Source: Archangium lipolyticum (GTDB lineage: Bacteria > Myxococcota > Myxococcia > Myxococcales > Myxococcaceae). Taken from it: a DNA stretch of 64,000 nucleotides. Under the pieces are notes generated by a model that was not told where the DNA came from, searched no databases, and saw nothing but the letters and a program-made list of their open reading frames with translations. The position numbers and the translations under genes were made by a program. The stretch spans positions 372,001-436,000 of the forward strand of contig NZ_JANKBZ010000003.1 in NCBI RefSeq assembly GCF_024623785.1. Direction: 5' to 3'. Shown here one piece after another: positions 1 through 64,000 of this stretch (within the stretch, counting starts at the first letter, position 1; the number at the start of each line of letters is the position of its first letter).

Positions 1-103
1 GCGAGCTGTGGGAATCGGACCTCGCGGCCCAGGCCCGGGACGTGATGGCCGGGTGCCGGAAGAACTGCGGAATGCTGAACTGTCACCGGAAGCAGGAGGC
101 ATC

Positions 104-895
104 ATGAGCCAGACAACACGAGGTCGTACGCTCCCCCTGTCCGTTGTCGTCCCCTGCTACGGCCGGCTGGATCTCACCCGGCGGTTGTTGTCCTCCCTGG
201 CGGCCGCGCCGGAACACTTCCAGGTGCTCCTGGTCGACGACGCCTCGCCCGAGCCTGTCGCGCGGGTCCTGGACGGCTTCGACTCCCATCTGGACATCGA
301 GTGTCTCCGCCAGCCACGAAGGCAAGGTCCCGCCGCGGCGAGGAACCGCGGCATCGCGGCGGCCCGGCATCCCTTCATCGCCTTCACGGACAACGACTGT
401 GTCGTGCGGCCTGGGTGGGCCAGGGAGTTCGCGACCCATCTTCAGGATGCCTCGCCCAAGGTCGCGGGCGTGGGGGGCCGGACGCTCGCGGTCGGCGACG
501 ACGTGTTCAGCCGCTATTACAGCTACCACAAGCTGCTCGATCCCTACCTGAACCAGGGCCGCTACCTGTATGTCGTCACGGCGAACAGTGCATTCCGGCG
601 GAGTGCCCTGGAAGAGGCAGGCGGGTTCGACGAGGACCTTCGCGAGCCCGGCGGAGAAGACCCTGGGTTGTGCTTCAAGCTCCTGGAGCGCGGCTTCGTG
701 CTGAACTACCGGCCGGAGGCGGTCGTCCACCACCATTACCGCCCCGGCCTCGTCGACTTCGCCCGGACGCTGTTCCGTTATGGCAAGGGCTGTCGGCTGC
801 AGACCGACCGTTACGTCTCGAGCCTCAATCGGCCACCCACCACCGCACCGGTGGAGATGCATTTCGGAAACCTGCCGGATGCGGAGTCAGCCTGA
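104..895 (+). CDS. Family 2 glycosyltransferase
   Basis: A 263-aa GT-A fold glycosyltransferase, probably moving a sugar from a nucleotide-sugar onto a polysaccharide or glycolipid acceptor at the cytoplasmic face of the membrane. The N-terminus LSVVVPCYGR is the typical GT2 first strand. LLVDDASPEP carries the nucleotide-binding Asp pair, FTDNDC is the DXD-like metal site, and GGEDPGLCFKL resembles the ED acceptor motif. I chose the ATG at 104 because AGGAGG lies just upstream; the frame is open back to position 8 but that part looks non-coding. There is no membrane segment. It stands alone here, so the substrate cannot be inferred. Family call is firm, specificity unknown. Confidence 0.9.
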   Translation: MSQTTRGRTLPLSVVVPCYGRLDLTRRLLSSLAAAPEHFQVLLVDDASPEPVARVLDGFDSHLDIECLRQPRRQGPAAARNRGIAAARHPFIAFTDNDCVVRPGWAREFATHLQDASPKVAGVGGRTLAVGDDVFSRYYSYHKLLDPYLNQGRYLYVVTANSAFRRSALEEAGGFDEDLREPGGEDPGLCFKLLERGFVLNYRPEAVVHHHYRPGLVDFARTLFRYGKGCRLQTDRYVSSLNRPPTTAPVEMHFGNLPDAESA

Positions 896-974
896 AGACC
901 CCACCGAGCCACCCATTCCGTAGAGAGCTGTACCCGCCGCCCGATGATGGGCGGACCAACCCGAGGAGAAGGCC

Positions 975-1151
975 ATGGCAGACAAGGACAACACGAGGAA
1001 GCCCAACGACGAGCGGTCCGACACCCTCAATCCGAACAATCCGAAGCACCAGTCCGCGCTCGACGAGCACTCGCGCCGCAAGAACCCCCAGGAGCCGGCC
1101 AACACACCTGGCACGACCCGGCCGTCCAACCCGCCGGGCAAGGGCAGATAG
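975..1151 (+). CDS. Small disordered hydrophilic protein (58 aa)
   Basis: A 58-aa reading frame starting MADKDNTRKP and ending PPGKGR, preceded by GAGGAGAAGG as a good ribosome binding site. The product is almost free of hydrophobic residues and is rich in Asn, Pro, Asp, Lys and Arg, so it should be intrinsically disordered. I do not recognise a family. Composition is unlike the shadow frames around it, and it fills the gap between the glycosyltransferase and the convergent Uma2 gene. It may be a small stress-related or nucleoid-associated protein, but nothing in the sequence proves that. Confidence 0.55.
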   Translation: MADKDNTRKPNDERSDTLNPNNPKHQSALDEHSRRKNPQEPANTPGTTRPSNPPGKGR

Positions 1152-1160
1152 GCCCCTGAC

Positions 1161-1784
1161 TCACCCGGACCAGACGAGCGCCAGCTCGAGCTCGATGGCC
1201 TCGAAGGGTTCGGCGCGGACCGTCTCCTCTCCGGAGAAGGCATGGACGAGGACCCACTGGCCCTCCGTGAGCCGGAAGATGTCGAGCGAGCGCGCGAGCG
1301 GGTCCACGTGCCACACGTGCCGCACCCCTTCGCGGGCAAAGATGCGCATCTTCTGGCCCTTGTCCCTGTTGCGCGTGCGCGCGGAGAGGACCTCGCAGAC
1401 CCAGTCCGGGGCGAGGTCGTAATGCGCCGGGGCATCCTCCCCTCCGACCGCATGGGGCAGGCGCTCGCGCCTCCACCCGGCGAGGTCCGGCACCACCTTG
1501 TCCGGGCGGGGACCGAGGTGCAGCTCTGGCTCACCGATGATGACCCACCCACCCGGACCTCCCCTGCCGAACTTGAAGGGTGCCAGGAGGATGCCGCCCA
1601 GGTTCGACGCCACGTTGGCATGGGGGCGAGCCGGTCGAGGGCTGACGTACAACTCCCCGTCGAGGATCTCCGCCACCATCTCTGGCGGAACCGCCTGGAA
1701 GGCCGCCTCGACGGACGGGGCGTTGCGCTCGGTGGACCCATTCTCGGGAGATCGACGGGTGCTCATGAGAGGAGATTTCAGCAT
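1161..1784 (-). CDS. Uma2 family (DUF820) putative endonuclease
   Basis: A 207-aa protein of the Uma2/DUF820 family, which has a PD-(D/E)XK nuclease fold and no well-established physiological role. Visible hallmarks are EILDGELYVSPRP near residue 40, the acidic VVPDLAGWRRER, and the DWVCEVLS strand followed by a basic KGQKMRIFAREGV segment. A GAGGG lies close to the ATG at 1784; an internal ATG at 1766 is the alternative. It converges with the small gene at 975. A paralogue sharing DLAGWRRER and DWVCEVLS lies near the other end of the window (59346-59948). Confidence 0.85.
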   Translation of the reverse strand: MLKSPLMSTRRSPENGSTERNAPSVEAAFQAVPPEMVAEILDGELYVSPRPARPHANVASNLGGILLAPFKFGRGGPGGWVIIGEPELHLGPRPDKVVPDLAGWRRERLPHAVGGEDAPAHYDLAPDWVCEVLSARTRNRDKGQKMRIFAREGVRHVWHVDPLARSLDIFRLTEGQWVLVHAFSGEETVRAEPFEAIELELALVWSG

Positions 1785-1860
1785 GACCCTCGATCAGAGC
1801 AATCCCGAGGCCAGGGCCGGTGCACCCCGGTCCAGAATTCGAGACGGTGGAGCGCGAGGC

Positions 1861-2328
1861 TCAGGCGGGCTTCGGCCTGGAGCGCAGGAGCCGGGTGAGC
1901 TCGCGGTCCAGGGTGGCGGCGAACTGCTGGCGATCCTGGGCGGAGAAACCACCGGGGCCGCCGGTCATCACACCGCTGTCGCGCAGCTCCTGCATGAAGT
2001 TCCGCACGGAGAGGCGCTCGGCGATGTTCTCCTCGCTGAAGAGCTCTCCGCGCGGATCGATCACCACCACGCCCTTGGGGACGAGCAGCGCGGCGAGGGG
2101 GATGTCCTGGGTGACGGCGAGATCCCCGGCCTGGGCCGAGGAGGCGATGTAGCCGTCCGCCACGTCCAGCCCGGCGCCCACCTGCACCGTGGAGACGAGC
2201 TCCGAGCGGGGCAGCGACAGGCGCTTGTTGGCCACGAAGACGGTGGACACCCCCAGGCGCTGAGAGGCCCTCAGGAGGATGTCCCGTACCGGCCCCGGAC
2301 ATGCATCGGCGTCGACCCAGATCTTCAT
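1861..2328 (-). CDS. YaiI/YqxD (UPF0178, DUF188) family protein
   Basis: A 155-aa protein of the conserved UPF0178 family. The N-terminus MKIWVDADACPGPVRDILL is the family signature, an acidic Asp cluster resembling the active site of PIN-like nucleases. Further family blocks are VTQDIPLAALLVPKGVVVIDPRG and GGPGGFSAQDR near the C-terminus. The usual length is about 150 residues, which fixes the start at the internal ATG at 2328 rather than upstream in-frame codons. The biochemical activity of the family is not settled; the fold suggests a metal-dependent nuclease. Monocistronic here. Confidence 0.9.
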   Translation of the reverse strand: MKIWVDADACPGPVRDILLRASQRLGVSTVFVANKRLSLPRSELVSTVQVGAGLDVADGYIASSAQAGDLAVTQDIPLAALLVPKGVVVIDPRGELFSEENIAERLSVRNFMQELRDSGVMTGGPGGFSAQDRQQFAATLDRELTRLLRSRPKPA

Positions 2329-2580
2329 GCGGCCGGGCATCCTCGCAGAAGGAGCGCGGGGGGACACGGGATCTCCGCAATCAGTGAGCAGGCGGCCGAG
2401 CCCTTGTGGTAGACGGCACCGGCACGCGCTCGCCAGGCAGGCAGGTGAGCGTCAGGAGACGTCGTCACCGCCGGGCGGGCAGGTCCGCTCCGCATGCAAG
2501 AGCACGTGCGCAACCCCATCATCAGCCAGGTGTGGCAGGAGTCCCCTTCCCCCTCGCTGCCACGCCCGAGGAGGGCATCC

Positions 2581-3063
2581 ATGGAAATCGCGAAGGACAG
2601 CGTCGTCTCCATCGAGTACCGGCTGCATCTGGGAGACGGGAAGACCATCGACGAGAGTGACGAGGGCGATCCGCTCGTCTACCTGCATGGCCACGAGCAG
2701 ATCGTCCCAGGGCTGGAGAAGGCGCTCGCGGGCAAGAAGGTGGGCGATTCCCTGAAGGTCCAGGTCACTCCCGAGGAGGGCTACGGGGAGTACGATCCGG
2801 ATGGCGTGGAGGAGGTTCCGCGCGAGGACTTCCCGCCGGACATGGAGCTGGAGGCGGGCGGCATCGTGAGCGCCACGGATGACGAGGGCGACGATGTGGA
2901 CTTCCTCGTGAAGGAGGTGCGCCCCAACACGGTGGTGGTGGACTTCAACCACCCGCTGGCGGGCAAGACGCTCCACTTCGAGGTGACGGTGCGCGAGGTG
3001 CGCAAGGCCACCGAGGAGGAGCTCGAGCACGGCCACGCGCACGGCCCCGGCGACGAGCACTGA
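2581..3063 (+). CDS. slyD: SlyD-like FKBP-type peptidyl-prolyl cis-trans isomerase
   Basis: A 160-aa cytoplasmic FKBP-type prolyl isomerase with SlyD architecture. The FKBP strands around IVPGLEKALAGKKVGD (residues 43-58) are interrupted by the insert-in-flap chaperone domain, visible as PEEGYGEYDPDGVEEV onward. A short histidine-bearing tail (HGHAHGPGDEH) is a reduced form of the nickel-binding tail of enterobacterial SlyD. The start at 2581 follows CGAGGAGGG and matches family length. Expected role is proline isomerisation and folding of nascent proteins, possibly with metal binding. It is followed 37 bp later by an antiporter gene, which may be cotranscribed. Confidence 0.88.
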   Translation: MEIAKDSVVSIEYRLHLGDGKTIDESDEGDPLVYLHGHEQIVPGLEKALAGKKVGDSLKVQVTPEEGYGEYDPDGVEEVPREDFPPDMELEAGGIVSATDDEGDDVDFLVKEVRPNTVVVDFNHPLAGKTLHFEVTVREVRKATEEELEHGHAHGPGDEH

Positions 3064-3100
3064 GCCGGACGTCCACCCCGCGGGGAGAGCCGCTGGCCTC

Positions 3101-4414
3101 ATGCAGATCGTGATCTGGTTCATCGTGGTCGGCGTGCTGCTCATCGCCATGGCGCTCGGGAGCTCCGTCCTCAAGCGCCTGCCCCTGTCCACCTCGCTGC
3201 TCTACCTGGTGGTGGGCTTCGTCCTGGGAAAGCTCGGCCTCGGGCGGCTGGAAGCCCAGGTGCAGACGAAGTTCCTCGAGCACCTCACCGAGGTGGCGGT
3301 CATCGTCTCCCTCTTCACCGCGGGCCTGAAGCTGCGGGCGCCCCTGCGAGACCCGCAGTGGCGCATCGCCGTGCGGCTCGCCTCGCTGGCCATGGTGCTC
3401 ACCATCGGGCTCGTGACCGCCGCGGGCGTCTGGCTGCTGGGCCTGCCCCTGGGCGCGGCCATCCTCCTGGGCGCGGTGCTCGCCCCGACGGATCCGGTGC
3501 TCGCCTCGGACGTGCAGATGGAGCACCCCTTCCAGCGGGATGCCCTCCGCTTCGGGCTCACCGGCGAGGCGGGCTTCAATGACGGCACGGCCTTTCCCTT
3601 CGTGATGCTCGGCCTGGGGCTGCTCGGGCTGCACCCGCTGGGCGAGAACCTGTGGCGCTGGGTGGTGGTGGACCTCGTCTGGGCGGTGGTGGCGGGGCTC
3701 GGCGTGGGCACCGCGCTGGGCAATGCCGTCGGGCGGCTCGTCCTCTACCTGCGGCGCACCCATCGCGAGGCCGTGGGGCTCGACGACTTCCTCGCCCTGG
3801 GCCTCATCGCGCTCTCCTACGGGGTGGCGCTGCTGCTGCACGCCTATGGCTTCCTCGCGGTGTTCGCCGCCGGGCTCGCGCTGCGGCGCATCGAGAAGAA
3901 GTCCAACCACGGCAAGCCCCCCGAGGCCGTGGAGCAGGCCGCGCGCGGCGGCATCCACCCGGAAGCCGCCATCCACCCGGAGCACGCCCCCGCCTACATG
4001 GCCAACGCGGTGCTCAACTTCAACGAGCAGATCGAGCGCCTGGGCGAGGTGAGCCTCGTGGTCATCCTCGGCATCCTGCTCGCGAGCGTCCCGCTGCCCC
4101 CGGAGGCGCTCTGGTTCACGCCCCTGCTCTTCCTCGCCATCCGCCCCGCCTCCGTGTTCCTCACGCTCCTGGGCTCCAGCACCTCCTCCGCCCAGCGCGG
4201 GTTGATGGGCTGGTTCGGCATCCGCGGCATCGGCTCGCTCTACTACCTCTTCTATGCCCTCAACCACGGCGTGCGGGGCGCGCTGGCGCACCAGCTCGTC
4301 GCGCTCGTGCTCACCGTGGTGGCCGTGTCCATCGTCGTGCATGGCATCTCGGTGACGCCCCTGATGCAGCTCTACGAGCGCCACCACGCGCAGGAAGGCT
4401 CCACGCCGGGATGA
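3101..4414 (+). CDS. CPA1-type cation:proton antiporter
   Basis: A 437-aa polytopic inner-membrane protein of the monovalent cation:proton antiporter family (NhaP/CPA1-like). About a dozen hydrophobic segments run through it. The ion-binding motifs are visible as LAPTDPVLASDV (the TDP motif) and GEAGFNDGTAFPF (the ND motif). A hydrophilic cytoplasmic loop of about 50 residues, rich in His and charged residues (KKSNHGKPPEAVE), lies before the last helices. The start ATG at 3101 directly precedes a hydrophobic helix. It likely exchanges Na+ or K+ for protons in pH and ion homeostasis. Cation preference cannot be told. Confidence 0.88.
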   Translation: MQIVIWFIVVGVLLIAMALGSSVLKRLPLSTSLLYLVVGFVLGKLGLGRLEAQVQTKFLEHLTEVAVIVSLFTAGLKLRAPLRDPQWRIAVRLASLAMVLTIGLVTAAGVWLLGLPLGAAILLGAVLAPTDPVLASDVQMEHPFQRDALRFGLTGEAGFNDGTAFPFVMLGLGLLGLHPLGENLWRWVVVDLVWAVVAGLGVGTALGNAVGRLVLYLRRTHREAVGLDDFLALGLIALSYGVALLLHAYGFLAVFAAGLALRRIEKKSNHGKPPEAVEQAARGGIHPEAAIHPEHAPAYMANAVLNFNEQIERLGEVSLVVILGILLASVPLPPEALWFTPLLFLAIRPASVFLTLLGSSTSSAQRGLMGWFGIRGIGSLYYLFYALNHGVRGALAHQLVALVLTVVAVSIVVHGISVTPLMQLYERHHAQEGSTPG

Positions 4415-4416
4415 GC

Positions 4417-4863
4417 TCAGGCGGTGCGCTGGGAGAGCGAGGAGAGATGCTGCCGCACGCGCTCGGCCTCGGCCTTGAAGCCGGTGCTCTCCATCCGCTC
4501 CGCGATCCACACCAACGCCGAGCCCATGTCCGCGACGGAGACATGCGGGACGTGCTGGGGCCGGACATGGAAATAGAGGCTCATGGCCACCCGCACGAAG
4601 GGCGAGGTGACGATGAAGACCGTTCCGCGCCCCCACGTCCGTTCCAGCTCATCGTGCGTCCGGCTCCACTCCACCTGCCGCTGGCGCTGCGCGCTGTTCG
4701 GCAAGCCGGACTGGCTCGTGTCGACGATGCTGAAGTAGGGCTCCCTGCGATTCAGGACGCCGGCCAGCTGCTCGAGGAACTTCTCGTATTCCACATCCGT
4801 CGAGGTCCCCGACAGATGGATGACGAGCAGCGGCCAGAGCGAATCGTCGAGGGTGAAGGGCAT
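4417..4863 (-). CDS. STAS/SpoIIAA-like conserved protein of unknown function
   Basis: A 148-aa cytoplasmic protein starting MPFTLDDSLWPLLVIHLSG. The opening strand, then YEKFLEQLAGVL and FSIVDTSQSG, recall the STAS/SpoIIAA-like fold with its nucleotide-binding loop, but the match is loose. The second half (VFIVTSPFVRVAMSLYFHV) contains another strand-helix pair. No catalytic motif is evident. It is convergent with the antiporter, separated by only 2 bp. I recognise this as a type of myxobacterial conserved protein rather than a defined enzyme. Confidence 0.6.
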   Translation of the reverse strand: MPFTLDDSLWPLLVIHLSGTSTDVEYEKFLEQLAGVLNRREPYFSIVDTSQSGLPNSAQRQRQVEWSRTHDELERTWGRGTVFIVTSPFVRVAMSLYFHVRPQHVPHVSVADMGSALVWIAERMESTGFKAEAERVRQHLSSLSQRTA

Positions 4864-4968
4864 GCGCCTTCCTCATCGTCTCCATCCTAGGGAGAAGGCG
4901 GGAGCGCGAAGAGCGACCATGAGTCCCGACTTCTCACACCAGGAGAAGAGACCCTTCGTGAAGTTGGT

Positions 4969-5007
4969 GTTGAAACATGTTGGCGATTCCCGCTACCATG
5001 TTTTCAC
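4969..5007. promoter_or_regulatory. Inverted repeat in the divergent intergenic region
   Basis: The 307-bp gap 4864-5170 separates two divergent genes and is less GC-rich than its surroundings. Inside it, GTTGAAACATG (4969-4979) and CATGTTTTCAC (4997-5007) form an imperfect 11-bp inverted repeat with a 17-bp spacer. This could be an operator or a transcript hairpin upstream of the chalcone-isomerase-fold gene. Nothing else was recognised in the gap. Confidence 0.25.
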
Positions 5008-5170
5008 CGGAATCCTTCGTTTCGGAATGGCGAGGGATGGCGATCGTGAAGGCGCTGCTCGGCATCTGACAGGAGCGGAGGCCTCGAGCGACGGAGGTGC
5101 TGGCTGAGTGGCGCCTCCATTCACACCTTTCCCCGGTTATCGGGTTGGGATGGTGCGGAGGGCCAGACGG

Positions 5171-5719
5171 ATGGCACGGAGTGGGTGGTGGGCGGGGGGA
5201 TGGGGACTCGTGGTGGGGCTGCTCCTCACGGCGGGTGTGGCGGAGGCCCGGGAGCTGGCGGGAGTGCGGGTGCCGGACTCGCTGACGCTGGAAGGACGGC
5301 GCGTCTCGCTGGCGCACATGGAGCTCAAGGAGAAGCTCTTCTTCAAGGTCTACATCTGGTCGCTGTACCTGGAGCAGGTCTCGCCCAAGCAGTCCGAGGT
5401 CGTCTCCGCCAACTGCGTCAAACGGCTCCAGTTCCGCTTCCTGCGTGACGTGCGGAGGGATCAGCTCGTGGAGGCCTTCCGCGAGGGACTGGCCTCCAAC
5501 CCCGCGCTGCGGAACACGCCGCTGAGAGATCACCTGGAGCAGCTGCTCGCCTCGCTGAGGGACGTCCCCGAGGGAGGAGAGCTCGTCCTCACCTACGTTC
5601 CCGGTGGAGGGCTCCACGTGAGCGGTGAGGCTTCCCATGGCCTCACCATTCCCGGCAAGCCCTTCGCGGACGCGCTCTTCGTCTCCTGGCTGGAGACGCA
5701 CCCCATCTTCTCGCGCTGA
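5171..5719 (+). CDS. Periplasmic chalcone-isomerase-fold protein
   Basis: A 182-aa secreted protein. The start at 5171 has GGAGGG 8 bp upstream and gives a clean signal peptide (MARSGWW, hydrophobic GLVVGLLLT, cleavage after VAEA); in-frame ATGs at 5108 and 5150 have no such site. The mature part begins RELAGVRVPDSLTLEGRRVS and continues FFKVYIWSLYLEQ and LRDVRRDQLVEAFREGL, the pattern of bacterial chalcone-isomerase-like (CHI_like, fatty-acid-binding fold) proteins. Bacterial members lack the plant flavonoid role; lipid or fatty-acid binding is the usual guess. No operon partner. Confidence 0.75.
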   Translation: MARSGWWAGGWGLVVGLLLTAGVAEARELAGVRVPDSLTLEGRRVSLAHMELKEKLFFKVYIWSLYLEQVSPKQSEVVSANCVKRLQFRFLRDVRRDQLVEAFREGLASNPALRNTPLRDHLEQLLASLRDVPEGGELVLTYVPGGGLHVSGEASHGLTIPGKPFADALFVSWLETHPIFSR

Positions 5720-5845
5720 GGATCGGAGCACCCCAGCCGAATCACCCTCGCCTCTGCGGGCCCGCGGGCGAGCAGCTCCAACACGGGCGCCCCCGGGCTC
5801 TCACGACACCCGGGTGAGGCTCGGCATGGGCGGCCAGGGTATGGC

Positions 5846-6075
5846 TCACGTGAAGACCGTACATCCACGCCGCTCGAGTCGCTCGAGCCACGCGGGAAGG
5901 GACGACAGCCGGTTGCGGCGCGCGTCCTCTCGAGGCTCGTGGGGAAGGCGGTGAGCCGACTGGCGCCTTCGGCCTCGCTGTCGAGCCGGTCCCGTGTCAC
6001 GACAGGAAGGGATTGCCCGTCAGCCAGGAGACCGGTGTGCCGGAGCAGGGCCTCGAAATCGTTCAGGGTGGGCAT
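5846..6075 (-). pseudogene. Frameshifted leucine-rich-repeat protein remnant
   Basis: From the ATG at 6075 the minus strand encodes MPTLNDFEALLRHTGLL, then SRLTAFPTSLER in one frame. The shifted frame, starting from the same stretch, reads EDARRNRLSSLPAWLERLER and ends at a stop at 5846. Both halves look like pieces of one leucine-rich repeat, so a single-base shift near 5930 seems to have broken a short protein of about 75 residues. The remaining 5720-5845 holds only GC-rich inverted repeats and no recognisable gene. An alternative is that the C-terminal resemblance is chance. The next gene upstream is divergent. Confidence 0.4.
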
Positions 6076-6153
6076 GGGGGAGCGTTAGAGTCCACTTGCA
6101 CTGCGTCCGCAACCAGTTGGGTCACTACTCCCCGTTGGTTGAATCTCGCCCGA

Positions 6154-6168
6154 ACGTTTCCCTAACGT
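6154..6168. promoter_or_regulatory. Palindrome upstream of the cyclase gene
   Basis: ACGTT-TCCCT-AACGT is a perfect 5+5 bp inverted repeat 34 bp upstream of the cyclase start codon, in an AT-richer patch that also has TTGAAT and TAGAAT hexamers. It is a candidate regulator site for the cyclase gene. The repeat is short and only suggestive. Confidence 0.25.
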
Positions 6169-6202
6169 AGAATATGGAAAGCATGGCGGTGCCGAAACGA
6201 CG

Positions 6203-9200
6203 ATGAGAAACGAACGCGACCTGCTCCTGCGGGCGATCGCCATGCTGGAGCAACAGCGCCCCACCCTGGGCGACGAGGCCATCGAGGCCGCGCTGGTGGC
6301 GTTGCGCGCACGGATCGCGGCGTTGGCCTCCCAGGTGCCCCTGGAGCGCCGCCACGTCACGGTGCTCTTCGGCGATCTCTGTGGCTTCACCGCCATGAGC
6401 GAGCGCATGGACCCGGAGGACGTCAGCGAGCTGATGAACGCCCTCTGGGAGCGCGTGGACGCGGCCATCGTCCGGCACGGGGGGCGGATCGACAAGCACA
6501 TCGGTGATGCGGTGATGGCGCTCTGGGGCGCGGGCGGAGCGCGCGAGGACGATCCGGAGCAGGCGCTCCACGCCGCCCTGGACATCCAGGCCCAGCTCTC
6601 CTCCTTCCTCGCCGGTCCCCCCGAGGGCCTGCGCATGCGCATCGGCGTCCATACGGGCCCGGTGCTCCTGGGCGTGGTGGGCACGCTCGGGGAGCTCACG
6701 GTGATGGGCGACACCGTCAACACGGCCAGCCGCCTGGAGCAGGCCGCGGCCGAGGGCACCATCCTCATCTCGCACGGCACGTACCGCCACGTGAGCGGGG
6801 CCTTCGACGTCGAGCCCCAGCCTCCCTTGCGCGTCAAGGGCAAGCAGGAGCCGCTCCTGGTGTACCGGGTGACGGCGGCCCGGCCGCACGCCTTCCGCCG
6901 GCAGGGCCGGGGCCTGGAGGGCATCTGGTCCCGGCTGGTGGGCCGCGAGGAGGAGTCCCGCCGCCTGCGCGACGCCCTGTCCGCGGCGCTCTCCGGGGCC
7001 GGTTGTCAGCGGGTGACGCTCACCGGCGAGGCCGGCATGGGCAAGTCGCGGCTGCTCGGGGAGTTCGAGACCTGGCTCGAGTCCCTGCCCCAGCCGCCCC
7101 GGTGCCTGCGAGGGCGCGCCAGCCCGGAGATGCGCAGGCACCCCAACGCCCTGCTGCGGGATCTCTTCTCCTTCCACCTGCAGCTCCAGGAGAGCGATCC
7201 CCCCAGCGTGGTGCGCGACCGGATGGAGGATGCCTTCCGCGAGGCGCTCGGCCCCGAGGACGCGAGCCGCAGCCGCGCCCACCTCGCCGGCTCCCTGCTC
7301 GGCTTCGACTTCAGCGACAGCCCCCATGTGAAGGGCACCCCGACGGACGAGCAGAGCCGCCGGGCCCGGGGCCTCGCCGCCCTCAGCGAGTACTTCCGGG
7401 CCCTGCTGAGCCGCGAGCCCATGGTCCTCTTCCTGGAGGACATCCACTGGGCCGATGACAGCGCGCTGGATCTGCTGGAGCGCCTGCTCCAGACGCTGGC
7501 GCCCGAGCGGCTCCTCGTGCTCTGCACGGCCAGGCCCGAGCTCTTCGAGCGGCGGCCCGAATGGGATCTGGATCCCGCCCACCTCCGGCTCGAGCTGCGG
7601 CCCCTGTCTCCGGCGGACAGCCACCGGCTGGTGGCGGAGCTGCTGCGCAAGGTGGAGGACATCCCCCCCGCCCTCCACGAGCTCGTCGTCAGCCGCGCCG
7701 AGGGCAACCCGTTCTACCTGGAGGAGCTGATCCAGATGCTCCTCGAGGAGGGCGTCATCCTCGAGGAGGGCGAGCGCTGGCGCGTGGAGCCGGGACGGCT
7801 CACCTCGCTCAAGGTGCCCTCGACGTTGAGCGGCGTCCTCCAGGCCCGGCTGGACAGCCTTCCCGTCCACGAGCGGGAGATCCTCCAACGGGCCTCGGTG
7901 GTGGGCCGCATCTTCTGGGACGAGGCGCTCGCGAGCATGGGACGGGAGGGGGCCGCGCCCATCGCGGTCCACGAGGCCCTGCTCGCCCTGCAGGAGCGGG
8001 AGCTCATCTTCGAGCAGTCGAGCCCCGCCTTCGCGGGCACGCGCGAGTACATCTTCAAGCACGCCATCGTCCGCGAGGTGGCTTACGAGACCGTGCTCAA
8101 GCGCGAGCGGCGCGCCTTCCACGGGCGCATCGCCGAGTGGCTGCTGGCGCGCGGAGGCGAGCGCTCACGGGAGCACCTCGGGCTGATCGCGGATCACCTG
8201 GAGGCCTCGGGACAGTCGGTGCGGGCGGCGGTCTACCTGCGGCGTGCGGGAGAGGAGGCGCTGGTGCTGTTCGCCAACGCGGAGGCGCGCTCGTTCCTGG
8301 AGCGGGCCCTGGCGCTGACGCCCGAGACGGACCAGGCCGAGCGCTACGCCATCGTGGCGGCGCGCGAGAAGGTCCACGCCGTCATGGGCGAGCGCCGGGC
8401 GCAGCGGCGGGACCTGGAGATGATGGAGGTGCTGGCCGACATCCTCGGAGATCCGCGGCGGCAGGCCGAGGCCGCCCTGCGCCGGGCGCTCTACGCCTCG
8501 GAAGTCGGGGAGCTGGCGTCGGGCGTGGAGGCGGTGCGCAAGGCCATCCGGCTGTCCCAGGAGACGGGAGACGTGGCCAGCGAGGCGCTCGGCCACCTGC
8601 GGTGGGGACGGATGTTGAGACACCACCAGGGAGACTTCGTGGGCGCCCGCAACCACTTCGAGCGCAGCCTGGTGCTGGCGGAGTCGGCGAGGCTGGCGCA
8701 CCTGGAGGTGGAGAACCTGCTCAACCTCAGCGCGGTCATCCACGAGACGGGAGACATGGCGACGAGCCTCGCCTACATCCAGCGGGTGCTGCCCTTCTGC
8801 CGGGCGATGGAGGATCGCTGGCTGGAGTTCTCGGCGCTGCGACACCTCGCGTACGTGCGCAAGAGCCTGGGGCAGTACGTCGAGGCCCAGGTCGACTTCG
8901 AGCAGACGCTCCAGTTCAGCCGGGTGATTGGCTACCGGTTCTGGGAGTGCGTGGACCGCTGCAACCTGGCGCTGCTGCACTATTTCCAGGGGCATGCCTC
9001 CACCGCGCTGGAGCTGGCGGATCAGGCCTTGCGCATCGGCCAGGAGATCGGCAGCACGCGGTACCAGGGCTTCGCGTGGATGACCCGGGGCCATGCGCTG
9101 GCCGCCCTGGAACAAGCCCCGGAGGCCCGCGAGGCCTACCTGCGGGCCCGGAGCATCCGGGTGGCGGCGCGGCTGCCGCACCTGGAAATGGAGTCCGTCG

Positions 9201-9517
9201 CGGGACTGGCGGCCTTGGCGCTCACCACCGGCGAGGTGCGTGAGGCCCTGGCGTACGTGGAGGAGATCCTCGCGCACCTGGAGCGAGGCGGGAGGCTGGA
9301 TGGAACGGAGGAGCCCTTCTGGATCCGGCTGGTCTGCTTCCGGGTGCTCCAGGCCCATCAGGACTCGCGCGCGAAGGGAGTGCTGGAGACGACCCACCGC
9401 CACCTCCAGGACTGGGCCCGGAGGCTCCACGACGAGGGGCTCCGGCGCTCGTTCCTGGGCATCACCGCGCACCAGCAGATCCTGCGGGAGTGGCAGCACC
9501 TCGCGAAGACCGGCTAG
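6203..9517 (+). CDS. Class III nucleotide cyclase - STAND ATPase - TPR signalling protein
   Basis: A 1104-aa cytoplasmic regulator. After a short helical N-terminus, residues 50-180 form a class III adenylate/guanylate cyclase domain: metal-binding Asp58 in FGDLCGFT and Asp102 in HIGDAVMALWG, and Asn173/Arg177 in VNTASRLE, so the domain should be active. An AAA/NACHT-type ATPase follows, with Walker A GEAGMGKS at 275-282 and Walker B MVLFLEDIHWADD near 410. The C-terminal 450 residues are helical TPR-like repeats. Such proteins couple ligand or partner binding to cyclic nucleotide production and are numerous in myxobacteria. The stop lies inside a 24-bp repeat shared with 12069-12092. Confidence 0.9.
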   Translation: MRNERDLLLRAIAMLEQQRPTLGDEAIEAALVALRARIAALASQVPLERRHVTVLFGDLCGFTAMSERMDPEDVSELMNALWERVDAAIVRHGGRIDKHIGDAVMALWGAGGAREDDPEQALHAALDIQAQLSSFLAGPPEGLRMRIGVHTGPVLLGVVGTLGELTVMGDTVNTASRLEQAAAEGTILISHGTYRHVSGAFDVEPQPPLRVKGKQEPLLVYRVTAARPHAFRRQGRGLEGIWSRLVGREEESRRLRDALSAALSGAGCQRVTLTGEAGMGKSRLLGEFETWLESLPQPPRCLRGRASPEMRRHPNALLRDLFSFHLQLQESDPPSVVRDRMEDAFREALGPEDASRSRAHLAGSLLGFDFSDSPHVKGTPTDEQSRRARGLAALSEYFRALLSREPMVLFLEDIHWADDSALDLLERLLQTLAPERLLVLCTARPELFERRPEWDLDPAHLRLELRPLSPADSHRLVAELLRKVEDIPPALHELVVSRAEGNPFYLEELIQMLLEEGVILEEGERWRVEPGRLTSLKVPSTLSGVLQARLDSLPVHEREILQRASVVGRIFWDEALASMGREGAAPIAVHEALLALQERELIFEQSSPAFAGTREYIFKHAIVREVAYETVLKRERRAFHGRIAEWLLARGGERSREHLGLIADHLEASGQSVRAAVYLRRAGEEALVLFANAEARSFLERALALTPETDQAERYAIVAAREKVHAVMGERRAQRRDLEMMEVLADILGDPRRQAEAALRRALYASEVGELASGVEAVRKAIRLSQETGDVASEALGHLRWGRMLRHHQGDFVGARNHFERSLVLAESARLAHLEVENLLNLSAVIHETGDMATSLAYIQRVLPFCRAMEDRWLEFSALRHLAYVRKSLGQYVEAQVDFEQTLQFSRVIGYRFWECVDRCNLALLHYFQGHASTALELADQALRIGQEIGSTRYQGFAWMTRGHALAALEQAPEAREAYLRARSIRVAARLPHLEMESVAGLAALALTTGEVREALAYVEEILAHLERGGRLDGTEEPFWIRLVCFRVLQAHQDSRAKGVLETTHRHLQDWARRLHDEGLRRSFLGITAHQQILREWQHLAKTG
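9494..9517. repeat. Left copy of a 24-bp direct repeat flanking the toxin cassette
   Basis: This 24-bp sequence (starting CAGCACCTCGCG, ending ACCGGCTAG) is the exact 3' end of the cyclase gene including its stop codon. It recurs at 12069-12092 with one mismatch. The immunity gene stop (9514-9516 on the minus strand) also lies within it. The two copies bracket the toxin-immunity pair, as expected for a cassette that inserted here and rebuilt the target. Confidence 0.8.
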
Positions 9518-10251
9518 TGCTCACATGATGATGCAGACGGGTGGACCATCAAATGGAACAGCCCCCGCTTCTCCAGCAGCTTCTGTGTGCGCCAGGCGAG
9601 CGCAACGTGCTCGGGATTGCTCGGGGTGAGCCGCTCGGGGGTAAGGGTAACGAGCGTTCCCTTCTCTTCCACCGGCTCTACGCGCACGGGCGCAGGCAGG
9701 GCAGGCACCTCGCCCCGTTCCCGCGAGAAGTACGTCATCCAGCCCACGAAGCAGCCGAGCCGACTGCCGCCGGAGAGCTCGTCCCATAGTCCGTCCGCCG
9801 TCGCCACTGCCCACTCTGGCTCCCAGGCCACAGCAACGGCACGCATGGCACCAGAGACGACAGGCTCCGTGACTACGCGCTCCTGACCCAGGGACTCCTT
9901 GGGGAAGAAGATCCAGAGACGGTTCGGTGAAAACTCCGCCTTCGACCCACAGGCGAGCATGACCATTCCGCCCCGGCCCTGTTCCACGTGCCCGGTCCAG
10001 GCGTCGAACGCAAAACCGTCATCACCAAGCTGGTACTTCTCGCGGCCGAAGAAACTCACGAAGGTGTCGCGGGTGGGCTCGAAGCCGAGTTGAAGGGCCT
10101 TGCGAGCGGAGTTGCTCTTCTCGTACCAGCGGGCGAAGTCGGGATGGCACTCCCCAAGGAGGCGGAAGAACGTCTCCGCCCGCCGTGCGCACTCCTCGGC
10201 CGACTCTGGGCGGTGCCCCCAATACGCTTTGATTCCGTACCTCTCGCTCAT
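9514..10251 (-). CDS. Immunity protein of the Imm52 family
   Basis: A 245-aa cytoplasmic protein starting MSERYGIKAYWGHRPESAEEC, which I recognise as the Imm52 immunity family, known to partner Tox-REase-5 toxins. Other blocks are FFRLLGECHPDFARWYEKS and LGCFVGWMTYFSR. I place the start at the ATG at 10251, with GAGG 9 bp upstream; a GTG at 10266 would overlap the toxin stop as GTGA, so the two genes are probably translationally coupled either way. It lies directly downstream of the toxin and should bind and neutralise its nuclease domain. The 3' end coincides with the left direct repeat. Confidence 0.8.
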   Translation of the reverse strand: MSERYGIKAYWGHRPESAEECARRAETFFRLLGECHPDFARWYEKSNSARKALQLGFEPTRDTFVSFFGREKYQLGDDGFAFDAWTGHVEQGRGGMVMLACGSKAEFSPNRLWIFFPKESLGQERVVTEPVVSGAMRAVAVAWEPEWAVATADGLWDELSGGSRLGCFVGWMTYFSRERGEVPALPAPVRVEPVEEKGTLVTLTPERLTPSNPEHVALAWRTQKLLEKRGLFHLMVHPSASSCEH

Positions 10252-10262
10252 GCTTGGCAGCC

Positions 10263-12008
10263 TCACTTCACCGGTTGAGTGTAAACCACCTCGATGGAAT
10301 GAAGACCATCAGCGTCGAAATGCTTCCGAAGCACGGACACCATCCGCGGCTCGGCGACGTGCCAACGGATTGGCCGCCCGGCAGCCACCCGAAACTGACG
10401 CCGGGCCTGCTTCACCAAATCCCCGATGCCCTCGTAGAAATCGTGCGTGGGGTTGAGGTCCTCGTCGAACCACTTCTGATACCCGCGCGCCTTGCCCTCG
10501 AGCAGCGTGCCCGTCTTCGGATCAAATCCGTCGAAGTCCGCGACGTCGTTCCCGCGCGTGACCCTGTATGCCCACCCTTTCGGGGCCCCGGTCACCTGGG
10601 CCTGGTAGTCCCGGGCCTGCTCCGACATGCTGGAGGTGTCCTCAATCCACTGCCCGGGCCCGCCAACCGGTGGCCACCCACCGCCTCCCGCGCCCTGGGC
10701 GCCGGTATTGGCCATGTGCAGGACGTAGGTGGCACTCAGCGCTGGCGCCGCCGCGGTGACAACGCTCCCCACGGGCACCGCGACCAACCGCACCGCCAGG
10801 AGCCCATCGCCCGTGAGCGACAGCAGGGGCACCGTGAGGCTCCCGAGCTTACCGCCCCAGGCCGCTACCTTCGCCGTGCCAGCACCGGCCGTGCCCACCG
10901 CCAGCACCGCGCCCGTGGCAAGCCGCGACACCGTGCGCACCTTCTCAGCGTAGGGCTTGTAACGGAACTCCTCCCACAACTGCGGCGAGTGCTCGTAGAG
11001 CTGCCTCACCGCGCCCGGCAGCTGCGCGAGCCCCTCCAGCGTCTCGCCCGTGTAGAACACGAGCCGATAGAGGCCTTCCACCATGTCCACCACGGCGAGC
11101 ACCGCCCCCTCGGCCACCGACAGCGCCGGGTTGTCGTCGGGCTCGTAGAGGCCCGCCGGACGCGCCCCCTTCGGCACCTCAAGCCCCTGGTCCACTGGGA
11201 AGAGGCGCTCGCCCTCGATGGCGTAGAACGGCCCCACCTCGAAGCGCCCGGCCCGGAGCGTGCCATCCTCCGCGAGCACGACTTGGCCGGCCTTCTGGAC
11301 CGCGACCCCCGTTGTGGCCCTCACCAGGTATCCGTCCGGACGCAGCACCAGCAGCCGCGAAAAGCGCCGCATTCGCGCGTGGAGCTCATCCCGCGTCACA
11401 ACCTCGCCGCCAGCGGCCACCTCCAGGAGCAGGTGCGCCGCCATCCTCCGGAGCCCGAAGTTGCCCAGTGTCAGCGGCGTGGAGAGCAGATGGGGCAGCA
11501 ACTCCATCGCCTGCTGGGGTGCGAGCGTGCGCCCGTCCTCAGGCAACGCCGTGCTGGGGACACCTGCCTGCGCGAGGAAGCCCTGATGGTAGTCGAGCGT
11601 CATGGGCACCTCGAAGGGCCGTCCGTCGCCTACTCCATCGGGCCATCCAACGCCCTTCCCCACCAGGTCCTCCTCCTCGTCGGCCGTGCTCACGCGCCAC
11701 GCCCGATGCCGGACCTGCCCAAGCGCCCCGGCACCGTCGGCAACCACCACCGGAACCCCGGCCTCGCGGCCCCCGACCTCCACGGCAGCACCCTCCAGGT
11801 CCTCGTCAGCGCTGAGGGCCCCCGATGCCGACGCCGCCAGGGTGTGGCTCTCGACCTCCTGTGACCTGAGACTGACCCCCTGCACCCGCCACCGCTGTCG
11901 CCCGCCCCCCAGGTACCCGCCCATCGGGAAGCCCGTCGCGCACGCCGTCTGCAAGAAGAGAACGATGAGCCCAAAGGCGCCTACCCGGCTCCGGCACTCC
12001 TTCACCAT
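10263..12008 (-). CDS. Lipoprotein polymorphic toxin with C-terminal Tox-REase-5 nuclease domain (SitA-like)
   Basis: A 581-aa protein with a type II signal peptide: basic start, hydrophobic FGLIVLFLQ, and lipobox LQTAC with Cys23. The middle (about residues 150-460) is an alpha/beta region with small hydrophobic Ala/Gly/Val stretches and a Gly-Pro linker. The last 110 residues match the restriction-endonuclease-fold toxin 5 domain: DFDGFDPKTG gives the catalytic Asp and LLEGKARGY the E-x-K motif. The Imm52 gene follows at once. A lipoprotein N-terminus with a C-terminal nuclease and adjacent immunity gene is the layout of Myxococcus SitA toxins, moved between cells by TraA/TraB outer-membrane exchange. 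The toxin-domain call is firm; the SitA assignment is inference. Confidence 0.85.
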   Translation of the reverse strand: MVKECRSRVGAFGLIVLFLQTACATGFPMGGYLGGGRQRWRVQGVSLRSQEVESHTLAASASGALSADEDLEGAAVEVGGREAGVPVVVADGAGALGQVRHRAWRVSTADEEEDLVGKGVGWPDGVGDGRPFEVPMTLDYHQGFLAQAGVPSTALPEDGRTLAPQQAMELLPHLLSTPLTLGNFGLRRMAAHLLLEVAAGGEVVTRDELHARMRRFSRLLVLRPDGYLVRATTGVAVQKAGQVVLAEDGTLRAGRFEVGPFYAIEGERLFPVDQGLEVPKGARPAGLYEPDDNPALSVAEGAVLAVVDMVEGLYRLVFYTGETLEGLAQLPGAVRQLYEHSPQLWEEFRYKPYAEKVRTVSRLATGAVLAVGTAGAGTAKVAAWGGKLGSLTVPLLSLTGDGLLAVRLVAVPVGSVVTAAAPALSATYVLHMANTGAQGAGGGGWPPVGGPGQWIEDTSSMSEQARDYQAQVTGAPKGWAYRVTRGNDVADFDGFDPKTGTLLEGKARGYQKWFDEDLNPTHDFYEGIGDLVKQARRQFRVAAGRPIRWHVAEPRMVSVLRKHFDADGLHSIEVVYTQPVK

Positions 12009-12068
12009 GATGGTGGCCTCTCTCCCAGGTGCAACAGCCCTCGAGGATATGCCACTACCCTCTCAACC

Positions 12069-12092
12069 CAGCACCTCGCGAAGACCGGTTAG
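12069..12092. repeat. Right copy of the 24-bp direct repeat flanking the toxin cassette
   Basis: It is identical to 9494-9517 at 23 of 24 positions (C to T near the end, giving ACCGGTTAG). It contains the stop codon of the convergent ABC permease gene (12089-12091 on the minus strand). Reading across it restores the C-terminus and stop of the cyclase gene next to the permease, so this looks like the pre-insertion junction. Confidence 0.8.
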
Positions 12093-12892
12093 CTCACGCT
12101 CTCGGCGCTGTAGCGGGCGATGAGGCCGGTGCGCACGGCGTGCCGGTAGACACGTGTGAAGAACCAGCACGCCAGCAGGATGTAGAGCACCGCGAGCCCC
12201 ACGCCCCACAGCAGCGTGGTCCCCGAGAACACACCACCCGAGACGATCGTCCGCATGCCCTCGAAGACGTAGGACGGCGGCAACAGGTGCGCGATGACCT
12301 GCATCCACTCCGGGAGCGTCGCGAGCGGGTAGAACACACCCGCGAACGGCGAGACCACCGCAGGAATGGGCCAGACGAACCACTCCGCGGACGGCCCGAG
12401 CCGCAGCACGATGGCGCTGCCGAAGATGCCCAGGGCGATCCCGAACAGGAAGAGCACGAACAGGAACGGCACGAGCAGGATGCCGTAGGAGAACAGGGAC
12501 AGCTCGAACACCGTCCCCGCCACGATGATCATCACCACGAGCCCGACCGAGCTCGTCGCGATGCTCGTGAGCACCAGCCCGCCGACGTACTCCGAGATGG
12601 ACAGCGGCGTGGCGAAGACATTGAGGAAGTTGCGTGACCACACGTCCTCGAAGAACGCCATCGTCACGCCCTGCATGACCCGGGTCAGGAAGTCCCAGAG
12701 CAGCACCGCTCCCAGGAGCGACGGGACGAAGTCGAGGCCGGAGCCGGACACGGCATTGAGGTACCGGGTGATGAAGCCCCACAGCACGATGTCGATGGCC
12801 ACCCAGACGAAGAGTGGGAAGACGCGCGAGGGGCTCCCACGCAGCAGGTAGAACTGGCGGAGGATGATGGCGGCGGCGCGGTTGAGGAACAT
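12089..12892 (-). CDS. ABC-2 type transporter permease
   Basis: A 267-aa inner-membrane protein with about six hydrophobic segments. It begins MFLNRAAAIILRQFYLLRGSP and continues with FPLFVWVAIDIVLWGFITRYL, typical of ABC-2 (NodJ/DrrB-like) permeases. The stretch SRNFLNVFATPLSISEYVGG is the usual amphipathic segment of this family. It lies 3 bp downstream of the ATPase gene and forms an exporter with it. Members export drugs, polysaccharides or lipids; the substrate is not evident. Its stop codon falls in the right direct repeat. Confidence 0.88.
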   Translation of the reverse strand: MFLNRAAAIILRQFYLLRGSPSRVFPLFVWVAIDIVLWGFITRYLNAVSGSGLDFVPSLLGAVLLWDFLTRVMQGVTMAFFEDVWSRNFLNVFATPLSISEYVGGLVLTSIATSSVGLVVMIIVAGTVFELSLFSYGILLVPFLFVLFLFGIALGIFGSAIVLRLGPSAEWFVWPIPAVVSPFAGVFYPLATLPEWMQVIAHLLPPSYVFEGMRTIVSGGVFSGTTLLWGVGLAVLYILLACWFFTRVYRHAVRTGLIARYSAESVS

Positions 12893-12895
12893 GAC

Positions 12896-13648
12896 TCAGG
12901 CCTGCTCCAGCGCGAGCGGCTCGCGCGCCACGGTGATGAACAGCTCCTCCAGCGTCGCCTTGCCGTGCTCGCGAGGCAGACTCCTGGGATCGCCCTCGAG
13001 CAGGATCTTCCCGTGCGAGACGAAGAGCACGCGGTCGCAGACCTCCTCGACCTCGTACATGTTGTGCGAGGTCCACAGCACCCCGCCCTCCCCCTGCGTG
13101 GCGAACTCGCGGATCCGCGCGCGGATGTCGCGCGCCGTCGAGGGATCCAACGAGGCCGTCGGCTCGTCGAGCAGCAGCAGCCGGGGATGGTTGATCATGG
13201 CCTTGGCCAGGGCCACCCGCGTCTGCTCTCCCGAGGAGAGCACGCCGCACTTCACGTGACGGAAGCGCACGAGGTCGAACTGCACGAGCAGCTCCTCGAT
13301 GCGCTTCGACAACCCCTTCACGCCGTAGATGAGGCCGAAGACGCGCAGGTTCTGCTGCACGGTGAGATTGCCGGGCAGGGGCGCGTAGACGGCGGCGAAG
13401 TTGGTGCGCGCGAGCGCCTGGGAGCGGCGCTTCGAGAGATCCACGTCCTCGATGCGGATGGTGCCCGAGCTCGGCTCGAGCACACCGAGGACCATGTTGA
13501 TGGTCGTGGTCTTCCCGGCGCCATTGGGCCCCAGGAGCCCGACGATTTCATTGCGGCCCACGTCGAACGAGATGCCGCCGACGGCGACGGTGTCACCGTA
13601 CTGCTTGCGCAGCTCCTGGACCGAGAGGACCTTCGATGCGGAAGGCAT
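12896..13648 (-). CDS. ABC transporter ATP-binding protein
   Basis: A 250-aa nucleotide-binding subunit. Walker A is GPNGAGKTT, the signature motif is degenerate (LSSGEQTRVALAKA, with SSGEQ for LSGGQ), Walker B is LLLLDEPTASLDP, and the switch His lies in LWTSHNM. It pairs with the ABC-2 permease 3 bp downstream to power export. The start is placed at the ATG at 13648; an in-frame GTG at 13666 would add six residues. The gene is divergent from nothing and follows the lytic transglycosylase gene on the same strand with a 45-bp gap, so these may share a transcript. Confidence 0.9.
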   Translation of the reverse strand: MPSASKVLSVQELRKQYGDTVAVGGISFDVGRNEIVGLLGPNGAGKTTTINMVLGVLEPSSGTIRIEDVDLSKRRSQALARTNFAAVYAPLPGNLTVQQNLRVFGLIYGVKGLSKRIEELLVQFDLVRFRHVKCGVLSSGEQTRVALAKAMINHPRLLLLDEPTASLDPSTARDIRARIREFATQGEGGVLWTSHNMYEVEEVCDRVLFVSHGKILLEGDPRSLPREHGKATLEELFITVAREPLALEQA

Positions 13649-13693
13649 CCGCCGCCCATAACCCACTCGAAGGCCCTTGGCGAGACAGCAGCG

Positions 13694-14569
13694 CTACGCG
13701 GGCAGCGTTCCGTTACCGGTGGAGATGATGTCCGCGAACTGCTTCACCTTCTGGACATACGTGGCGTCACCCGTGCCCGCGGGGATGGCGTTCGGGTTGG
13801 AGCGATCGACGCCGTTGGGGCCGGAGTTGTAGGCGCGCAGGGCGAGATCCCAGTTCCCGAACTGCTCCTTCATGTCCTTCATGTAGTAGGCGCCCGCGAG
13901 GATGTTGGTCTGGGGATCGGAGAGGTTCTTGCCCTGAAGCTCGGGGTACTTGGACTGGAGCTCCTTGAAGGTGTTGGGGTTCACCTGCATCAGGCCGGTG
14001 TCCGTCAGCCCGTTGCCCCCGTTGGTGGAGACGGCCTCCAGGTTGCCACGCGACTCCTGCCAGATCTGCGCCGCCAGCATGGACGCCGGCACGCCCGTCT
14101 TGGCCGCGGCGGACTCGATGGAGTCCTTGAACTTCCCGAGGGCCGGCGGCATCCCGGCGCCCAGGCGCGCGTCGCCCGAGATGGGGGCGCTCTCCCCGGG
14201 TGACTCCGTCCCCAGCTTGGAGTCGGCCGAGAAGCTGTCCGCGAAGGGCGACAACCCGGACTCCGAATCGAGGCCCAGGGACTCCCCGAGTCCCTCGAGC
14301 TCGGAGCCCTGGAGCGCCTGCAGCACCTGCAACGTCTCGATGATGGCCGAGGCTCCCTGGAGGAACTGCTCCCACTGCGCCCCGCGCTGCGGACCCGCGC
14401 TGAAACCGTCCTGCTGGAGTCCCAGCGCTCCGCCCGGGCCCCCCTTCAGCCCCGGCGGGGAGAGGGCCTCGGAAGGCGTCTGGACAACCCCGCCCACACG
14501 GGCGGTGGCCACGTCCTGCTGCGGGATACGGCAAGCAACCGGATTCTGGGAGATGGGGGAGAGAGCCAT
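13694..14569 (-). CDS. SLT-type lytic transglycosylase without signal peptide
   Basis: A 291-aa protein. The C-terminal half is a soluble lytic transglycosylase fold: IWQESRGNLEAVS holds the catalytic Glu, TGLMQVNPNTF the Gly-Leu-Met-Gln motif, and LALRAYNSGPNGVDR the terminal Tyr-Asn-Ser-Gly block. It should cleave the MurNAc-GlcNAc bond of peptidoglycan. The N-terminal 145 residues are low-complexity, rich in Gly, Pro, Ser and Gln, and lack a signal peptide, unlike periplasmic housekeeping enzymes. AAAGGA lies 9 bp before the chosen ATG; an ATG three codons upstream has it too close. Export could be by a specialised secretion system. Confidence 0.85.
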   Translation of the reverse strand: MALSPISQNPVACRIPQQDVATARVGGVVQTPSEALSPPGLKGGPGGALGLQQDGFSAGPQRGAQWEQFLQGASAIIETLQVLQALQGSELEGLGESLGLDSESGLSPFADSFSADSKLGTESPGESAPISGDARLGAGMPPALGKFKDSIESAAAKTGVPASMLAAQIWQESRGNLEAVSTNGGNGLTDTGLMQVNPNTFKELQSKYPELQGKNLSDPQTNILAGAYYMKDMKEQFGNWDLALRAYNSGPNGVDRSNPNAIPAGTGDATYVQKVKQFADIISTGNGTLPA

Positions 14570-14694
14570 GGCGGTCATTCCTTTGGGAGTCGGGTGGCGA
14601 TGCGGCCCCGCGAGGCCGTCATGCCCTGACCCAAAGCACGACCCGTGCCAGTCCCACGCGGCAGGGAAACACCCGTGGATCGGGCGTGCCCTGG

Positions 14695-14760
14695 TGACTC
14701 CAGTCAGTCCTTGGAGCCATGTCCCCTGGTGACAGGAGGCATCCCTGATGACTCCCGTCA
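14695..14760. promoter_or_regulatory. Paired TGAC-N4-GTCA elements before the ELWxxDGT genes
   Basis: Two small inverted repeats, TGACTCCAGTCA at 14695-14706 and TGACTCCCGTCA at 14749-14760, lie 54 bp apart in the divergent gap between the lytic transglycosylase and the first ELWxxDGT gene. Each is preceded by a CCTGGTGAC- or CCTGATGAC-like word. They may be regulator sites for the surface-protein genes. They are short and could be chance. Confidence 0.25.
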
Positions 14761-14813
14761 CCACCGTGAACTACCCTGCTCGCGGGGGGCCGGCCCTTTG
14801 CCTTGGGGGAATG

Positions 14814-17800
14814 ATGAACGCCATGAAGTACCTGGTTCCGGCCCTCCTCGCTTGCGCCCTGTCCCTGCCAGGCTGCGGGCCGAGTGAACTCGAGCCCACC
14901 TCCTACGCCACCCGCACCTCCCAGCCGCTCGTGCTCCCGGGCTCCAAGCCCGTGCCCATCCCGAGCGTCCCCACCACCAATGCGTCCTCGGACCCGTCCG
15001 TCCCCATGAGGGTGAATGGAACGTGGCTCTTCGTGGCGGACGATGGGGTCTCCGGCCGCGAGCTGTGGAAGACGGATGGCACTCCCGCCGGCACCGTCCT
15101 CCTCAAGGACATCCGGCCCGGCGCCAACTCCTCCTCGCCCTCCTTCCAGGTGAGCGTGGACGAGGTGCTGTTCTTCCTCGCCGACGACGGCACCCACGGC
15201 TTCGAGCTGTGGAAGACGGATGGCACCGCCGAGGGCACCGTCCTCGTCCGGGACATCCTGCCCGGATCGAACAGTTCGGCTCTCGGAAACCTGACGAATC
15301 TCAACGGGACCCTCTTCTTCGGCGCCGACGACGGCACCCACGGCCGCGAACTGTGGAGGAGCGATGGCACCGCCGAGGGCACCGTCCTCGTCCGGGACAT
15401 CCGGCCCCGCTCGAACAGTTCGGATCTCGGGAACCTGACGAACATCAATGGGACTCTCTTCTTCGCCGCCAACGACGGCACCCACGGCGTCGAGCTGTGG
15501 AAGAGCGATGGCACGCCGGACGGCACCTCCCTCGTCAAGGACCTCCAGCCAGGCGCGGCGAGCTCGTGGCCCCATGCCCTGATCGACTTCAACGGCGCCG
15601 TCTTCTTCGGCGCCAACGGATTCAGCACGGGTAACGGGCTGTGGAAGACGGATGGCACCGCCGACGGCACCGTCCTCGTCAAGGATCTGCCCACCAGCTC
15701 GGCCCACGTGGACATGCACTCCCCGCTCATCGTGAACGGCAGCCTCTTCTTCCTGTGGGACACGGGCTACTACGCCAGGCCCGACTACGAGCTGTGGAAG
15801 ACGGATGGCACTCCGGCCGGCACCGTCCTCCTCAAGACCTTCCCCTCCCCCCTATTCGACAGTACGCTCGCGCAGCCCAGGTTCCTGACGGACGTCAACG
15901 GCACCCTCTTCTTCTCCGCGAGCGACGACGCCCACGGCATCGAGCTGTGGAAGAGTGATGGCACTCCGGACGGCACGAGCCTCTTCGAGGATCTCCAGCC
16001 CGGTCCGCTGGGCTCGCAGCCCACGGAGCTGCGGGTCGTGGAGGGGACGCTCTTCTTCTCCGCCTGGACCGGGGCGACGGGACGCGAACCGTGGAAGACG
16101 GATGGCACCACAACCACCCTGGTCAAGGACCTCACGCCCGGTCCGGAGGGCTCGGAGCCCCGGTTGCTGTCGTACTCCGACGGCACCCTGCTCTTTTCCA
16201 TCCTGGATGCCTCGGTGGGCCGCGAGCTGTGGAGGACGGACAGCTCCTTCACGGACACCGTCCTGCTCCAGGACATCGCCGTCCAGAAGCTCTCCTTGAG
16301 TCCCCAGGAACTGACCCGGGTGGGCGACACCCTCTTCTTCACCGCCCACGACATCGCCTTCGGCAGGAGACCGTGGAAGCTCGAGCCCGGCTCGCTCACT
16401 CCCACCCGCCTCTCCTTATCCTCTCCCAATCTGCCCGTGAACACGGGGAACCTGAAGGAACTGAACGGCCTGCTCTTCTTCACGTCCGGCCGGAACGGGG
16501 GTCCGGGGGGTGATCTCTGGAAGAGCGATGGCACCCCCCAGGGCACCGCCATCGTCAAGAACCTCGGGGACTACGGCTACGCACAGTCCGGACCGCTGAC
16601 GAGTGTGGGCAACAGCCTCTTCTTCATCGGTGTCAACTACGGATTCGATCCGGTGATCTGGACGAGCGACGGCACGGAGGCCGGTACCACCATCGTCATG
16701 TGGTTTCACCAGCGCATCAACCACTCCTTGCAGCCGAGCAATCTGACGGAATTGGATGGCACCCTCTTCTTCAACCTCGAGGCCTCGGGTTCTGGCACGG
16801 AGCTGTGTAAGTACGACGGCCTCCCCAAAAGCTACCAGCGAGTGAAGGACATCAACCCCGCCGTCTGGGGGTCCTCGGAGCCCCAGGAGCTGACCGTGGT
16901 GGGCCACCACCTCTTCTTCTCCGCCGATGATGGCACCTCCGGTCGCGAGCTGTGGAAGAGCGATGGCACCGAAGAGGGCACCGTCCTCGTCAAGGACATC
17001 CACCCCGGCTCGGGCCCCTCCGAGCCCCAGCAATTCCTGAGCGCCGAGGACACCCTCTTCTTCTCCGCGGATGACGGCACCTCCGGCCGCGAGCTGTGGA
17101 AGAGCGATGGCACCGCCGACGGCACCGTCCTCGTCAAGGACATCTACCCCGGCTGGGGCTCCTCCGCCCCCCAGGCGCTCGCGCGTGTCGGCGGCGTCCT
17201 CTTCTTCTCCGCCGATGACGGCACCTCCGGTAGGGAGCTGTGGCGCTCCGACGGCACCCCTGACGGCACCTTCCGCGTCCGGGACGTGCGCCCGGGCCCC
17301 GAGTCCTCCTCGCCCACAGCCCTGACGGATGTGGCGGGTACGCTCTTCTTCTCCGCCAACGACGGCGTCCACGGTGCCGAGCTGTGGCAGAGCGATGGCA
17401 CCGAGGCCGGCACCCTCCTCGTCGACGACCTTCGCCCCGGCCCCCAGGGCTCCTCGCCCCGCGGCCTGTTGCATCTGCCCGGCAGGCTCGTCTTCCTCGC
17501 CGATGACGACACCCGCACCGGTGAGCTCTGGGTGCTCGCCCTGCCACGCATCGCGTGCCCCGCTGGCCAGGTGGTGGAGACCCGTAGCGACCAGGGCGCC
17601 GCCGTCTCCTACCCTCCCGCCCAGCCCGTGGACGGTTCCCCCCAGGAGGCTCGCATCGACTACAGCCATGCCTCCGGTGCCACCTTCCCCGTGGGCTCGA
17701 CGACCGTCACCGTCACGCTCCACGAGGAGGGCCGCGAGCCCGAGAGCTGTACCTTCACCGTCACCGTGCGCGCCCTCCCTCCCCAGGAAGACCCCCCCAA

Positions 17801-17924
17801 GGAGGAACCCTCCGAGCACGACGGGTGTGGCTGCGCCTCGGGCGCTCCGGGTGTCACCGGGCTGTGGCTCCTGCTCGCGCTGGTGCCCCTGAGCTCCGGC
17901 CGGCGGCGCGCCAGCCGGAGCTGA
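14814..17924 (+). CDS. ELWxxDGT-repeat lipoprotein with HYR domain and MYXO-CTERM tail (copy 1)
   Basis: A surface protein of about 1036 residues. It starts with a lipoprotein signal (MKYLVPALLACALSLPGCG). Some 17 units of about 50 residues follow, each with an ELWKSDGT-like motif and LFFxADDGT, predicted to form beta-propeller blades. Some units are degenerate (RPWKLEPG, ELCKYDGL). After them comes a HYR-like immunoglobulin domain (IACPAGQVVE to SCTFTVTV). The end, CGCASGAPGV then a hydrophobic stretch and RRRASRS, is a MYXO-CTERM anchor. GGGGGA precedes a cluster of ATGs; 14814 and 14823 are both plausible starts. The role is unknown; adhesion or surface structure is likely. A tandem paralogue follows. 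Confidence 0.85.
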   Translation: MNAMKYLVPALLACALSLPGCGPSELEPTSYATRTSQPLVLPGSKPVPIPSVPTTNASSDPSVPMRVNGTWLFVADDGVSGRELWKTDGTPAGTVLLKDIRPGANSSSPSFQVSVDEVLFFLADDGTHGFELWKTDGTAEGTVLVRDILPGSNSSALGNLTNLNGTLFFGADDGTHGRELWRSDGTAEGTVLVRDIRPRSNSSDLGNLTNINGTLFFAANDGTHGVELWKSDGTPDGTSLVKDLQPGAASSWPHALIDFNGAVFFGANGFSTGNGLWKTDGTADGTVLVKDLPTSSAHVDMHSPLIVNGSLFFLWDTGYYARPDYELWKTDGTPAGTVLLKTFPSPLFDSTLAQPRFLTDVNGTLFFSASDDAHGIELWKSDGTPDGTSLFEDLQPGPLGSQPTELRVVEGTLFFSAWTGATGREPWKTDGTTTTLVKDLTPGPEGSEPRLLSYSDGTLLFSILDASVGRELWRTDSSFTDTVLLQDIAVQKLSLSPQELTRVGDTLFFTAHDIAFGRRPWKLEPGSLTPTRLSLSSPNLPVNTGNLKELNGLLFFTSGRNGGPGGDLWKSDGTPQGTAIVKNLGDYGYAQSGPLTSVGNSLFFIGVNYGFDPVIWTSDGTEAGTTIVMWFHQRINHSLQPSNLTELDGTLFFNLEASGSGTELCKYDGLPKSYQRVKDINPAVWGSSEPQELTVVGHHLFFSADDGTSGRELWKSDGTEEGTVLVKDIHPGSGPSEPQQFLSAEDTLFFSADDGTSGRELWKSDGTADGTVLVKDIYPGWGSSAPQALARVGGVLFFSADDGTSGRELWRSDGTPDGTFRVRDVRPGPESSSPTALTDVAGTLFFSANDGVHGAELWQSDGTEAGTLLVDDLRPGPQGSSPRGLLHLPGRLVFLADDDTRTGELWVLALPRIACPAGQVVETRSDQGAAVSYPPAQPVDGSPQEARIDYSHASGATFPVGSTTVTVTLHEEGREPESCTFTVTVRALPPQEDPPKEEPSEHDGCGCASGAPGVTGLWLLLALVPLSSGRRRASRS

Positions 17925-18005
17925 CGGGCCTCGGAAAGCGGAGACACGCCCTCCGCGATGAACTACCTTGCTCGCAGGGGGCCGGCCCTTTCCCTTGGGG
18001 GAATG

Positions 18006-21000
18006 ATGAACGCCATGAAGTACCTGGTCCCGGCCCTCCTCGCGTGCGCCCTGTCCCTGCCGGGCTGCGGGCCGAGTGCACCCGAGCCCACCTCCCACTC
18101 CACCCGCACCTCCCAGCCGCTCGTGCTCCCGGGCTCCAAGCCCGTGCCCATCCCGAGCGTCCTCACCGCCAATGCGTCCTCCAACCCCTCCGACTCCGTG
18201 AGGGTGAATGGAACGTGGCTCTTCGTGGCGGACGATGGGGTCTCCGGCCGCGAGCTGTGGAAGACGGATGGCACTCCGGCCGGCACCGTCCTCCTCAAGG
18301 ACATCCGGCCCGGCGACGGCTCCTCCTCGCCCTCCTTCCGGGTGACCGTGGGCGGGGTGCTGTTCTTCCTCGCCGATGACGGCACCCACGGCTCCGAGCT
18401 GTGGAAGACGGATGGCACCGCCGAGGGCACCGTCCTCGTCCGGGACATCCGGCCCGGCCCGAATGGCTCATCGATCGATGACCCGACGAACGTCGACGGG
18501 ACCCTCTTCTTCACCGCCAACGACGGCACCCACGGTTCCGAGCTGTGGAAGACGGATGGCACCGCCGAGGGCACCGTCCTCGTCCGGGACATCCGGCCCG
18601 GCTCGGAAGACGCGAATCCCGACTACCTGACGAATATCAATGGGACTCTCTTCTTCGCCGCCAACGACGGCACTCACGGCGTCGAGCCGTGGAAGAGCGA
18701 TGGCACGCCGGACGGCACCTCCCTCATCAAGGACCTCCAGCCAGGCACGGAGAGCTCGTGGCCCCACGCGCTGATCGACTTCAACGGCGCCGTCTTCTTC
18801 GGCGCCACCGGAGCCAGCTCGGGTAACGGGCTGTGGAAGACGGATGGCACCGCCGACGGCACCCTCCAGGTCAAGGACCTGCCCACCAGCTGGGTCTACG
18901 TGAAGATGCACTCCCCGCTCATCGTGAACGGCACCCTCTTCTTCCTGTGGGACGCGGGCGCCGGTACGCCCGACGGCTACGGGCTGTGGAAGACGGATGG
19001 CACCACCGACGGCACCGTCCTCCTCGAGGCCTTCGCCTACGCCTACTCCGGCGATACGCTCGCGCGGCCCAGCGCCCTGACGGACGTCAACGGCACCCTC
19101 TTCTTCACCGCGAGAGACGCCACCCATGGCGTCGAGCTGTGGAAGAGCGATGGCACGCCGGACGGCACGGGCCTCGTCGAGGATCTCCAGCCCGGTCCTC
19201 TGGGCTCGCAGCCCACGGAGCTGCGGGTCATGGAGGGGACGCTCTTCTTCTCCGCCTGGACCGAGGCGACGGGACGCGAGCCGTGGAAGACGGATGGCAC
19301 CGCGACCACCCTGGTCAGGGACTTGATGCCCGGTCCGGAGGACTCGGCTCCCCGGTTGCTGTCGTACTCCGACGGCACCCTGCTCTTCTCCGTCCTGGAT
19401 CCCTCGGTGGGTCGCGAGCTGTGGAGGACGGACAGCACCTTCACGGACACCGTCCTGCTCAGGGACATCGCCGTCCAGAAGCTCTCCTCGAATCCCCAGG
19501 AGCTGACCCGGGTGGGCGACACCCTCTTCTTCACCGCCAACGACATCGCCTTCGGCAGCAGACCGTGGAAGCTCGAGCGCGGCTCGGTCACGCCCACCCG
19601 CCTCTCGTTCCCCTCTCTCGAGCCGCTCCTGAACACGGGGAGCATGGAGGAGATGAACGGCCTGCTCTTCTTCAGATCCGGCCGGAACGGGGGTTCGGGT
19701 GGTGATCTCTGGAAGAGCGATGGCACCCCCCAGGGCACCGCCATCCTCGCGAACCTCGGGGACTACGGCACCGTGCAAGCCGGAGAGCTGACGCGTGTGG
19801 GCAACCGCCTCTTCTTCACCGGTCTCGACAGCAACTACAAACAGGTGCTGTGGGAGAGCAACGGCACGAGGGCCGGTACCACCATCGTCATGAAGCTCAT
19901 CCATCGCTCCATCTCCGCGGATCCGAGCAATCTGACGGAAGTGGGTGACACCCTCTTCTTCACCCTCTGGTCCGGGGGGATCGGCACGGAGCTGTGGAGG
20001 TACGGCGGCCCCTCCGCGGGCTACCAGCGCGTGAAGGACATCAACCCCGCTTCCTGGGCGTCCTCGGAGCCCCGGGAGCTGACCGCGGTGGGCCACCACC
20101 TTTTCTTCTCCGCCGATGATGGCACCTCTGGTCGCGAGCTATGGAAGAGCGATGCCACCGAAGAGGGCACCGTCCGCATCAAGGACATCCACCCCGGTGC
20201 TGGCTCCTCCGAGCCCCAGCACGCCCTGAGCATCGAGGGCACCCTCTTCTTCTCCGCCGATGATGGCACCTCCGGGCGCGAGCTGTGGAAGAGCGATGGC
20301 ACCGAAGAGGGCACCGTCCTCGTCAAGGACATCCACCCCGGCTCGGGCTCCTCCGAGCCCCAGGCGCTCGCACGGGTCGGCGGCGTCCTCTTCTTCTCCG
20401 CCGATGACGGCACCTCGGGCAGGGAGCTGTGGCGCTCCGACGGCACCCCCGACGGCACCTTCCGCGTCCGCGACGTGCGCCCGGGTCCCGAGTCCTCCTC
20501 GCCCTCCGCCCTGACGGATGTGGAGGGCATGCTCTTCTTCTCCGCCGACGACGGCACCCACGGCGCCGAGCTGTGGCAGAGCGATGGCACCGAGGCCGGC
20601 ACCCTCCTCGTCGACGACATTCGCCCCGGCCCCCAGGGCTCCTCGCCCCGCAACATGTTGCAACTGCCCGGCAGGCTCGTCTTCCTCGCCGATGACGACA
20701 CCCGCACCGGTGAGCTCTGGGTGCTCGCCCTGCCACGCATCGCGTGCCCCGCTGGCCAGGTGGTGGAGACCCGCAGCGACCAGGGTGCCGCCGTCTCCTA
20801 CCCTCCCGCCCAGCCCGTGGACGGTGCCCCCCAGGAGGCTCGCATCGACTACAGCCATGCCTCCGGTGCCACCTTCCCCGTGGGCTCGACGACCGTCACC
20901 GTCACGCTCCACGAGGAGGGCCGCGAGCCCGAGAGCTGTACCTTCACTGTCACCGTGCGCGCCCTCCCTCCCCAGGACGATCCCCCCAAGGACGACCCCT

Positions 21001-21113
21001 CCAAGCACGACGGGTGGGGCTGCGCCTCGGGCGCTCCGGGTGTCACCGGGCTGTGGCTGCTGCTCTCGCTGCTGCCCCTGACCTCCGGCCGGCGGCGCGC
21101 CAGCCGCGGCTGA
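18006..21113 (+). CDS. ELWxxDGT-repeat lipoprotein with HYR domain and MYXO-CTERM tail (copy 2)
   Basis: A 1035-aa paralogue of the preceding gene with the same plan: lipobox LSLPGC, about 17 ELWxxDGT blades, a HYR-like domain and a MYXO-CTERM tail. N- and C-terminal parts are nearly identical to copy 1 while the blades between differ more. In the C-terminal motif the first cysteine of copy 1 (GCGCASG) is tryptophan (GWGCASG), leaving one Cys, which is enough for the family motif. Only 81 bp separate it from copy 1, so the two may be cotranscribed. The next gene downstream is convergent, 6 bp away. Confidence 0.85.
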   Translation: MNAMKYLVPALLACALSLPGCGPSAPEPTSHSTRTSQPLVLPGSKPVPIPSVLTANASSNPSDSVRVNGTWLFVADDGVSGRELWKTDGTPAGTVLLKDIRPGDGSSSPSFRVTVGGVLFFLADDGTHGSELWKTDGTAEGTVLVRDIRPGPNGSSIDDPTNVDGTLFFTANDGTHGSELWKTDGTAEGTVLVRDIRPGSEDANPDYLTNINGTLFFAANDGTHGVEPWKSDGTPDGTSLIKDLQPGTESSWPHALIDFNGAVFFGATGASSGNGLWKTDGTADGTLQVKDLPTSWVYVKMHSPLIVNGTLFFLWDAGAGTPDGYGLWKTDGTTDGTVLLEAFAYAYSGDTLARPSALTDVNGTLFFTARDATHGVELWKSDGTPDGTGLVEDLQPGPLGSQPTELRVMEGTLFFSAWTEATGREPWKTDGTATTLVRDLMPGPEDSAPRLLSYSDGTLLFSVLDPSVGRELWRTDSTFTDTVLLRDIAVQKLSSNPQELTRVGDTLFFTANDIAFGSRPWKLERGSVTPTRLSFPSLEPLLNTGSMEEMNGLLFFRSGRNGGSGGDLWKSDGTPQGTAILANLGDYGTVQAGELTRVGNRLFFTGLDSNYKQVLWESNGTRAGTTIVMKLIHRSISADPSNLTEVGDTLFFTLWSGGIGTELWRYGGPSAGYQRVKDINPASWASSEPRELTAVGHHLFFSADDGTSGRELWKSDATEEGTVRIKDIHPGAGSSEPQHALSIEGTLFFSADDGTSGRELWKSDGTEEGTVLVKDIHPGSGSSEPQALARVGGVLFFSADDGTSGRELWRSDGTPDGTFRVRDVRPGPESSSPSALTDVEGMLFFSADDGTHGAELWQSDGTEAGTLLVDDIRPGPQGSSPRNMLQLPGRLVFLADDDTRTGELWVLALPRIACPAGQVVETRSDQGAAVSYPPAQPVDGAPQEARIDYSHASGATFPVGSTTVTVTLHEEGREPESCTFTVTVRALPPQDDPPKDDPSKHDGWGCASGAPGVTGLWLLLSLLPLTSGRRRASRG

Positions 21114-21119
21114 CGGGCC

Positions 21120-23525
21120 TCAGCGGGACTTCGGTCCGAACGAAGGGGGAGCGTCCTCGCGGGCGCTGCCCCAGCGTTCGTCCGGCGTCTTCGACAGGGT
21201 GAAGTCCAACGTGCCGCCCGCGAGCGCGAAGGACTCCGGCAGCCACGGGCGGGTGCTGGCCTTTCCGTTCACCTTCAGCGCCGTGACGTAGGGCGAGTCC
21301 ATGGCGGCCCCTGGCGCGCGGATCGTCAGGGTTCCCCCGGGGCGGGTGATCACCGCCTCGGGGAACAGGGGGCTGCCGAGCACCAGCTCCGCCCGGCCCG
21401 GGATGACGGGGTACATGCCCAGCGCGGACCAGACGTACCAGGAGGACATCTGGCCGAGATCGTCGTTGCCGGAGATGCCCTCGGGCTTGTTGGTCCAGAT
21501 CCGGCGCATGGCCTCGCGCACCACGGCCTGGGTCTTCCAGGGCTGACCGGCGAAGGCGTAGAGCCACGGCGCGGCGATCGAGGGCTCGTTGTCGAGCTCC
21601 GCGTGCAGCGGGCCGGATTTGGTCACCGCCCAGCTGCCATCCTCCTTCCGGAAGAACCGATCGAGCCGGGCCACGGCCTTGTCCGTTCCGCCCATGGCGT
21701 CGAACAGGCCCTGGGCATCGAACGGCACCATCCAGACGTACTGGGCTCCGCTGCCCTCGACGAAGCCGTCGTCCTGCTCGGGCTTGAAGGCGGGCCAGGT
21801 GCCGTCGGCGTTGCGCGGCTGGATGTAGCCGCCCTCCGGGGTGGCCTTGGGGTTGAACAGGTTGCGCCACCAGCCCGCGCGCTCGCGGAAGCGCCGGAAG
21901 TTCCGGGTGTCACCCGCGCGGCGGGCCAGCTCCGCCACGCCGAAGTCGGCCGCCACCATTTCGAGCGTGTCGGACGCCATGCCCCAGCCGGGCGCGTCGA
22001 CGGGCATGTAGTGCAGCTTCAGCCACTGATCGAGACCCGGGCGCTGTCCGACGCAGAGCACCGGACAGCCCTTCTTGCTCAGGTCCTTCGCGGTGGGGAC
22101 GGTGGCGGCCTTGAGCAGCGAGACGTAGGCGCCCTTCAGGTCGAACCCGGTCCCGCCGAACGCCGCGATGGCGGCCACGGACGGCGGTGACGGGTCTCCA
22201 TTCATGACGCCGGTCGCGCCGGTGTTGTGCGTCCAGCGGTCCCAGACGCCTCCGTTCTGCTGGGCCTGGTTGAGCAGGGACTGGGCGATGTCCGCGCCGA
22301 TCCGGGGATCCAGCCAGGTGACCAGTTGGACCTGCGAGCGGTAGACATCCCAGCCCGAGAAGTTCGCGTACTGCGCCTTCTGCTGCCCGGAGACCTGGTG
22401 CACCTGCTGGTCGAAGCCGCGGTAACGGCCGTCGACGTCGCTGTAGACGTTCGGGTGCAGCAGGGAGTGGTACAGCGCGGTGTAGAAGACGGTGCGCTCG
22501 TCCTCGGTTCCGCCGGTGATCCGGATCTGCCCCAGCCTGTCATTCCACGCCCGGCGCGCGGCCTGCCGGACCGTGTCGAACGAGGTACCGGCGGGGTTCT
22601 CGGCCCGCAGGTTGGCGCGGGCATTCTCCTCGCTGACGTAGGAGATGCCGACGCGCACGCCCACCACCGGGGTCTTGCTGGAATCGAAGCGGATCCACGC
22701 GCCCGAGCCCTTGCCTCCGGGCGGGTGGCCGCGCTCACCGTACGTCGTGCCGCCCCGGGCCTCGGTCGAGCCCGGCTTCAGCTCGCCATCGACCCAGGTG
22801 CCGCCGGCCGTGAACGGCTGGTCGAACTCGGCGACGAAATAGAGGGTGTAGTAGCTCTCGTGCCGGTCGGGGGCGAGGTAGCCGCAGAAGTTGCCGCTCG
22901 TCACCTGCCCCGAGACGGTCCGGTGCTCGGGATCGACCTTCACCTGTGCGTCGCTGCTGCCGATCTGCGAATCGGAGGTGCGGATCAGCAGGTGCGCGGG
23001 ACGGTCCGGCGGATAGGTGAAGCGGCCCGCGGCGGTGCGGAGGGTGGCGCTCAGCTCCGCCTTGACCCCGTTGCCGAGCTTGACCGCGTAGTAGCCCGGA
23101 GAGGCCTCTTCGTCGGCGTGGGAGAACAGGCTTGAGTAGGCCGTGAAGGCGTAGTCGAGCGCCGGCGAGGTGGACACCTCGGTGGTGATGGGCATGAGCG
23201 GGATGTCGCCGCTGGCGCCGGTGCAGCCGGTGCCGGACACGTGCGTCAGGCTGAAGCCCTTGATGCCGATCGACCGCCACTCATAGCCACCGGGCGCGGC
23301 GATGGGGAAACGCCTGCCGGGCAGCGGCGTCTGCTCGGGGCTGAAGGCCGCCATGCCGAACGGCAGCACCGCGCCGGGAAAGACGTTGCCCCCATTGGTC
23401 GTGCCGATGAACGGATTCACATGAGCGGCGGGCTCCGCCGCCCGAGCGGCCCCGGCGAACACGAGCGCGCTCCAGGCGCACAGGGCGAACCGCCGCGCTG
23501 CCCGCGCGAGATGTCGTTGCTTCAT
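21120..23525 (-). CDS. Secreted GH92 alpha-mannosidase
   Basis: An 801-aa exported enzyme of glycoside hydrolase family 92, which are Ca2+-dependent exo-alpha-mannosidases acting on alpha-1,2- and related mannosides. A signal peptide is clear (basic start, FALCAWSALVFAGAARA). The mature N-terminus VNPFIGTTNGGNVFPGAVLPFGM and the HVSGTGC block are family hallmarks. The strongest is GNDDLGQMSSWYVWSALGMY near residue 675, in the catalytic alpha/alpha barrel. Length fits the family. A predatory or saprophytic organism would use it to trim mannoproteins or fungal and host glycans. Confidence 0.92.
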   Translation of the reverse strand: MKQRHLARAARRFALCAWSALVFAGAARAAEPAAHVNPFIGTTNGGNVFPGAVLPFGMAAFSPEQTPLPGRRFPIAAPGGYEWRSIGIKGFSLTHVSGTGCTGASGDIPLMPITTEVSTSPALDYAFTAYSSLFSHADEEASPGYYAVKLGNGVKAELSATLRTAAGRFTYPPDRPAHLLIRTSDSQIGSSDAQVKVDPEHRTVSGQVTSGNFCGYLAPDRHESYYTLYFVAEFDQPFTAGGTWVDGELKPGSTEARGGTTYGERGHPPGGKGSGAWIRFDSSKTPVVGVRVGISYVSEENARANLRAENPAGTSFDTVRQAARRAWNDRLGQIRITGGTEDERTVFYTALYHSLLHPNVYSDVDGRYRGFDQQVHQVSGQQKAQYANFSGWDVYRSQVQLVTWLDPRIGADIAQSLLNQAQQNGGVWDRWTHNTGATGVMNGDPSPPSVAAIAAFGGTGFDLKGAYVSLLKAATVPTAKDLSKKGCPVLCVGQRPGLDQWLKLHYMPVDAPGWGMASDTLEMVAADFGVAELARRAGDTRNFRRFRERAGWWRNLFNPKATPEGGYIQPRNADGTWPAFKPEQDDGFVEGSGAQYVWMVPFDAQGLFDAMGGTDKAVARLDRFFRKEDGSWAVTKSGPLHAELDNEPSIAAPWLYAFAGQPWKTQAVVREAMRRIWTNKPEGISGNDDLGQMSSWYVWSALGMYPVIPGRAELVLGSPLFPEAVITRPGGTLTIRAPGAAMDSPYVTALKVNGKASTRPWLPESFALAGGTLDFTLSKTPDERWGSAREDAPPSFGPKSR

Positions 23526-23649
23526 TTATCCAGCTCTCCTTCCGTCCCGAGGTCACGCCCTACTATCTCGATGCCATCGTGTTCCTCGGAGATGGTCGCC
23601 TATGAAGGGCCGGGGCTTGTGGTCCGGCTCGGCCCTGACGTCTATCACG

Positions 23650-24141
23650 TCAGCGAGGAGGGGGCGGCAGCACTCGGGCAACCTTCTTCGCGTGCGAGAT
23701 CGACTCCAGATGCTCCTGCCGCAGGGGGCGCTCTCGGCGGAGTCGGCGCACCCTTCGCTCCGTATCCTCCAACATGGCCCATGCCTCGCGAGCCTGCCGG
23801 GGGAAGAGGTGAAGGGATTGTACGTAGAGGCAGGTGATGTGGACGCGCAGCGCGAGGTTGGAGAAGCCGAGCCGTTGAACACGGCGAAGCCACTTGCCGA
23901 ACTCCACCCAGGGCTTGTTGAACGAGTACGCGAGGGTGACGAGATCCTCCGCCATGCCGCGCCGGGTCTGCTGGCGCTCAGCCTCGGTTTTCGCCTCCCG
24001 CAGCCACCGTTTCTCCAACTCCAGCAATGCACGCTTGACTTCCTCGTAGGGGGCTTTGTCCTTCAACAGCTTCACGAGGATCCGGTCCTTCTCCTGTCCA
24101 TGTTCCAGTCCGCGCTCTCGTTGCGTGCGCCGCATGCTCAT
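23650..24141 (-). CDS. Conserved hypothetical helical protein
   Basis: A 163-aa, strongly basic and mostly alpha-helical cytoplasmic protein. It has a charged N-terminal coiled-coil-like half (RILVKLLKDKAPYEEVKRAL, LELEKRWLREAKTEAERQ) and a more hydrophobic middle (VTLAYSFNKPWVEFGKWL). I do not recognise a family or any catalytic motif. The composition (many Glu, Lys, Arg, Leu in helical register) argues for a real gene rather than a shadow frame. No good ribosome binding site is seen before the ATG at 24141; an ATG at 24135 is the alternative. Neighbours give no functional hint. Confidence 0.55.
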   Translation of the reverse strand: MSMRRTQRERGLEHGQEKDRILVKLLKDKAPYEEVKRALLELEKRWLREAKTEAERQQTRRGMAEDLVTLAYSFNKPWVEFGKWLRRVQRLGFSNLALRVHITCLYVQSLHLFPRQAREAWAMLEDTERRVRRLRRERPLRQEHLESISHAKKVARVLPPPPR

Positions 24142-24387
24142 GCACCAGGGCAGGGCTTTTCGTTAGCTCGCAGGGGCCAATACCCGTGACGCATACAGGC
24201 GTCGTAACAGGCTGGTGGACAATCTCGGGTGGAATCTGCTCGGTCGACAACCCACCAACAGAGCATCCAAGAACAGGCCGGAAGGCCCGGCCCCCTCCCC
24301 TCCCCCCGTCCGGCATTGTCTGGAGATCCAACGTCTGGGGTCGTGTCGCATGGCGGAGAAGGGCCCGAGCATGATTTGACTAGGGGT

Positions 24388-25830
24388 ATGCGCATCCCGT
24401 CCCCCGCCGCGAAACACGGGCCTGGCCTCCCCATGCTCGAAGCCTCGCTCCGCAGAGACCTGGACCGCCTCGAGTACCCGAAGCGCTCCTGGGTCCTGCC
24501 CCGCCACACGCGGGATGGCCAGCCCATCCTGGACGTGCTCATCATCGGCGGGGGTCAGAGCGGGCTCGCGGCGGCCTTCGGGCTGATGCGCGAGAAGGTG
24601 ACCCGGCTGCTCGTCGTGGATGACAGCCCCCCGGGGCTCGCCGGGCCCTGGAAGACGTTCGCGCGCATGCACACGCTGCGCACGCCCAAGCACCTCACCG
24701 GGCCGGACCACAACCTCCCCAACCTCTGCTTCCAGAGCTGGTACGAGGCCCAGTACGGCGAGGAGGCCTGGCACTCCCTGGGGCTCATCCCCAAGGAGCT
24801 CTGGGCGGACTACCTCAACTGGTACCGCCAGTTCCTCGGCATCCCCGTGCGCAGCCACACCCGCGCGGGCGCCATCTCCTGGCGGGCCGAGGACTCCTGC
24901 TTCGTCATCCCCGTCCAGCCCACCGACGGCAGCGGCCCCGGGGAGACGCTCCTGGCGCGCAAGGTGGTGCTCGCCACCGGAATCGACGGCTCGGGGCGTT
25001 GGGAGACGCCCTCGATGGTGGCCCGCCTGCCCCGAGAGCTGTGGGCCCATACCCGCGATGACATCGACTTCGAGGCCCTGCGCGGCAAGCGCATCGGCGT
25101 ACTGGGGGCGGGTGCCTCGGCCTTCGACAACGCCTCCGTGGCACTGGAGCGAGGCGCCGCCGAGGTGCACATCTTCTACCGCCGCAAGAGCCTGCCCACG
25201 GTGAACGCCTACCGCTGGGCCGAGTTCGTCGGCTTCCTCAAGCACCATGCGGATCTGCCGGACGCGGATCGCTGGCGCTTCATCCGCCGCATCCTGGAGA
25301 TGGGGCAGCTGCCGCCGCACGACACCTATCACCGCGCCCGCGCCTACCCCCACTTCCACCTCCACGGGGACAGCCCGTGGCTGGATGCACAGGCGGTGGA
25401 CGGAGCCGCCCGCGTCACCACGCCGCATGGCACGTTCACCTTCGACAAGCTCATCGTCGGCAGCGGTACCGTGACGGACCTGTCGCTGCGCCCGGAGCTG
25501 GCCCACCTCATCGAGGACATCGCGCTCTGGAAGGACCGGTACACGCCGCCGCCCGCCGAGGCCAATTCGGACCTGGCGCGTCACCCCTACCTGGGCCCGG
25601 GCTTCGAGTTCCAGGAGAAGGTGCCCGGCCGCGCGCCCTACCTCGGCTCCGTCTTCAACTACACCTTCGGATGCCTGCTCTCGCTGGGCTTCGGTGGGGC
25701 GAGCATCTCCGGCATGAAATACAGCCTGCCCAAGCTGGTCTCGAGCATCACCCGGCAGCTGTATTGTGAGGACAAGGACGCGTTCTTCTCCTCCCTGATG
25801 GAGTACGACGTGAAGGAGTTCGAGCCGTGA
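24388..25830 (+). CDS. FMO-like FAD/NAD(P)H flavoprotein; candidate urate hydroxylase of the purine operon
   Basis: A 480-aa two-dinucleotide-domain flavoprotein. FAD binding is seen at VLIIGGGQSGLAAAFGL, the ATG motif at VVLATGIDGSG, and NAD(P)H binding at RIGVLGAGASAFDNAS followed by FYRRK. Between them LPRELWAHTRD keeps only the His of the FMO/BVMO signature. The gene opens a six-gene operon; its stop overlaps the allantoinase GTG as GTGA. All steps after urate are encoded downstream but no uricase, PuuD or HpxO type enzyme is visible, so the context points to urate oxidation to 5-hydroxyisourate. That role is inference. AGGGG lies just before the chosen ATG; 24433 is an alternative start. 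Confidence 0.75.
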   Translation: MRIPSPAAKHGPGLPMLEASLRRDLDRLEYPKRSWVLPRHTRDGQPILDVLIIGGGQSGLAAAFGLMREKVTRLLVVDDSPPGLAGPWKTFARMHTLRTPKHLTGPDHNLPNLCFQSWYEAQYGEEAWHSLGLIPKELWADYLNWYRQFLGIPVRSHTRAGAISWRAEDSCFVIPVQPTDGSGPGETLLARKVVLATGIDGSGRWETPSMVARLPRELWAHTRDDIDFEALRGKRIGVLGAGASAFDNASVALERGAAEVHIFYRRKSLPTVNAYRWAEFVGFLKHHADLPDADRWRFIRRILEMGQLPPHDTYHRARAYPHFHLHGDSPWLDAQAVDGAARVTTPHGTFTFDKLIVGSGTVTDLSLRPELAHLIEDIALWKDRYTPPPAEANSDLARHPYLGPGFEFQEKVPGRAPYLGSVFNYTFGCLLSLGFGGASISGMKYSLPKLVSSITRQLYCEDKDAFFSSLMEYDVKEFEP

Positions 25831-27191
25831 GCGGAAACCAGGTACTGCGCAGCAAGCGGGTCGTCACCGAGGGCGGCGTGCGCGAGGCCGCGGTGGTGAT
25901 CCGGGAGGGCAAGGTGGCGGCGGTGGTGTCACCGGCGGACGTGCCGGCGGGCCTGCCGGTGACGGACGTGGGCGACAAGGTGGTGATGCCGGGCGTGGTG
26001 GACTGCCACGCGCACATCAACGAGCCCGGCCGCACCGAGTGGGAGGGCTTCGAGACGGCCACGCGCGCGGCGGCCGCGGGCGGCATCACCACCGTGGTGG
26101 ACATGCCGCTCAACTCCATCCCCGCCACCACCACCCTGGACGCACTGCGGCAGAAGGCGGCCTCCGCCGAGGGCCACTGCGCCATCGACCATGGCTTCTG
26201 GGGCGGCGTCATCCCCAGCAACACGGGCGAGCTGGAGGCCATGGTCGACGCGGGCGTCACCGGCTTCAAGTGCTTCCTCATCCACTCGGGGGTGGACGAG
26301 TTCCCCCACGTCACCCGGGAGGACCTGGAGCGGGCCATGCCCATCCTGGCGCGGCGCGGCGTGCCCCTCATCGTCCACGCGGAGCTGACGCCCCACGAGG
26401 CCCCGCCCCAGGGAGACACGCGCACCTACCGCAGCTATCTGGAGTCGCGCCCCCGCCGCTGGGAGGACGACGCCATCCGGATGATGGTGGAGCTGTGCCG
26501 GAAGCACCGCGGACAGGTGCACATCGTCCACCTGTCGTCCTCGGACGCGCTGCCGGACATCGCCGCCGCGAAGCGCGAGGGCCTGCCCTTCAGCGTGGAG
26601 ACGTGCCCCCACTACCTCACCTTCGACGCGGAGCACATCCCCGACGGCGCCACGCACTTCAAGTGCGCACCGCCCATCCGCGAGGCGGAGAACCGCGAGG
26701 CGCTCTGGGCGGGACTGGCGCGCGGTGACATCGACATGGTGGTGTCGGACCACTCGCCGTGCACCCCCGCCCTCAAGCACCTGGACCGCGGAGACTTCGG
26801 CGCGGCGTGGGGCGGCATCGCGTCGCTCCAGTTCAGCCTGCCGGCCGTGTGGACGGGCATGCGCGCGCGCGGCCACGGGCTGGAGTCCCTGGTGCGGTGG
26901 ATGTGCCAGAACCCGGCCCGGCTCGTCGGCCTGACGGGTGTGAAGGGCTCGCTGACGCCCGGCGCGGACGCGGACCTCATCGTCTTCGATCCGGAGGCCA
27001 CCTTCACCCCCGAGGCCTCGGGCGTGCTGCACCGCCACAAGCTCACCCCGTACGCGGGCCGCCCGCTGGTGGGCGTGGTGGAGCAGACCTGGGTCCGGGG
27101 CGAGAAGGTTCACGACCGGAACGAGCCCTCGTCCCGCACGGTGGGCCGGTGGATTCGCCGCCCTGGAGTGGCGGCCAGTGGACTAAGGTAA
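25827..27191 (+). CDS. allB: Allantoinase
   Basis: A 454-aa amidohydrolase that opens the hydantoin ring of allantoin to give allantoate. The binuclear metal site is visible: DCHAHINEPG, the carbamylated Lys in GFKCFLIHSG, His in IVHAE and VHIVHLSSSDA, and the Asp of VVSDHSPC. ETCPHYLTFD is typical of the allantoinase/dihydroorotase group. It starts at a GTG overlapping the preceding stop, so translation is coupled to the flavoprotein gene. Position in a purine-degradation operon makes allantoinase far more likely than dihydropyrimidinase. Confidence 0.93.
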   Translation: MSGNQVLRSKRVVTEGGVREAAVVIREGKVAAVVSPADVPAGLPVTDVGDKVVMPGVVDCHAHINEPGRTEWEGFETATRAAAAGGITTVVDMPLNSIPATTTLDALRQKAASAEGHCAIDHGFWGGVIPSNTGELEAMVDAGVTGFKCFLIHSGVDEFPHVTREDLERAMPILARRGVPLIVHAELTPHEAPPQGDTRTYRSYLESRPRRWEDDAIRMMVELCRKHRGQVHIVHLSSSDALPDIAAAKREGLPFSVETCPHYLTFDAEHIPDGATHFKCAPPIREAENREALWAGLARGDIDMVVSDHSPCTPALKHLDRGDFGAAWGGIASLQFSLPAVWTGMRARGHGLESLVRWMCQNPARLVGLTGVKGSLTPGADADLIVFDPEATFTPEASGVLHRHKLTPYAGRPLVGVVEQTWVRGEKVHDRNEPSSRTVGRWIRRPGVAASGLR

Positions 27192-27209
27192 CCGCGAGGA
27201 GACCCCTGC

Positions 27210-28226
27210 ATGAACGCACCCGAGGAAGGCAAGGTCCGCGTCGCCTTCGCCGAGCTCATCGACCTGGCAGCCGAGAAGGTGGGCGGACGCGCCCTCTACG
27301 CCAACGACGAGTTCTTCGCCCCCAAGGAGAACCTGCTCAAGCCGGGGCGCGGCGTCTTCATCCCGGACAAGTACACGGAGTTCGGCAAGTGGATGGATGG
27401 CTGGGAGACGCGCCGCAAGCGCGTGCCGGGCCATGACTTCTGCATCATCCAGCTGGGCCTGCCGGGGGTCATCCGCGGGGTGAACGTGGACACCAACCAC
27501 TTCATCGGCAACTTCCCCGAGTACGCCTCGGTGGACGGCCTGGAGATTCAAGGCCAGCCCTCGGGCGAGTCCCTGGTGGACGCGGCGTGGACGGAGATCG
27601 TCCCGAAGACGAAGCTGGCCGGCGGGACGCAGAACTATCTGCCCGTCGCGAGCGAGCGGCGCTGGACGCACCTGCGCCTGCACATCTACCCGGACGGGGG
27701 CGTGGCGCGCTTGCGCGTGCACGGGGTGGTGACGCCGGACCTGGCGAAGCTGCGCTCCGGGGAGCTGGTGGACCTGGCCGCGGCGGAGAACGGCGGCCTC
27801 GTCGTCACCTGCAACGACGCCTTCTTCGGCCCCAAGGACAACCTCATCCTCCCCGGCCGCGCCAGCACCATGGGCGAGGGCTGGGAGACGCGCCGCAAGC
27901 GCGTGCCGGGCTTCGATTGGATCGTCGTGAAGCTGGCCGCGCCCGGCACCGTGCACCGCGTGGAGGTGGACACCAACCACTTCAAGGGCAACTTCCCGGA
28001 CATGTGCTCCCTGGAGGGCTGCACCCTGAAGGAGGACATCCTCGACTTCGCCAACGCCAAGGACATCGCGTGGCAGGAGATCCTCCCGCGCACGAAGCTT
28101 CAGGCGCACCACCGCCACTTCTTCGAAACCGAGCTGCGCGCCGCGGGGCCCTTCACGCACGTGCGGCTCAACATCTTCCCGGACGGAGGCATCAGCCGGC
28201 TCCGGGTGCACGGGCGGGCCACGTGA
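27210..28226 (+). CDS. alc: Allantoicase
   Basis: A 338-aa enzyme splitting allantoate into ureidoglycolate and urea. The protein is two similar jelly-roll halves. Each carries FF(A/G)PK(E/D)N, a GWETRRKRVPG block and VDTNHF(I/K)GNFP, so an internal duplication is plain, as known for allantoicases. GAGGAGA lies about 10 bp upstream of the ATG. It follows allantoinase by 18 bp and its stop overlaps the next start. The ureidoglycolate made here would need a lyase or hydrolase, which is not recognised in the window. Confidence 0.95.
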   Translation: MNAPEEGKVRVAFAELIDLAAEKVGGRALYANDEFFAPKENLLKPGRGVFIPDKYTEFGKWMDGWETRRKRVPGHDFCIIQLGLPGVIRGVNVDTNHFIGNFPEYASVDGLEIQGQPSGESLVDAAWTEIVPKTKLAGGTQNYLPVASERRWTHLRLHIYPDGGVARLRVHGVVTPDLAKLRSGELVDLAAAENGGLVVTCNDAFFGPKDNLILPGRASTMGEGWETRRKRVPGFDWIVVKLAAPGTVHRVEVDTNHFKGNFPDMCSLEGCTLKEDILDFANAKDIAWQEILPRTKLQAHHRHFFETELRAAGPFTHVRLNIFPDGGISRLRVHGRAT

Positions 28227-28735
28227 CCCGGCTCGACTGGCTCAACCGCCTGCCCGTCGAGGACGCCCAGGCGGAGTTCCTGCGCTGCTGCGGCTCCGGC
28301 CGCTGGGCCGAGGCCATGGCCCGCGCGCGCCCCTTCCCGAGCCAGGACGCCCTGTTCGCGGAGGCCTCGTGGCTCTGGTCCCAGACGGGGCCGGATGACT
28401 GGCGCGAGGCCATGCTGCACCACCCGCGCATCGGCGACGTCTCCAAGCTGCGCGAGAAGTACGCGGGCACCGGCGCCTGGTCCGAGCAGGAGCAGCGCGG
28501 CATCGAGGGCGCTGGCGAGGACGTCATCCAGGCGCTCGCCGACGGCAACCGCGCGTACGAGGAGCGCTTCGGCTTCATCTTCCTCGTGTGCGCCACGGGG
28601 AAGAGCGCGGCGGAGATGCTGGCCCTGCTGCGCGAGCGCATGAACAACGCGCCGGATCAGGAGCTTCGGGTCGCGGCGGACGAGCAGGCGAAGATCACCC
28701 GCATCCGGCTGGAGAAGCTCCTCGCGTCCCCATGA
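28223..28735 (+). CDS. uraD: OHCU decarboxylase
   Basis: A 170-aa 2-oxo-4-hydroxy-4-carboxy-5-ureidoimidazoline decarboxylase, the enzyme that yields (S)-allantoin. The catalytic block is AMLHHPRIGD, with the active-site His and downstream Asp; RFGFIFLVCATGKSA is the other hallmark. The start is a GTG overlapping the allantoicase stop (GTGA). The same frame is open much further upstream, but that is a shadow inside allantoicase, and the family length of about 165 residues agrees with this start. Confidence 0.94.
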   Translation: MTRLDWLNRLPVEDAQAEFLRCCGSGRWAEAMARARPFPSQDALFAEASWLWSQTGPDDWREAMLHHPRIGDVSKLREKYAGTGAWSEQEQRGIEGAGEDVIQALADGNRAYEERFGFIFLVCATGKSAAEMLALLRERMNNAPDQELRVAADEQAKITRIRLEKLLASP

Positions 28736-29073
28736 GCACCCTGTCCACGCACGTCCTCGACACGCAGTGGGGCCGCCCGGCGGCTGGCGTCCCCATCACC
28801 CTGGAGCACCAGGCCGGTGACGGCTGGCGGGAGCTGGCGCGCGGAACGACCAACGCGGATGGCCGCGTGCGCGACTTCCTGCCCGCCGGCACGCGACTGG
28901 AGCCCGGCACCTACCGGATGACGTTCCACACGGCGGAGTACTTCCGCGCGAACGCCGTCCGCGGCTTCTACCCGTACGTCTCGGTGGTGTTCGAGCTCGC
29001 CTCCCCGGACGAGCACTACCACGTGCCCCTGCTGCTGAGCCCCTTCGGCTACTCCACCTACCGGGGCAGCTGA
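28732..29073 (+). CDS. uraH: 5-hydroxyisourate hydrolase (transthyretin-like)
   Basis: A 113-aa enzyme hydrolysing 5-hydroxyisourate to OHCU, the step before uraD. The N-terminal LSTHVLDTQWGRPA carries the active-site His and the C-terminus is the diagnostic YRGS. FYPYVSVVFEL and EHYHVPLLLSPFGYSTY are family blocks. The ATG overlaps the uraD stop (ATGA). No signal peptide. The presence of uraH and uraD shows that the pathway starts from urate oxidised to 5-hydroxyisourate. Confidence 0.96.
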   Translation: MSTLSTHVLDTQWGRPAAGVPITLEHQAGDGWRELARGTTNADGRVRDFLPAGTRLEPGTYRMTFHTAEYFRANAVRGFYPYVSVVFELASPDEHYHVPLLLSPFGYSTYRGS

Positions 29074-29090
29074 CGCCCCCCTCCCCTCCC

Positions 29091-30473
29091 ATGAAGACGA
29101 CCCTGACGCCCAATCGCCTCGCCGCCGCGCGCGCGGCGTTGAAGAAGGCCAACCAGGAGTATGCCCGGACCTTCCCGGGCGAGTCCGCCCGCCGCCAGCC
29201 CGTGCACACGGTGTACGGCGGCGCCCAGCTCTTCAAGGCGGAGACGGCCCGGAAGATGGGACAGATGGCCCTGGCCGCGCTGCACGAGTACGCCCCGGAT
29301 GCCACGGCGCTCGCCACGTGCCTGGAGCTGGACGCGGACATCGCCCGGCGCGTCCACGAGCGCATCCTCGCCAAGCTCGAGCGCGAGCCGGTGGAGGACT
29401 TCCGCATCGACTTCGAGGACGGCTACGGGCACCGGCCGGCCGAGGAGGAGGACGGGCACGCGGTCTCCACCGCCGGGGAGGTGGCCCGGGGCATGGAACA
29501 GGGCTCGCTGCCGCCCTTCATCGGCATCCGCATCAAGTCCCTCTCCGAGGAGCTGTTCGACCGGAGCGCGCGCACGCTGGAGCTCTTCGTCGGCACGCTG
29601 CTGGAGCGCACGGGCGGCAGGCTTCCGGACGACTTCGTCGTCACGCTGCCGAAGATCACCGTCCCCGAGCAGGTGACGGCGCTGGTGCGCATGCTGGAGC
29701 TGCTCGAGCAGGACCGGGGCCTGGAGTCCGGCGCGCTGAAGCTGGAGCTGATGGTGGAGACGCCGCAATCCCTCTTCGACCGGGAGGGACGGCTGGCGCT
29801 GCCCGCGCTGGTGGCGGCGGCGGAGGGACGCTGCGTCGGAGCGCACCTCGGGGTGTACGACTACACGGCCGCCTTCAACATCACCGCGGCGTACCAGAGC
29901 ATGACGCACCCGTCGGCCGACTTCGCGCGGGAGATGATGCAGGTGTCGCTGGCGGGCACGGGCGTGGCGCTCTCGGATGGCGCGACGAACGTGATGCCGG
30001 TGGGCCCGCACAAGCCGGGCCAGAGCCCGCTGACGGAGGCCCAGAAGAAGGAGAACCGCGAGGTGGTGCACCGCGCGTGGCGGCTGATGCACGGGCACAC
30101 GCGCCACTCGCTGGAGCGGGCCTTCTACCAGGGGTGGGACCTGCACCCGGCCCAGCTCCCGGTGCGCTACGCGACGGTGTACGCGTTCTTCCTGGAGGGC
30201 CTGGACGCGGCCTCACGCCGTCTGAAGTCCTTCATCGAGAAGGCGGCCCAGGCGACGCTGCTCGGCGACGTCTTCGACGACGCGGCCACGGGCCAGGGCC
30301 TGCTCAACTACTTCCTGCGCGGCCTCGCCTGCGGGGCCCTCACCGAGGAGGAAGCCCGGGCGGCGGGGCTGACGCTGGAGGAGCTGCGCAGCCGCTCGTT
30401 CCTGAAGATCCTGGAGGGCCGCCGGAAGACGGACGCCCCGGGGGCGCCTACACCGTCAGCGGCTCGGAGGTGA
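29091..30473 (+). CDS. CitE/malate-synthase-like TIM-barrel protein (DUF6986 type)
   Basis: A 460-aa cytoplasmic protein ending the purine operon, 17 bp after uraH. The sequence has the marks of the HpcH/CitE/malate synthase barrel: FRIDFEDGYGHRP with Mg-binding acidic residues, FIGIRIKSL with an Arg, LPKITVPEQV, and LELMVETPQSLFD. It resembles proteins annotated DUF6986 or aldolase/citrate lyase. Since allantoicase and later steps release ureidoglycolate and then glyoxylate, a role in splitting or condensing these two-carbon products is attractive, but no reaction is proven. Its 3' end overlaps the convergent next gene by 26 bp. Confidence 0.7.
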   Translation: MKTTLTPNRLAAARAALKKANQEYARTFPGESARRQPVHTVYGGAQLFKAETARKMGQMALAALHEYAPDATALATCLELDADIARRVHERILAKLEREPVEDFRIDFEDGYGHRPAEEEDGHAVSTAGEVARGMEQGSLPPFIGIRIKSLSEELFDRSARTLELFVGTLLERTGGRLPDDFVVTLPKITVPEQVTALVRMLELLEQDRGLESGALKLELMVETPQSLFDREGRLALPALVAAAEGRCVGAHLGVYDYTAAFNITAAYQSMTHPSADFAREMMQVSLAGTGVALSDGATNVMPVGPHKPGQSPLTEAQKKENREVVHRAWRLMHGHTRHSLERAFYQGWDLHPAQLPVRYATVYAFFLEGLDAASRRLKSFIEKAAQATLLGDVFDDAATGQGLLNYFLRGLACGALTEEEARAAGLTLEELRSRSFLKILEGRRKTDAPGAPTPSAARR

Positions 30474-31455
30474 GGGCCTCCGAGCCCGGCGGTACCTCCG
30501 CGTCCGGCGAGTCCAGCAGCACCAGCAAGGGGATGGCCGAGCCGGTATCCCCGAAGCTGGCCATGCCGCGCACGGTGCCCTCCACGCGAGAGCCGTCGGG
30601 CCGCTTGAGCGAGAGCGTCTGCCCCACGCGCACGATGGGGGCGCGCCGCGGGATGCCCGGTGAGAGCAGCACACCCCGCCCCGCCAACCGTTGGATGGCC
30701 TCCACGGTGAAGAGGTAGCGCTCTCCTCCTCCCGCGCCCACCTGCCGCGCGAAGAAGGCCGCCAGCCGCTCCATCATCAGCATCGAGTGCTGCTGCACCC
30801 GCGCCACCCGCGGCCCCTCCCGCTTCAGCAGCTCCTCCATGGTGAGGCCCACGCGGGCCACGTCTTCCCCTGAATGGCGGACCCAGCGCTCGAACATTCC
30901 CCCATCCACCTCGGGATGGAAGCGCACCCCGTAGGAATTGCCCACGCGGAAGATCTGATGCGGGTAGCGGGCGGTCGAGACGAGCTCCTGCGCGCCGTGA
31001 ATCGGCTCGAAGGTGTCCGCCTGCCAGTGCAGGACGTCGAAGAACTCCTCGAAGCCGGCGAACAGGGGATCCGCCAGCCCTTCCGCCGTCAGCGACACCG
31101 GATGCACCCCCAGCACCGGGCCCTTCTCCCCCGGGCGGACGCGAGCGCCGGCCGCGGCGGCGAGCAGCCCCGCGCCCAGTCCGATCCCCAGACTCGGCCG
31201 GCCCGCTTCCAACCGGCGCGCCAGCAGCCGGCGCTCCTCCTCCAGGAGTGGCGGGGGCTCCGCCTCCTGAAGTCCCAGGGACTTCCCCATCACCACGACC
31301 AGATCCGCCTCGGTGTCCTCGGGCTGGGGGGCTCGCGAGCGGATGTCCAGGGAGAAGCCCGAGCGCCGCAACGCGGGCCCGAGCTGCCCGGGACCCGCTT
31401 CTTCCCCATGGATCAGGATGACGGCGGTACGAGGAGACGGGGGAGTCACGTTCAT
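30448..31455 (-). CDS. Class I glutamine amidotransferase-like pseudoenzyme with C-terminal beta-barrel
   Basis: A 335-aa protein. Residues 1-220 follow a GMP-synthase-type glutamine amidotransferase: DLVVVMGKSLGL, FFDVLHWQADTF, and YGVRFHPEVDGGMF with the His and Glu of the triad. At the nucleophile elbow the usual Gly-Ile-Cys-Leu-Gly reads GIGLGAGLL, so the catalytic Cys is Gly and glutaminase activity should be lost. The last 90 residues (YLFTVEAIQRLAGRGVLLSPG, IVRVGQTLSLKRPDGSRVEG) resemble the EF-Tu domain-2 beta-barrel. The start ATG at 31455 fits the first strand. Function unknown; binding or regulation is more likely than catalysis. Confidence 0.7.
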   Translation of the reverse strand: MNVTPPSPRTAVILIHGEEAGPGQLGPALRRSGFSLDIRSRAPQPEDTEADLVVVMGKSLGLQEAEPPPLLEEERRLLARRLEAGRPSLGIGLGAGLLAAAAGARVRPGEKGPVLGVHPVSLTAEGLADPLFAGFEEFFDVLHWQADTFEPIHGAQELVSTARYPHQIFRVGNSYGVRFHPEVDGGMFERWVRHSGEDVARVGLTMEELLKREGPRVARVQQHSMLMMERLAAFFARQVGAGGGERYLFTVEAIQRLAGRGVLLSPGIPRRAPIVRVGQTLSLKRPDGSRVEGTVRGMASFGDTGSAIPLLVLLDSPDAEVPPGSEALTSEPLTV

Positions 31456-31569
31456 TCCGGGAACATTTGCACGCGGGCGGCGCGATGCAGGGCCCGCATT
31501 CTCCGGCAAGGGGACCCCGGCACCGGACTCCATCGCCTTGATGACAGTGGCGGGCCCCGGATGTCCCGC

Positions 31570-31848
31570 CTACCGGCGGAGACAGATGCCGTTGCAGGTA
31601 TTGGGCATCACGCAGACGCCCGAGTCCCCGCAGCGGGTGACACACTCCGCGTCGGTCTTGCGGTGCCAATCGTGGCAGATGCTCTCGGGCTCGGACGGCT
31701 TGAACCCCAGCGCCCCGCCCACGCCTGCGCCGCGTTCGTCGAGGCGATGCCGGAGGGAAGCCGGGGTCCCCGCCTCACCGAAATATCGGTGCCCCTGAAC
31801 ATACCGACATTCCGGTGGCACCCGCCACCCGGATTTCGGTGTCACCAC
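31570..31848 (-). pseudogene. Cysteine-rich C-terminal fragment or small protein
   Basis: A 92-aa open frame whose C-terminal 35 residues look genuinely coding: ICHDWHRKTDAECVTRCG then SGVCVMPNTCNGICLRR, six cysteines in a spaced pattern as in small secreted or metal-binding proteins. The N-terminal part crosses the palindrome array and looks random, and there is no signal peptide or good start (only a GTG at 31848). It is probably the tail of a decayed secreted protein. The gap 31456-31973 otherwise holds only the palindromes. Confidence 0.35.
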
Positions 31849-31861
31849 CGGAATATCGGTG
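31776..31861. promoter_or_regulatory. Array of four 16-bp palindromes (CACCGGAATATCGGTG-like)
   Basis: Four copies of an interrupted palindrome start at 31776, 31802, 31826 and 31846: CACCGAAATATCGGTG, TACCGACATTCCGGTG, CACCCGGATTTCGGTG and CACCGGAATATCGGTG. Arms CACCG/CGGTG flank an AT-rich 6-bp core. The array ends 112 bp upstream of the catalase start codon. It looks like a multi-site operator, most simply for the catalase gene. A selfish short-repeat cluster is the alternative. Confidence 0.55.
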
Positions 31862-31973
31862 CGACAGGTGAGGCCATCAATTCCAAGTGCTTGATTTCAC
31901 GAGGTTCGGGTCCCTGGCACATCCCCTGCTCAAGGAGCTGCATGCCTTAACCCCCCACGCATCGGAGGCTCGT

Positions 31974-33503
31974 ATGAACCTGAAGTCCGTGGTCCTCATG
32001 GCGCTGCTCACTGGCGGTCCGGCCCTGGCAAACCCTCCGCCGCTCACCACCGACTCGGGAGCGCCGGTCGGCTCCAACCAGAGCTCGAAGACGGCGGGTC
32101 CGCGCGGCGGAATCCTGCTGGAGGACTTCCACCTGATCGAGAAGCTCGCGCGCTTCGACCGTGAGCGCATCCCGGAGCGCGTGGTGCACGCCCGGGGCGT
32201 GGGCGCCTACGGTTTCTTCGAGAGCTACGGTGACTTCTCCCAGCTCACGCGCGCGTCGATCTTCTCCGCCAAGGGCAAGAAGACGCCGATGTTCGTGCGC
32301 TTCTCCACCGTCATCCCTTCGCAGGGCTCTCCGGAGACGGTGAGGGATCCGCGCGGCTTCGCGCTCAAGTTCTACACGGATCAGGGCAACTGGGACCTGG
32401 TGGGCAACAGCCTGCCGGTGTTCTTCATCCGGGACGCCATCAAGTTCCCGGACATGGTGCACTCGCTCAAGCCGTCGCCCATCACCAACCGGCAGGATCC
32501 GAACCGCTACTTCGACTTCTTCTCCCACGTCCCCGAGTCCACGCACATGCTGACGCAGGTGTACTCGGACCTGGGGATTCCGGCGAACTACCGGCAGATG
32601 AACGGCCACGGCGTGCACGCCTTCAAGTTCGTCAACGCCCAGGGCGAGGTGCGCTACGTCAAGTTCAACTGGAAGTCGTTGCAGGGCGTGAAGACGCTCA
32701 CGGCCGAGGAGGCCACGCGCATCCAGGGCGAGGACTTCCAGCACGCCACGCATGACCTGTACACGGCCATCGGCAAGGGGCAGTTCCCGTCGTGGGAGAT
32801 GAGCGCGCAGGTGCTCGATCCGAAGGATCTGGACGCGTTCCCGTTCGATCCGCTGGATGCCACCAAGGTGTGGCCGGAGGACAAGGTGCCCTCCATCAAG
32901 CTGGGGAAGTTCACGCTGGACCGGATGCCGGACAACTTCTTCGAGGAGACGGAGCAGGCCGCGTTCTCCCCGGGCGTCCAGCCGCCGGGCATCGAGCCGT
33001 CCGAGGATCGGCTGCTGCAGGGCCGGCTGTTCTCCTACGCGGACACGCAGCGCTACCGGGTGGGCGCCAACTACCAGCAGCTGCCCATCAACCGCGCCCG
33101 CGCCCAGGTGAACAACAACAACCAGGGCGGCAACATGAACGCCGCCAACACGAAGTCGGACGTCAACTACGAGCCCAGCATCACCCGGGAGACCGAGGAC
33201 GCGCCGGCGTACCTGCTGTCGCGCGCGCCGCTGAGCGGGACGACGCAGCAGGCGCCGATCGCCAAGACGGACAACTTCTCGCAGGCGGGCGCCTTCTACG
33301 CGGCGCTGTCCGCGGCGGAGAAGGAGCGGCTGGTGAAGAACCTCGCCGCGGACCTGGGCCAGGTGCGTGACGCCCGGGTGAAGGCGCGCATGGTCGGCTT
33401 CTTCTTCAGCGCGAACGCGGACTACGGCACGCGGCTGGCCAAGGCGGTGGGCATCAAGGTGGACGACGCCAAGGCCGCCATCGCGCCGCTCGCCGCCCGC
33501 TAG
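31974..33503 (+). CDS. katB: Secreted haem catalase (KatB/KatA clade 3)
   Basis: A 509-aa monofunctional haem catalase breaking down hydrogen peroxide. The start at 31974 has GGAGG 5 bp upstream and yields a signal peptide (LKSVVLMALLTGGPALA), so the enzyme is periplasmic. The distal His lies in RVVHARGVGAYGFFE, the distal Asn in LVGNSLPVFFIRDAIKFPD, and the proximal Tyr in RLFSYADTQRYRVG. Length is that of small-subunit catalases. A membrane-anchored ankyrin protein lies 317 bp downstream, as in the Pseudomonas katB-ankB pair. A palindrome array lies upstream and a MITE-like element starts at the stop codon. Confidence 0.93.
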   Translation: MNLKSVVLMALLTGGPALANPPPLTTDSGAPVGSNQSSKTAGPRGGILLEDFHLIEKLARFDRERIPERVVHARGVGAYGFFESYGDFSQLTRASIFSAKGKKTPMFVRFSTVIPSQGSPETVRDPRGFALKFYTDQGNWDLVGNSLPVFFIRDAIKFPDMVHSLKPSPITNRQDPNRYFDFFSHVPESTHMLTQVYSDLGIPANYRQMNGHGVHAFKFVNAQGEVRYVKFNWKSLQGVKTLTAEEATRIQGEDFQHATHDLYTAIGKGQFPSWEMSAQVLDPKDLDAFPFDPLDATKVWPEDKVPSIKLGKFTLDRMPDNFFEETEQAAFSPGVQPPGIEPSEDRLLQGRLFSYADTQRYRVGANYQQLPINRARAQVNNNNQGGNMNAANTKSDVNYEPSITRETEDAPAYLLSRAPLSGTTQQAPIAKTDNFSQAGAFYAALSAAEKERLVKNLAADLGQVRDARVKARMVGFFFSANADYGTRLAKAVGIKVDDAKAAIAPLAAR

Positions 33504-33768
33504 TGGAGTGTCCACGAAGTTCGTGGACATAGTCGTGTTGCGCATGCTCCCTCTCCCTCTGGGAGAGGGCGGGGGGTGAGGGTCGTCACCCGCGTGTTCC
33601 TCGCCCCGGCTTGCATCACGGCACGCAACCGCCCCCTCGCCGTCCTCTGTGAACTCCCATGGGGTCATGCGCTCCAGGGGGAAGACCCTCACCCTAGCCC
33701 TCTCCCAGAGGGAGAGGGGACATCCACGGGCCCTCGGACCATGTCCAAAGACTTTGTGGACACTCCAC
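33503..33768. mobile_element. 266-bp MITE-like element with nested inverted repeats
   Basis: The ends are near-perfect 28-bp inverted repeats: 33503-33530 begins GTGGAGTGTCCAC and 33741-33768 ends GTGGACACTCCAC, with 24 of 28 positions matching. Inside, a second pair of about 35 bp (33549-33584 and 33684-33718) is almost identical in inverted orientation and contains CCCTCTCCCTCTGGGAGAGG. There is no reading frame of note, so it would be a non-autonomous element. It abuts the catalase stop codon and separates catalase from the ankyrin gene. No clear target duplication was found. Confidence 0.65.
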
Positions 33769-33819
33769 GAGCCCCTCCCTCCTCCCCTCCCCCTCGAAGT
33801 CCTCGCATGGAGTGAATCG

Positions 33820-34446
33820 ATGCTGCGCAAGATGATGGTGCTCCTGGGTTCGGTGGCGCTGGTGCTGCTGGTGAGCTCGGCGCTGATGGCCGGCTACCTG
33901 TTCGTCTGGGATCGCCCTTCCCAGGGGCGCGTGCTCGCCGTGAACGACGCGGAGCGCTACCTGCTCGCGGCCGCGCGCGAGGGGGATGTGGAGGTGGTCG
34001 CGGGCCTGGTGAAGGCCGGAACGCCCGTGGACGTCCAGAATGAGCGGGGCTTCTCCCCGCTCATCCTCGCGGCGTACCACGGCCACACGGAGGTGGCCCG
34101 GGTGCTGCTCGCGGCGGGGGCGAACGCATGCTCCGGCGACTCACGCGGCAACACCGCGCTGATGGGCGCGGCCTTCAAGGGCCACGCGGACATCGTCGAG
34201 CTGCTCCTCCAGCAACCCTGCGCGGTGGACCAGTCCAACGGAGTCGGCCAGACGGCGCTGATGTTCGCCAGCCTCTTCGGCCGCAAGGACGTGGCGGAGC
34301 GGCTGCGCCAGCACGGCGCCTCGGCCCAGAAGCGGGACGCCAGCGGGCGCACGGCGGAGGACTGGGCGCGGACCCAGTCCCCCGAGCCTCCCATCACCGC
34401 GCCCGTGGCCCCCGCGAGGGACGCGGCCACCACCGCGGCGAGGTGA
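33820..34446 (+). CDS. ankB: Periplasmic ankyrin-repeat protein, AnkB-like
   Basis: A 208-aa protein with an N-terminal membrane anchor or signal (LLGSVALVLLVSSALMAGYLF) and about four ankyrin repeats from residue 45, e.g. GFSPLILAAYHGHTEVARVL, GNTALMGAAFKGHADIVELL and GQTALMFASLFGRKDVAERL. The tail is Pro/Ala rich. GGAGTGA precedes the ATG. In Pseudomonas aeruginosa the periplasmic ankyrin protein AnkB, encoded next to katB, is needed for full catalase activity; the same gene order here suggests the same role. The MITE-like element now lies between the two genes. Confidence 0.82.
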   Translation: MLRKMMVLLGSVALVLLVSSALMAGYLFVWDRPSQGRVLAVNDAERYLLAAAREGDVEVVAGLVKAGTPVDVQNERGFSPLILAAYHGHTEVARVLLAAGANACSGDSRGNTALMGAAFKGHADIVELLLQQPCAVDQSNGVGQTALMFASLFGRKDVAERLRQHGASAQKRDASGRTAEDWARTQSPEPPITAPVAPARDAATTAAR

Positions 34447-34451
34447 TCAGC

Positions 34452-35783
34452 TCACGGGTGCGTCTGGAGGTAGATGTGTGAGCTGCACGGGTGATCCCCG
34501 GCCACCACGTCGGCGAAGTCGATCGGGTTGCCGCCCGAGTCCTTCGGGTAGCCCGCCACGGCGGCCGGCGCGCCCGTGTTGTATCGCGTGGCCCCGCCCG
34601 TGGCCCAGTACACCGGGAAGCCGGAGCTGGGCGCCGGGGTCGAGGTGATGGACAGGTTGCCAGCGCAGTAGGCGGGCGCGCCCGTCGGGAACTCCATGGA
34701 CAGATCCAGCGGGGTGTTGCCCCTCATGTTGTAGAGCACGATGAACGAGGCGCTGGAGCGCACCGCCGCGCTCTTCGACCAGGGTGCCCCGCTCGTGAGC
34801 GTCTGCTGGAAGGCCAGCTCGATTCCCGGCTCGGGAGTGGTACCGGGCGGAGGGTTGTAGCAATCGAGCGGGATGTTGACGAACTCGATGATCGAGCAGG
34901 ACGGGCTGGTGTGCTCGATGTCGGCGTTCCAGGTCCCCAGACCATCGGAGGGATCGATGGTGCTATTGCGGAGGCCCGTGATGCGGAACGACGTGCCCTG
35001 GGTGTTGAACTGGGCGTTCGCGCTCTGTTCGTTCCACAGGCCCGTCGCCGGAGTGAACCGCCACATCGCGGTCCGGCAGGTCGCGTTGAGCACGCAGGCC
35101 GGCATGGTGCCTCCAACGGAGGCCGGTACCGGCAGGCTCACGTTCATCGTCGCCCCGGGAACCAGCGTGAGCGTGTTGCCCCGGCCGTCCACGGCCGACA
35201 GCGTCACCGCGCCCACCGATTCGAGCGCCACCGTCTGTCCCAGGGAATTGCGGGCAGTGAAGTCACCGGGCATCGTGGCCGGGTCGTGCGGCACGATGGA
35301 GAACACCACGGTGCCGGTCGCGGGAGCACCCGTGGCGGTGCCGAGGCTGTTGGCGAGCACCTCCACGCGGATGCCGGAGGCCGTGTCCACGATCAGGTTG
35401 TTGACCGCGGGGTTGATCTGGCGCACGTAGGCCCTCCCGAGCACGTGCACCTGGTTGAGCTCACCCGACAGCTTGAACTGGTTCACCGGTCCATGGCCGT
35501 CCTTGCGGATGTCGAGCCGGTAGCCCGCCGCCGATGACTCCACCGAGAGGGAATACGCACCGGCGCTGTTGGTGAGACGGACGATCCCATTCACCGTCAC
35601 GCGCGCGTTCGGGACGGGCCTGCGGTTGGCGTCCAGGACCGTGCCCGAGAACACCGCTGACACCGCGGCGGACTCGAGCTGCCGCTCCTCGAGGGTGGAG
35701 GGGATCCCACCGCTCTCGCCACAACCGAGGCCGAGCAGCGCCGGGAGGAGTAGAAACGCGGAGCGCCTCATCATCTTCATCAT
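34452..35783 (-). CDS. Lipoprotein with carboxypeptidase-regulatory-like domain
   Basis: A 443-aa exported lipoprotein: after MMKMMRRS comes FLLLPALLGLG and a lipobox Cys21 (LGCGES). Residues 45-110 (FSGTVLDANRRPVPNARVTV, LTNSAGAYSLSVES) form a carboxypeptidase-regulatory-like beta-sandwich, a common adhesion or scaffold module. The rest is beta-rich, with cysteines in CVLNATCRTAMW and SPSCSIIEF, and no catalytic motif. GGAG lies 7 bp before the chosen first ATG of a run of four. It converges with the ankyrin gene, 5 bp away. Role unknown. Confidence 0.75.
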   Translation of the reverse strand: MMKMMRRSAFLLLPALLGLGCGESGGIPSTLEERQLESAAVSAVFSGTVLDANRRPVPNARVTVNGIVRLTNSAGAYSLSVESSAAGYRLDIRKDGHGPVNQFKLSGELNQVHVLGRAYVRQINPAVNNLIVDTASGIRVEVLANSLGTATGAPATGTVVFSIVPHDPATMPGDFTARNSLGQTVALESVGAVTLSAVDGRGNTLTLVPGATMNVSLPVPASVGGTMPACVLNATCRTAMWRFTPATGLWNEQSANAQFNTQGTSFRITGLRNSTIDPSDGLGTWNADIEHTSPSCSIIEFVNIPLDCYNPPPGTTPEPGIELAFQQTLTSGAPWSKSAAVRSSASFIVLYNMRGNTPLDLSMEFPTGAPAYCAGNLSITSTPAPSSGFPVYWATGGATRYNTGAPAAVAGYPKDSGGNPIDFADVVAGDHPCSSHIYLQTHP

Positions 35784-36004
35784 CGTCGTTCTCCGGGGTA
35801 GGGAGACCGGAGGGGCTGCACGGCGCGTACCAGCACGGGCGGGTGCGTCCCCCACCCTCTCCTCCGAGAGACGGGTCACGCCGCGCGCGGAGAACCTGTT
35901 GACGGAGGAGCCACAAGGCGGGCGCGCGTGAGTGGCTCACGTGGCTACGAGAAGCCGCCTCTGGCCTTGCCCTTGGATCATCGGCCCGCTAGGAGAGCCA
36001 GCCC

Positions 36005-37240
36005 ATGGCGGACTTCGGCATCGACGTCGACCCGGGTGAGGTCGGACTGGACACGCAGCGGCTGCGGCGCATCGACACACACTTCCGGCGGTACGTCGAC
36101 GACGGGCGGCTCGCGGGCTGGCAGGTGATGGTGTCGCGCCGGGGCAAGGTGGCGCACCTGACGTCGTACGGGCTCGCCGACCGGGAGGCCGGCCGCGCCG
36201 TCGAGACGGACACCGTCTGGCGCATCTACTCCATGACGAAGCCCATCACCTCGGTGGCGGCGATGATGTTGTGGGAGGAAGGCGCGTTCGAGCTCTCGGA
36301 TCCCGTCAGCCGGTGGCTGCCCGAATTCGCCGCGCCGCGCGTCTACACCGGAGGGCCAGCGAGCAAGCCGGTCACGGTGCCCGCGACGGAGCCCATCCGC
36401 GTATGGCACCTGCTCACGCACACCGCGGGGCTGACGTACGGCTTCCACCGGGTGCACGTCACCGACGAGCTCTACCGGCTGCTCGGCTTCGACTTCGACG
36501 TGCCAGACGGCTTCGATCTCGCCGCGATCGTCCGCGCCTGGGCGGAGCTCCCCCTGATGTTCCAACCCGGTGCGGAGTGGAACTACTCGGTGGCGACGGA
36601 CGTGCTCGGCCGGCTCGTCGAGGCCGTGTCCGGACAGTCACTCGATACCTTCTTCGCCGAGCGCATCTTCGGCCCGCTGGGGATGAAGGACACCGGGTTC
36701 TGGTGCCCCGAGGACCAGCAGGGCCGCCTGGCCGCGCTGTACGCGGTGGCACCCGGGCAGCCCCGGCCGGTCCGGGCCGATGGGACTGGCAAGCGCGTGA
36801 CGAGGCCCCCGACCTGGCTGTCCGGTGGCGGCGGGCTGGTGTCGACGACGCGCGACTACACGCGCTTCACCTGGATGCTCCTGAACGGCGGCGAGCTCGA
36901 GGGCGCGCGGCTGCTCTCACCCCGGACGGTCCGCTACATGACCCGGAACCACCTGCCCGGAGGTGACGATCTCGCGACATTCGGCCGGCCGCTGTTCGCC
37001 GAGACGCGGTTCGATGGGGTCGGATTCGGGCTCGGCTTCGGCGTGGTCATCGACCCGGTGGCCTACCGCTCGCCGACGAGCGTGGGCGAGTACCACTGGG
37101 GTGGCATGGCGAGCACCGCCTTCTGGGTCGATCCGGCCGAGCAGTTGAGCGTCGTGTTCATGACCCAACTGCTCCCCTCGAGCGCCCATCCGCTCCGCTC
37201 GCAGCTGCGACAGCTCGTGTACCAGGCGCTGGTCGACTGA
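36005..37240 (+). CDS. Serine hydrolase of the beta-lactamase/EstB family
   Basis: A 411-aa class C beta-lactamase-fold hydrolase, probably an esterase. The nucleophile motif is YSMTKPITS (S-x-x-K), the Tyr motif is WNYSVATDVLG, and HWGGMASTAFWVDP gives the third H-x-G-G block. No signal peptide is present, so it is likely cytoplasmic, as for EstB-type esterases rather than true beta-lactamases. It starts at 36005 after AGGAGAG and is followed 28 bp later by a carboxylesterase gene on the same strand; the two may form an ester-hydrolysing operon. Confidence 0.88.
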   Translation: MADFGIDVDPGEVGLDTQRLRRIDTHFRRYVDDGRLAGWQVMVSRRGKVAHLTSYGLADREAGRAVETDTVWRIYSMTKPITSVAAMMLWEEGAFELSDPVSRWLPEFAAPRVYTGGPASKPVTVPATEPIRVWHLLTHTAGLTYGFHRVHVTDELYRLLGFDFDVPDGFDLAAIVRAWAELPLMFQPGAEWNYSVATDVLGRLVEAVSGQSLDTFFAERIFGPLGMKDTGFWCPEDQQGRLAALYAVAPGQPRPVRADGTGKRVTRPPTWLSGGGGLVSTTRDYTRFTWMLLNGGELEGARLLSPRTVRYMTRNHLPGGDDLATFGRPLFAETRFDGVGFGLGFGVVIDPVAYRSPTSVGEYHWGGMASTAFWVDPAEQLSVVFMTQLLPSSAHPLRSQLRQLVYQALVD

Positions 37241-37268
37241 TATGGCTCGCCACCAGGAGGAACGAAAA

Positions 37269-38924
37269 ATGAGTCCTGTTCGCACGTCCGCCGTACGTCC
37301 CCCATCCATCCTCGTTGGCCTTCTCGCGCTGATCCTGGCGAGCGGCTGTGCCCACAAACCCATCGTGTCCGAGAACAAGGGCCGTGAGTCGCAAGACCAG
37401 GGTCCGGTGCTCGCGAACACCGCCCAGGGCCAGGTTCGCGGCTCCATCCGCGACGGCATCAACACCTTCAAGGGCATTCCGTACGGTGGGCCCACCTCGG
37501 GCCGCAACCGCTTCATGCCCCCGACGAAGCCCGAGTCGTGGAGTGGCGTTCGCGATGCGCTCGAGTATGGCCCTCGCTGCGCCCAGCGCAGTGCCATCGG
37601 CTCGGCGGTGGATCGAGAGGTCGTGGCGGCGATCATCGCCCCCGACACCCAGGCCATGAGCGAGGACTGCCTGTTCCTCAACGTCTGGACCCCGGGCGTG
37701 GGAGACGGCCGGAAGCGGCCGGTCATGGTCTGGCTGCACGGCGGTGGCTTCGTGGAGGGCTCCGGCTCTTCCGCCCTCTATGACGGGCACGCGCTCGCCC
37801 GGCGCGGCGACGCCGTGGTCATCACGCTCAATCACCGGCTCGGGGCGCTCGGCTACCTGTACACGGGCAGCGGCGCCAACGCGGCCTCGGGCAACGCCGG
37901 CATGCTCGACATCGTCGCGGCGCTCCAGTGGGTGCGCGACAACATCGCCGCCTTCGGTGGGGATCCGGGCAACGTCACCATCTTCGGCGAGTCGGGCGGA
38001 GGCATGAAGGTGACCCTGATGCTCGCCATGCCCGCGGCCCAGGGGCTGTTCCACAAGGCCATCAGCCAGAGCGGCGCCCTGGTGCGCGCGTTGAAGCCGG
38101 AGCAGGCGGCCTCCATCACCGGCGAGCTGACGTCCGAGCTCGGGGTGAAGCCTGGAGACCTCGAGGCCCTGCAGAACGTGCCCCTGGAGAAGTTCCTGGA
38201 TGCCCAGGGCGTGGTGCTGAAGAAGGAGCGCGAGGGTGGCTTCACCTTCAACTCGCCGTTCACCCCCGTGGCGGATGGGACCGTCCTGCCCCGGGATCCG
38301 TTCGATCCGGAGGCCCCCGCCGTCTCGGCGGACGTGCCGTTGTTGATCGGCTCCAACAGGGACGAGATGACGCTGTTCCTCTACGGGAAGCTGGGGCCCA
38401 TGACCGATGGCATGGCGCGCATGGGCCTGGGGCGGCTCGCCGGCGACGCGAAGGATCAGGTCTTCGAGCACTACCGCAAGCGCATGCCCGACGCCTCGGG
38501 CGCGGACCTGATCATCGCCGCGGGCAGTGACATGTTCCGGGCGCCGTCGCTCCTGGTCGCCGATCGCAAGGTGGCCCAGGGCAAGGCCCCCGTCTACGTG
38601 TACCTGTTCACCTGGGAGACGCCGGTGCTCGAGGGCAAGCTCAAGTCCGCCCACGCGGTCGAGATCCCCTTCGTGCTCGACAACACCGACCTGGTTCCCG
38701 GCCTCACCGGCAAGGATCCCGAGCGCTTCAAGCTGGCCGAGCAGATGAGCACGACGTGGGTGACCTTCGCCCGCACCGGCAACCCGAACAACCCGGGCCT
38801 GCCCGAGTGGCCGGCCTACACCACCGAGCAGCGCCCCACGCTCCTCTTCAACCTCCCCTCCACGCTCGAGAACGATCCGAGGGGCGAGGAGCGCCAGCTC
38901 TGGCAGGGCATCCTCACGAAGTGA
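37269..38924 (+). CDS. Type B carboxylesterase lipoprotein
   Basis: A 551-aa alpha/beta hydrolase of the carboxylesterase type B family. A lipoprotein signal is present (ILVGLLALILASGCAHK). FKGIPYGGP and EDCLFLNVWTPG are family signatures, VWLHGGGFVEGSG forms the oxyanion hole, and IFGESGGGMKV carries the nucleophile Ser. The catalytic His is probably in KSAHAVEIPFVLDN. It should cleave carboxylic esters at the envelope surface. It lies 28 bp after the serine hydrolase gene and a terminator follows the stop. Confidence 0.9.
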   Translation: MSPVRTSAVRPPSILVGLLALILASGCAHKPIVSENKGRESQDQGPVLANTAQGQVRGSIRDGINTFKGIPYGGPTSGRNRFMPPTKPESWSGVRDALEYGPRCAQRSAIGSAVDREVVAAIIAPDTQAMSEDCLFLNVWTPGVGDGRKRPVMVWLHGGGFVEGSGSSALYDGHALARRGDAVVITLNHRLGALGYLYTGSGANAASGNAGMLDIVAALQWVRDNIAAFGGDPGNVTIFGESGGGMKVTLMLAMPAAQGLFHKAISQSGALVRALKPEQAASITGELTSELGVKPGDLEALQNVPLEKFLDAQGVVLKKEREGGFTFNSPFTPVADGTVLPRDPFDPEAPAVSADVPLLIGSNRDEMTLFLYGKLGPMTDGMARMGLGRLAGDAKDQVFEHYRKRMPDASGADLIIAAGSDMFRAPSLLVADRKVAQGKAPVYVYLFTWETPVLEGKLKSAHAVEIPFVLDNTDLVPGLTGKDPERFKLAEQMSTTWVTFARTGNPNNPGLPEWPAYTTEQRPTLLFNLPSTLENDPRGEERQLWQGILTK

Positions 38925-38944
38925 GCCGAACTTCGTCTGGACAC

Positions 38945-38975
38945 AGGCGGCTCGCACTGGACGAGCCGCCTTTTT
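38945..38975 (+). terminator. Rho-independent terminator after the carboxylesterase gene
   Basis: A perfect 10-bp stem, AGGCGGCTCG (38945-38954) with CGAGCCGCCT (38962-38971), a 7-nt loop and a T5 run (38971-38975). It lies 21 bp after the esterase stop and reaches the stop of the convergent kinase gene. This is a clear intrinsic terminator for the plus strand. Confidence 0.85.
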
Positions 38976-40255
38976 CAGGCGGACGGAAGGAAGCACCGGA
39001 ACAGGGTGCCACGGCCCGGCCGAGGCTCCGCCTGCAACCGGCCCTGGTGCACCTCGAGGATGGAGCGGCTGATGGACAAGCCCATGCCCAGTCCCGCCGG
39101 CTTGGTGGTGAAGAACGGCTCGAAGAGGCGCTTGTGCGCCTCCGGGCTCAAGCCCACGCCCGTGTCCTCCACCACCAGCTCCACGCGCCCCTCCGTCCGC
39201 TGGGTGCGCACCCACACCTGCCGCTCCCCGGACGGGCACGGGCTCACCGCATCCAGCGCGTTGATGATCAGGTTGAGCACCACCTGCTGGAGCTGAACCC
39301 CATCTCCCTTCACGGGCAGCGGGGTGTCCGCCAACTGCAGTGAGAGGGTGGCGCCCCGAAGCTGCGCGTCATTGCCCGCCAGTTGCGCCACCTGGCGGAC
39401 CAGCGCATTGAAGTCATGGGAGGCGAAGGGCCCCTGGTCCTTCTTCAGCAGCGCCCGCGTGCGGCGGATGATCTCTCCGGCCCGCTTGTTGTCGGCGACG
39501 ATGTCATCGATCACCTCCCCCAGCAGGGTGAGATCCGGCGGCGTGCGCTGCAGCAACCGCTTCGCCATCTCGGCGTTGGTGAGAATGGCCGACAGGGGCT
39601 GGTTCAGCTCATGGGCGATGGAGGCCCCCAGCTCGCCCACCGCGGCGACCCGCTCCATGTGGGCCCGCTCGTCCCGGGCCCGGCGTGCCTCCAGCTCGGC
39701 GCGCCTGCGCGGAGTCGCGTCCACCACCGTGACCACGGCGCCGCCACCTGGCAGCTCCAGCCGCCGGGCGCGCAGCTCGAACCAGGTGTCCGCCCGGGGG
39801 CCACGGAACTCAACCATGCCCTCATCCACCCGGCCCGAGAGCACGTCCTCCAGCAGCGTGGCCACCCCCGCCGTCTCGAACTCTCCCGCGTGCGCCAGCT
39901 TCTGGAGGGACTGGAGGTAGGAGCCGCCCGGAAAGAGGAGCCTCTGGGTGGACAACGCGCCCAGCCCCTCGCGCTGGGCCGAGGGGGCGCTGGCCCGAAG
40001 CACCGCGCCCTGCCTGTCCAGAATGGCCACCGCGCCCGGGAGCGAATCCAGCACGGCCAGGTTCAGCCGCTGGGCCCCCATGCGCCTGCGCCGCTCCAGC
40101 AACAGCACGACGATGAGCGCCGCCTGGAGCAGGCCCGCCGCCACCACCGCGATCACCCCCCAGCGGTAGCGCTCCCAGAGCTCGAGCTCGCGAAGCTCGG
40201 CGGCCGCGAGCGGGGTGGCCATCAGCCACAGCATCGAAACGCCCAGGGCACGCAT
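38975..40255 (-). CDS. Sensor histidine kinase, FixL/DctB-like
   Basis: A 426-aa membrane histidine kinase. A signal-like segment ([13 protein letters not shown]), a very short periplasmic loop and a TM helix ([21 protein letters not shown]) are followed by a PAS-like domain and a coiled linker. The phospho-acceptor is in [18 protein letters not shown]. The ATP lid has [12 protein letters not shown] (N), EDTGVGLS (G1) and GLGMGLSIS (G2). The [10 protein letters not shown] box is typical of FixL/DctB kinases. The start at 40255 has GGAGA 6 bp upstream. A FixJ-type regulator on the same strand (41559-42188) is the likely partner, though a plus-strand pseudogene lies between. Confidence 0.88.
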
Positions 40256-40368
40256 CCCCATTCTCCATGCTGGCCGCACACCTGCCTCCTGCCATCGCGC
40301 CCATCATTCCATCTCGTGCGCTCCAGGTCGATTTGACAGGCACGCGGAGGTGTGGATCGGCTGCGTGG

Positions 40369-41570
40369 ATGAGTGAGCCCAAGCAGGAAGAGAGCGCGGC
40401 GGACCTCGGGGAGGCCCGCACGGTCATCAGCCCACGGCCAGGCTCCGCCCCCGCCGGGGTCGAGCCCTCCACGGGGCCCACGCTCCCTGCTTCAGGGGGG
40501 GATGGCATCCACGTGGCTCCCGGGCGCGCCCTGGCGGGCCGCTACACCGTGCTGGACGTCCTGGGTCAGGGCGGCATGGGCGTGGTGTTGGCCGCCTATG
40601 ACGCGAGGCTGGATCGGCGCGTGGCCCTGAAGCTGGTGCGCTCGCGCGAGGCTGACGGCGATGATGGGTTGGCCCAGGTCCGCATGGTGCGTGAGGCGCA
40701 GAGCATGGCCCGCCTCAATCACCCCCACGTGGTGGCGGTCTATGACGCGGGGACGCTCGAGGATGGCTCCGTCTTCATCGCCATGGAGTACGTCCAGGGA
40801 CAGACGTTGCGGAGCTGGTGCCAGCACACCCCGCCCCGCTCCTGGCGGGAGGTGATCGCGGCCTATCTGGCCGCGGGGCGCGGACTGGCGGCCGCGCACG
40901 CGGCGGGCCTCGTTCACCGCGACTTCAAACCAGACAATGTCCTGGTCGGCGAGGACGGCCGGGTGCGCGTCACGGACTTCGTGAAGACGCGCGGCTGCGG
41001 TTCGAGCGCGCGCTGGCCATTCACGAGAAGACCTTCGGGCCAGAGCACCCGGATGTGGCGGCCGTGCTCATCAACGTGGGGGGAGTGCTCGCGGACCTGG
41101 GCCGGTATGAGGAGGCCAGGGTCCGGCTGGAGCGCGCGCTGACGGTGCTGGAGAAAGCGCTGGGTCCCCAGCACCCGGTGCTCTCCATCCCGCTCACCCT
41201 GTTGGGCCGGGCCCTCACGGGTCTGGGCCGGTATGAGGAGGCGCAGCGCCGGCTGGATCGCGCTCTGGTCCTGCAACAACAGCCGGAAGAGCACGCCGGG
41301 CTGATGGAGCCACTCACCGCGCTGGGGTTGCTCCAACTGGCGCGCGGCAGGCCCGCGGCCGCCGTGCCGTTGCTCGAGCGGGCCTTGCGGCTCGCGCCGG
41401 AGGAGGCGGCCACGGAGACGCGGTTCGTGCTGGCCCGGGCCCTCTGGGAGTCGAAGCAGGATCGCCCTCGCGCCCTCGAGCTGGCCGCCCGAGCCCGGAG
41501 TGACTGGCAGCGCCGCGGCAATGCCCCCCGGCTGGCCGAAGTGTCCCAGTGGTTGGCTTCACGGAGATGA
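40369..41570 (+). pseudogene. Ser/Thr kinase-TPR gene with an internal deletion
   Basis: From the ATG at 40369 the frame encodes an N-terminal kinase: [20 protein letters not shown] (glycine loop), VALKLVRS (Lys) and [14 protein letters not shown] (catalytic loop). At VRVTDF, just where DFG should come, it changes to unrelated residues and ends early. A different frame from about 40985 encodes TPR units ([40 protein letters not shown]) through 41570. Pkn-TPR proteins of this group are usually two to three times longer. The C-lobe and first TPRs are therefore missing and the joint is out of frame. A truncated kinase without its DFG motif should be inactive. Confidence 0.8.
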
Positions 41571-42188
41571 GCCCAGCCGCTCCAACAGCCGCACCAGCTC
41601 TGGCACCGAGTCCACCGCCAGCTTCTCCATGGCACGGCCGCGCTGCAGGCGCACGGTCTGCTCGGCGGTGCCCAGCTCGGCTGCGATCTGCTTGTTGAGC
41701 AGCCCCCGCGCCACCCGCTGGCAGACATCCCACTCGCGGGGTGTCAGCTTGGAGAAACGGACCCGGAGCGCCTCGCGCTCCTGCTCGGAGGCGATCGCCG
41801 CCCGGTCCTGCGCCTGCGCCCGTTCCACCGCCTCCAGCAGTTCCGCCGTGCCGACCGGCTTGGACAGGAAGTCCACGGCTCCAGCCTTCATGGCCTTCAC
41901 CGCCGCCGGCACATCCCCGTGTCCGCTGATGAAGATGATGGGCTGCTTCCACCCCGCGCGCCGCAGCTCCTCCTGAAGCTCCAGCCCGTTCAGCTCCGGC
42001 ATGCGCAGGTCCATCACCACGCACCCCGGACGCCGTCCGGGCTCCCGCTCCAGCATCTGTCGCGGGTGGTCGAAGCTCTCGACCGTGTACCCTTCCAACT
42101 GGAACATGCGTGAGAGGCTGCGCAGCACGGAGGGATCGTCATCCACGATGAACACCGTGGAACGCTCTTGGCTCGAAAGACCGTGCAC
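41559..42188 (-). CDS. FixJ/NarL-type two-component response regulator
   Basis: A 209-aa regulator. The receiver domain begins STVFIVDDDPSVLRSL with the acidic pocket, the phospho-Asp lies in CVVMDLRMPELNG, and IIFISGHGDVPAAVKAMKAG and FLSKPVG hold the conserved Ser/Thr-type and Lys residues. The C-terminal LuxR helix-turn-helix runs from LTPREWDVCQRVARGLLNKQ onward. A GTG at 42188 with AAGGGG 7 bp upstream is the likely start. SGHGDVPAAVKAMKAGAVDF is closest to FixJ. The partner is probably the kinase at 38975-40255. Its 3' end overlaps the pseudogene end by 12 bp. Confidence 0.9.
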   Translation of the reverse strand: MHGLSSQERSTVFIVDDDPSVLRSLSRMFQLEGYTVESFDHPRQMLEREPGRRPGCVVMDLRMPELNGLELQEELRRAGWKQPIIFISGHGDVPAAVKAMKAGAVDFLSKPVGTAELLEAVERAQAQDRAAIASEQEREALRVRFSKLTPREWDVCQRVARGLLNKQIAAELGTAEQTVRLQRGRAMEKLAVDSVPELVRLLERLGSSP

Positions 42189-42359
42189 CTGATGGCCCCT
42201 TGCTCGTACCGAGCGGCACACGCTACCACGACACGCACAGCGAGTGAGAGGGTGTCAAGTCTGCGAAACGCCTGTTGCGACTCGCAGTGAACTCCCCTCC
42301 CCCTGGCGTCATGGCAACCACTTCGAGGCGAGGCTTCCTCCAGTTGCCGGCTCCAGGGC

Positions 42360-43460
42360 TCACGCCAGCTGGGCGAGCGCCTCCTTGGAGAAGTCCTGCA
42401 GCTCGCCATGGCGGCCCTCGCGCACCTTACGGGCCCACTGCGCATCGGCGAGCAGCGCGCGGCCGACGGCCACCAGGTCGAACTCCTCGCGCTCCAGACG
42501 GACCAGCAGGTTCTCCAGGGACGCGGGCTTGGAGCTCTCGCCACGGAACGCGGCGATGAACTCGCCGCTCAACCCCACCGAGCCGACGGTGATGGTGGGC
42601 TTGCCGGTGAGCTTCTTGGCCCAGCCGGCGAAGTTGAGCTCCGAGCCCTCGAACTCCGGCTCCCAGAAGCGGCGCTGCGAGCAGTGCAGGATGTCCGTTC
42701 CGGCCTCGACGAGCGGCGTGAGCCAGGCCTCCATCTCCTTGGGCGTCTGGGCCAGCCGGACGGTGAAGTCCTGCTGCTTCCACTGGGACAGGCGCAGGAT
42801 GATGACGAAGTCCTTGCGGACGGAGGCGCGGATGGCCTTCACCACCTCGGAGGCGAAGCGGGCGCGCTCGGCGAGGGTGGCGCCACCGAAGGCATCGGTC
42901 CGCTCGTTGGTGCCGGACCAGAAGAACTGGTCGATCAGGTAGCCGTGCGCGCCGTGAATCTCCACCGCGTCGAAGCCCAGCCGCTGCGCGTCCGCCGCCG
43001 CCTTGCCGAAAGCGGCGATGGTGTCGGCGATGGCCTCGTCGGTCATGGGCTCGGTGAAGCGCTTGCCCGGCGAGGACAGGCCCGAGGGGCTGTCCACCGG
43101 AGGCGGCGCGACCCAGGTGGTCTGGGGATTGCGCGCGGAGCCCACGTGCCAGAGCTGGGGAGCCATCACCCCGCCCACGGCGTGCACCTCGTCGATGACG
43201 CGCTTCCACCCCGCGAGCGCCTGCTCCCCGTGGAAGTCGGGCACGTTGGGATCGTTCTTGGCGGAGGGCCGGTTCACCACCGTGCCCTCCGAGAGGATGA
43301 GACCCACCTCCGCCTCGGCGCGGCGGCGGTAGTACGCGGCGACCTCGGGGGTCGGAACACCGTCGGGAGAGAAGGAGCGCGTCATGGGAGCCATGACGAT
43401 GCGGTTCTTCAGCTTCAGCGACTTGTGGGAGAAGGGGCGGAACAGGGCATCTACGGACAT
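42360..43460 (-). CDS. Old Yellow Enzyme family alkene reductase
   Basis: A 366-aa FMN-dependent NAD(P)H:flavin oxidoreductase of the Old Yellow Enzyme family, reducing activated C=C bonds of enals, enones or nitro compounds. The barrel start LFRPFSHKSLKLKNRIVMAPMTR, the GLILSEGTVV strand, and HGAHGYLIDQFFWSGTNERT with FMN/substrate-binding His are family blocks. It is cytoplasmic with no signal peptide. A perfect 12-bp palindrome lies 37 bp upstream of the start and may be an operator. No regulator gene is adjacent. Confidence 0.92.
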   Translation of the reverse strand: MSVDALFRPFSHKSLKLKNRIVMAPMTRSFSPDGVPTPEVAAYYRRRAEAEVGLILSEGTVVNRPSAKNDPNVPDFHGEQALAGWKRVIDEVHAVGGVMAPQLWHVGSARNPQTTWVAPPPVDSPSGLSSPGKRFTEPMTDEAIADTIAAFGKAAADAQRLGFDAVEIHGAHGYLIDQFFWSGTNERTDAFGGATLAERARFASEVVKAIRASVRKDFVIILRLSQWKQQDFTVRLAQTPKEMEAWLTPLVEAGTDILHCSQRRFWEPEFEGSELNFAGWAKKLTGKPTITVGSVGLSGEFIAAFRGESSKPASLENLLVRLEREEFDLVAVGRALLADAQWARKVREGRHGELQDFSKEALAQLA

Positions 43461-43497
43461 GGGGGGGAACTCCGGGGGCTACACGTTTCGGAAGCGG

Positions 43498-43509
43498 CTG
43501 ATTAATCAG
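43498..43509. promoter_or_regulatory. Perfect palindrome upstream of the Old Yellow Enzyme gene
   Basis: CTGATTAATCAG is a perfect 12-bp palindrome, extended by imperfect GCGG/CCGC arms outside, in an AT-rich island 37 bp before the start codon. This is the usual form of a TetR- or MarR-type operator; OYE genes such as nemA are commonly repressed by TetR-type electrophile sensors. No such regulator gene is nearby. Confidence 0.45.
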
Positions 43510-43598
43510 TCCGCCGTTCCCCGGCCGTTAGAAAATCCGAAGCCCCCGAGAAGAACGGGCCCGGTCCCGCCGTGCACTGGTGTATATCGCCCCGACTC

Positions 43599-44183
43599 AT
43601 GAGCCCCATCGACACGAAGGCCATGAGACGAGCAGGTCACCTCTTTGTCACATCCCTGATGCTGCTGGCGGGAGGAGAAGCACGCGCGAACGAGCTCACC
43701 GTGGGAGCAACCTCGTTCCTCTCTCTCGCCTCGCTGAGCTCCACGGCGACGCGCCTCACCCTGGATGTCGCCTGGCACCACACGCTGGGCCTGGGGGAGC
43801 GGCCGGAGGGCGTGCGGCTGACCGCGGGAGTCCGCGCGAGCACTCCGGGTAGCGCCGAGCTGCCGCTGGAGGGCTACGGACGCGTGGAGCTGGTGGCGCG
43901 AGTGGGGTCCTGGGTGCCAGCCCTGGGCCCCGAGGTAGGGGTGAGCGGCTTCACCCACCTGGACCGCTACAGCGAGAGCCCCGTCTATCCCCGAGGCGTT
44001 CTCGGGGTGGTGCAGGAGCACCAGGGGTACGTCTATGCCGGCCTCGCGCTCGCGCCCCTGCGCTTCCAGCTCGGGCGTTTCACCGTCAGCGCCGCGGAGC
44101 TGCAGGCGGCGACTCCCCTGAAGGACGTTGGCTCGGCCGTCCGCCTCCAGTTCGGCCTGCTGCACCTGGGAGGAACCCTCTGA
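43599..44183 (+). CDS. Putative outer-membrane or exported beta-rich protein (operon gene 1)
   Basis: A 194-aa exported protein: signal peptide MRRAGHLFVTSLMLLAGGEARA preceded by MSPIDTKA. The mature part alternates hydrophobic and polar residues (RLTLDVAWHHTLGL, GYGRVELVARVGSW, YVYAGLALAPLRFQLG), as in small beta-barrel or periplasmic beta proteins. It ends QFGLLHLGGTL. The last third resembles the end of the third gene of this operon (APLRF, VS-EL, GL-L), so the two are probably paralogues. Its stop overlaps the peptidase start (TGATG). Function unknown. Confidence 0.65.
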   Translation: MSPIDTKAMRRAGHLFVTSLMLLAGGEARANELTVGATSFLSLASLSSTATRLTLDVAWHHTLGLGERPEGVRLTAGVRASTPGSAELPLEGYGRVELVARVGSWVPALGPEVGVSGFTHLDRYSESPVYPRGVLGVVQEHQGYVYAGLALAPLRFQLGRFTVSAAELQAATPLKDVGSAVRLQFGLLHLGGTL

Positions 44184-45205
44184 TGCGCACCGCGAGATAC
44201 CTTTCCCCTCTGGTGACGGCCATGGCCCTGTCGGCGGGCTGTGCCACCGAGTCCATCCCCCTCGACGAGGCACGCCTGTCCGGACTGCCCGAGCTCTCCG
44301 CCGCCGTGGACGAGGCGCGGCTGAAGCGCGTGGTGGACGAGCTGGTGGCCGCGCACCGGAGCGACAGGCCCCTGGACTGCACGCGGCTCGGCATTCCCAA
44401 CGCCACTCCCGACCACCTCTTCTGCCACCACACGCGGGAGAAGGCGCGTGAGTACATGCACCGCGAGCTCCAGGAGATGGGCTACACCGTGAACGACCAG
44501 GTGTCGCGAGACGGTGAGCTCGACATCGCCAACGTGGTCGCGGAGAAGCGGGGCACGCGCTACCCGGACGAGATCGTGCTGGTGGGCGCGCACTACGACG
44601 CCTTCTACGCGGGGGCCGATGACAACTCCACCGGGGTGGCCGCGGTGCTGGAGCTGGCGCGCATCCTGTCGTCCCACTCCTTCGAGCGGACCGTGCGCTT
44701 CGTGGGGTTCGACCTGGAGGAGCTCGGCCTGGTGGGGAGCACCCGGTACGTGAACGAGCAGGTGAAGGACGAGAACGTGGTGGCCGCCCTCATCCTCGAC
44801 AGCATCGGCTACCGCGACACCACGCCCGGCTCGCAACAGGGAGTCCCACCGCTCTCCTTCCCCTCGGCGGCGGACTTCATCCTCGCCACCACCAACGCGC
44901 ACTCCTCGCGGCAGGCCGACGAGATGTGGGCCCTCAACCAGCGTCTGGGACTCACCCGGATGATGACGCTCGGCGCGCCGGGCCAGGGCAACGGACCGGC
45001 GACGGGAGACCTCATGCGCAGCGATCACGCTCCCTTCTGGCTGGCCGGCAAGCCGGCGATCTTCCTCGGAGACACGGCCGATCTGCGAAGCCCCCACTAC
45101 CACCGGCCCACGGATACGCCCGACACCCTCGACACCGCCTTCGTCGCCGAGGTGGTGAGGCTGTCGGCCGTGTCGCTCGCCTACTGGGCGGGAGGTGTCC
45201 GATGA
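44183..45205 (+). CDS. M28 family zinc aminopeptidase lipoprotein
   Basis: A 340-aa lipoprotein (YLSPLVTAMALSAGCATE) with an M28 peptidase domain. Zinc ligands are visible: VGAHYDAFYAGADDNSTG (His and bridging Asp), FDLEELGLVGSTRYV (the Glu-Glu pair), LDSIGYRD (Asp), and SPHYHRPTDTPD (His). It should release N-terminal residues from peptides in the envelope. It is the middle gene of three overlapping genes and is flanked by two related exported proteins, which may anchor or assist it. Confidence 0.9.
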   Translation: MRTARYLSPLVTAMALSAGCATESIPLDEARLSGLPELSAAVDEARLKRVVDELVAAHRSDRPLDCTRLGIPNATPDHLFCHHTREKAREYMHRELQEMGYTVNDQVSRDGELDIANVVAEKRGTRYPDEIVLVGAHYDAFYAGADDNSTGVAAVLELARILSSHSFERTVRFVGFDLEELGLVGSTRYVNEQVKDENVVAALILDSIGYRDTTPGSQQGVPPLSFPSAADFILATTNAHSSRQADEMWALNQRLGLTRMMTLGAPGQGNGPATGDLMRSDHAPFWLAGKPAIFLGDTADLRSPHYHRPTDTPDTLDTAFVAEVVRLSAVSLAYWAGGVR

Positions 45206-45735
45206 AGGCGCTTGCGCTGGGGTCGCTGCTCGGTGCGCTGTACCTCCTCCCCTTCCGCGCCCATGCACAGGAGCCCGAGGCCCATCGGCTCTCGGTCTAT
45301 CTCCGGGGTGGCGTCTCGGCCGTGCTCGCCCCCTCGCGCGCCATGGGAGGACTGGGCGTTGGCGTGGGCGTGCGCGACGTGCTGAAGGACCGGTTCATCC
45401 TCCAGGCGGACGTGAGCTACCTCACGCTGCTCGGACACGTGGGCGAGGTGCGCCTGGGAGCGGGTGTGCAGCGAGGCGGCACCTGGTCGCCCGCGGCGCT
45501 CGCCACGGTGTCGGTGCTGATGGGGGATGCCCTGACCACGCGCACCGTGGACATTCCACGAACACCCCGAGGGCCGGCCGGAGCGCTCGGGGTGGTGCTG
45601 GCACCGCTGCGCTTCTGCTCGGACGCGGGCAGCTGCGTGTCGGTGTTGGAGCTGGGCGCGGGGTATGGGACGGACTTCGCCACCGCGGGCCCCTCCATCC
45701 AGGTGGGGCTGATGGAGCTGGCACTCGCCTTCTGA
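45202..45735 (+). CDS. Putative outer-membrane or exported beta-rich protein (operon gene 3)
   Basis: A 177-aa exported protein with signal peptide ALALGSLLGALYLLPFRAHA. The mature part has repeated amphipathic strands with Gly and Val (GGLGVGVGVRDVL, FILQADVSYLTLLGHV, EVRLGAGVQRGG), a barrel-like pattern. The segment VVLAPLRFCSDAGSCVSVLEL to VGLMELALAF aligns loosely with the C-terminus of the first operon gene, with an added cysteine pair. It starts with an ATGA overlap on the peptidase stop, so all three genes are translated together. Confidence 0.65.
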   Translation: MKALALGSLLGALYLLPFRAHAQEPEAHRLSVYLRGGVSAVLAPSRAMGGLGVGVGVRDVLKDRFILQADVSYLTLLGHVGEVRLGAGVQRGGTWSPAALATVSVLMGDALTTRTVDIPRTPRGPAGALGVVLAPLRFCSDAGSCVSVLELGAGYGTDFATAGPSIQVGLMELALAF

Positions 45736-45739
45736 AGGA

Positions 45740-46096
45740 CTACCCGGCGAGCAAACGGCCCACTTCCATGAGGAGTTGGTCGAGCTCGAAGGGCTTGCGC
45801 AGGAAGGCGGAGGGCTTGCAGTCCGGGGGGATGCTGGAGCGGGGCATGGCACTCATCAGGAGCACCGGCAGGTCCTGGTACGCGGGGTCCGCCCGGAGGG
45901 CCAGCAGCATCTCCCGCCCATCCATCACCGGCATCATGTAGTCGAGCAGGACGAGGTCGGGCCGTTTCTCGGCGATGCGCTTGAGGCCGTCCTTGCCGTT
46001 GCGAGCAACCAGGACGAGATAGCCCTCTTCGCTCAACAGATCCGTGAGCGCATCGGTGATGCCAACCTCGTCGTCCACCACGAGGAGGATCTTCAC
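45740..46096 (-). CDS. Single-domain response regulator
   Basis: A 118-aa stand-alone receiver domain: MKILLVVDDEVGITDALTD (acidic pocket), LVLLDYMMPVMDG (phospho-Asp), LLMSAMP (Ser) and AFLRKPFELDQLL (Lys). There is no output domain, so it acts by protein contact or as a phosphate sink. It starts 2 bp after the KaiC-like gene and is the last of three genes (histidine kinase, KaiC-like, regulator), which should work as one signalling unit. Confidence 0.93.
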   Translation of the reverse strand: MKILLVVDDEVGITDALTDLLSEEGYLVLVARNGKDGLKRIAEKRPDLVLLDYMMPVMDGREMLLALRADPAYQDLPVLLMSAMPRSSIPPDCKPSAFLRKPFELDQLLMEVGRLLAG

Positions 46097-46098
46097 GG

Positions 46099-47598
46099 CT
46101 ACCGGCTCCGCTTCTTGAGCAGGCCCTTGCGCTTGGACCGTGGCGGGTCCTCCACCTTCGCATTACCCGTCAGGATGGACTGGGCACTGTGGAAGGTGTC
46201 GGCGAGCTCGATCCCCTGGGAGGTGATGCGGAACTCCCGGAGGGAGGAGTCGTAGTCGCTATCACGCACCTTGACGATGGACAGCATCCGGTAGAGCTGC
46301 GAGCGCAGCTCCACGAAGCGCAGGAAGAGGATGTTCTCGACGAGGCTCGAGACACCACTGATCGGCAGCCTCACCTCGGAGGTGAACATGTCTTGCAGCT
46401 CGCTGGTGTACACCGTGGTGACGCCCAACACCCGCAGCTCATTGGTGAGCGCGGCCAGGAAGTGGCTGATGCGCTCGGGATGGGCGGCCGACTGCATGAA
46501 GCCGTCCACCCCGTCGATGAAGAGCCTCTTCACGCCCCGCTCGTGCACCGCCGCGAGGAGCTTGTTGCCGAGCCCATCGAGGATGCGCTCGGTGGGTGGA
46601 TACCACAGCATGTCGAAGACACCCTGGGCCTGCTTCTTCGCCAGATCGAGCCCCAGCGCCCGGGCCTTGAGGAAGATGCGCGGCGGCGTCTCGTAGAAGC
46701 CGAAGAGGAGGCCCGGCTCCGACTTGCTCGACTCGTCGAGGAACTGCAATCCGAACGTCGTCTTGCCCGCCCCGGTGGGACCGAAGAGGACGGAGGAGGA
46801 CGCGCACGGAAGGCCCCCCTTGAGCATCCGGTCCAGCTGGGCGATTCCCGTCGACACCCGCTCCGTCTTGCAGGGGTCCTCGCGGGACGGCTCCTGCAAG
46901 AGCGCCTCGATGCGCGGGAGCACCACGATGCCGTCGCGGGTGATTTGAAAGGCGTGGCCGCCGCGCAGGTAGCTGCTGCCCCGGAACTTCTTCACCTCCA
47001 GCTCGCGCTCCGCGCGCCGGCCCAGCCGGTTGTCGGTGAGCTCGAGCACGCCGTCCACCATGGTGTGCTCTGGCCCCACCGGCTCCGAGCTCGCGCTGGT
47101 GAGCAGCAGGATGGTGCAGCCGGCGAAGCTGGCGTGGATCTGCAGCTCGTGGATGAACTTCTTGAAGTCCTTCTTCGTCTCGGCGCTCTCCTCCACCGTC
47201 ACCAGGCCGTCCACCACGAGCAGGGTGGCCTTGCGCGCACGTACCTCGCGCCGGAGCACCTCCACGAGCCCCTTCAAACCGCCCCCTTCCAGCGTCGAGA
47301 AGGCGCTCAGGTAGGAGATCTGCTCGGGGATGCGTGACGCATCGTAGAAGGAGAGCGGCTCGAGGTTGAAGAGCAGGCGCTCGTGCGTCTCCGCCAGCAG
47401 CGTGGTGTAGAGGACGCGGCCTCCTTGCGCGGCATGATGGAAGCACATCTGGTTGGCGAGGATGGTCTTCCCCGCCCCGGGGCGGCCCTGGAACATGTAC
47501 ACGCCCCGGCGCAGGAAGCCGCCGTGCAGCACGAGGTCCAGGCCTGGTATCCCCGTGGGAACCCTGTCTTGGGGCCGCTCCGTCATCGGCTCGCGCAT
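46099..47598 (-). CDS. KaiC-like double RecA-domain ATPase
   Basis: A 499-aa protein with two RecA/KaiC domains. The first begins GIPGLDLVLHGGFLRRGVYM with Walker A GRPGAGKT at 38-45. The second begins TGIAQLDRMLKGGLP with Walker A GPTGAGKTT near residue 275. After each Walker strand the usual KaiC Glu-Glu pair is reduced to one Glu (LLAETHERLL, GFYETPPRIF). KaiC's Ser-Thr autophosphorylation pair is not obvious. KaiA and KaiB genes are absent, so this is a non-clock KaiC homologue linked to two-component signalling. GGAGG lies before the ATG at 47598. Confidence 0.9.
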   Translation of the reverse strand: MREPMTERPQDRVPTGIPGLDLVLHGGFLRRGVYMFQGRPGAGKTILANQMCFHHAAQGGRVLYTTLLAETHERLLFNLEPLSFYDASRIPEQISYLSAFSTLEGGGLKGLVEVLRREVRARKATLLVVDGLVTVEESAETKKDFKKFIHELQIHASFAGCTILLLTSASSEPVGPEHTMVDGVLELTDNRLGRRAERELEVKKFRGSSYLRGGHAFQITRDGIVVLPRIEALLQEPSREDPCKTERVSTGIAQLDRMLKGGLPCASSSVLFGPTGAGKTTFGLQFLDESSKSEPGLLFGFYETPPRIFLKARALGLDLAKKQAQGVFDMLWYPPTERILDGLGNKLLAAVHERGVKRLFIDGVDGFMQSAAHPERISHFLAALTNELRVLGVTTVYTSELQDMFTSEVRLPISGVSSLVENILFLRFVELRSQLYRMLSIVKVRDSDYDSSLREFRITSQGIELADTFHSAQSILTGNAKVEDPPRSKRKGLLKKRSR

Positions 47599-47628
47599 CC
47601 CGCCTTTCCTCCTTCCGTTCCGCTCAAA

Positions 47629-48798
47629 CTATCCATCACGCGGAAGTCTCACCGTGAAGGTCGTACCCTCGTTGACGCTCGACCGCACGCTGATCTTGCC
47701 GCCGTGCGCCTGCACGAGGTGGTAGGTGATGTGAAGGCCCAGGCCCATGCTGCGGCCTCCATCGGGCCGCGCATTGCGGCCCCGCTGAAAGGGCTCGAAC
47801 AGCCGGGGCAGATCCTCCGCGGGGATGGGAGCACCCCCGTTGTGCACCTCGAGCACCACGTCCCTTCCTTCTCCCCATGTCCGCACCCGGACGGGAGCCT
47901 CCTCGGGGGTGTGCTGTAGCGCATTGAGGACGAGGTTCTGCACCACCTGGGAGAGGCGGTCCGCGTCCCAGGCTCCCCGCCCGTCGCCGGAGCGCTCCAC
48001 CGCCACGTGACGCTCGGGCCGGGTGACGCGCACCTCGTCCACCACCTGGGCGACGAGGAGATGGAGGTCCACGGCCTGGCCGCGCTCCACCGCGATGCCG
48101 CCGCCCAGGCGGACACGGGTGAAGTCGAGCAGGTCGTTGATCATCCGGAGCGCCCGGTCCGAGGAAGAGAGGATGCGCTCGAACGAGCGGCGCTGCCGCG
48201 CCTCGAGCCCCGCCGCCTTGAGGCCGTGCGTCGCCGAGAGGCGGATGGCCTGGAGGGGATTGCGCAGATCGTGGCTGACGATGCCGATGAGCTGCTGCTC
48301 GAACTCGGCGCTCAGGCGCGTCTCCTCCATACGGCGAAGCGCTTCGGCCCGCTCGGCCTCGACACGCTTCTGCTCGCTCACGTCCCGGAAGAACACGGAC
48401 AGGCCCCCACTGCGGGTGGGATAGGCCCGGACCTCCGTCCATACGTCCAAGAGGGCGTGGCGCTCGACGAACAGCACCGGCACGTCCTCCTCCATGCACC
48501 GGTGGAGCTCCGTCCAGGACTTCGTGCCCGGGGCCGTCACTTCCGGCCAGACCTCCCAGAGCACGCGGCCCAGCAACTCGCCTGGGCTCCTGCGGGACAC
48601 CCGCGTCAGGCTCGGGTTGACGAGCGTGATGCGCCAGTCCTTGTCGAGAGCGAGGAAGGCGTCGCCCATGGACTCGAGGACTTCCGCCATCCGGGACGCC
48701 AGCACCTCGGCCTCCGTGACGGAGAAGGCGTCACCCACCTGTCCGGGACCTGCCACTGTCTCTGGGGCTGGGCTCTCCACGGGGATCCGCCATACCAC
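47629..48798 (-). CDS. PAS-containing soluble sensor histidine kinase
   Basis: A 389-aa cytoplasmic kinase without TM segments. Residues 35-150 are a PAS domain (LESMGDAFLALDKDWRITLV, GELLGRVLWEVWPE). The HisKA helix has IGIVSHDLRNPLQAIRLSA with the phospho-His. The ATPase domain shows LVLNALQHTPEE, EVHNGGAPIP and SMGLGLHITYHLVQAHGG. It opens the operon with the KaiC-like gene (30 bp downstream) and a single receiver gene, so the receiver is the likely phospho-target and the ATPase may modulate the kinase. Confidence 0.9.
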   Translation of the reverse strand: MVWRIPVESPAPETVAGPGQVGDAFSVTEAEVLASRMAEVLESMGDAFLALDKDWRITLVNPSLTRVSRRSPGELLGRVLWEVWPEVTAPGTKSWTELHRCMEEDVPVLFVERHALLDVWTEVRAYPTRSGGLSVFFRDVSEQKRVEAERAEALRRMEETRLSAEFEQQLIGIVSHDLRNPLQAIRLSATHGLKAAGLEARQRRSFERILSSSDRALRMINDLLDFTRVRLGGGIAVERGQAVDLHLLVAQVVDEVRVTRPERHVAVERSGDGRGAWDADRLSQVVQNLVLNALQHTPEEAPVRVRTWGEGRDVVLEVHNGGAPIPAEDLPRLFEPFQRGRNARPDGGRSMGLGLHITYHLVQAHGGKISVRSSVNEGTTFTVRLPRDG

Positions 48799-48884
48799 GA
48801 GCGCCCTCCCCTACAACCACAAGAGCCAGGGGAGTCCGGTCCCGGGCCCCGGAGCCCCGGCGAACTGTCGCGCGACGTACAGAC

Positions 48885-50075
48885 TCAGTGTTGCTCGGCG
48901 GGAGCTTTCACGAACCCCTTGCGCGCGACACGGAGTTGGAGCACCAGCGCCGTGACCGCCGTCACGGCCGCACAGAGACCGAAGGGGCGGAGCTCGAGGA
49001 AGTGCTGGAAGCGCGCGCGGCCGAGGATCTCATAGGCGAGCAACCCCATGAGCGTCCCGAGCCCCGGAGCGGCCAGGGCCCAGGCGAAGGTGGCCCGGGA
49101 GCGCAGCAGCAGGGCCGCGTCGAGCAGCAGGAAGAGCAGCGGCACGAGCATCACGAGGTTGTTGCGCCAGCCGAGCGGTGACAGGACGGCCGTGCAGTAC
49201 ACCGCGACCGCGGTCACGGCGAGCCGGCCGAGAGCGGCGTCGGTCCGGGCCAGGGCGGCGAGGAGCGCCGACAGCACGGTGGCGAGCGCGAGGCCGAGGC
49301 CCGCCGCGAGCAGCGTGTAGCGGGCACCATCCGCGGGAGAGAGGAACCAGCAGGCGATGCCGAAGACGCCCTGGTTCTGGTTGGCGCAGATGAGCGGGCC
49401 GGTCGAGTCCTCGAGCATCTTCCGCCAGGCGAGGATCTCACTCCAGGCGAACGAGGGCCCCAGGAAGAACACCGGGAGCAACAGCAGCGCGAGCCCGAAC
49501 ACCCCCACGGCGGCCACCCGCCGCCACTCCCGCGAGAAGACCGCCACGAGCGCGAGCAGGGCGAGCGGCGGCTTGAAGAGACACGCCACCGCCAGGAGGG
49601 CACCGGACGCGATGGGCCGTGCGCCCCGCAGGGCCTCGCTCTCGAGCGCCAGCCACAGGAGCAGCGTGTCGCAATTGCCGTAGAGGAACACCTGTTTGAT
49701 GAACGGGAGCGCCAGCACCACGACGAGCGCGTGCGCCCACCGGGGAAGCGTGCGCGGCATCATCGAGGCCCAGACGTGGAAGGCGCGCACGAGCACGGCC
49801 GCGTTGAGGAGCACCCAGGACCACCGGGCCACCGTCTCCGGCAGGGCCGCGAAGGGCGCGAAGAGGTACGCGGTCACGGGCGCGTACTTGTAGACCCAGG
49901 GGAGGTCCTCGTAGCGGTAGAGCGGCTGGCCGGCGAGCGCGTTCGCACCCGCCTTGTAGAAGACGGCCCAGTCCGCCTGCACCTGGAACACGACCGCGTG
50001 GAGCGCCAGGGCGAACACCCCGATCGACACGACGACCCACGCCGCGAGGGGCTTGCGCTCGCCAGCGTGGGTCAT
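48885..50075 (-). CDS. GT87-like (DUF2029) polytopic membrane protein
   Basis: A 396-aa membrane protein with about ten TM helices, starting MTHAGERKPLAAW then a first helix. The loop QADWAVFYKAGANALAGQPLYR is the hallmark of the DUF2029/GT87 polyprenyl-phosphate-mannose-type mannosyltransferases, with the acidic residue in the first external loop. YGNCDTLLLWLALES and SPLGWRNNLVMLVPL are further family-like blocks. It may transfer a sugar from a polyprenyl-phosphate donor to an envelope glycan. The start is the internal ATG at 50075 with GAGGAA upstream. No glycan genes are adjacent. Confidence 0.8.
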   Translation of the reverse strand: MTHAGERKPLAAWVVVSIGVFALALHAVVFQVQADWAVFYKAGANALAGQPLYRYEDLPWVYKYAPVTAYLFAPFAALPETVARWSWVLLNAAVLVRAFHVWASMMPRTLPRWAHALVVVLALPFIKQVFLYGNCDTLLLWLALESEALRGARPIASGALLAVACLFKPPLALLALVAVFSREWRRVAAVGVFGLALLLLPVFFLGPSFAWSEILAWRKMLEDSTGPLICANQNQGVFGIACWFLSPADGARYTLLAAGLGLALATVLSALLAALARTDAALGRLAVTAVAVYCTAVLSPLGWRNNLVMLVPLLFLLLDAALLLRSRATFAWALAAPGLGTLMGLLAYEILGRARFQHFLELRPFGLCAAVTAVTALVLQLRVARKGFVKAPAEQH

Positions 50076-50226
50076 CGGGTTCACGGGTTCCTCGGTGTCG
50101 GTACGGAGCACGGGCCGGTGAGTGCCACAAGCCCCGACCTCCACACAAGCCGCCCCATGTGTCCTTCCAAACGGGACGGGCGACCCTGTAGCAGGAGCGC
50201 CCGCCCCGGGGAAAGACCTCGTGCCG

Positions 50227-52554
50227 CTACTTCCGGATGAGCCCGCCGCTCACCACCAGGCCGTAATCGGCGTCCACCGCCGCCGTCTCGAGACGCGCGT
50301 CCTGGACGATCTCGTCACCCAGCACCTCGACCTTCCACGCACCGGCCGCGGGGTTCTGGAGGAAGACGTTCTCGACCGTGTCGACGGTGTTGGAGCTGCC
50401 GCCCGGCGTGGAGAAGTTGCCCGCGGTGAGACCGTTGTTGCCCCAGTACACCACCCCCGAGGGAGAGGTGACCCGCAGCGACAGGTCGTTCACGCGCGCA
50501 TGGGCCGCGCCCACCGTGCCCATGGGGTCCGTGTAGACGAGCGTGACGTTCAGCTCGGTCTGACCGGCGGTGACGTCGACGGTGTAGCTCTTGACGCCCA
50601 GGGGGGTGATGACGTCGGTCTCGTCGATGACGCTCGTCACCGGAGCGCGGGAGAGCAGGCGCTTGAGGTCGGACGTACCCCAGCCCTGCTTGTAGCGGTC
50701 GAGGTCGGCGTTGGTTCCGCCCGCCACCCAGTTGTAGCGCCACGCGTTGTTGATCATCAGCGCCTTGGCCGTGGCCATCTGCGGGCGGCTGGTGAAGACG
50801 TCGGTCTTGAGGCCGTGGCCGGCCCAGACGCCCTCGTGCCACATCTGGAAGAGCAGGCCGAAGTGGCCCGCCGTCTGCGGGGTGGCGGAGCTGGTGCCGC
50901 TGAACTCGGTGTAGCTGGTGTTGCTGGTGCCCGAAGCGCCCCGGACGGAGTCGTAGTAGAAGGACAGGTCCGGCTTGATGCGCCCATCCGCCGCCGGGCC
51001 GATGCTGCCACCGGAGCCCCAGTAGTCATCCGTGCGCGCCAGGGTGTTCCTGTGGCGCACGCCGCCCACCGAGACGATGTTCTTCGCCCACGCCTGCGGG
51101 CGCGAGTTCCGGGTGCCGGAGTTGCTCTGCGACTGAGTGCTGAGGATGGGGTGCTTGAAGAGGTAGTCGTCCACCTCGGCCGAGATGGTGGTGTACGAGG
51201 TCGTCAGCGCGCTGCCCACGCTGGACGTCTGGAAGACGGCGCGGTAGCGCCCGGCCGGATCCGTCAGCTCCTGGTTGATGGTGTAGCGGGACTTGGAGCC
51301 ACCGAACTGGGAGGACTCGCTGTAGAGGAAGAAGATGCCCTGGCCGCTCGGAATCAGGCCGCGCGCGCCCGCGTTCACGCCCTTGGCGAAGTTGTGGCTG
51401 TAGCAGCTGGTGCCGTGATAGCTGCTGCTCGAGGAGCTCGTGCTGTGGATGAGGGGGGCGGTGGACCACTCCTGGTGCGTGGTGAGCAGCTCGGTGTCGA
51501 AGATCTCCCCGCGCACGCCCTGCCCCGTCCAGCCCTTCAGCGTCTCGACGTAGTTGGCGCCGCCCGTCTCGCGGACGATGTCCATGTCCACCTCGCCGGG
51601 GCCACCCCACCGGTCGATGAACTGCACGTCGTTGGAGCGCGCCAGCGCCTGGAGCTGGGCCTGGGTGAGCGTCGCCTCGACGCGCAGGCCTCCCGGCTCG
51701 ATCAGCTCCACCTTGCCGCCCAGGCGCCGCACCTGCCGGGCCACGTCCGCCTGCCGCCGCTCCCCGCCCTCGCCGAGCATGATGGAGTAGCGCTGCTCCG
51801 GCTGGGCCGCCTTCAGGCCCACGAGCGACTCGCGCAGCTCACGCTCCAGCCGGTACTCCGGGTGGTAGGGGCCAATCCACCGCACGTAGGGCAGCTCCGC
51901 CACGCTCGCCCGCGAGCGCGCGCTCATCTCCACCAGGAAGGTGTGATCGGCGAGGAAGCGCAGCACCTTGCCGCCCTGGGCCTCGATGGCCTGACGGAAC
52001 TCGGGCAGCGGCGTCGCCAGGAACTGCACCAGGTGCAGGGTGTTGTCCGCGCTGGCCGCGAGCTCCGCGTTCGCGACGAGCCCGGCGTTCTGGAGCGGAT
52101 CGAACGAGGCATCCTGCAGGCGCACCACATAGCTCGTGGGACGCACGCGCCCGATGGCGGCGACTCCCTCCCGGCTGTAGGCGTAGTGGGGCTGACGGCC
52201 TCCGATGGGCAGCTCCTCCTCCCACGTGTAGAGCTCGACCGCCGAGCCGGACACGGGAACCGTCCGCAGGCCGTGAACGGGCTGGGAGGTGCGATGGAAG
52301 GCGAGCCCGGACCCGGTCACCAGCAGGTAGCGGCCCTCGGACGCCAGGGACGCGCCCTGCAGCGACTGGATGGCGGTGATGGCCGTCCGGGTCCCTTCGA
52401 GATCCACGACCCGCGCGGGCGAACGGGCGGCCTCCCGCTGGGCATCACCCTGTCCCGGTGCCGCGAGCACCGGCAACGGCGTGACGAGAGAGCAACCCAG
52501 GGCCAGGGCAAGAGGACGCCACATGCCCGCGGATCGTGAGAACACGCTTCGCAT
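50227..52554 (-). CDS. Secreted S8 serine protease, KP-43-like
   Basis: A 775-aa exported subtilase. The start at 52554 has AAGGAG 8 bp upstream and gives a signal peptide (PLALALGCSLVTPLPVLA). A long pro-region of some 300 residues precedes the catalytic domain. The triad is Asp in GEIFDTELLTTH, His in YHGTSCYSHNFAKG and Ser in FSGTSSATPQTAG. The catalytic domain is unusually rich in Ser/Thr. A C-terminal jelly-roll (TELNVTLVYTDPMGTVGAAH, LRVTSPSGVVYWGNN) matches the KP-43/kexin-like beta-sandwich. It likely digests extracellular protein in predation or feeding. Confidence 0.9.
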   Translation of the reverse strand: MRSVFSRSAGMWRPLALALGCSLVTPLPVLAAPGQGDAQREAARSPARVVDLEGTRTAITAIQSLQGASLASEGRYLLVTGSGLAFHRTSQPVHGLRTVPVSGSAVELYTWEEELPIGGRQPHYAYSREGVAAIGRVRPTSYVVRLQDASFDPLQNAGLVANAELAASADNTLHLVQFLATPLPEFRQAIEAQGGKVLRFLADHTFLVEMSARSRASVAELPYVRWIGPYHPEYRLERELRESLVGLKAAQPEQRYSIMLGEGGERRQADVARQVRRLGGKVELIEPGGLRVEATLTQAQLQALARSNDVQFIDRWGGPGEVDMDIVRETGGANYVETLKGWTGQGVRGEIFDTELLTTHQEWSTAPLIHSTSSSSSSYHGTSCYSHNFAKGVNAGARGLIPSGQGIFFLYSESSQFGGSKSRYTINQELTDPAGRYRAVFQTSSVGSALTTSYTTISAEVDDYLFKHPILSTQSQSNSGTRNSRPQAWAKNIVSVGGVRHRNTLARTDDYWGSGGSIGPAADGRIKPDLSFYYDSVRGASGTSNTSYTEFSGTSSATPQTAGHFGLLFQMWHEGVWAGHGLKTDVFTSRPQMATAKALMINNAWRYNWVAGGTNADLDRYKQGWGTSDLKRLLSRAPVTSVIDETDVITPLGVKSYTVDVTAGQTELNVTLVYTDPMGTVGAAHARVNDLSLRVTSPSGVVYWGNNGLTAGNFSTPGGSSNTVDTVENVFLQNPAAGAWKVEVLGDEIVQDARLETAAVDADYGLVVSGGLIRK

Positions 52555-52707
52555 CTCGGTAACTCCTTGGCTGTATGTGATTGGATCAGCGCGCCAGGAC
52601 AGAGCTGGAATCCGAGAAAGAGTTTCTAATGAAATATCCACCATCCGTCAATACCTGACGAACGTGGCGCGAATGATAATGGGGTTGCTCCTGCAACTTT
52701 ACATCAA

Positions 52708-52734
52708 CAGCGCCAGACACGGTGCCTGGCGCTG
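52708..52734 (-). terminator. Strong hairpin downstream of the SDR gene
   Basis: CAGCGCCAG (52708-52716) and CTGGCGCTG (52726-52734) form a perfect 9-bp stem with a 9-nt loop, just after the SDR stop on the minus strand. Only a weak TTGATGT follows instead of a T run. A second small hairpin (GTTGC-TCCT-GCAAC) lies beyond. Probably a terminator or RNA-stabilising hairpin. Confidence 0.5.
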
Positions 52735-52746
52735 ACGGACCCCGGT

Positions 52747-53475
52747 TCAGACGGCGGTCCAGCCACCGTCGATGTCGAGCACCATTCCGGTGGCATACGT
52801 GCACGTGGCCAGGAAGAAGGCCGCGTCCGCCATCTCGCTCGCGGAAGCCGCGCGCTTCATCGGGATGTTGCTCATCAGGCCGGCCATGAACTCGTCCAGC
52901 TTCTCGGGAGGGACCTGCCAGTCGATCGCCGTGCCGCGGGTCAGCCCGGGCGAGAGGACGTTCACCCGGATGCCCTTCGGGGCCAGCTCGACCGCGAGTG
53001 AGCGGCCCATGGCGTTGACCGCGCCGCACAGGCCCGCGCCCCCGGCGTAGTTCACCAGGGCGGCATGGCCGGCGATGCCCGAGCAGAACATGATGGAGCT
53101 GCCCGGAGGCATCTTCGGGACGGCGTAGTGGCAGGCGGAGAGCTGCCCGAAGAAGCGGCCATCGAACAGCTCACGCCAGGACTTCGTGGGGACCTGCTCG
53201 ACCGGGCCGAACACCGCCCCTCCGGCACAGGTCACCAACAGGTCGATGCGAGACTCGGAGTCGATGAGCCGCCGCACCTGGGCCTCATCGGCGACGTCCG
53301 TGACCATGCCCCGGGCATTGCGTCCGAGCTTCTCCACCGCCTCGTCGAGCCGCTTCTGGCTCCGCCCGGCGATGACGACGTTCGCCCCCTCGTTGACGAA
53401 GCGCTCGGCGATTGCGAAGCCGATTCCCGAACCGCCTCCCGTGATGATCGCGGTCTTTCCATCCAGCGCGCCCAT
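52747..53475 (-). CDS. SDR-family protein lacking the catalytic lysine
   Basis: A 242-aa Rossmann-fold short-chain dehydrogenase/reductase. The cofactor motif TGGGSGIG is near the N-terminus, NAG-like CAGGAVFG follows the fourth strand, and the catalytic Ser is in IMFCSGIAG. The Tyr is present but the expected Y-x-x-x-K reads YAGGA, so the active-site Lys is Ala. The rest (LAVELAPKGIRVNVLSPGLTRG, GMVLDIDGG) is standard. Oxidoreductase activity is therefore doubtful. The ATG at 53475 has GAGGAGAGG upstream and fits family length; the frame upstream is not coding. Confidence 0.85.
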   Translation of the reverse strand: MGALDGKTAIITGGGSGIGFAIAERFVNEGANVVIAGRSQKRLDEAVEKLGRNARGMVTDVADEAQVRRLIDSESRIDLLVTCAGGAVFGPVEQVPTKSWRELFDGRFFGQLSACHYAVPKMPPGSSIMFCSGIAGHAALVNYAGGAGLCGAVNAMGRSLAVELAPKGIRVNVLSPGLTRGTAIDWQVPPEKLDEFMAGLMSNIPMKRAASASEMADAAFFLATCTYATGMVLDIDGGWTAV

Positions 53476-53695
53476 GAGCCTCTCCTCTGCATGTTGTGTG
53501 GCCTTCACGACGGGGGGGACAGTACCAGTGCTCCCTACACCCCCCCCCAAGGACCCGGCCCGGGGCCCGGGTGGAGGGCGCACCTGTTCACCCCCAGTGT
53601 TTTTTTCCTCCTCCCTGGACCCCCAACTCACGGAATTGGGTGCCATGGGGCGGGGTGTGCGCTAAGGCTGGCGGTCTTCCACGGTGAATGCGTCC

Positions 53696-55600
53696 ATGCA
53701 CTCCTCTCCCTCCCCTACCGGCTCCGAACCCGACTCCCCTCGTAGTATCGCGCTGACGGCGCTGGGAGCACTGGGCGTGGTCTACGGGGACATCGGCACC
53801 TCCCCCCTGTACGCACTGCGCGAGTGCTTCCACGGGCCGCACGCCATCGAGCCCTCGGCGGCCAACGTGCTGGGGGTGCTCAGCCTGTTCTTCTGGGCCC
53901 TCATCATCGTCATCTCGATGAAGTACCTGGCCTTCGTCATGCGCGCGGACAACCGCGGCGAGGGCGGAATGCTGGCGCTGATGGCGCTGGTGATGCACCG
54001 CACGCCCGGTGGAACCCCGGACCGCAAGCGCCGGGTGCTGGTGTGGATGGCGCTGTTTGGCGCGGGCCTCATCTACGGTGACGGGGTCATCACCCCGGCC
54101 GTCTCGGTCCTGTCGGCCACCGAGGGCCTCAACGTGGCCACGCACGTGTTCGAGCCCTATGTGGTGCCCCTCACGCTGGTCATCCTGATCGGCCTGTTCC
54201 TGGTGCAGAGCCGGGGCACGGCCGGCATCGGGAAGATCTTCGGGCCGATGATGCTGCTGTGGTTCGGCACCCTGGCCGTGCTGGGCGCGCGCTCCATCCT
54301 GGCCTACCCGGACGTGCTGAGGGCGGTGTGGCCCGGCCACGCGGTGGAGTTCTTCCTCCACAACGGCGTGCACGGCTTCCTGCTCCTGGCGGTGGTCATC
54401 CTGGTCATCACTGGTGGCGAGGCGCTGTACGCGGACATGGGCCACTTCGGCCGCAGGCCCATCCGGCTGGCGTGGTTCGCGGTGGCACTGCCCTCACTGC
54501 TGCTCAACTACTTCGGGCAGGGCGCGCTCCTGCTGCGCGACCCCACGGCGGAGAACCCGTTCTACCAGCTCGCCCCGCAGCCGCTGCTCTACCCGCTGGT
54601 GGCGCTCGCCACGCTGGCGGCGAGCATCGCCAGCCAGGCGCTCATCTCGGGGGCGTTCAGCCTCACGCGCCAGGCCATCCAGCTCGGCTACAGCCCACGC
54701 ATGGAGGTGGTGCACACCTCCGAGCAGGAGGAAGGGCAGATCTACCTGCCCGGCCTCAACCTCGCGATGCTCGTGGGCGTGGTGTTGCTGGTGCTCACCT
54801 TCCGCTCCTCGAGCGCGCTGGCGGCCGCCTACGGCATGGCGACCACGGCCGCCATGTCCATCACCACGGTGCTGGCGTATGTGGTGGCCCGTGAGCGCTG
54901 GAAGATGAGCCGCGCGGTGGTGCTGCCGGTGTCGGCGGTGTTCCTGGCCATCGACCTGTCGTTCCTGGGCGCCAACGTGGTGAAGGTGCCCGATGGCGGC
55001 TGGTTCCCGCTCACGCTCGGGTTGATCATCTTCACCCTGATGACGACGTGGAAGCGCGGCCGCGAGCTGCTGGCCGAGCGGATGCGCGCCGCGGCGCTCA
55101 CCATCGAGGCCCTGTTGGAGAGCTTCGGGGATCATCCGCCCACGCGAGTGCCCGGCACGGCCGTCTTCATGACGGGCAACTCGGAGATCGCGCCCTCCGC
55201 GCTCCTCCACAACCTCAAGCACAACAAGGTCCTGCACGAGCAGACGGTGCTGCTCACCATCCAGACGCTGGACGTGCCCCACGTGCCGGCCAGCGAGCGC
55301 GTGGAGATCGAGTCATTGGATCTCGGCCTCAAGCGCGTGTACGCGCGCTACGGCTTCATGGACGATCCGAGCGTCCCCGACATCCTCAAGCGCATGCGGG
55401 AAGCCGGGCTGCAGTTCAATCTCATGGGCACCAGCTTCTTCCTGGGCCGTGAGACGCTCATCGTCACCAAGAAGCCGGGCATGGCCCGGTGGCGCGAGGC
55501 GATCTTCGTGTGGATGAGCCACAACGCCCGCTCGGCCACCGCCTTCTTCCGCATCCCGCCCAACCGCGTGGTGGAGATGGGCACGCAGGTGGAGCTGTAG
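53696..55600 (+). CDS. kup: Kup-type potassium uptake transporter
   Basis: A 634-aa inner-membrane K+/H+ symporter of the KUP/HAK family. The first helix motif GVVYGDIGTSPLYALRECF is diagnostic, and KYLAFVMRADNRGEGGMLAL and GDGVITPAVSVLSA are further blocks. Twelve or so TM helices end near residue 460, followed by a cytoplasmic domain of about 170 residues ending in FFRIPPNRVVEMGTQVEL. I chose the ATG at 53696 because GGTGA lies 8 bp upstream; an in-frame GTG at 53684 is possible. It is convergent with the helicase gene, 1 bp apart. Confidence 0.95.
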   Translation: MHSSPSPTGSEPDSPRSIALTALGALGVVYGDIGTSPLYALRECFHGPHAIEPSAANVLGVLSLFFWALIIVISMKYLAFVMRADNRGEGGMLALMALVMHRTPGGTPDRKRRVLVWMALFGAGLIYGDGVITPAVSVLSATEGLNVATHVFEPYVVPLTLVILIGLFLVQSRGTAGIGKIFGPMMLLWFGTLAVLGARSILAYPDVLRAVWPGHAVEFFLHNGVHGFLLLAVVILVITGGEALYADMGHFGRRPIRLAWFAVALPSLLLNYFGQGALLLRDPTAENPFYQLAPQPLLYPLVALATLAASIASQALISGAFSLTRQAIQLGYSPRMEVVHTSEQEEGQIYLPGLNLAMLVGVVLLVLTFRSSSALAAAYGMATTAAMSITTVLAYVVARERWKMSRAVVLPVSAVFLAIDLSFLGANVVKVPDGGWFPLTLGLIIFTLMTTWKRGRELLAERMRAAALTIEALLESFGDHPPTRVPGTAVFMTGNSEIAPSALLHNLKHNKVLHEQTVLLTIQTLDVPHVPASERVEIESLDLGLKRVYARYGFMDDPSVPDILKRMREAGLQFNLMGTSFFLGRETLIVTKKPGMARWREAIFVWMSHNARSATAFFRIPPNRVVEMGTQVEL

Positions 55601-55601
55601 G

Positions 55602-57134
55602 CTACCGGCCCCGCCGTCCCCCGCCGCCGCGGCCACGAGGGGACGGGCCCGCTCCGCGCGAAGGACCCCCCTTGCGCCCTCCTCCCGTGCCTCCCGGGCG
55701 CGCCGTGCCACGGGCGCTGCTCCGCCCCTGCCCGGCGCTCCTTCCCCGCGTCTCCTTCGCTCCACGGGCGGTGTCCCGGCCCGCCGCGCGCTCCTTGCGC
55801 GGAGCGGACGGGCGCTCCGTCCCGCGAGTGGACGCCCTGCCACGGCCCGGAGCCTCACGGCGGCTGTCGTCCCCGCCGCGGCGCTCCCGGCCCTCGCTCG
55901 CGCGGACGGGGCGTGCACGGGCCTTCTCCGGGGCGCGGGGGCGTGCGTCCTCCAGGGACTTCAACAGGTCGTCGTCCTCCCGCCCGGACCGGAACGCCTC
56001 CAGCTCCTCGAGGAAGACGGAGTCCTCCCGCGGCACCTCGGCGCGCGGCAGCTCCATGCGGATGATGCGCTCGATGGCGCGCACCGTCTCCTCGTCCCGC
56101 TCGGTGACGAAGGTCGAGGCACGCCCGCTGGCGCCCGCTCGCGCCGTGCGGCCGATCCGGTGGACGTAGTCCTCCGGGGAGTGCGGCAGGTCGAAGTTGA
56201 TGACGTGGCCGATGTCATCCACGTCCAGCCCGCGCGACGCGATGTCGGTGGCCACCAGGCAGCGGTACTGCCCCCGCCGGAAGCCCTCGAGCGCCTGGCG
56301 GCGCTGTCCCTGCGTGCGGTCCGAGTGGATGAGGGCGCTCTTGTGGCCCGCCCGCTTGAGGACCTCCTGCACCTTCTCCGCGCGCTCCCGGGTGCGGGTG
56401 AAGACGATCGCGCTCAGCTGATCCCTCGCGAGCAGGCTGAGCAGCAGCGGGTACTTCTCCGACGGATCCACCTCGTACGCCCGCTGCACGGCGCGCGCGG
56501 CGGGAGTCCCGCTCGGAGTGACCTCCACCCGGACGGGCCGGCGCAGCACCTCCTGGGCGAAGCGCGTCACGTTGTGGCCCAGGGTGGCGGAGAACAGGAG
56601 CGTCTGGCGCCCGCGGGGCAGCGCGGCGAGCACCTGTGACAGCTCGGGCATGAAGCCCATCTCCAGCATCCGGTCCGCCTCGTCCAGCACGAGCATGCGC
56701 ACCGTCGAGAGGTTCACCGCGCCCGCCTTCAGCAGGTCGGCCAGGCGGCCCGGGGTGGCGAGGATCAGCGAGGGACGCTGGCGGAGCGCCTCCACCTGGG
56801 CGCCCATGTCCGTGCCGCCGATGACCACCGCCCGGGTGACACCGCGCGGCTCGCCGAAGAAGGCGGCCTCGTCGGCGATCTGCTGCACCAACTCGCGCGT
56901 GGGGGCGAGCACCAGCCCGGCCGGGCCCGGCTCACCGGCCAGACGCTCAACCAGGGGCAGCAGGTAGGCCGCGGTCTTGCCCGTCCCCGTGGCCGCGCAG
57001 CCGATGACGTCCCGTCCGGCGAGCGCCGGAGGGATGGCCTGGGCCTGGATGGGGGTGGGCGAGGCGAAGCGGGCGCGCCGCACCGCATCGAGGGATTCAG
57101 CGGACAGACCGAGGGACTTGAAGGAGTTGCTCAC
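55602..57134 (-). CDS. DEAD-box RNA helicase with basic disordered tail
   Basis: A 510-aa ATP-dependent RNA helicase (RhlE-like). Motifs in order: Q motif PTPIQAQAIPP, Walker A ATGTGKT, PTRELVQQI, DEAD-equivalent VLDEADRML, SAT in LLFSATLG, VATDIASRGLD, and HRIGRTARAG. The last 130 residues are very rich in Arg, Gly, Pro and Ser with RGG-like runs, typical of RNA-binding tails. The start is probably the GTG at 57134 (SNSFKSLGLS), with no strong ribosome site. It should remodel RNA in ribosome assembly or decay, for example in the cold. Confidence 0.93.
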   Translation of the reverse strand: MSNSFKSLGLSAESLDAVRRARFASPTPIQAQAIPPALAGRDVIGCAATGTGKTAAYLLPLVERLAGEPGPAGLVLAPTRELVQQIADEAAFFGEPRGVTRAVVIGGTDMGAQVEALRQRPSLILATPGRLADLLKAGAVNLSTVRMLVLDEADRMLEMGFMPELSQVLAALPRGRQTLLFSATLGHNVTRFAQEVLRRPVRVEVTPSGTPAARAVQRAYEVDPSEKYPLLLSLLARDQLSAIVFTRTRERAEKVQEVLKRAGHKSALIHSDRTQGQRRQALEGFRRGQYRCLVATDIASRGLDVDDIGHVINFDLPHSPEDYVHRIGRTARAGASGRASTFVTERDEETVRAIERIIRMELPRAEVPREDSVFLEELEAFRSGREDDDLLKSLEDARPRAPEKARARPVRASEGRERRGGDDSRREAPGRGRASTRGTERPSAPRKERAAGRDTARGAKETRGRSAGQGRSSARGTARPGGTGGGRKGGPSRGAGPSPRGRGGGGRRGR

Positions 57135-57256
57135 GAACGAGGGGCTATCACGCCCGGACGCGCGGGGCGACCCACAACGCCCGGAGCCTGTCCGCTGCAT
57201 CGCGGATCCGGGACGCCCCCCTCGGGGGGGCACCCCGTTCCGCCGTTACCTGGAAT

Positions 57257-59155
57257 TCAGCGCTTGACGTACCGGACGATGCCGCCCTTCGGGGTGACAC
57301 CCCACACCGTTCCGTCGGCCGCCGCGGAGATCTGCTTCAGCGCGCCGGGCATCCGGGTCCAGGCGGAGCCGCTCCACTTGTAGACGTTGTTGGCGTCGTC
57401 GAGGGCCCAGATGTTGGCGGCGTTGCCGACGGACACGGAGGTCATCCCCGTGGGGATGCCACCGTACGCCCACTGGGTGCCATCCCACCTCAGGACACGC
57501 AGGGAGTCCGCCGGGTTGACGCCCCACAGCTCACCATCGGAGCCAGCGGAGATCTGGGTGACGCAGCAGATCTTCTTGTCCCAGTTCGAGTTGGCCTCGT
57601 TCCACAGGAACAGGAAGCCCTCGTCGTCCAACCCCCACACGGTGTTCGCGTTGACGACCGCGACCTGCTTCATCCCCGGGGTGATGCTGAACGCGTCCCA
57701 TTCGGTGCCAGCCCACCGGAGGACGCGCATCTGGTCCGGAGGATTGGTGGCCCACAGCGTGCCATCCGCGGCGGCGGAGAGCGTGGAGACGCAGCACAGC
57801 TGATAGTCCCAGGCCGACCCGTTCCACTTGTAGTGCTTGCTATCGGTGTCGAGCGCCCAGATGGAGCTCGCACTGCCAACGGAGAGCTGCATCGTGGTGC
57901 CGCCCGTCCCCGCCACCTCGACCCAATCCCCCTCGAAGGGGATGACGAGCGAGTAGAGCAGCCGGTTGGGAGAGCCCTTCACGTCCTGCACTGCGTCCGG
58001 GGTGCTGCCGTCGAGGATGGCCCGCGCCACGTTGGCGGGGGGGGCCGTGGGGTTCTTCTCCAGGTAGAGCGCCGCCACGCCCGCCACGTGGGGCGCGGCC
58101 ATGGAGGTGCCACTGATGGTGTGGGTCGCATCGTTGGCCGTGTACCAGGTGGACGTGATGTCCTGGCCGGGCGCGAAGAGGTCCACGCAGGAGCCCCAGT
58201 TGGAGAACCAGGCGCGCTTGTCCTCGCGGTTCGTGGCGCCCACGGTGAGGGCCTCGGGGGTGCGCGCCGGGCTGAAGCCGCAGGAATCCGCGTCGCTGTT
58301 GCCCGCCGCGAGGACGTACGTCACGCCCGCCGCGATGGACTTGCGGACGGCGTCATCCATGAGCGCGTAGGCACCGCCACCCAGGCTCATGTTGGCCACC
58401 GCGGGCTTCTGGTGGTTCTTGGTCACCCAGTCGATGCCCGCGAGGATTCCGCTGATGCTCCCCGCGCCAGTGCAGCCCAGCACGCGCACGGAGTGGAGGG
58501 TGACGTCCTTGGCCACGCCCCAGCTGGAGCCTCCGATGGTGCCGGCCACGTGGGTGCCGTGCCCATTGCAGTCCTCCGCGCCCCGCCCGTCGAGGATGGC
58601 CGTCGCGCTCTTGCCGACGCGCCCGCCGAATTCGGCGTGGGACGAGCGGATGCCCGTATCGAGGACGTAGACGTGAACGCCCTTGCCCGTGGTGCTCTGC
58701 ACGTAGCGCTGGTCGAGCTCCCGGGGACGCGTATCGATGCGATCCAGGCCCCAGGTGGCGCTGTCCTGGATGCCCTCCAGCTTGACCCAGCCATCCTGGC
58801 CCACCGACTTCACGCGCGAATCCGAGGCGATGGCGAGCGCCTTGTTGTCATCGAGCCCGTTGGCCGAGAAGCCCAGCAGGGCGCCGTCGTAGACTTCCAG
58901 CAGGTAGCCGCCGCGCTTGCCGAGCAGCTCCTGGGCCGTGGCCCGGACCATGTCCGGCGTGACGAGCGCGTCGTCGAAGACGAAGAGGTACTGGCCCGCG
59001 ATGGCGTCAGCCGGCCGGACGATCTTGGAGACATCGGGTTTGTCGTCCGGCTCCTCCTGCGCCGGGGGCTTGTTGTTGCAGGCGGCGAGCCCGAGACAGG
59101 AAGCGAGCATCAGCCCCCGGGTGAGGCGAGACAGCGGACGGAACGCGAATGACAT
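57257..59155 (-). CDS. S8 proteinase-K-like protease lipoprotein with tectonin-like propeller
   Basis: A 632-aa secreted protease. The signal is a lipoprotein type ([17 protein letters not shown]). An I9-type propeptide follows ([17 protein letters not shown] onward). The catalytic domain has Asp in [12 protein letters not shown], His in [12 protein letters not shown], Asn in VLAAGNSD and Ser in [16 protein letters not shown]. From about residue 415 to the end there are six tectonin-like units with Trp-Ala/Gly-Leu-Asp motifs ([47 protein letters not shown]), a propeller that in other proteins binds carbohydrate or LPS. The fusion suggests a protease targeted to prey surfaces. Confidence 0.9.
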
Positions 59156-59345
59156 GGTGGGTTCTTCGAAAGGTGGTGAGAAGTTGAAGCAGGCAGGAGT
59201 CCCTGCACTGCCGCTCCGGCACCTTTCAAATCCCTGGCCAATCTCGAATGAGGGAAGACCCGAGAAAAAACAGGGGGTTGCATGTGGTCTCGCGTGCCGG
59301 TCCACATGTCGGCACCGTGCCCTGACATGTCAGCCAGGACCCGGC

Positions 59346-59948
59346 TCAGGCAGGAGCAATGGGAGTCGGCGTTGCTCCGGAACGGGGCAACCACAGGGCG
59401 CCGAGCCTCAACGGGACCGCGTCGAACGGTTCGGCGCGCACCTCCCCGTCGCCGCGGTGGCTGGCGGCGAGCAACCAGTCCCGCTCCCGGCGGCGGTGGA
59501 TCTCCAGGGTGCGCGTCGGCGGATCGATGAGCCAGACATGGCTCACACCCTCACGGTGGTAGAGCGGCAGCTTGCGCTCCCTGTCGACGTGGACGGTGGA
59601 CGGCGAGAGCACCTCGCACACCCAATCGGGAGCCACCGTCGAGAAAGGCTCGTCCATGAAGGAGGGGTCTGGCATCCGTTCGCGTCGCCAGCCCGCGAGG
59701 TCCGGCACCACGATGTCCCGACCGAGATGAAGCTCTGGCTCGGAAAGAATCCACCACCCGCCCCGGATCTCCGGGTGGCCCAGATCGAAAGCCGTGCTCA
59801 ACAAGGCATTGAGTGCCGATGCCACCCGGGCATGAGGCAGGGCCGGTCGCGGCGAGGCCACCAGCTCATCCCCCAGAATCTCCCCCACCCACCCGACCGG
59901 CAGCGCCTCGATGTCCTCATAGGTTGCCGGCTTCTTCCCCTTCCCCAT
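59346..59948 (-). CDS. Uma2 family (DUF820) putative endonuclease, second copy
   Basis: A 200-aa Uma2/DUF820 protein, PD-(D/E)XK fold. EILGDELVASPRPALPHARV, IVVPDLAGWRRERMPD, DWVCEVLSPSTV and the basic RKLPLYHREGVSHVWLIDP reproduce the family core. GGAGGAG lies 6 bp before the ATG. It resembles the product of 1161-1784 closely in motifs but not in its N-terminus. These proteins occur in many copies in myxobacteria and cyanobacteria; the role is unknown. Confidence 0.87.
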   Translation of the reverse strand: MGKGKKPATYEDIEALPVGWVGEILGDELVASPRPALPHARVASALNALLSTAFDLGHPEIRGGWWILSEPELHLGRDIVVPDLAGWRRERMPDPSFMDEPFSTVAPDWVCEVLSPSTVHVDRERKLPLYHREGVSHVWLIDPPTRTLEIHRRRERDWLLAASHRGDGEVRAEPFDAVPLRLGALWLPRSGATPTPIAPA

Positions 59949-60047
59949 GCCCGCTCCTCCTACCTTCGTGGTCAGGACCCGCGAAGCGGCCTCCCGCTTC
60001 CACGGCTCCTCCGCAGTCTACACCGGATTGTGACTTTTCGGGTAGGG

Positions 60048-60608
60048 TTACACGGAGGAGCCGCCAGCGCCGCGAGGCAGCTCGTACCGCAGCTCGAGCG
60101 CCCCACGGCCGAAGCGGGTGAGGTCCTTGAGCTCGAGCACCCCCGAAAGACGGGTGGGCAGCAGCGGAATCCCGCCTCCGAGCACGACGGGCATGACTCC
60201 GAGCAGCAGCTCGTCCAGGAGGCCCCGCCGCGCGAACTGGGCCACGAGGTTGCCGCCCCCCACCAGCCAGATGTTCTTCCCCCCCGCCGCCCGGACCATC
60301 TGCTCGTGGACGGCCCCCACGTCCTCGGCGGTGAAGCGGATGTCCGCACCCGGGAAGCGGGGCAGCTCGCGATGGGTGAACACCCACGTCGGGATGCCGG
60401 CGTAGGGCCAGCTCTCCAGCTTCTCGCCCAGGACGAACTCGTAGGTCGCCGCGCCCATCGCCAGCGCGCCCACGCCCGCGAGGAACTTCTGATAGTGCTC
60501 CGTCACTCCCTCGACGTCATTGAACTGGAAGAGCCAGTCCAGACGGCCCTCCGCGTCGGCGATGTAACCATCGAGACTGGCCGCTACGTAGTATTGGGTT
60601 CGTGTCAT
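60048..60608 (-). CDS. Dihydrofolate-reductase-like (RibD C-terminal) protein
   Basis: A 186-aa protein of the DHFR/RibD-C superfamily often annotated as dihydrofolate reductase family protein. The N-terminus YYVAASLDGYIADAEGRLDW, the AMGAATYEFVLG block and IWLVGGGNLVAQFARRGLLDE are typical and suggest NADPH binding. Substrate is unknown; these are not true folate enzymes. It is divergent from a WYL/YafY-type regulator gene with 65 bp between, which contains a long palindrome, so it is the likely target of that regulator. Confidence 0.88.
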   Translation of the reverse strand: MTRTQYYVAASLDGYIADAEGRLDWLFQFNDVEGVTEHYQKFLAGVGALAMGAATYEFVLGEKLESWPYAGIPTWVFTHRELPRFPGADIRFTAEDVGAVHEQMVRAAGGKNIWLVGGGNLVAQFARRGLLDELLLGVMPVVLGGGIPLLPTRLSGVLELKDLTRFGRGALELRYELPRGAGGSSV

Positions 60609-60618
60609 GGTCCCAGCC

Positions 60619-60661
60619 TGCCAGGGTATCCCTGACAACTCCTGTCAGGGATTTTCTGGCA
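60619..60661. promoter_or_regulatory. Long palindromic operator between the divergent DHFR-like and WYL genes
   Basis: ATCCCTGACA (60628-60637) and TGTCAGGGAT (60643-60652) form a perfect 10-bp inverted repeat around ACTCC. Outer TGCCAG (60619-60624) and CTGGCA (60656-60661) share the same centre, giving a 43-bp dyad in the 65-bp gap. It is very likely the binding site of the WYL regulator encoded at 60674-61651, controlling both genes. Confidence 0.7.
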
Positions 60662-60673
60662 GTGTCGCGGGCG

Positions 60674-61651
60674 ATGAAATCCAGCCGGTTGCTCGCCCTC
60701 CTCCTCACCCTCCAGCGGCGCGGACGTGCCACCGCGACGGAGCTCGCCACCGAGCTGGAGGTCTCCGTCCGCACGCTCTACCGCGACGTGGCGGCGCTGA
60801 TGGCGGCCGGCGTCCCCGTGTGGACCGAGCCGGGTCCGAACGGCGGAATCCGTCTGGTCGAGGGCTGGCGCACGCGCCTCGACGGGCTGACCGCCGACGA
60901 GGCCACCGCCCTCTTCCTCTCCGGGGCGCCTCAAGCCCTCACCGACCTCGGCCTGGCCACGGTCGCCGTGAGCGCCAGGGCCAAGGTGGATGCCACCCTC
61001 CCGGTGGAGCTGCGAGGCCGGGCCAGCCGGATCCGGGAGCGGTTCCTGCTCGACGCGCCCGGCTGGTTCTCCCGCCCCGAGCCGCTCGACGCACTGCCGG
61101 CCACCGCCGAGGCCGTCTGGACGGGCCACCGGCTCGACATCCGCTACGGCGATGGAGCCGCCAGCCGCCGCGTGGACCCGCTCGGGCTCATCCTCAAATC
61201 GGGCACCTGGTACCTGATCGCCCGGCACCGCGGAGCCCCCAAGACGTACCGGCTCAGCCGGATCCACCGGGCCGAGGTCCGGCCCGAGACCTTCGTCCGT
61301 CCGGAGGACTTCGACCTCGCCGCCTGGTGGGCCCGCTCCTCCGCGGAGTTCGACAGATCCCTGCTCACCTGGCCCTGCCGCGTCCGCCTCTCGCCCCGCG
61401 CGTACAAGCGCCTCCCCCACCTCGTCCCACATGATGCCGTCCGCCGGATGCTCGACGACGCCGGGCCACCGGACGCGGACGGCTGGCGCACGGTGGACCT
61501 CCAGTTGGAGAGCGAGGACGTCGCCGTCGACCAGCTCACCGGCCTGGGCGATGGCGTCGAGGTGATCGAACCCCTGGCCCTCCGCCACCGCCTGCACACG
61601 GTCGGCACGCGGATGGCGGCCCTCAACGCCCCGAAACTCGGATTCTTATAA
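60674..61651 (+). CDS. YafY-type WYL-domain transcriptional regulator
   Basis: A 325-aa regulator. Residues 1-55 are a DeoR-like helix-turn-helix (RLLALLLTLQRRGRATATEL, ELEVSVRTLYRDVAALMAAG). The central part holds the WYL-type ligand domain (DPLGLILKSGTWYLIARHRG, where the WYL motif is seen directly) followed by the WCX extension. Start ATG at 60674 begins the HTH. It is divergent from the DHFR-like gene, the usual layout for YafY regulators and a target gene. The signal sensed is unknown. Confidence 0.92.
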   Translation: MKSSRLLALLLTLQRRGRATATELATELEVSVRTLYRDVAALMAAGVPVWTEPGPNGGIRLVEGWRTRLDGLTADEATALFLSGAPQALTDLGLATVAVSARAKVDATLPVELRGRASRIRERFLLDAPGWFSRPEPLDALPATAEAVWTGHRLDIRYGDGAASRRVDPLGLILKSGTWYLIARHRGAPKTYRLSRIHRAEVRPETFVRPEDFDLAAWWARSSAEFDRSLLTWPCRVRLSPRAYKRLPHLVPHDAVRRMLDDAGPPDADGWRTVDLQLESEDVAVDQLTGLGDGVEVIEPLALRHRLHTVGTRMAALNAPKLGFL

Positions 61652-61733
61652 TTGTAGAATTCTCAAGTTTTGTGAGCGATAACTGTTCCTGGGGGTCCTC
61701 CATAAGAAGTTCGGGACCTCAAGGAGCCGTGAG

Positions 61734-64000
61734 ATGCGTTCGCAGAAGAGCTGGCGCCGGTTGTTCGCCGCCGCCATCGCCGTGACCCTCGCCCCCCTGT
61801 CCTCGCTGGCCGAGGAGCGGGACCATGACCGTGACGACGCCAACGCCCGGCGTGAGTTCCGGGACCAGTGGTACAACGAGGCCTACGGCAAGGCGAAGAA
61901 GGCGAAGAAGGGCGGGCCGTGGTCGCTCGAGTTCCGCAAGTTCATGAACGAGGCGGCGCGCAAGGAGCGTGAGAAGTATGCCTCGCAGCTCCCGGGCATC
62001 TCCTCGGCCATCGCCCCGGTGACGGATCCGACCGCGACCATCGCGGCTACGGGCACCACGTGGGTGAACATCGGTCCCACCAAGGCCGACTACCTGCAGA
62101 ACGGCAGCTACTCGCTCAACAAGACGGACGCGGGCCGGGTGCGCAACATCATCGTCGACCCGACCAACCCCAATACCCTCTACATCGCCTTCTCGGGCGG
62201 CGGCGTCTGGAAGTCCACCGATGGCGGCACCACGTGGACGCCCAAGACGGAGACGCTGGGCAGCCTGTCCGTCGGCTCGCTGGAGATGGATCCCAACAAC
62301 AGCCAGGTGCTGTACCTGGGCCTGGGAGATCCGTTCGACGGCACCGGCATCGGCCTGGTGAAGTCCACCGATGGCGGCAACACCTGGTTCGCCCCGGTGT
62401 ACCTGGGCAACGCCTCCTCCATCACCGACATCCAGGTGGTACCGGGCAACGGCAACATCGTGCTGGCCACCACCAACGCGGGCATCTTCCGCTCCGTGGA
62501 CGCGGGCGCCACCTGGTCCCAGGTGAGCCTGTCCACCGGCTACACGGAGACGCCCTCCGGCTGGTCCATCGCCCACGCGGGCGGCTCGAAGTTCGTCATC
62601 ACCCTCGAGGCCCAGCCCTCCGCCGCCAGCGGCAACACCCAGGGCCAGGTGTGGGTGACGGCGGACAACGGGGCCACGTGGACGCGCGCCACGGGCGTCA
62701 CCTCCACGGCCGGCCTGGAGCGCATGACCGTCGCCACGGCGCCCTCCAGCCCCACCACCGTGTACGTGCTGGCCTCCAACCCCAGCGGCAACCTGGCGGA
62801 CATCTTCAAGTCCACCAACGGCGGCACCAGCTTCACGGCGCTCGGCGCGGCCGGCAAGCGCTACTCCAACGGCAACACCGAGGCGCGCCAGGTCAGCGCC
62901 CTCTTCAACACCCAGGGTTGGTACGATCAGATGATCGTCGTCCACCCGACCAACCCCAACCTGGTCTACTTCGGCGGCGCGCTGCACATGGCGAAGACCA
63001 CCGATGGTGGCTCGACCTACTCCCAGGTCACCAACTGGCTCGGCCAGTTCAGCCTGCCGTACGTGCACGCGGACTTCCACGCCGCGGCCTTCGACCCGAC
63101 GGGCGGCAAGCTGTACGTGGGCAACGACGGCGGCGTCTTCATGACGGCCAACGGGGGCACCAGCTTCAGCGACGCCCTCAACGTGGGTATCGCCTCGCAC
63201 CTCATCTATGACATCGGCTCGTCGGCGGGTGACCGCAACGCCGTCATCGCGGGCATGCAGGACAACGGCACCCGCGTGCGCGTGGGCGCCACCAGCGTCT
63301 ACAACCAGGAGCTCGGCGGCGACGGCTTCGGCTGCGACATCCACGCCACCAATGGCAAGCAGATGCTCGGCACGCTGTACTACGCCCGCATCTACAAGAG
63401 CACCGACGGCGGCCTGAACTTCGCCTCCGCCAGCACCGGCATCACCGAGAGCAACAACAGCAGCACGGCGCCGTTCAACACCGTGCTGACGACCTGGAAG
63501 GGCGACGCGACGGGCAACACCGTCTACACCTTCGTGAACACCAAGGTGTACAAGTCCACCAACTACGCCACGTCGTGGACCGCGCTCGGCACCACCGGCC
63601 TGCCCACCGACATCTTCATCCGTGGCATCGGCACGGCGAAGAGCAACGGCAGCGTCCTCGGCATCGTCGCCAACGCCGGCCGCGTGTTCCTCACCAACAA
63701 CGGCGGCACGAGCTGGACCCAGGCCGCGGCGCTGCCCAACAACGGCCTGAGCCTGAGCGACGTGGAGTTCGATCCGGCCAACCCCAACACCCTCTACGTC
63801 TCCTCGGTCGCGCCGGACGGGACCAAGGCCCACACCTGGAAGTCCACGAACTTTGGCGCCGCCTGGACGGTGAGCGAGACCGGTCTGCCCGCCGGCGTCC
63901 CGGTCAACAGCATCACCGTGGATCCGGGCAGCAGCACCACGGTGTACGCCGCCACGCACCTGGGCGTGTACCGCTCCACCGACGCGGGCGCCACGTGGAG
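61734..64000 (+). CDS. Secreted BNR/sialidase-repeat (VPS10-like propeller) protein, 3' end outside window
   Basis: An open frame of at least 755 codons running off the window. AAGGAG lies 7 bp before the ATG at 61734. A signal peptide is clear (LFAAAIAVTLAPLSSLA). A charged linker follows, then repeated beta-propeller blades with BNR/Asp-box motifs: VWKSTDGGTTW, LVKSTDGGNTW, IFRSVDAGATW, IFKSTNGGTSF and later copies, each after a VDPTNPNTLY-like strand. Such proteins are sialidase-fold or xyloglucanase-like exoproteins, often not true sialidases. No Arg triad was identified. The C-terminal part, which may hold an anchor, is not visible. Confidence 0.85.
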   Translation, partial: MRSQKSWRRLFAAAIAVTLAPLSSLAEERDHDRDDANARREFRDQWYNEAYGKAKKAKKGGPWSLEFRKFMNEAARKEREKYASQLPGISSAIAPVTDPTATIAATGTTWVNIGPTKADYLQNGSYSLNKTDAGRVRNIIVDPTNPNTLYIAFSGGGVWKSTDGGTTWTPKTETLGSLSVGSLEMDPNNSQVLYLGLGDPFDGTGIGLVKSTDGGNTWFAPVYLGNASSITDIQVVPGNGNIVLATTNAGIFRSVDAGATWSQVSLSTGYTETPSGWSIAHAGGSKFVITLEAQPSAASGNTQGQVWVTADNGATWTRATGVTSTAGLERMTVATAPSSPTTVYVLASNPSGNLADIFKSTNGGTSFTALGAAGKRYSNGNTEARQVSALFNTQGWYDQMIVVHPTNPNLVYFGGALHMAKTTDGGSTYSQVTNWLGQFSLPYVHADFHAAAFDPTGGKLYVGNDGGVFMTANGGTSFSDALNVGIASHLIYDIGSSAGDRNAVIAGMQDNGTRVRVGATSVYNQELGGDGFGCDIHATNGKQMLGTLYYARIYKSTDGGLNFASASTGITESNNSSTAPFNTVLTTWKGDATGNTVYTFVNTKVYKSTNYATSWTALGTTGLPTDIFIRGIGTAKSNGSVLGIVANAGRVFLTNNGGTSWTQAAALPNNGLSLSDVEFDPANPNTLYVSSVAPDGTKAHTWKSTNFGAAWTVSETGLPAGVPVNSITVDPGSSTTVYAATHLGVYRSTDAGATW

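Follow-up and report, generated by a model that had tools for sequence, protein, structure and literature searches.

A predicted HpyO-type urate hydroxylase heads the purine-degradation operon of Archangium lipolyticum

The closest described counterpart of the flavoprotein considered here is HpyO of Xanthomonas, which is presented in an excerpt of PMC4562309 (citing Michiel 2012) as an FAD- and NAD(P)H-dependent urate oxidase that is not homologous to HpxO. According to the same excerpt, PuuD is a membrane urate oxidase with cytochrome c, and HpxO of Klebsiella is an FAD urate hydroxylase working with NAD(P)H, as is also predicted for the Archangium protein.

The window that we analysed, a stretch of 64,000 nucleotides from A. 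lipolyticum, contains six almost abutting genes on a single strand (+), in the order flavoprotein-allB-alc-uraD-uraH-DUF6986. The flavoprotein gene (24388..25830) encodes a protein of 480 aa (P0001), the predicted HpyO-type FAD/NAD(P)H urate hydroxylase. Downstream lie allB for allantoinase (25827..27191; TIGR03178, 580 bits against a cut-off of 358), alc for allantoicase (27210..28226; PF03561 and TIGR02961, 449 bits against 278), uraD for OHCU decarboxylase (28223..28735; PF09349 and TIGR03180, 182 bits against 139), uraH for 5-hydroxyisourate hydrolase (28735..29073; PF00576 and TIGR02962, 153 bits against 87) and a gene for a DUF6986 protein with a malate-synthase/CitE-type fold (29091..30473; PF22484, 627 bits). 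The first-pass annotation had recognized a purine-degradation operon with uraH and uraD, headed by a flavoprotein gene that overlaps allantoinase by 4 bp; the scores above cut-off for TIGR02962 and TIGR03180 and the overlap at 25827-25830 bear this out. The genes that it named within 24388-29073 are correct, but the span ends too early, as it misses the DUF6986 gene starting 17 bp past uraH. The genome also encodes xdhB (1048 bits, cut-off 850), which would account for the supply of urate to the pathway.

In a domain profile scan P0001 exceeded the cut-offs of PF13454, PF07992, PF13434 and PF13738, and the two dinucleotide-binding motifs of the GxGxxG type that had been noticed at first, GGGQSG and GAGASA, are located at residues 54 and 240. 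The modelled fold is that of a class B flavin monooxygenase (FMO/NMO fold), and the nearest folds to this model are mostly N-hydroxylating monooxygenases, for example PvdA (Z 28.7, rmsd 3.1 across 374 residues). PvdA, KtzI, SidA and DfoA have this class B fold in common with P0001 over about 374-395 residues (Z 24-29), whereas they hydroxylate an amine nitrogen and are 13-17% identical to it. The initial description of the protein as FMO-type is thus right regarding the fold class, but FxGxxxHxxx(Y/F), which we take to be the classical FMO fingerprint, was found in none of the 123 rows of the flavoprotein family, P0001 included. Among solved structures searched by sequence, P0001 had a single weak match, 4usr (E 2.5e-4). 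The HpxO model NF033623 did not match P0001 at E 0.001, in keeping with the proposal that the protein is not of the HpxO class; HpxO of Klebsiella belongs to a different family, presumably PF01494.

In our view the product of 24388-25830 is very probably a urate hydroxylase of the HpyO type, belonging to the class B flavoprotein monooxygenases and having a single domain each for FAD and NAD(P)H. The link to HpyO very probably holds, and it runs through the genus and the gene cluster of the Xanthomonas relatives rather than through the HpyO sequence itself. HpyO, reported by Michiel and co-workers in 2012 as an FAD-dependent urate hydroxylase of Xanthomonas, is the founding member of its family. 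P0001 is 47.3% identical over 455 aligned residues to one Xanthomonas relative (L120) and 45.9% identical over 462 to another (L114). Xanthomonas, sphingomonads and Niveispirillum share the gene order uraD-flavoprotein-uraH, and in Priestia and Bacillus loci uraD and uraH adjoin a relative of the flavoprotein. Both HpyO, as far as it is portrayed in the excerpt of PMC4562309, and P0001 are FAD/NAD(P)-type flavoproteins that are not HpxO-like and are accompanied by uraD and uraH; the P0001 gene comes first, ahead of allB, whereas that of the Xanthomonas homologue lies between uraD and uraH. The first-pass claim that the operon lacks known uricases, made without considering HpyO, is therefore not supported, since the urate cluster of Xanthomonas, the genus of HpyO, holds full-length, 46-47% identical relatives between these two genes. 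A new, undescribed class of uricase was likewise rejected, because HpyO and the Xanthomonas cluster account for P0001.

In the reaction that we propose, NAD(P)H would reduce the FAD bound to P0001, and the reduced FAD would react with O2 to form a C4a-(hydro)peroxyflavin, whose distal oxygen would be transferred to C5 of urate, yielding 5-hydroxyisourate and water without H2O2. The following steps, each established for its enzyme family, would be the hydrolysis of 5-hydroxyisourate to OHCU by UraH, the decarboxylation of OHCU to (S)-allantoin by UraD, the opening of the (S)-allantoin ring by AllB to give allantoate, and the conversion of allantoate by allantoicase to urea and ureidoglycolate.

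The distribution of these genes was determined in 146 genomes of Myxococcota, 65 of which belong to the family of Archangium (Myxococcaceae). UraH was found above cut-off in 60 genomes (G102, falling under the PF00576 cut-off, is excluded), the flavoprotein in 41, PuuD in 29 and Uox in none of the 146. In all 41 flavoprotein genomes, the flavoprotein gene lies upstream of uraH in the same orientation and on the same contig, with 2911-4522 bp between match ends, and PuuD is present in each of the remaining 19 genomes with uraH. No genome has both the flavoprotein and PuuD, and none of the 60 has neither; as the sampled genomes are related, the 41/19 split overstates the number of independent events. 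In G079, a genome that also belongs to the Archangium family, the operon reads PuuD-allB-alc-uraD-uraH-DUF6986. The flavoprotein and PuuD fill the same pathway step across the phylum, and G079 shows that they can share an operon slot. They are predicted to catalyze the same reaction, although they are unrelated proteins, PuuD having a cytochrome c domain. Operon, alternation and shared slot together support the candidate urate hydroxylase of the first-pass annotation, and what is found here is very probably an ordinary HpyO-type urate hydroxylase replacing PuuD, a known enzyme type in a known slot. The data suggest that 41 of the 65 genomes sampled from the Archangium family encode an HpyO-type urate hydroxylase as their uricase. 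The exchange also offers a natural comparison between a soluble flavoenzyme and a membrane, cytochrome-linked enzyme.

Searches of the Archangium genome for other uricases gave no match to Uox (PF01014; control matches in Bacillus subtilis and Haloferax volcanii) or PuuD (PF06181; control match in Caulobacter vibrioides), and nothing above the 500-bit cut-off of NF033623 for HpxO, so that for these three families the first-pass remark holds. Two HpxO-like proteins encoded elsewhere in the genome (L001 and L002) reach 256 and 232 bits, and one of these group A flavin monooxygenases might make 5-hydroxyisourate, leaving a different function to the operon flavoprotein. Their best PDB matches are chains of 3rp6/3rp8 (182 and 175 bits), entries of the 3RP6-3RP8 series that we take to be HpxO of Klebsiella, and both have an arginine at the position aligned with what we assume to be Arg204 of HpxO, presumably an important residue. 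Moreover, 32 of the 41 flavoprotein genomes encode an HpxO-like protein at E<=1e-60, as judged from 12 first-look candidates scored per genome, so that misses are possible. However, the bit scores are about half of the curated cut-off, nine of the 41 flavoprotein genomes yielded no such protein among the 12 candidates scored in each, five genomes without uraH above cut-off and two PuuD genomes do contain one, and by eye no purine gene was seen among the ORFs adjoining L001 and L002. At E<=1e-100 none of the 146 genomes had an HpxO match, a result of little weight alone, as no positive control matched. On bit scores and genome distribution we reject L001 and L002 as the missing uricase; this alternative is very unlikely, if granted slightly more weight because only part of the candidates was scored.

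Even less credible, to the point of being nearly negligible, is that the flavoprotein acts on another compound of the purine pathway or on a hydantoin-like ring while some unknown enzyme oxidizes urate. This would fit family members that, without uraD or uraH in the fetched stretch, adjoin xanthine-dehydrogenase-like genes (L040, L078), an annotated 8-oxoguanine deaminase (L045) or an amidohydrolase (L098); set against it are the exact alternation with PuuD across the 60 uraH genomes and the presence of PuuD in the flavoprotein's slot in G079. Note also that neither uraD nor uraH was seen at 40 of 80 genome loci and 9 of 13 plasmid loci (a sample from 339 plasmid records), some of these stretches ending at contig ends. 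Since the wider family has members without nearby urate genes, similarity alone is no proof of function. Anywhere in the genome, uraH was found in 32 of 35 cases outside the phylum (14 of 17 in the Roseomonas/Bradyrhizobium-type clade and all 12 Paenibacillus-type rows), and its presence does not separate the groups.

The family tree bears on whether the myxobacterial urate hydroxylases arose separately from Xanthomonas HpyO within the flavoprotein family, which we regard as improbable and which would leave the proposed chemistry unchanged. It comprises 99 of the 123 rows, 24 relatives from the phylum (70-94% identical to P0001) being left out; among the 51 rows labelled as urate-linked are L053, for which a short contig shows allB alone, and five rows from the phylum for which the fetched sequence stops within or ahead of the allantoicase gene. 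These rows are split among three main clades that are interspersed with others (a minimum of 6 forced changes), and the myxobacterial clade is separate from the Xanthomonas rows, as a separate origin would predict, but several deep forks are drawn open. Forcing 67 urate-type rows into one clade, namely the 51 plus L054, L066, L075, L111 and 12 Paenibacillus-type rows without uraD or uraH in their stretch, costs 31.6 log units, yet with a p-AU of 0.069 a single clade is not rejected for this set, which was defined only after inspection of the tree. Nine group-marking residues, picked on the same rows once the groups were known, are identical in P0001 and the Xanthomonas proteins, which speaks for a common origin. 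All nine occur in 63 of the 99 rows, of which 16 show neither uraD nor uraH in the stretch; three further rows without these genes, L040, L045 and L059, have one mismatch each.

No NCBIfam model reached its cut-off for P0001 or its Xanthomonas homologue, and many plasmid records label the relatives merely 'NAD(P)/FAD-dependent oxidoreductase'; consequently, urate pathways of this kind will appear incomplete. Literature searches returned no paper joining uric acid, Myxococc- names and allantoinase, and none on DUF6986. The DUF6986 protein, for which a sequence search of solved structures gave no match, resembles CitE-like lyases, malyl-CoA lyase and malate synthases in Foldseek, making it a candidate glyoxylate-consuming enzyme. 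It is conceivable, if rather doubtful, that the six genes form a self-contained route from urate to central metabolism, in which the HpyO-type enzyme replaced PuuD, and in which DUF6986, as an unrecognized malate-synthase-like enzyme, would condense ureidoglycolate-derived glyoxylate with an acyl-CoA. The DUF6986 gene adjoins uraH here and in seven other genomes; we rate this reading lower because the gene is located elsewhere in 33 of the 41 flavoprotein genomes.

The operon for purine degradation claimed in the first-pass annotation is present in the window, with all genes on the plus strand: the flavoprotein gene (24388-25830) is followed by allB (25827-27191), the allantoicase gene alc (27210-28226), uraD (28223-28735) and uraH (28735-29073), and a sixth gene, encoding a DUF6986 protein (29091-30473), extends it by one gene beyond the extent claimed. 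The genome containing the window (12.6 Mb, 75 contigs) also encodes a xanthine dehydrogenase subunit scoring 1048 bits against a cut-off of 850, and thus urate can be made. Elsewhere in the window, inspection of the translation by eye revealed a large protein at 17958-21113, with many ELWKSDGT-type repeats and a hydrophobic C-terminal stretch.

The co-occurrence of the flavoprotein with uraH was examined in a sample of 146 genomes from the phylum, where uraH exceeded its cut-off in 60 genomes, the flavoprotein (E<=1e-30) was found in 41, PuuD in 29 and Uox in none. Every flavoprotein genome carries uraH downstream of the flavoprotein gene, on its contig and strand, at a distance of 2911-4522 bp measured from match end to match end, and all of the other 19 uraH genomes carry PuuD; none of the 146 genomes has both the flavoprotein and PuuD, and none of the 60 has neither. 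PuuD occurs without uraH in 10 genomes. All 41 flavoprotein genomes belong to the window's family, which accounts for 65 of the sampled genomes; the 60 uraH genomes are related and therefore do not represent 60 independent events. The flavoprotein gene adjoins allB in all 30 phylum loci fetched (L009-L038). The operon of G079, a genome of the same family, reads PuuD-allB-alc-uraD-uraH-DUF6986, its PuuD combining PF06181 with a cytochrome c domain, and is the window operon with PuuD standing in the flavoprotein position. Judged by coordinates, a PuuD match also directly precedes allB, on the same strand, in G131, from another family of the same order. Two PuuD genomes (loci L136 and L137) keep the alc-uraD-uraH-DUF6986 block, allB not being found in the fetched stretch.

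The earlier proposal that homologues of uricase, PuuD and HpxO are missing was checked genome-wide and stands in part: profile searches of the window genome gave no match to PF01014 or PF06181, but HpxO-like proteins do exist, the best scoring 256 bits against a cut-off of 500. Of these, the two highest-scoring proteins hit chains 3rp6/3rp8, taken here to be HpxO, with 182 and 175 bits, and since the arginine used for comparison, presumably HpxO Arg204, aligns with R in both, we do not call them unrelated to HpxO. With 12 candidates scored per genome, HpxO-like proteins (E<=1e-60) were found in 39 of the 146 genomes, namely 32 of the 41 flavoprotein genomes, two with PuuD and uraH, and five without uraH over the cut-off; read with caution given this number of candidates, they do not track uraH.

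PMC4562309 describes Xanthomonas HpyO as a urate oxidase that uses NAD(P)H and FAD, is non-homologous to HpxO and forms a distinct family, and places both hpxO and hpyO in large families with many paralogues. Among the best 80 of 288 relatives of the window flavoprotein, examined as genome-contig loci, 40 have uraD or uraH within the fetched stretch, as do 4 of 13 plasmid loci. The order uraD-flavoprotein-uraH is seen in two Xanthomonas species, sphingomonads and Niveispirillum, and uraD-uraH-flavoprotein in Priestia and one Bacillus. One Xanthomonas cluster (L120) comprises genes for LysR, allantoate amidohydrolase, an aminotransferase, puuE allantoinase, hpxZ, uraD, the flavoprotein and uraH, and the flavoprotein was the sole oxidoreductase match among the 11 ORFs scanned. 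From genus and cluster we infer that this flavoprotein is HpyO. The window protein shares 47.3% identity with it over 455 residues, and 45.9% over 462 residues with that of a second Xanthomonas locus (L114). The genomic evidence is clean, and the window flavoprotein is very probably an HpyO-type urate hydroxylase, a predicted member of a family already known. On the 98-kb plasmid p5 of Priestia filamentosa (L042), the fetched stretch holds a symporter-uraD-uraH-flavoprotein set and a Tn3-family transposase gene. Four relatives lack both uraD and uraH within the stretch fetched; they lie beside xanthine-dehydrogenase-like genes (L040, L078), a gene annotated as an 8-oxoguanine deaminase (L045) or an amidohydrolase gene (L098), and these flavoproteins are possibly hydroxylases of other purine-like rings.

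The predicted flavoprotein model (mean pLDDT 90.7) matches PvdA (Z 28.7, rmsd 3.1, 374 residues) and likewise KtzI, FMO 4a9w and SidA, and its predicted fold is that of class B flavin monooxygenases. The classical FMO fingerprint was found in none of 123 family rows. By analogy with class B enzymes, the reaction would proceed through a C4a-(hydro)peroxyflavin, with NAD(P)H as reductant.

In a 99-row flavoprotein tree, urate-linked rows fall into three principal clades, separated by clades whose gene context differs, and a single clade of the 67 urate-type rows, a group named after the tree had been seen, was not rejected (p-AU 0.069). Nine positions chosen after the fact (T99, I199, N273, E279, Q307, P309, S441, G442 and E477) are identical between the window protein and the two from Xanthomonas. 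All nine are common to 63 of the 99 rows and mostly differ in 17 rows that form a clade of Roseomonas and Bradyrhizobium type; they are not exclusive to urate-linked rows, being also complete in 16 rows whose fetched stretch shows neither uraD nor uraH, and uraH occurs somewhere in the genome for 14 of the 17, which counts against a sharp split. Named near relatives, among them a Myxococcaceae bacterium (L053) and a Myxococcales bacterium (L055), point to Myxococcota as the phylum of the window genome. A record named Comamonas sp. KCTC 72670 (L052) has the window's operon type and a 75% identical flavoprotein that the tree places within the rows from the phylum of the window, and is either a misnamed genome, a mixed genome or a case of transfer. 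The flavoprotein of the Frankia sp. RB7 record (L105) falls inside a Bradyrhizobium group, which suggests that this genome is misnamed.

For the DUF6986 protein of the window no NCBIfam match was obtained, and no paper naming DUF6986 was found in the literature searched. A gap of 67-74 bp separates same-strand DUF6986 and uraH profile matches in eight genomes (among 14 rows compared with uraH), five with the flavoprotein, including the window's, and three with PuuD. Across the 41 flavoprotein genomes, DUF6986 adjoins uraH in five, is 3.8-5.2 kb away in three, and is on another contig or at least about 1 Mb away in 33; this scatter, together with its presence in genomes without uraH, speaks against a constant position in this pathway. 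In a Foldseek comparison its predicted model (mean pLDDT 86) resembles CitE-like lyases, malyl-CoA lyase and malate synthases, with E values of 2e-6 to 2e-4 among the 50 matches listed, and we note as a lead, rather than a result, that DUF6986 is a candidate glyoxylate-consuming enzyme.
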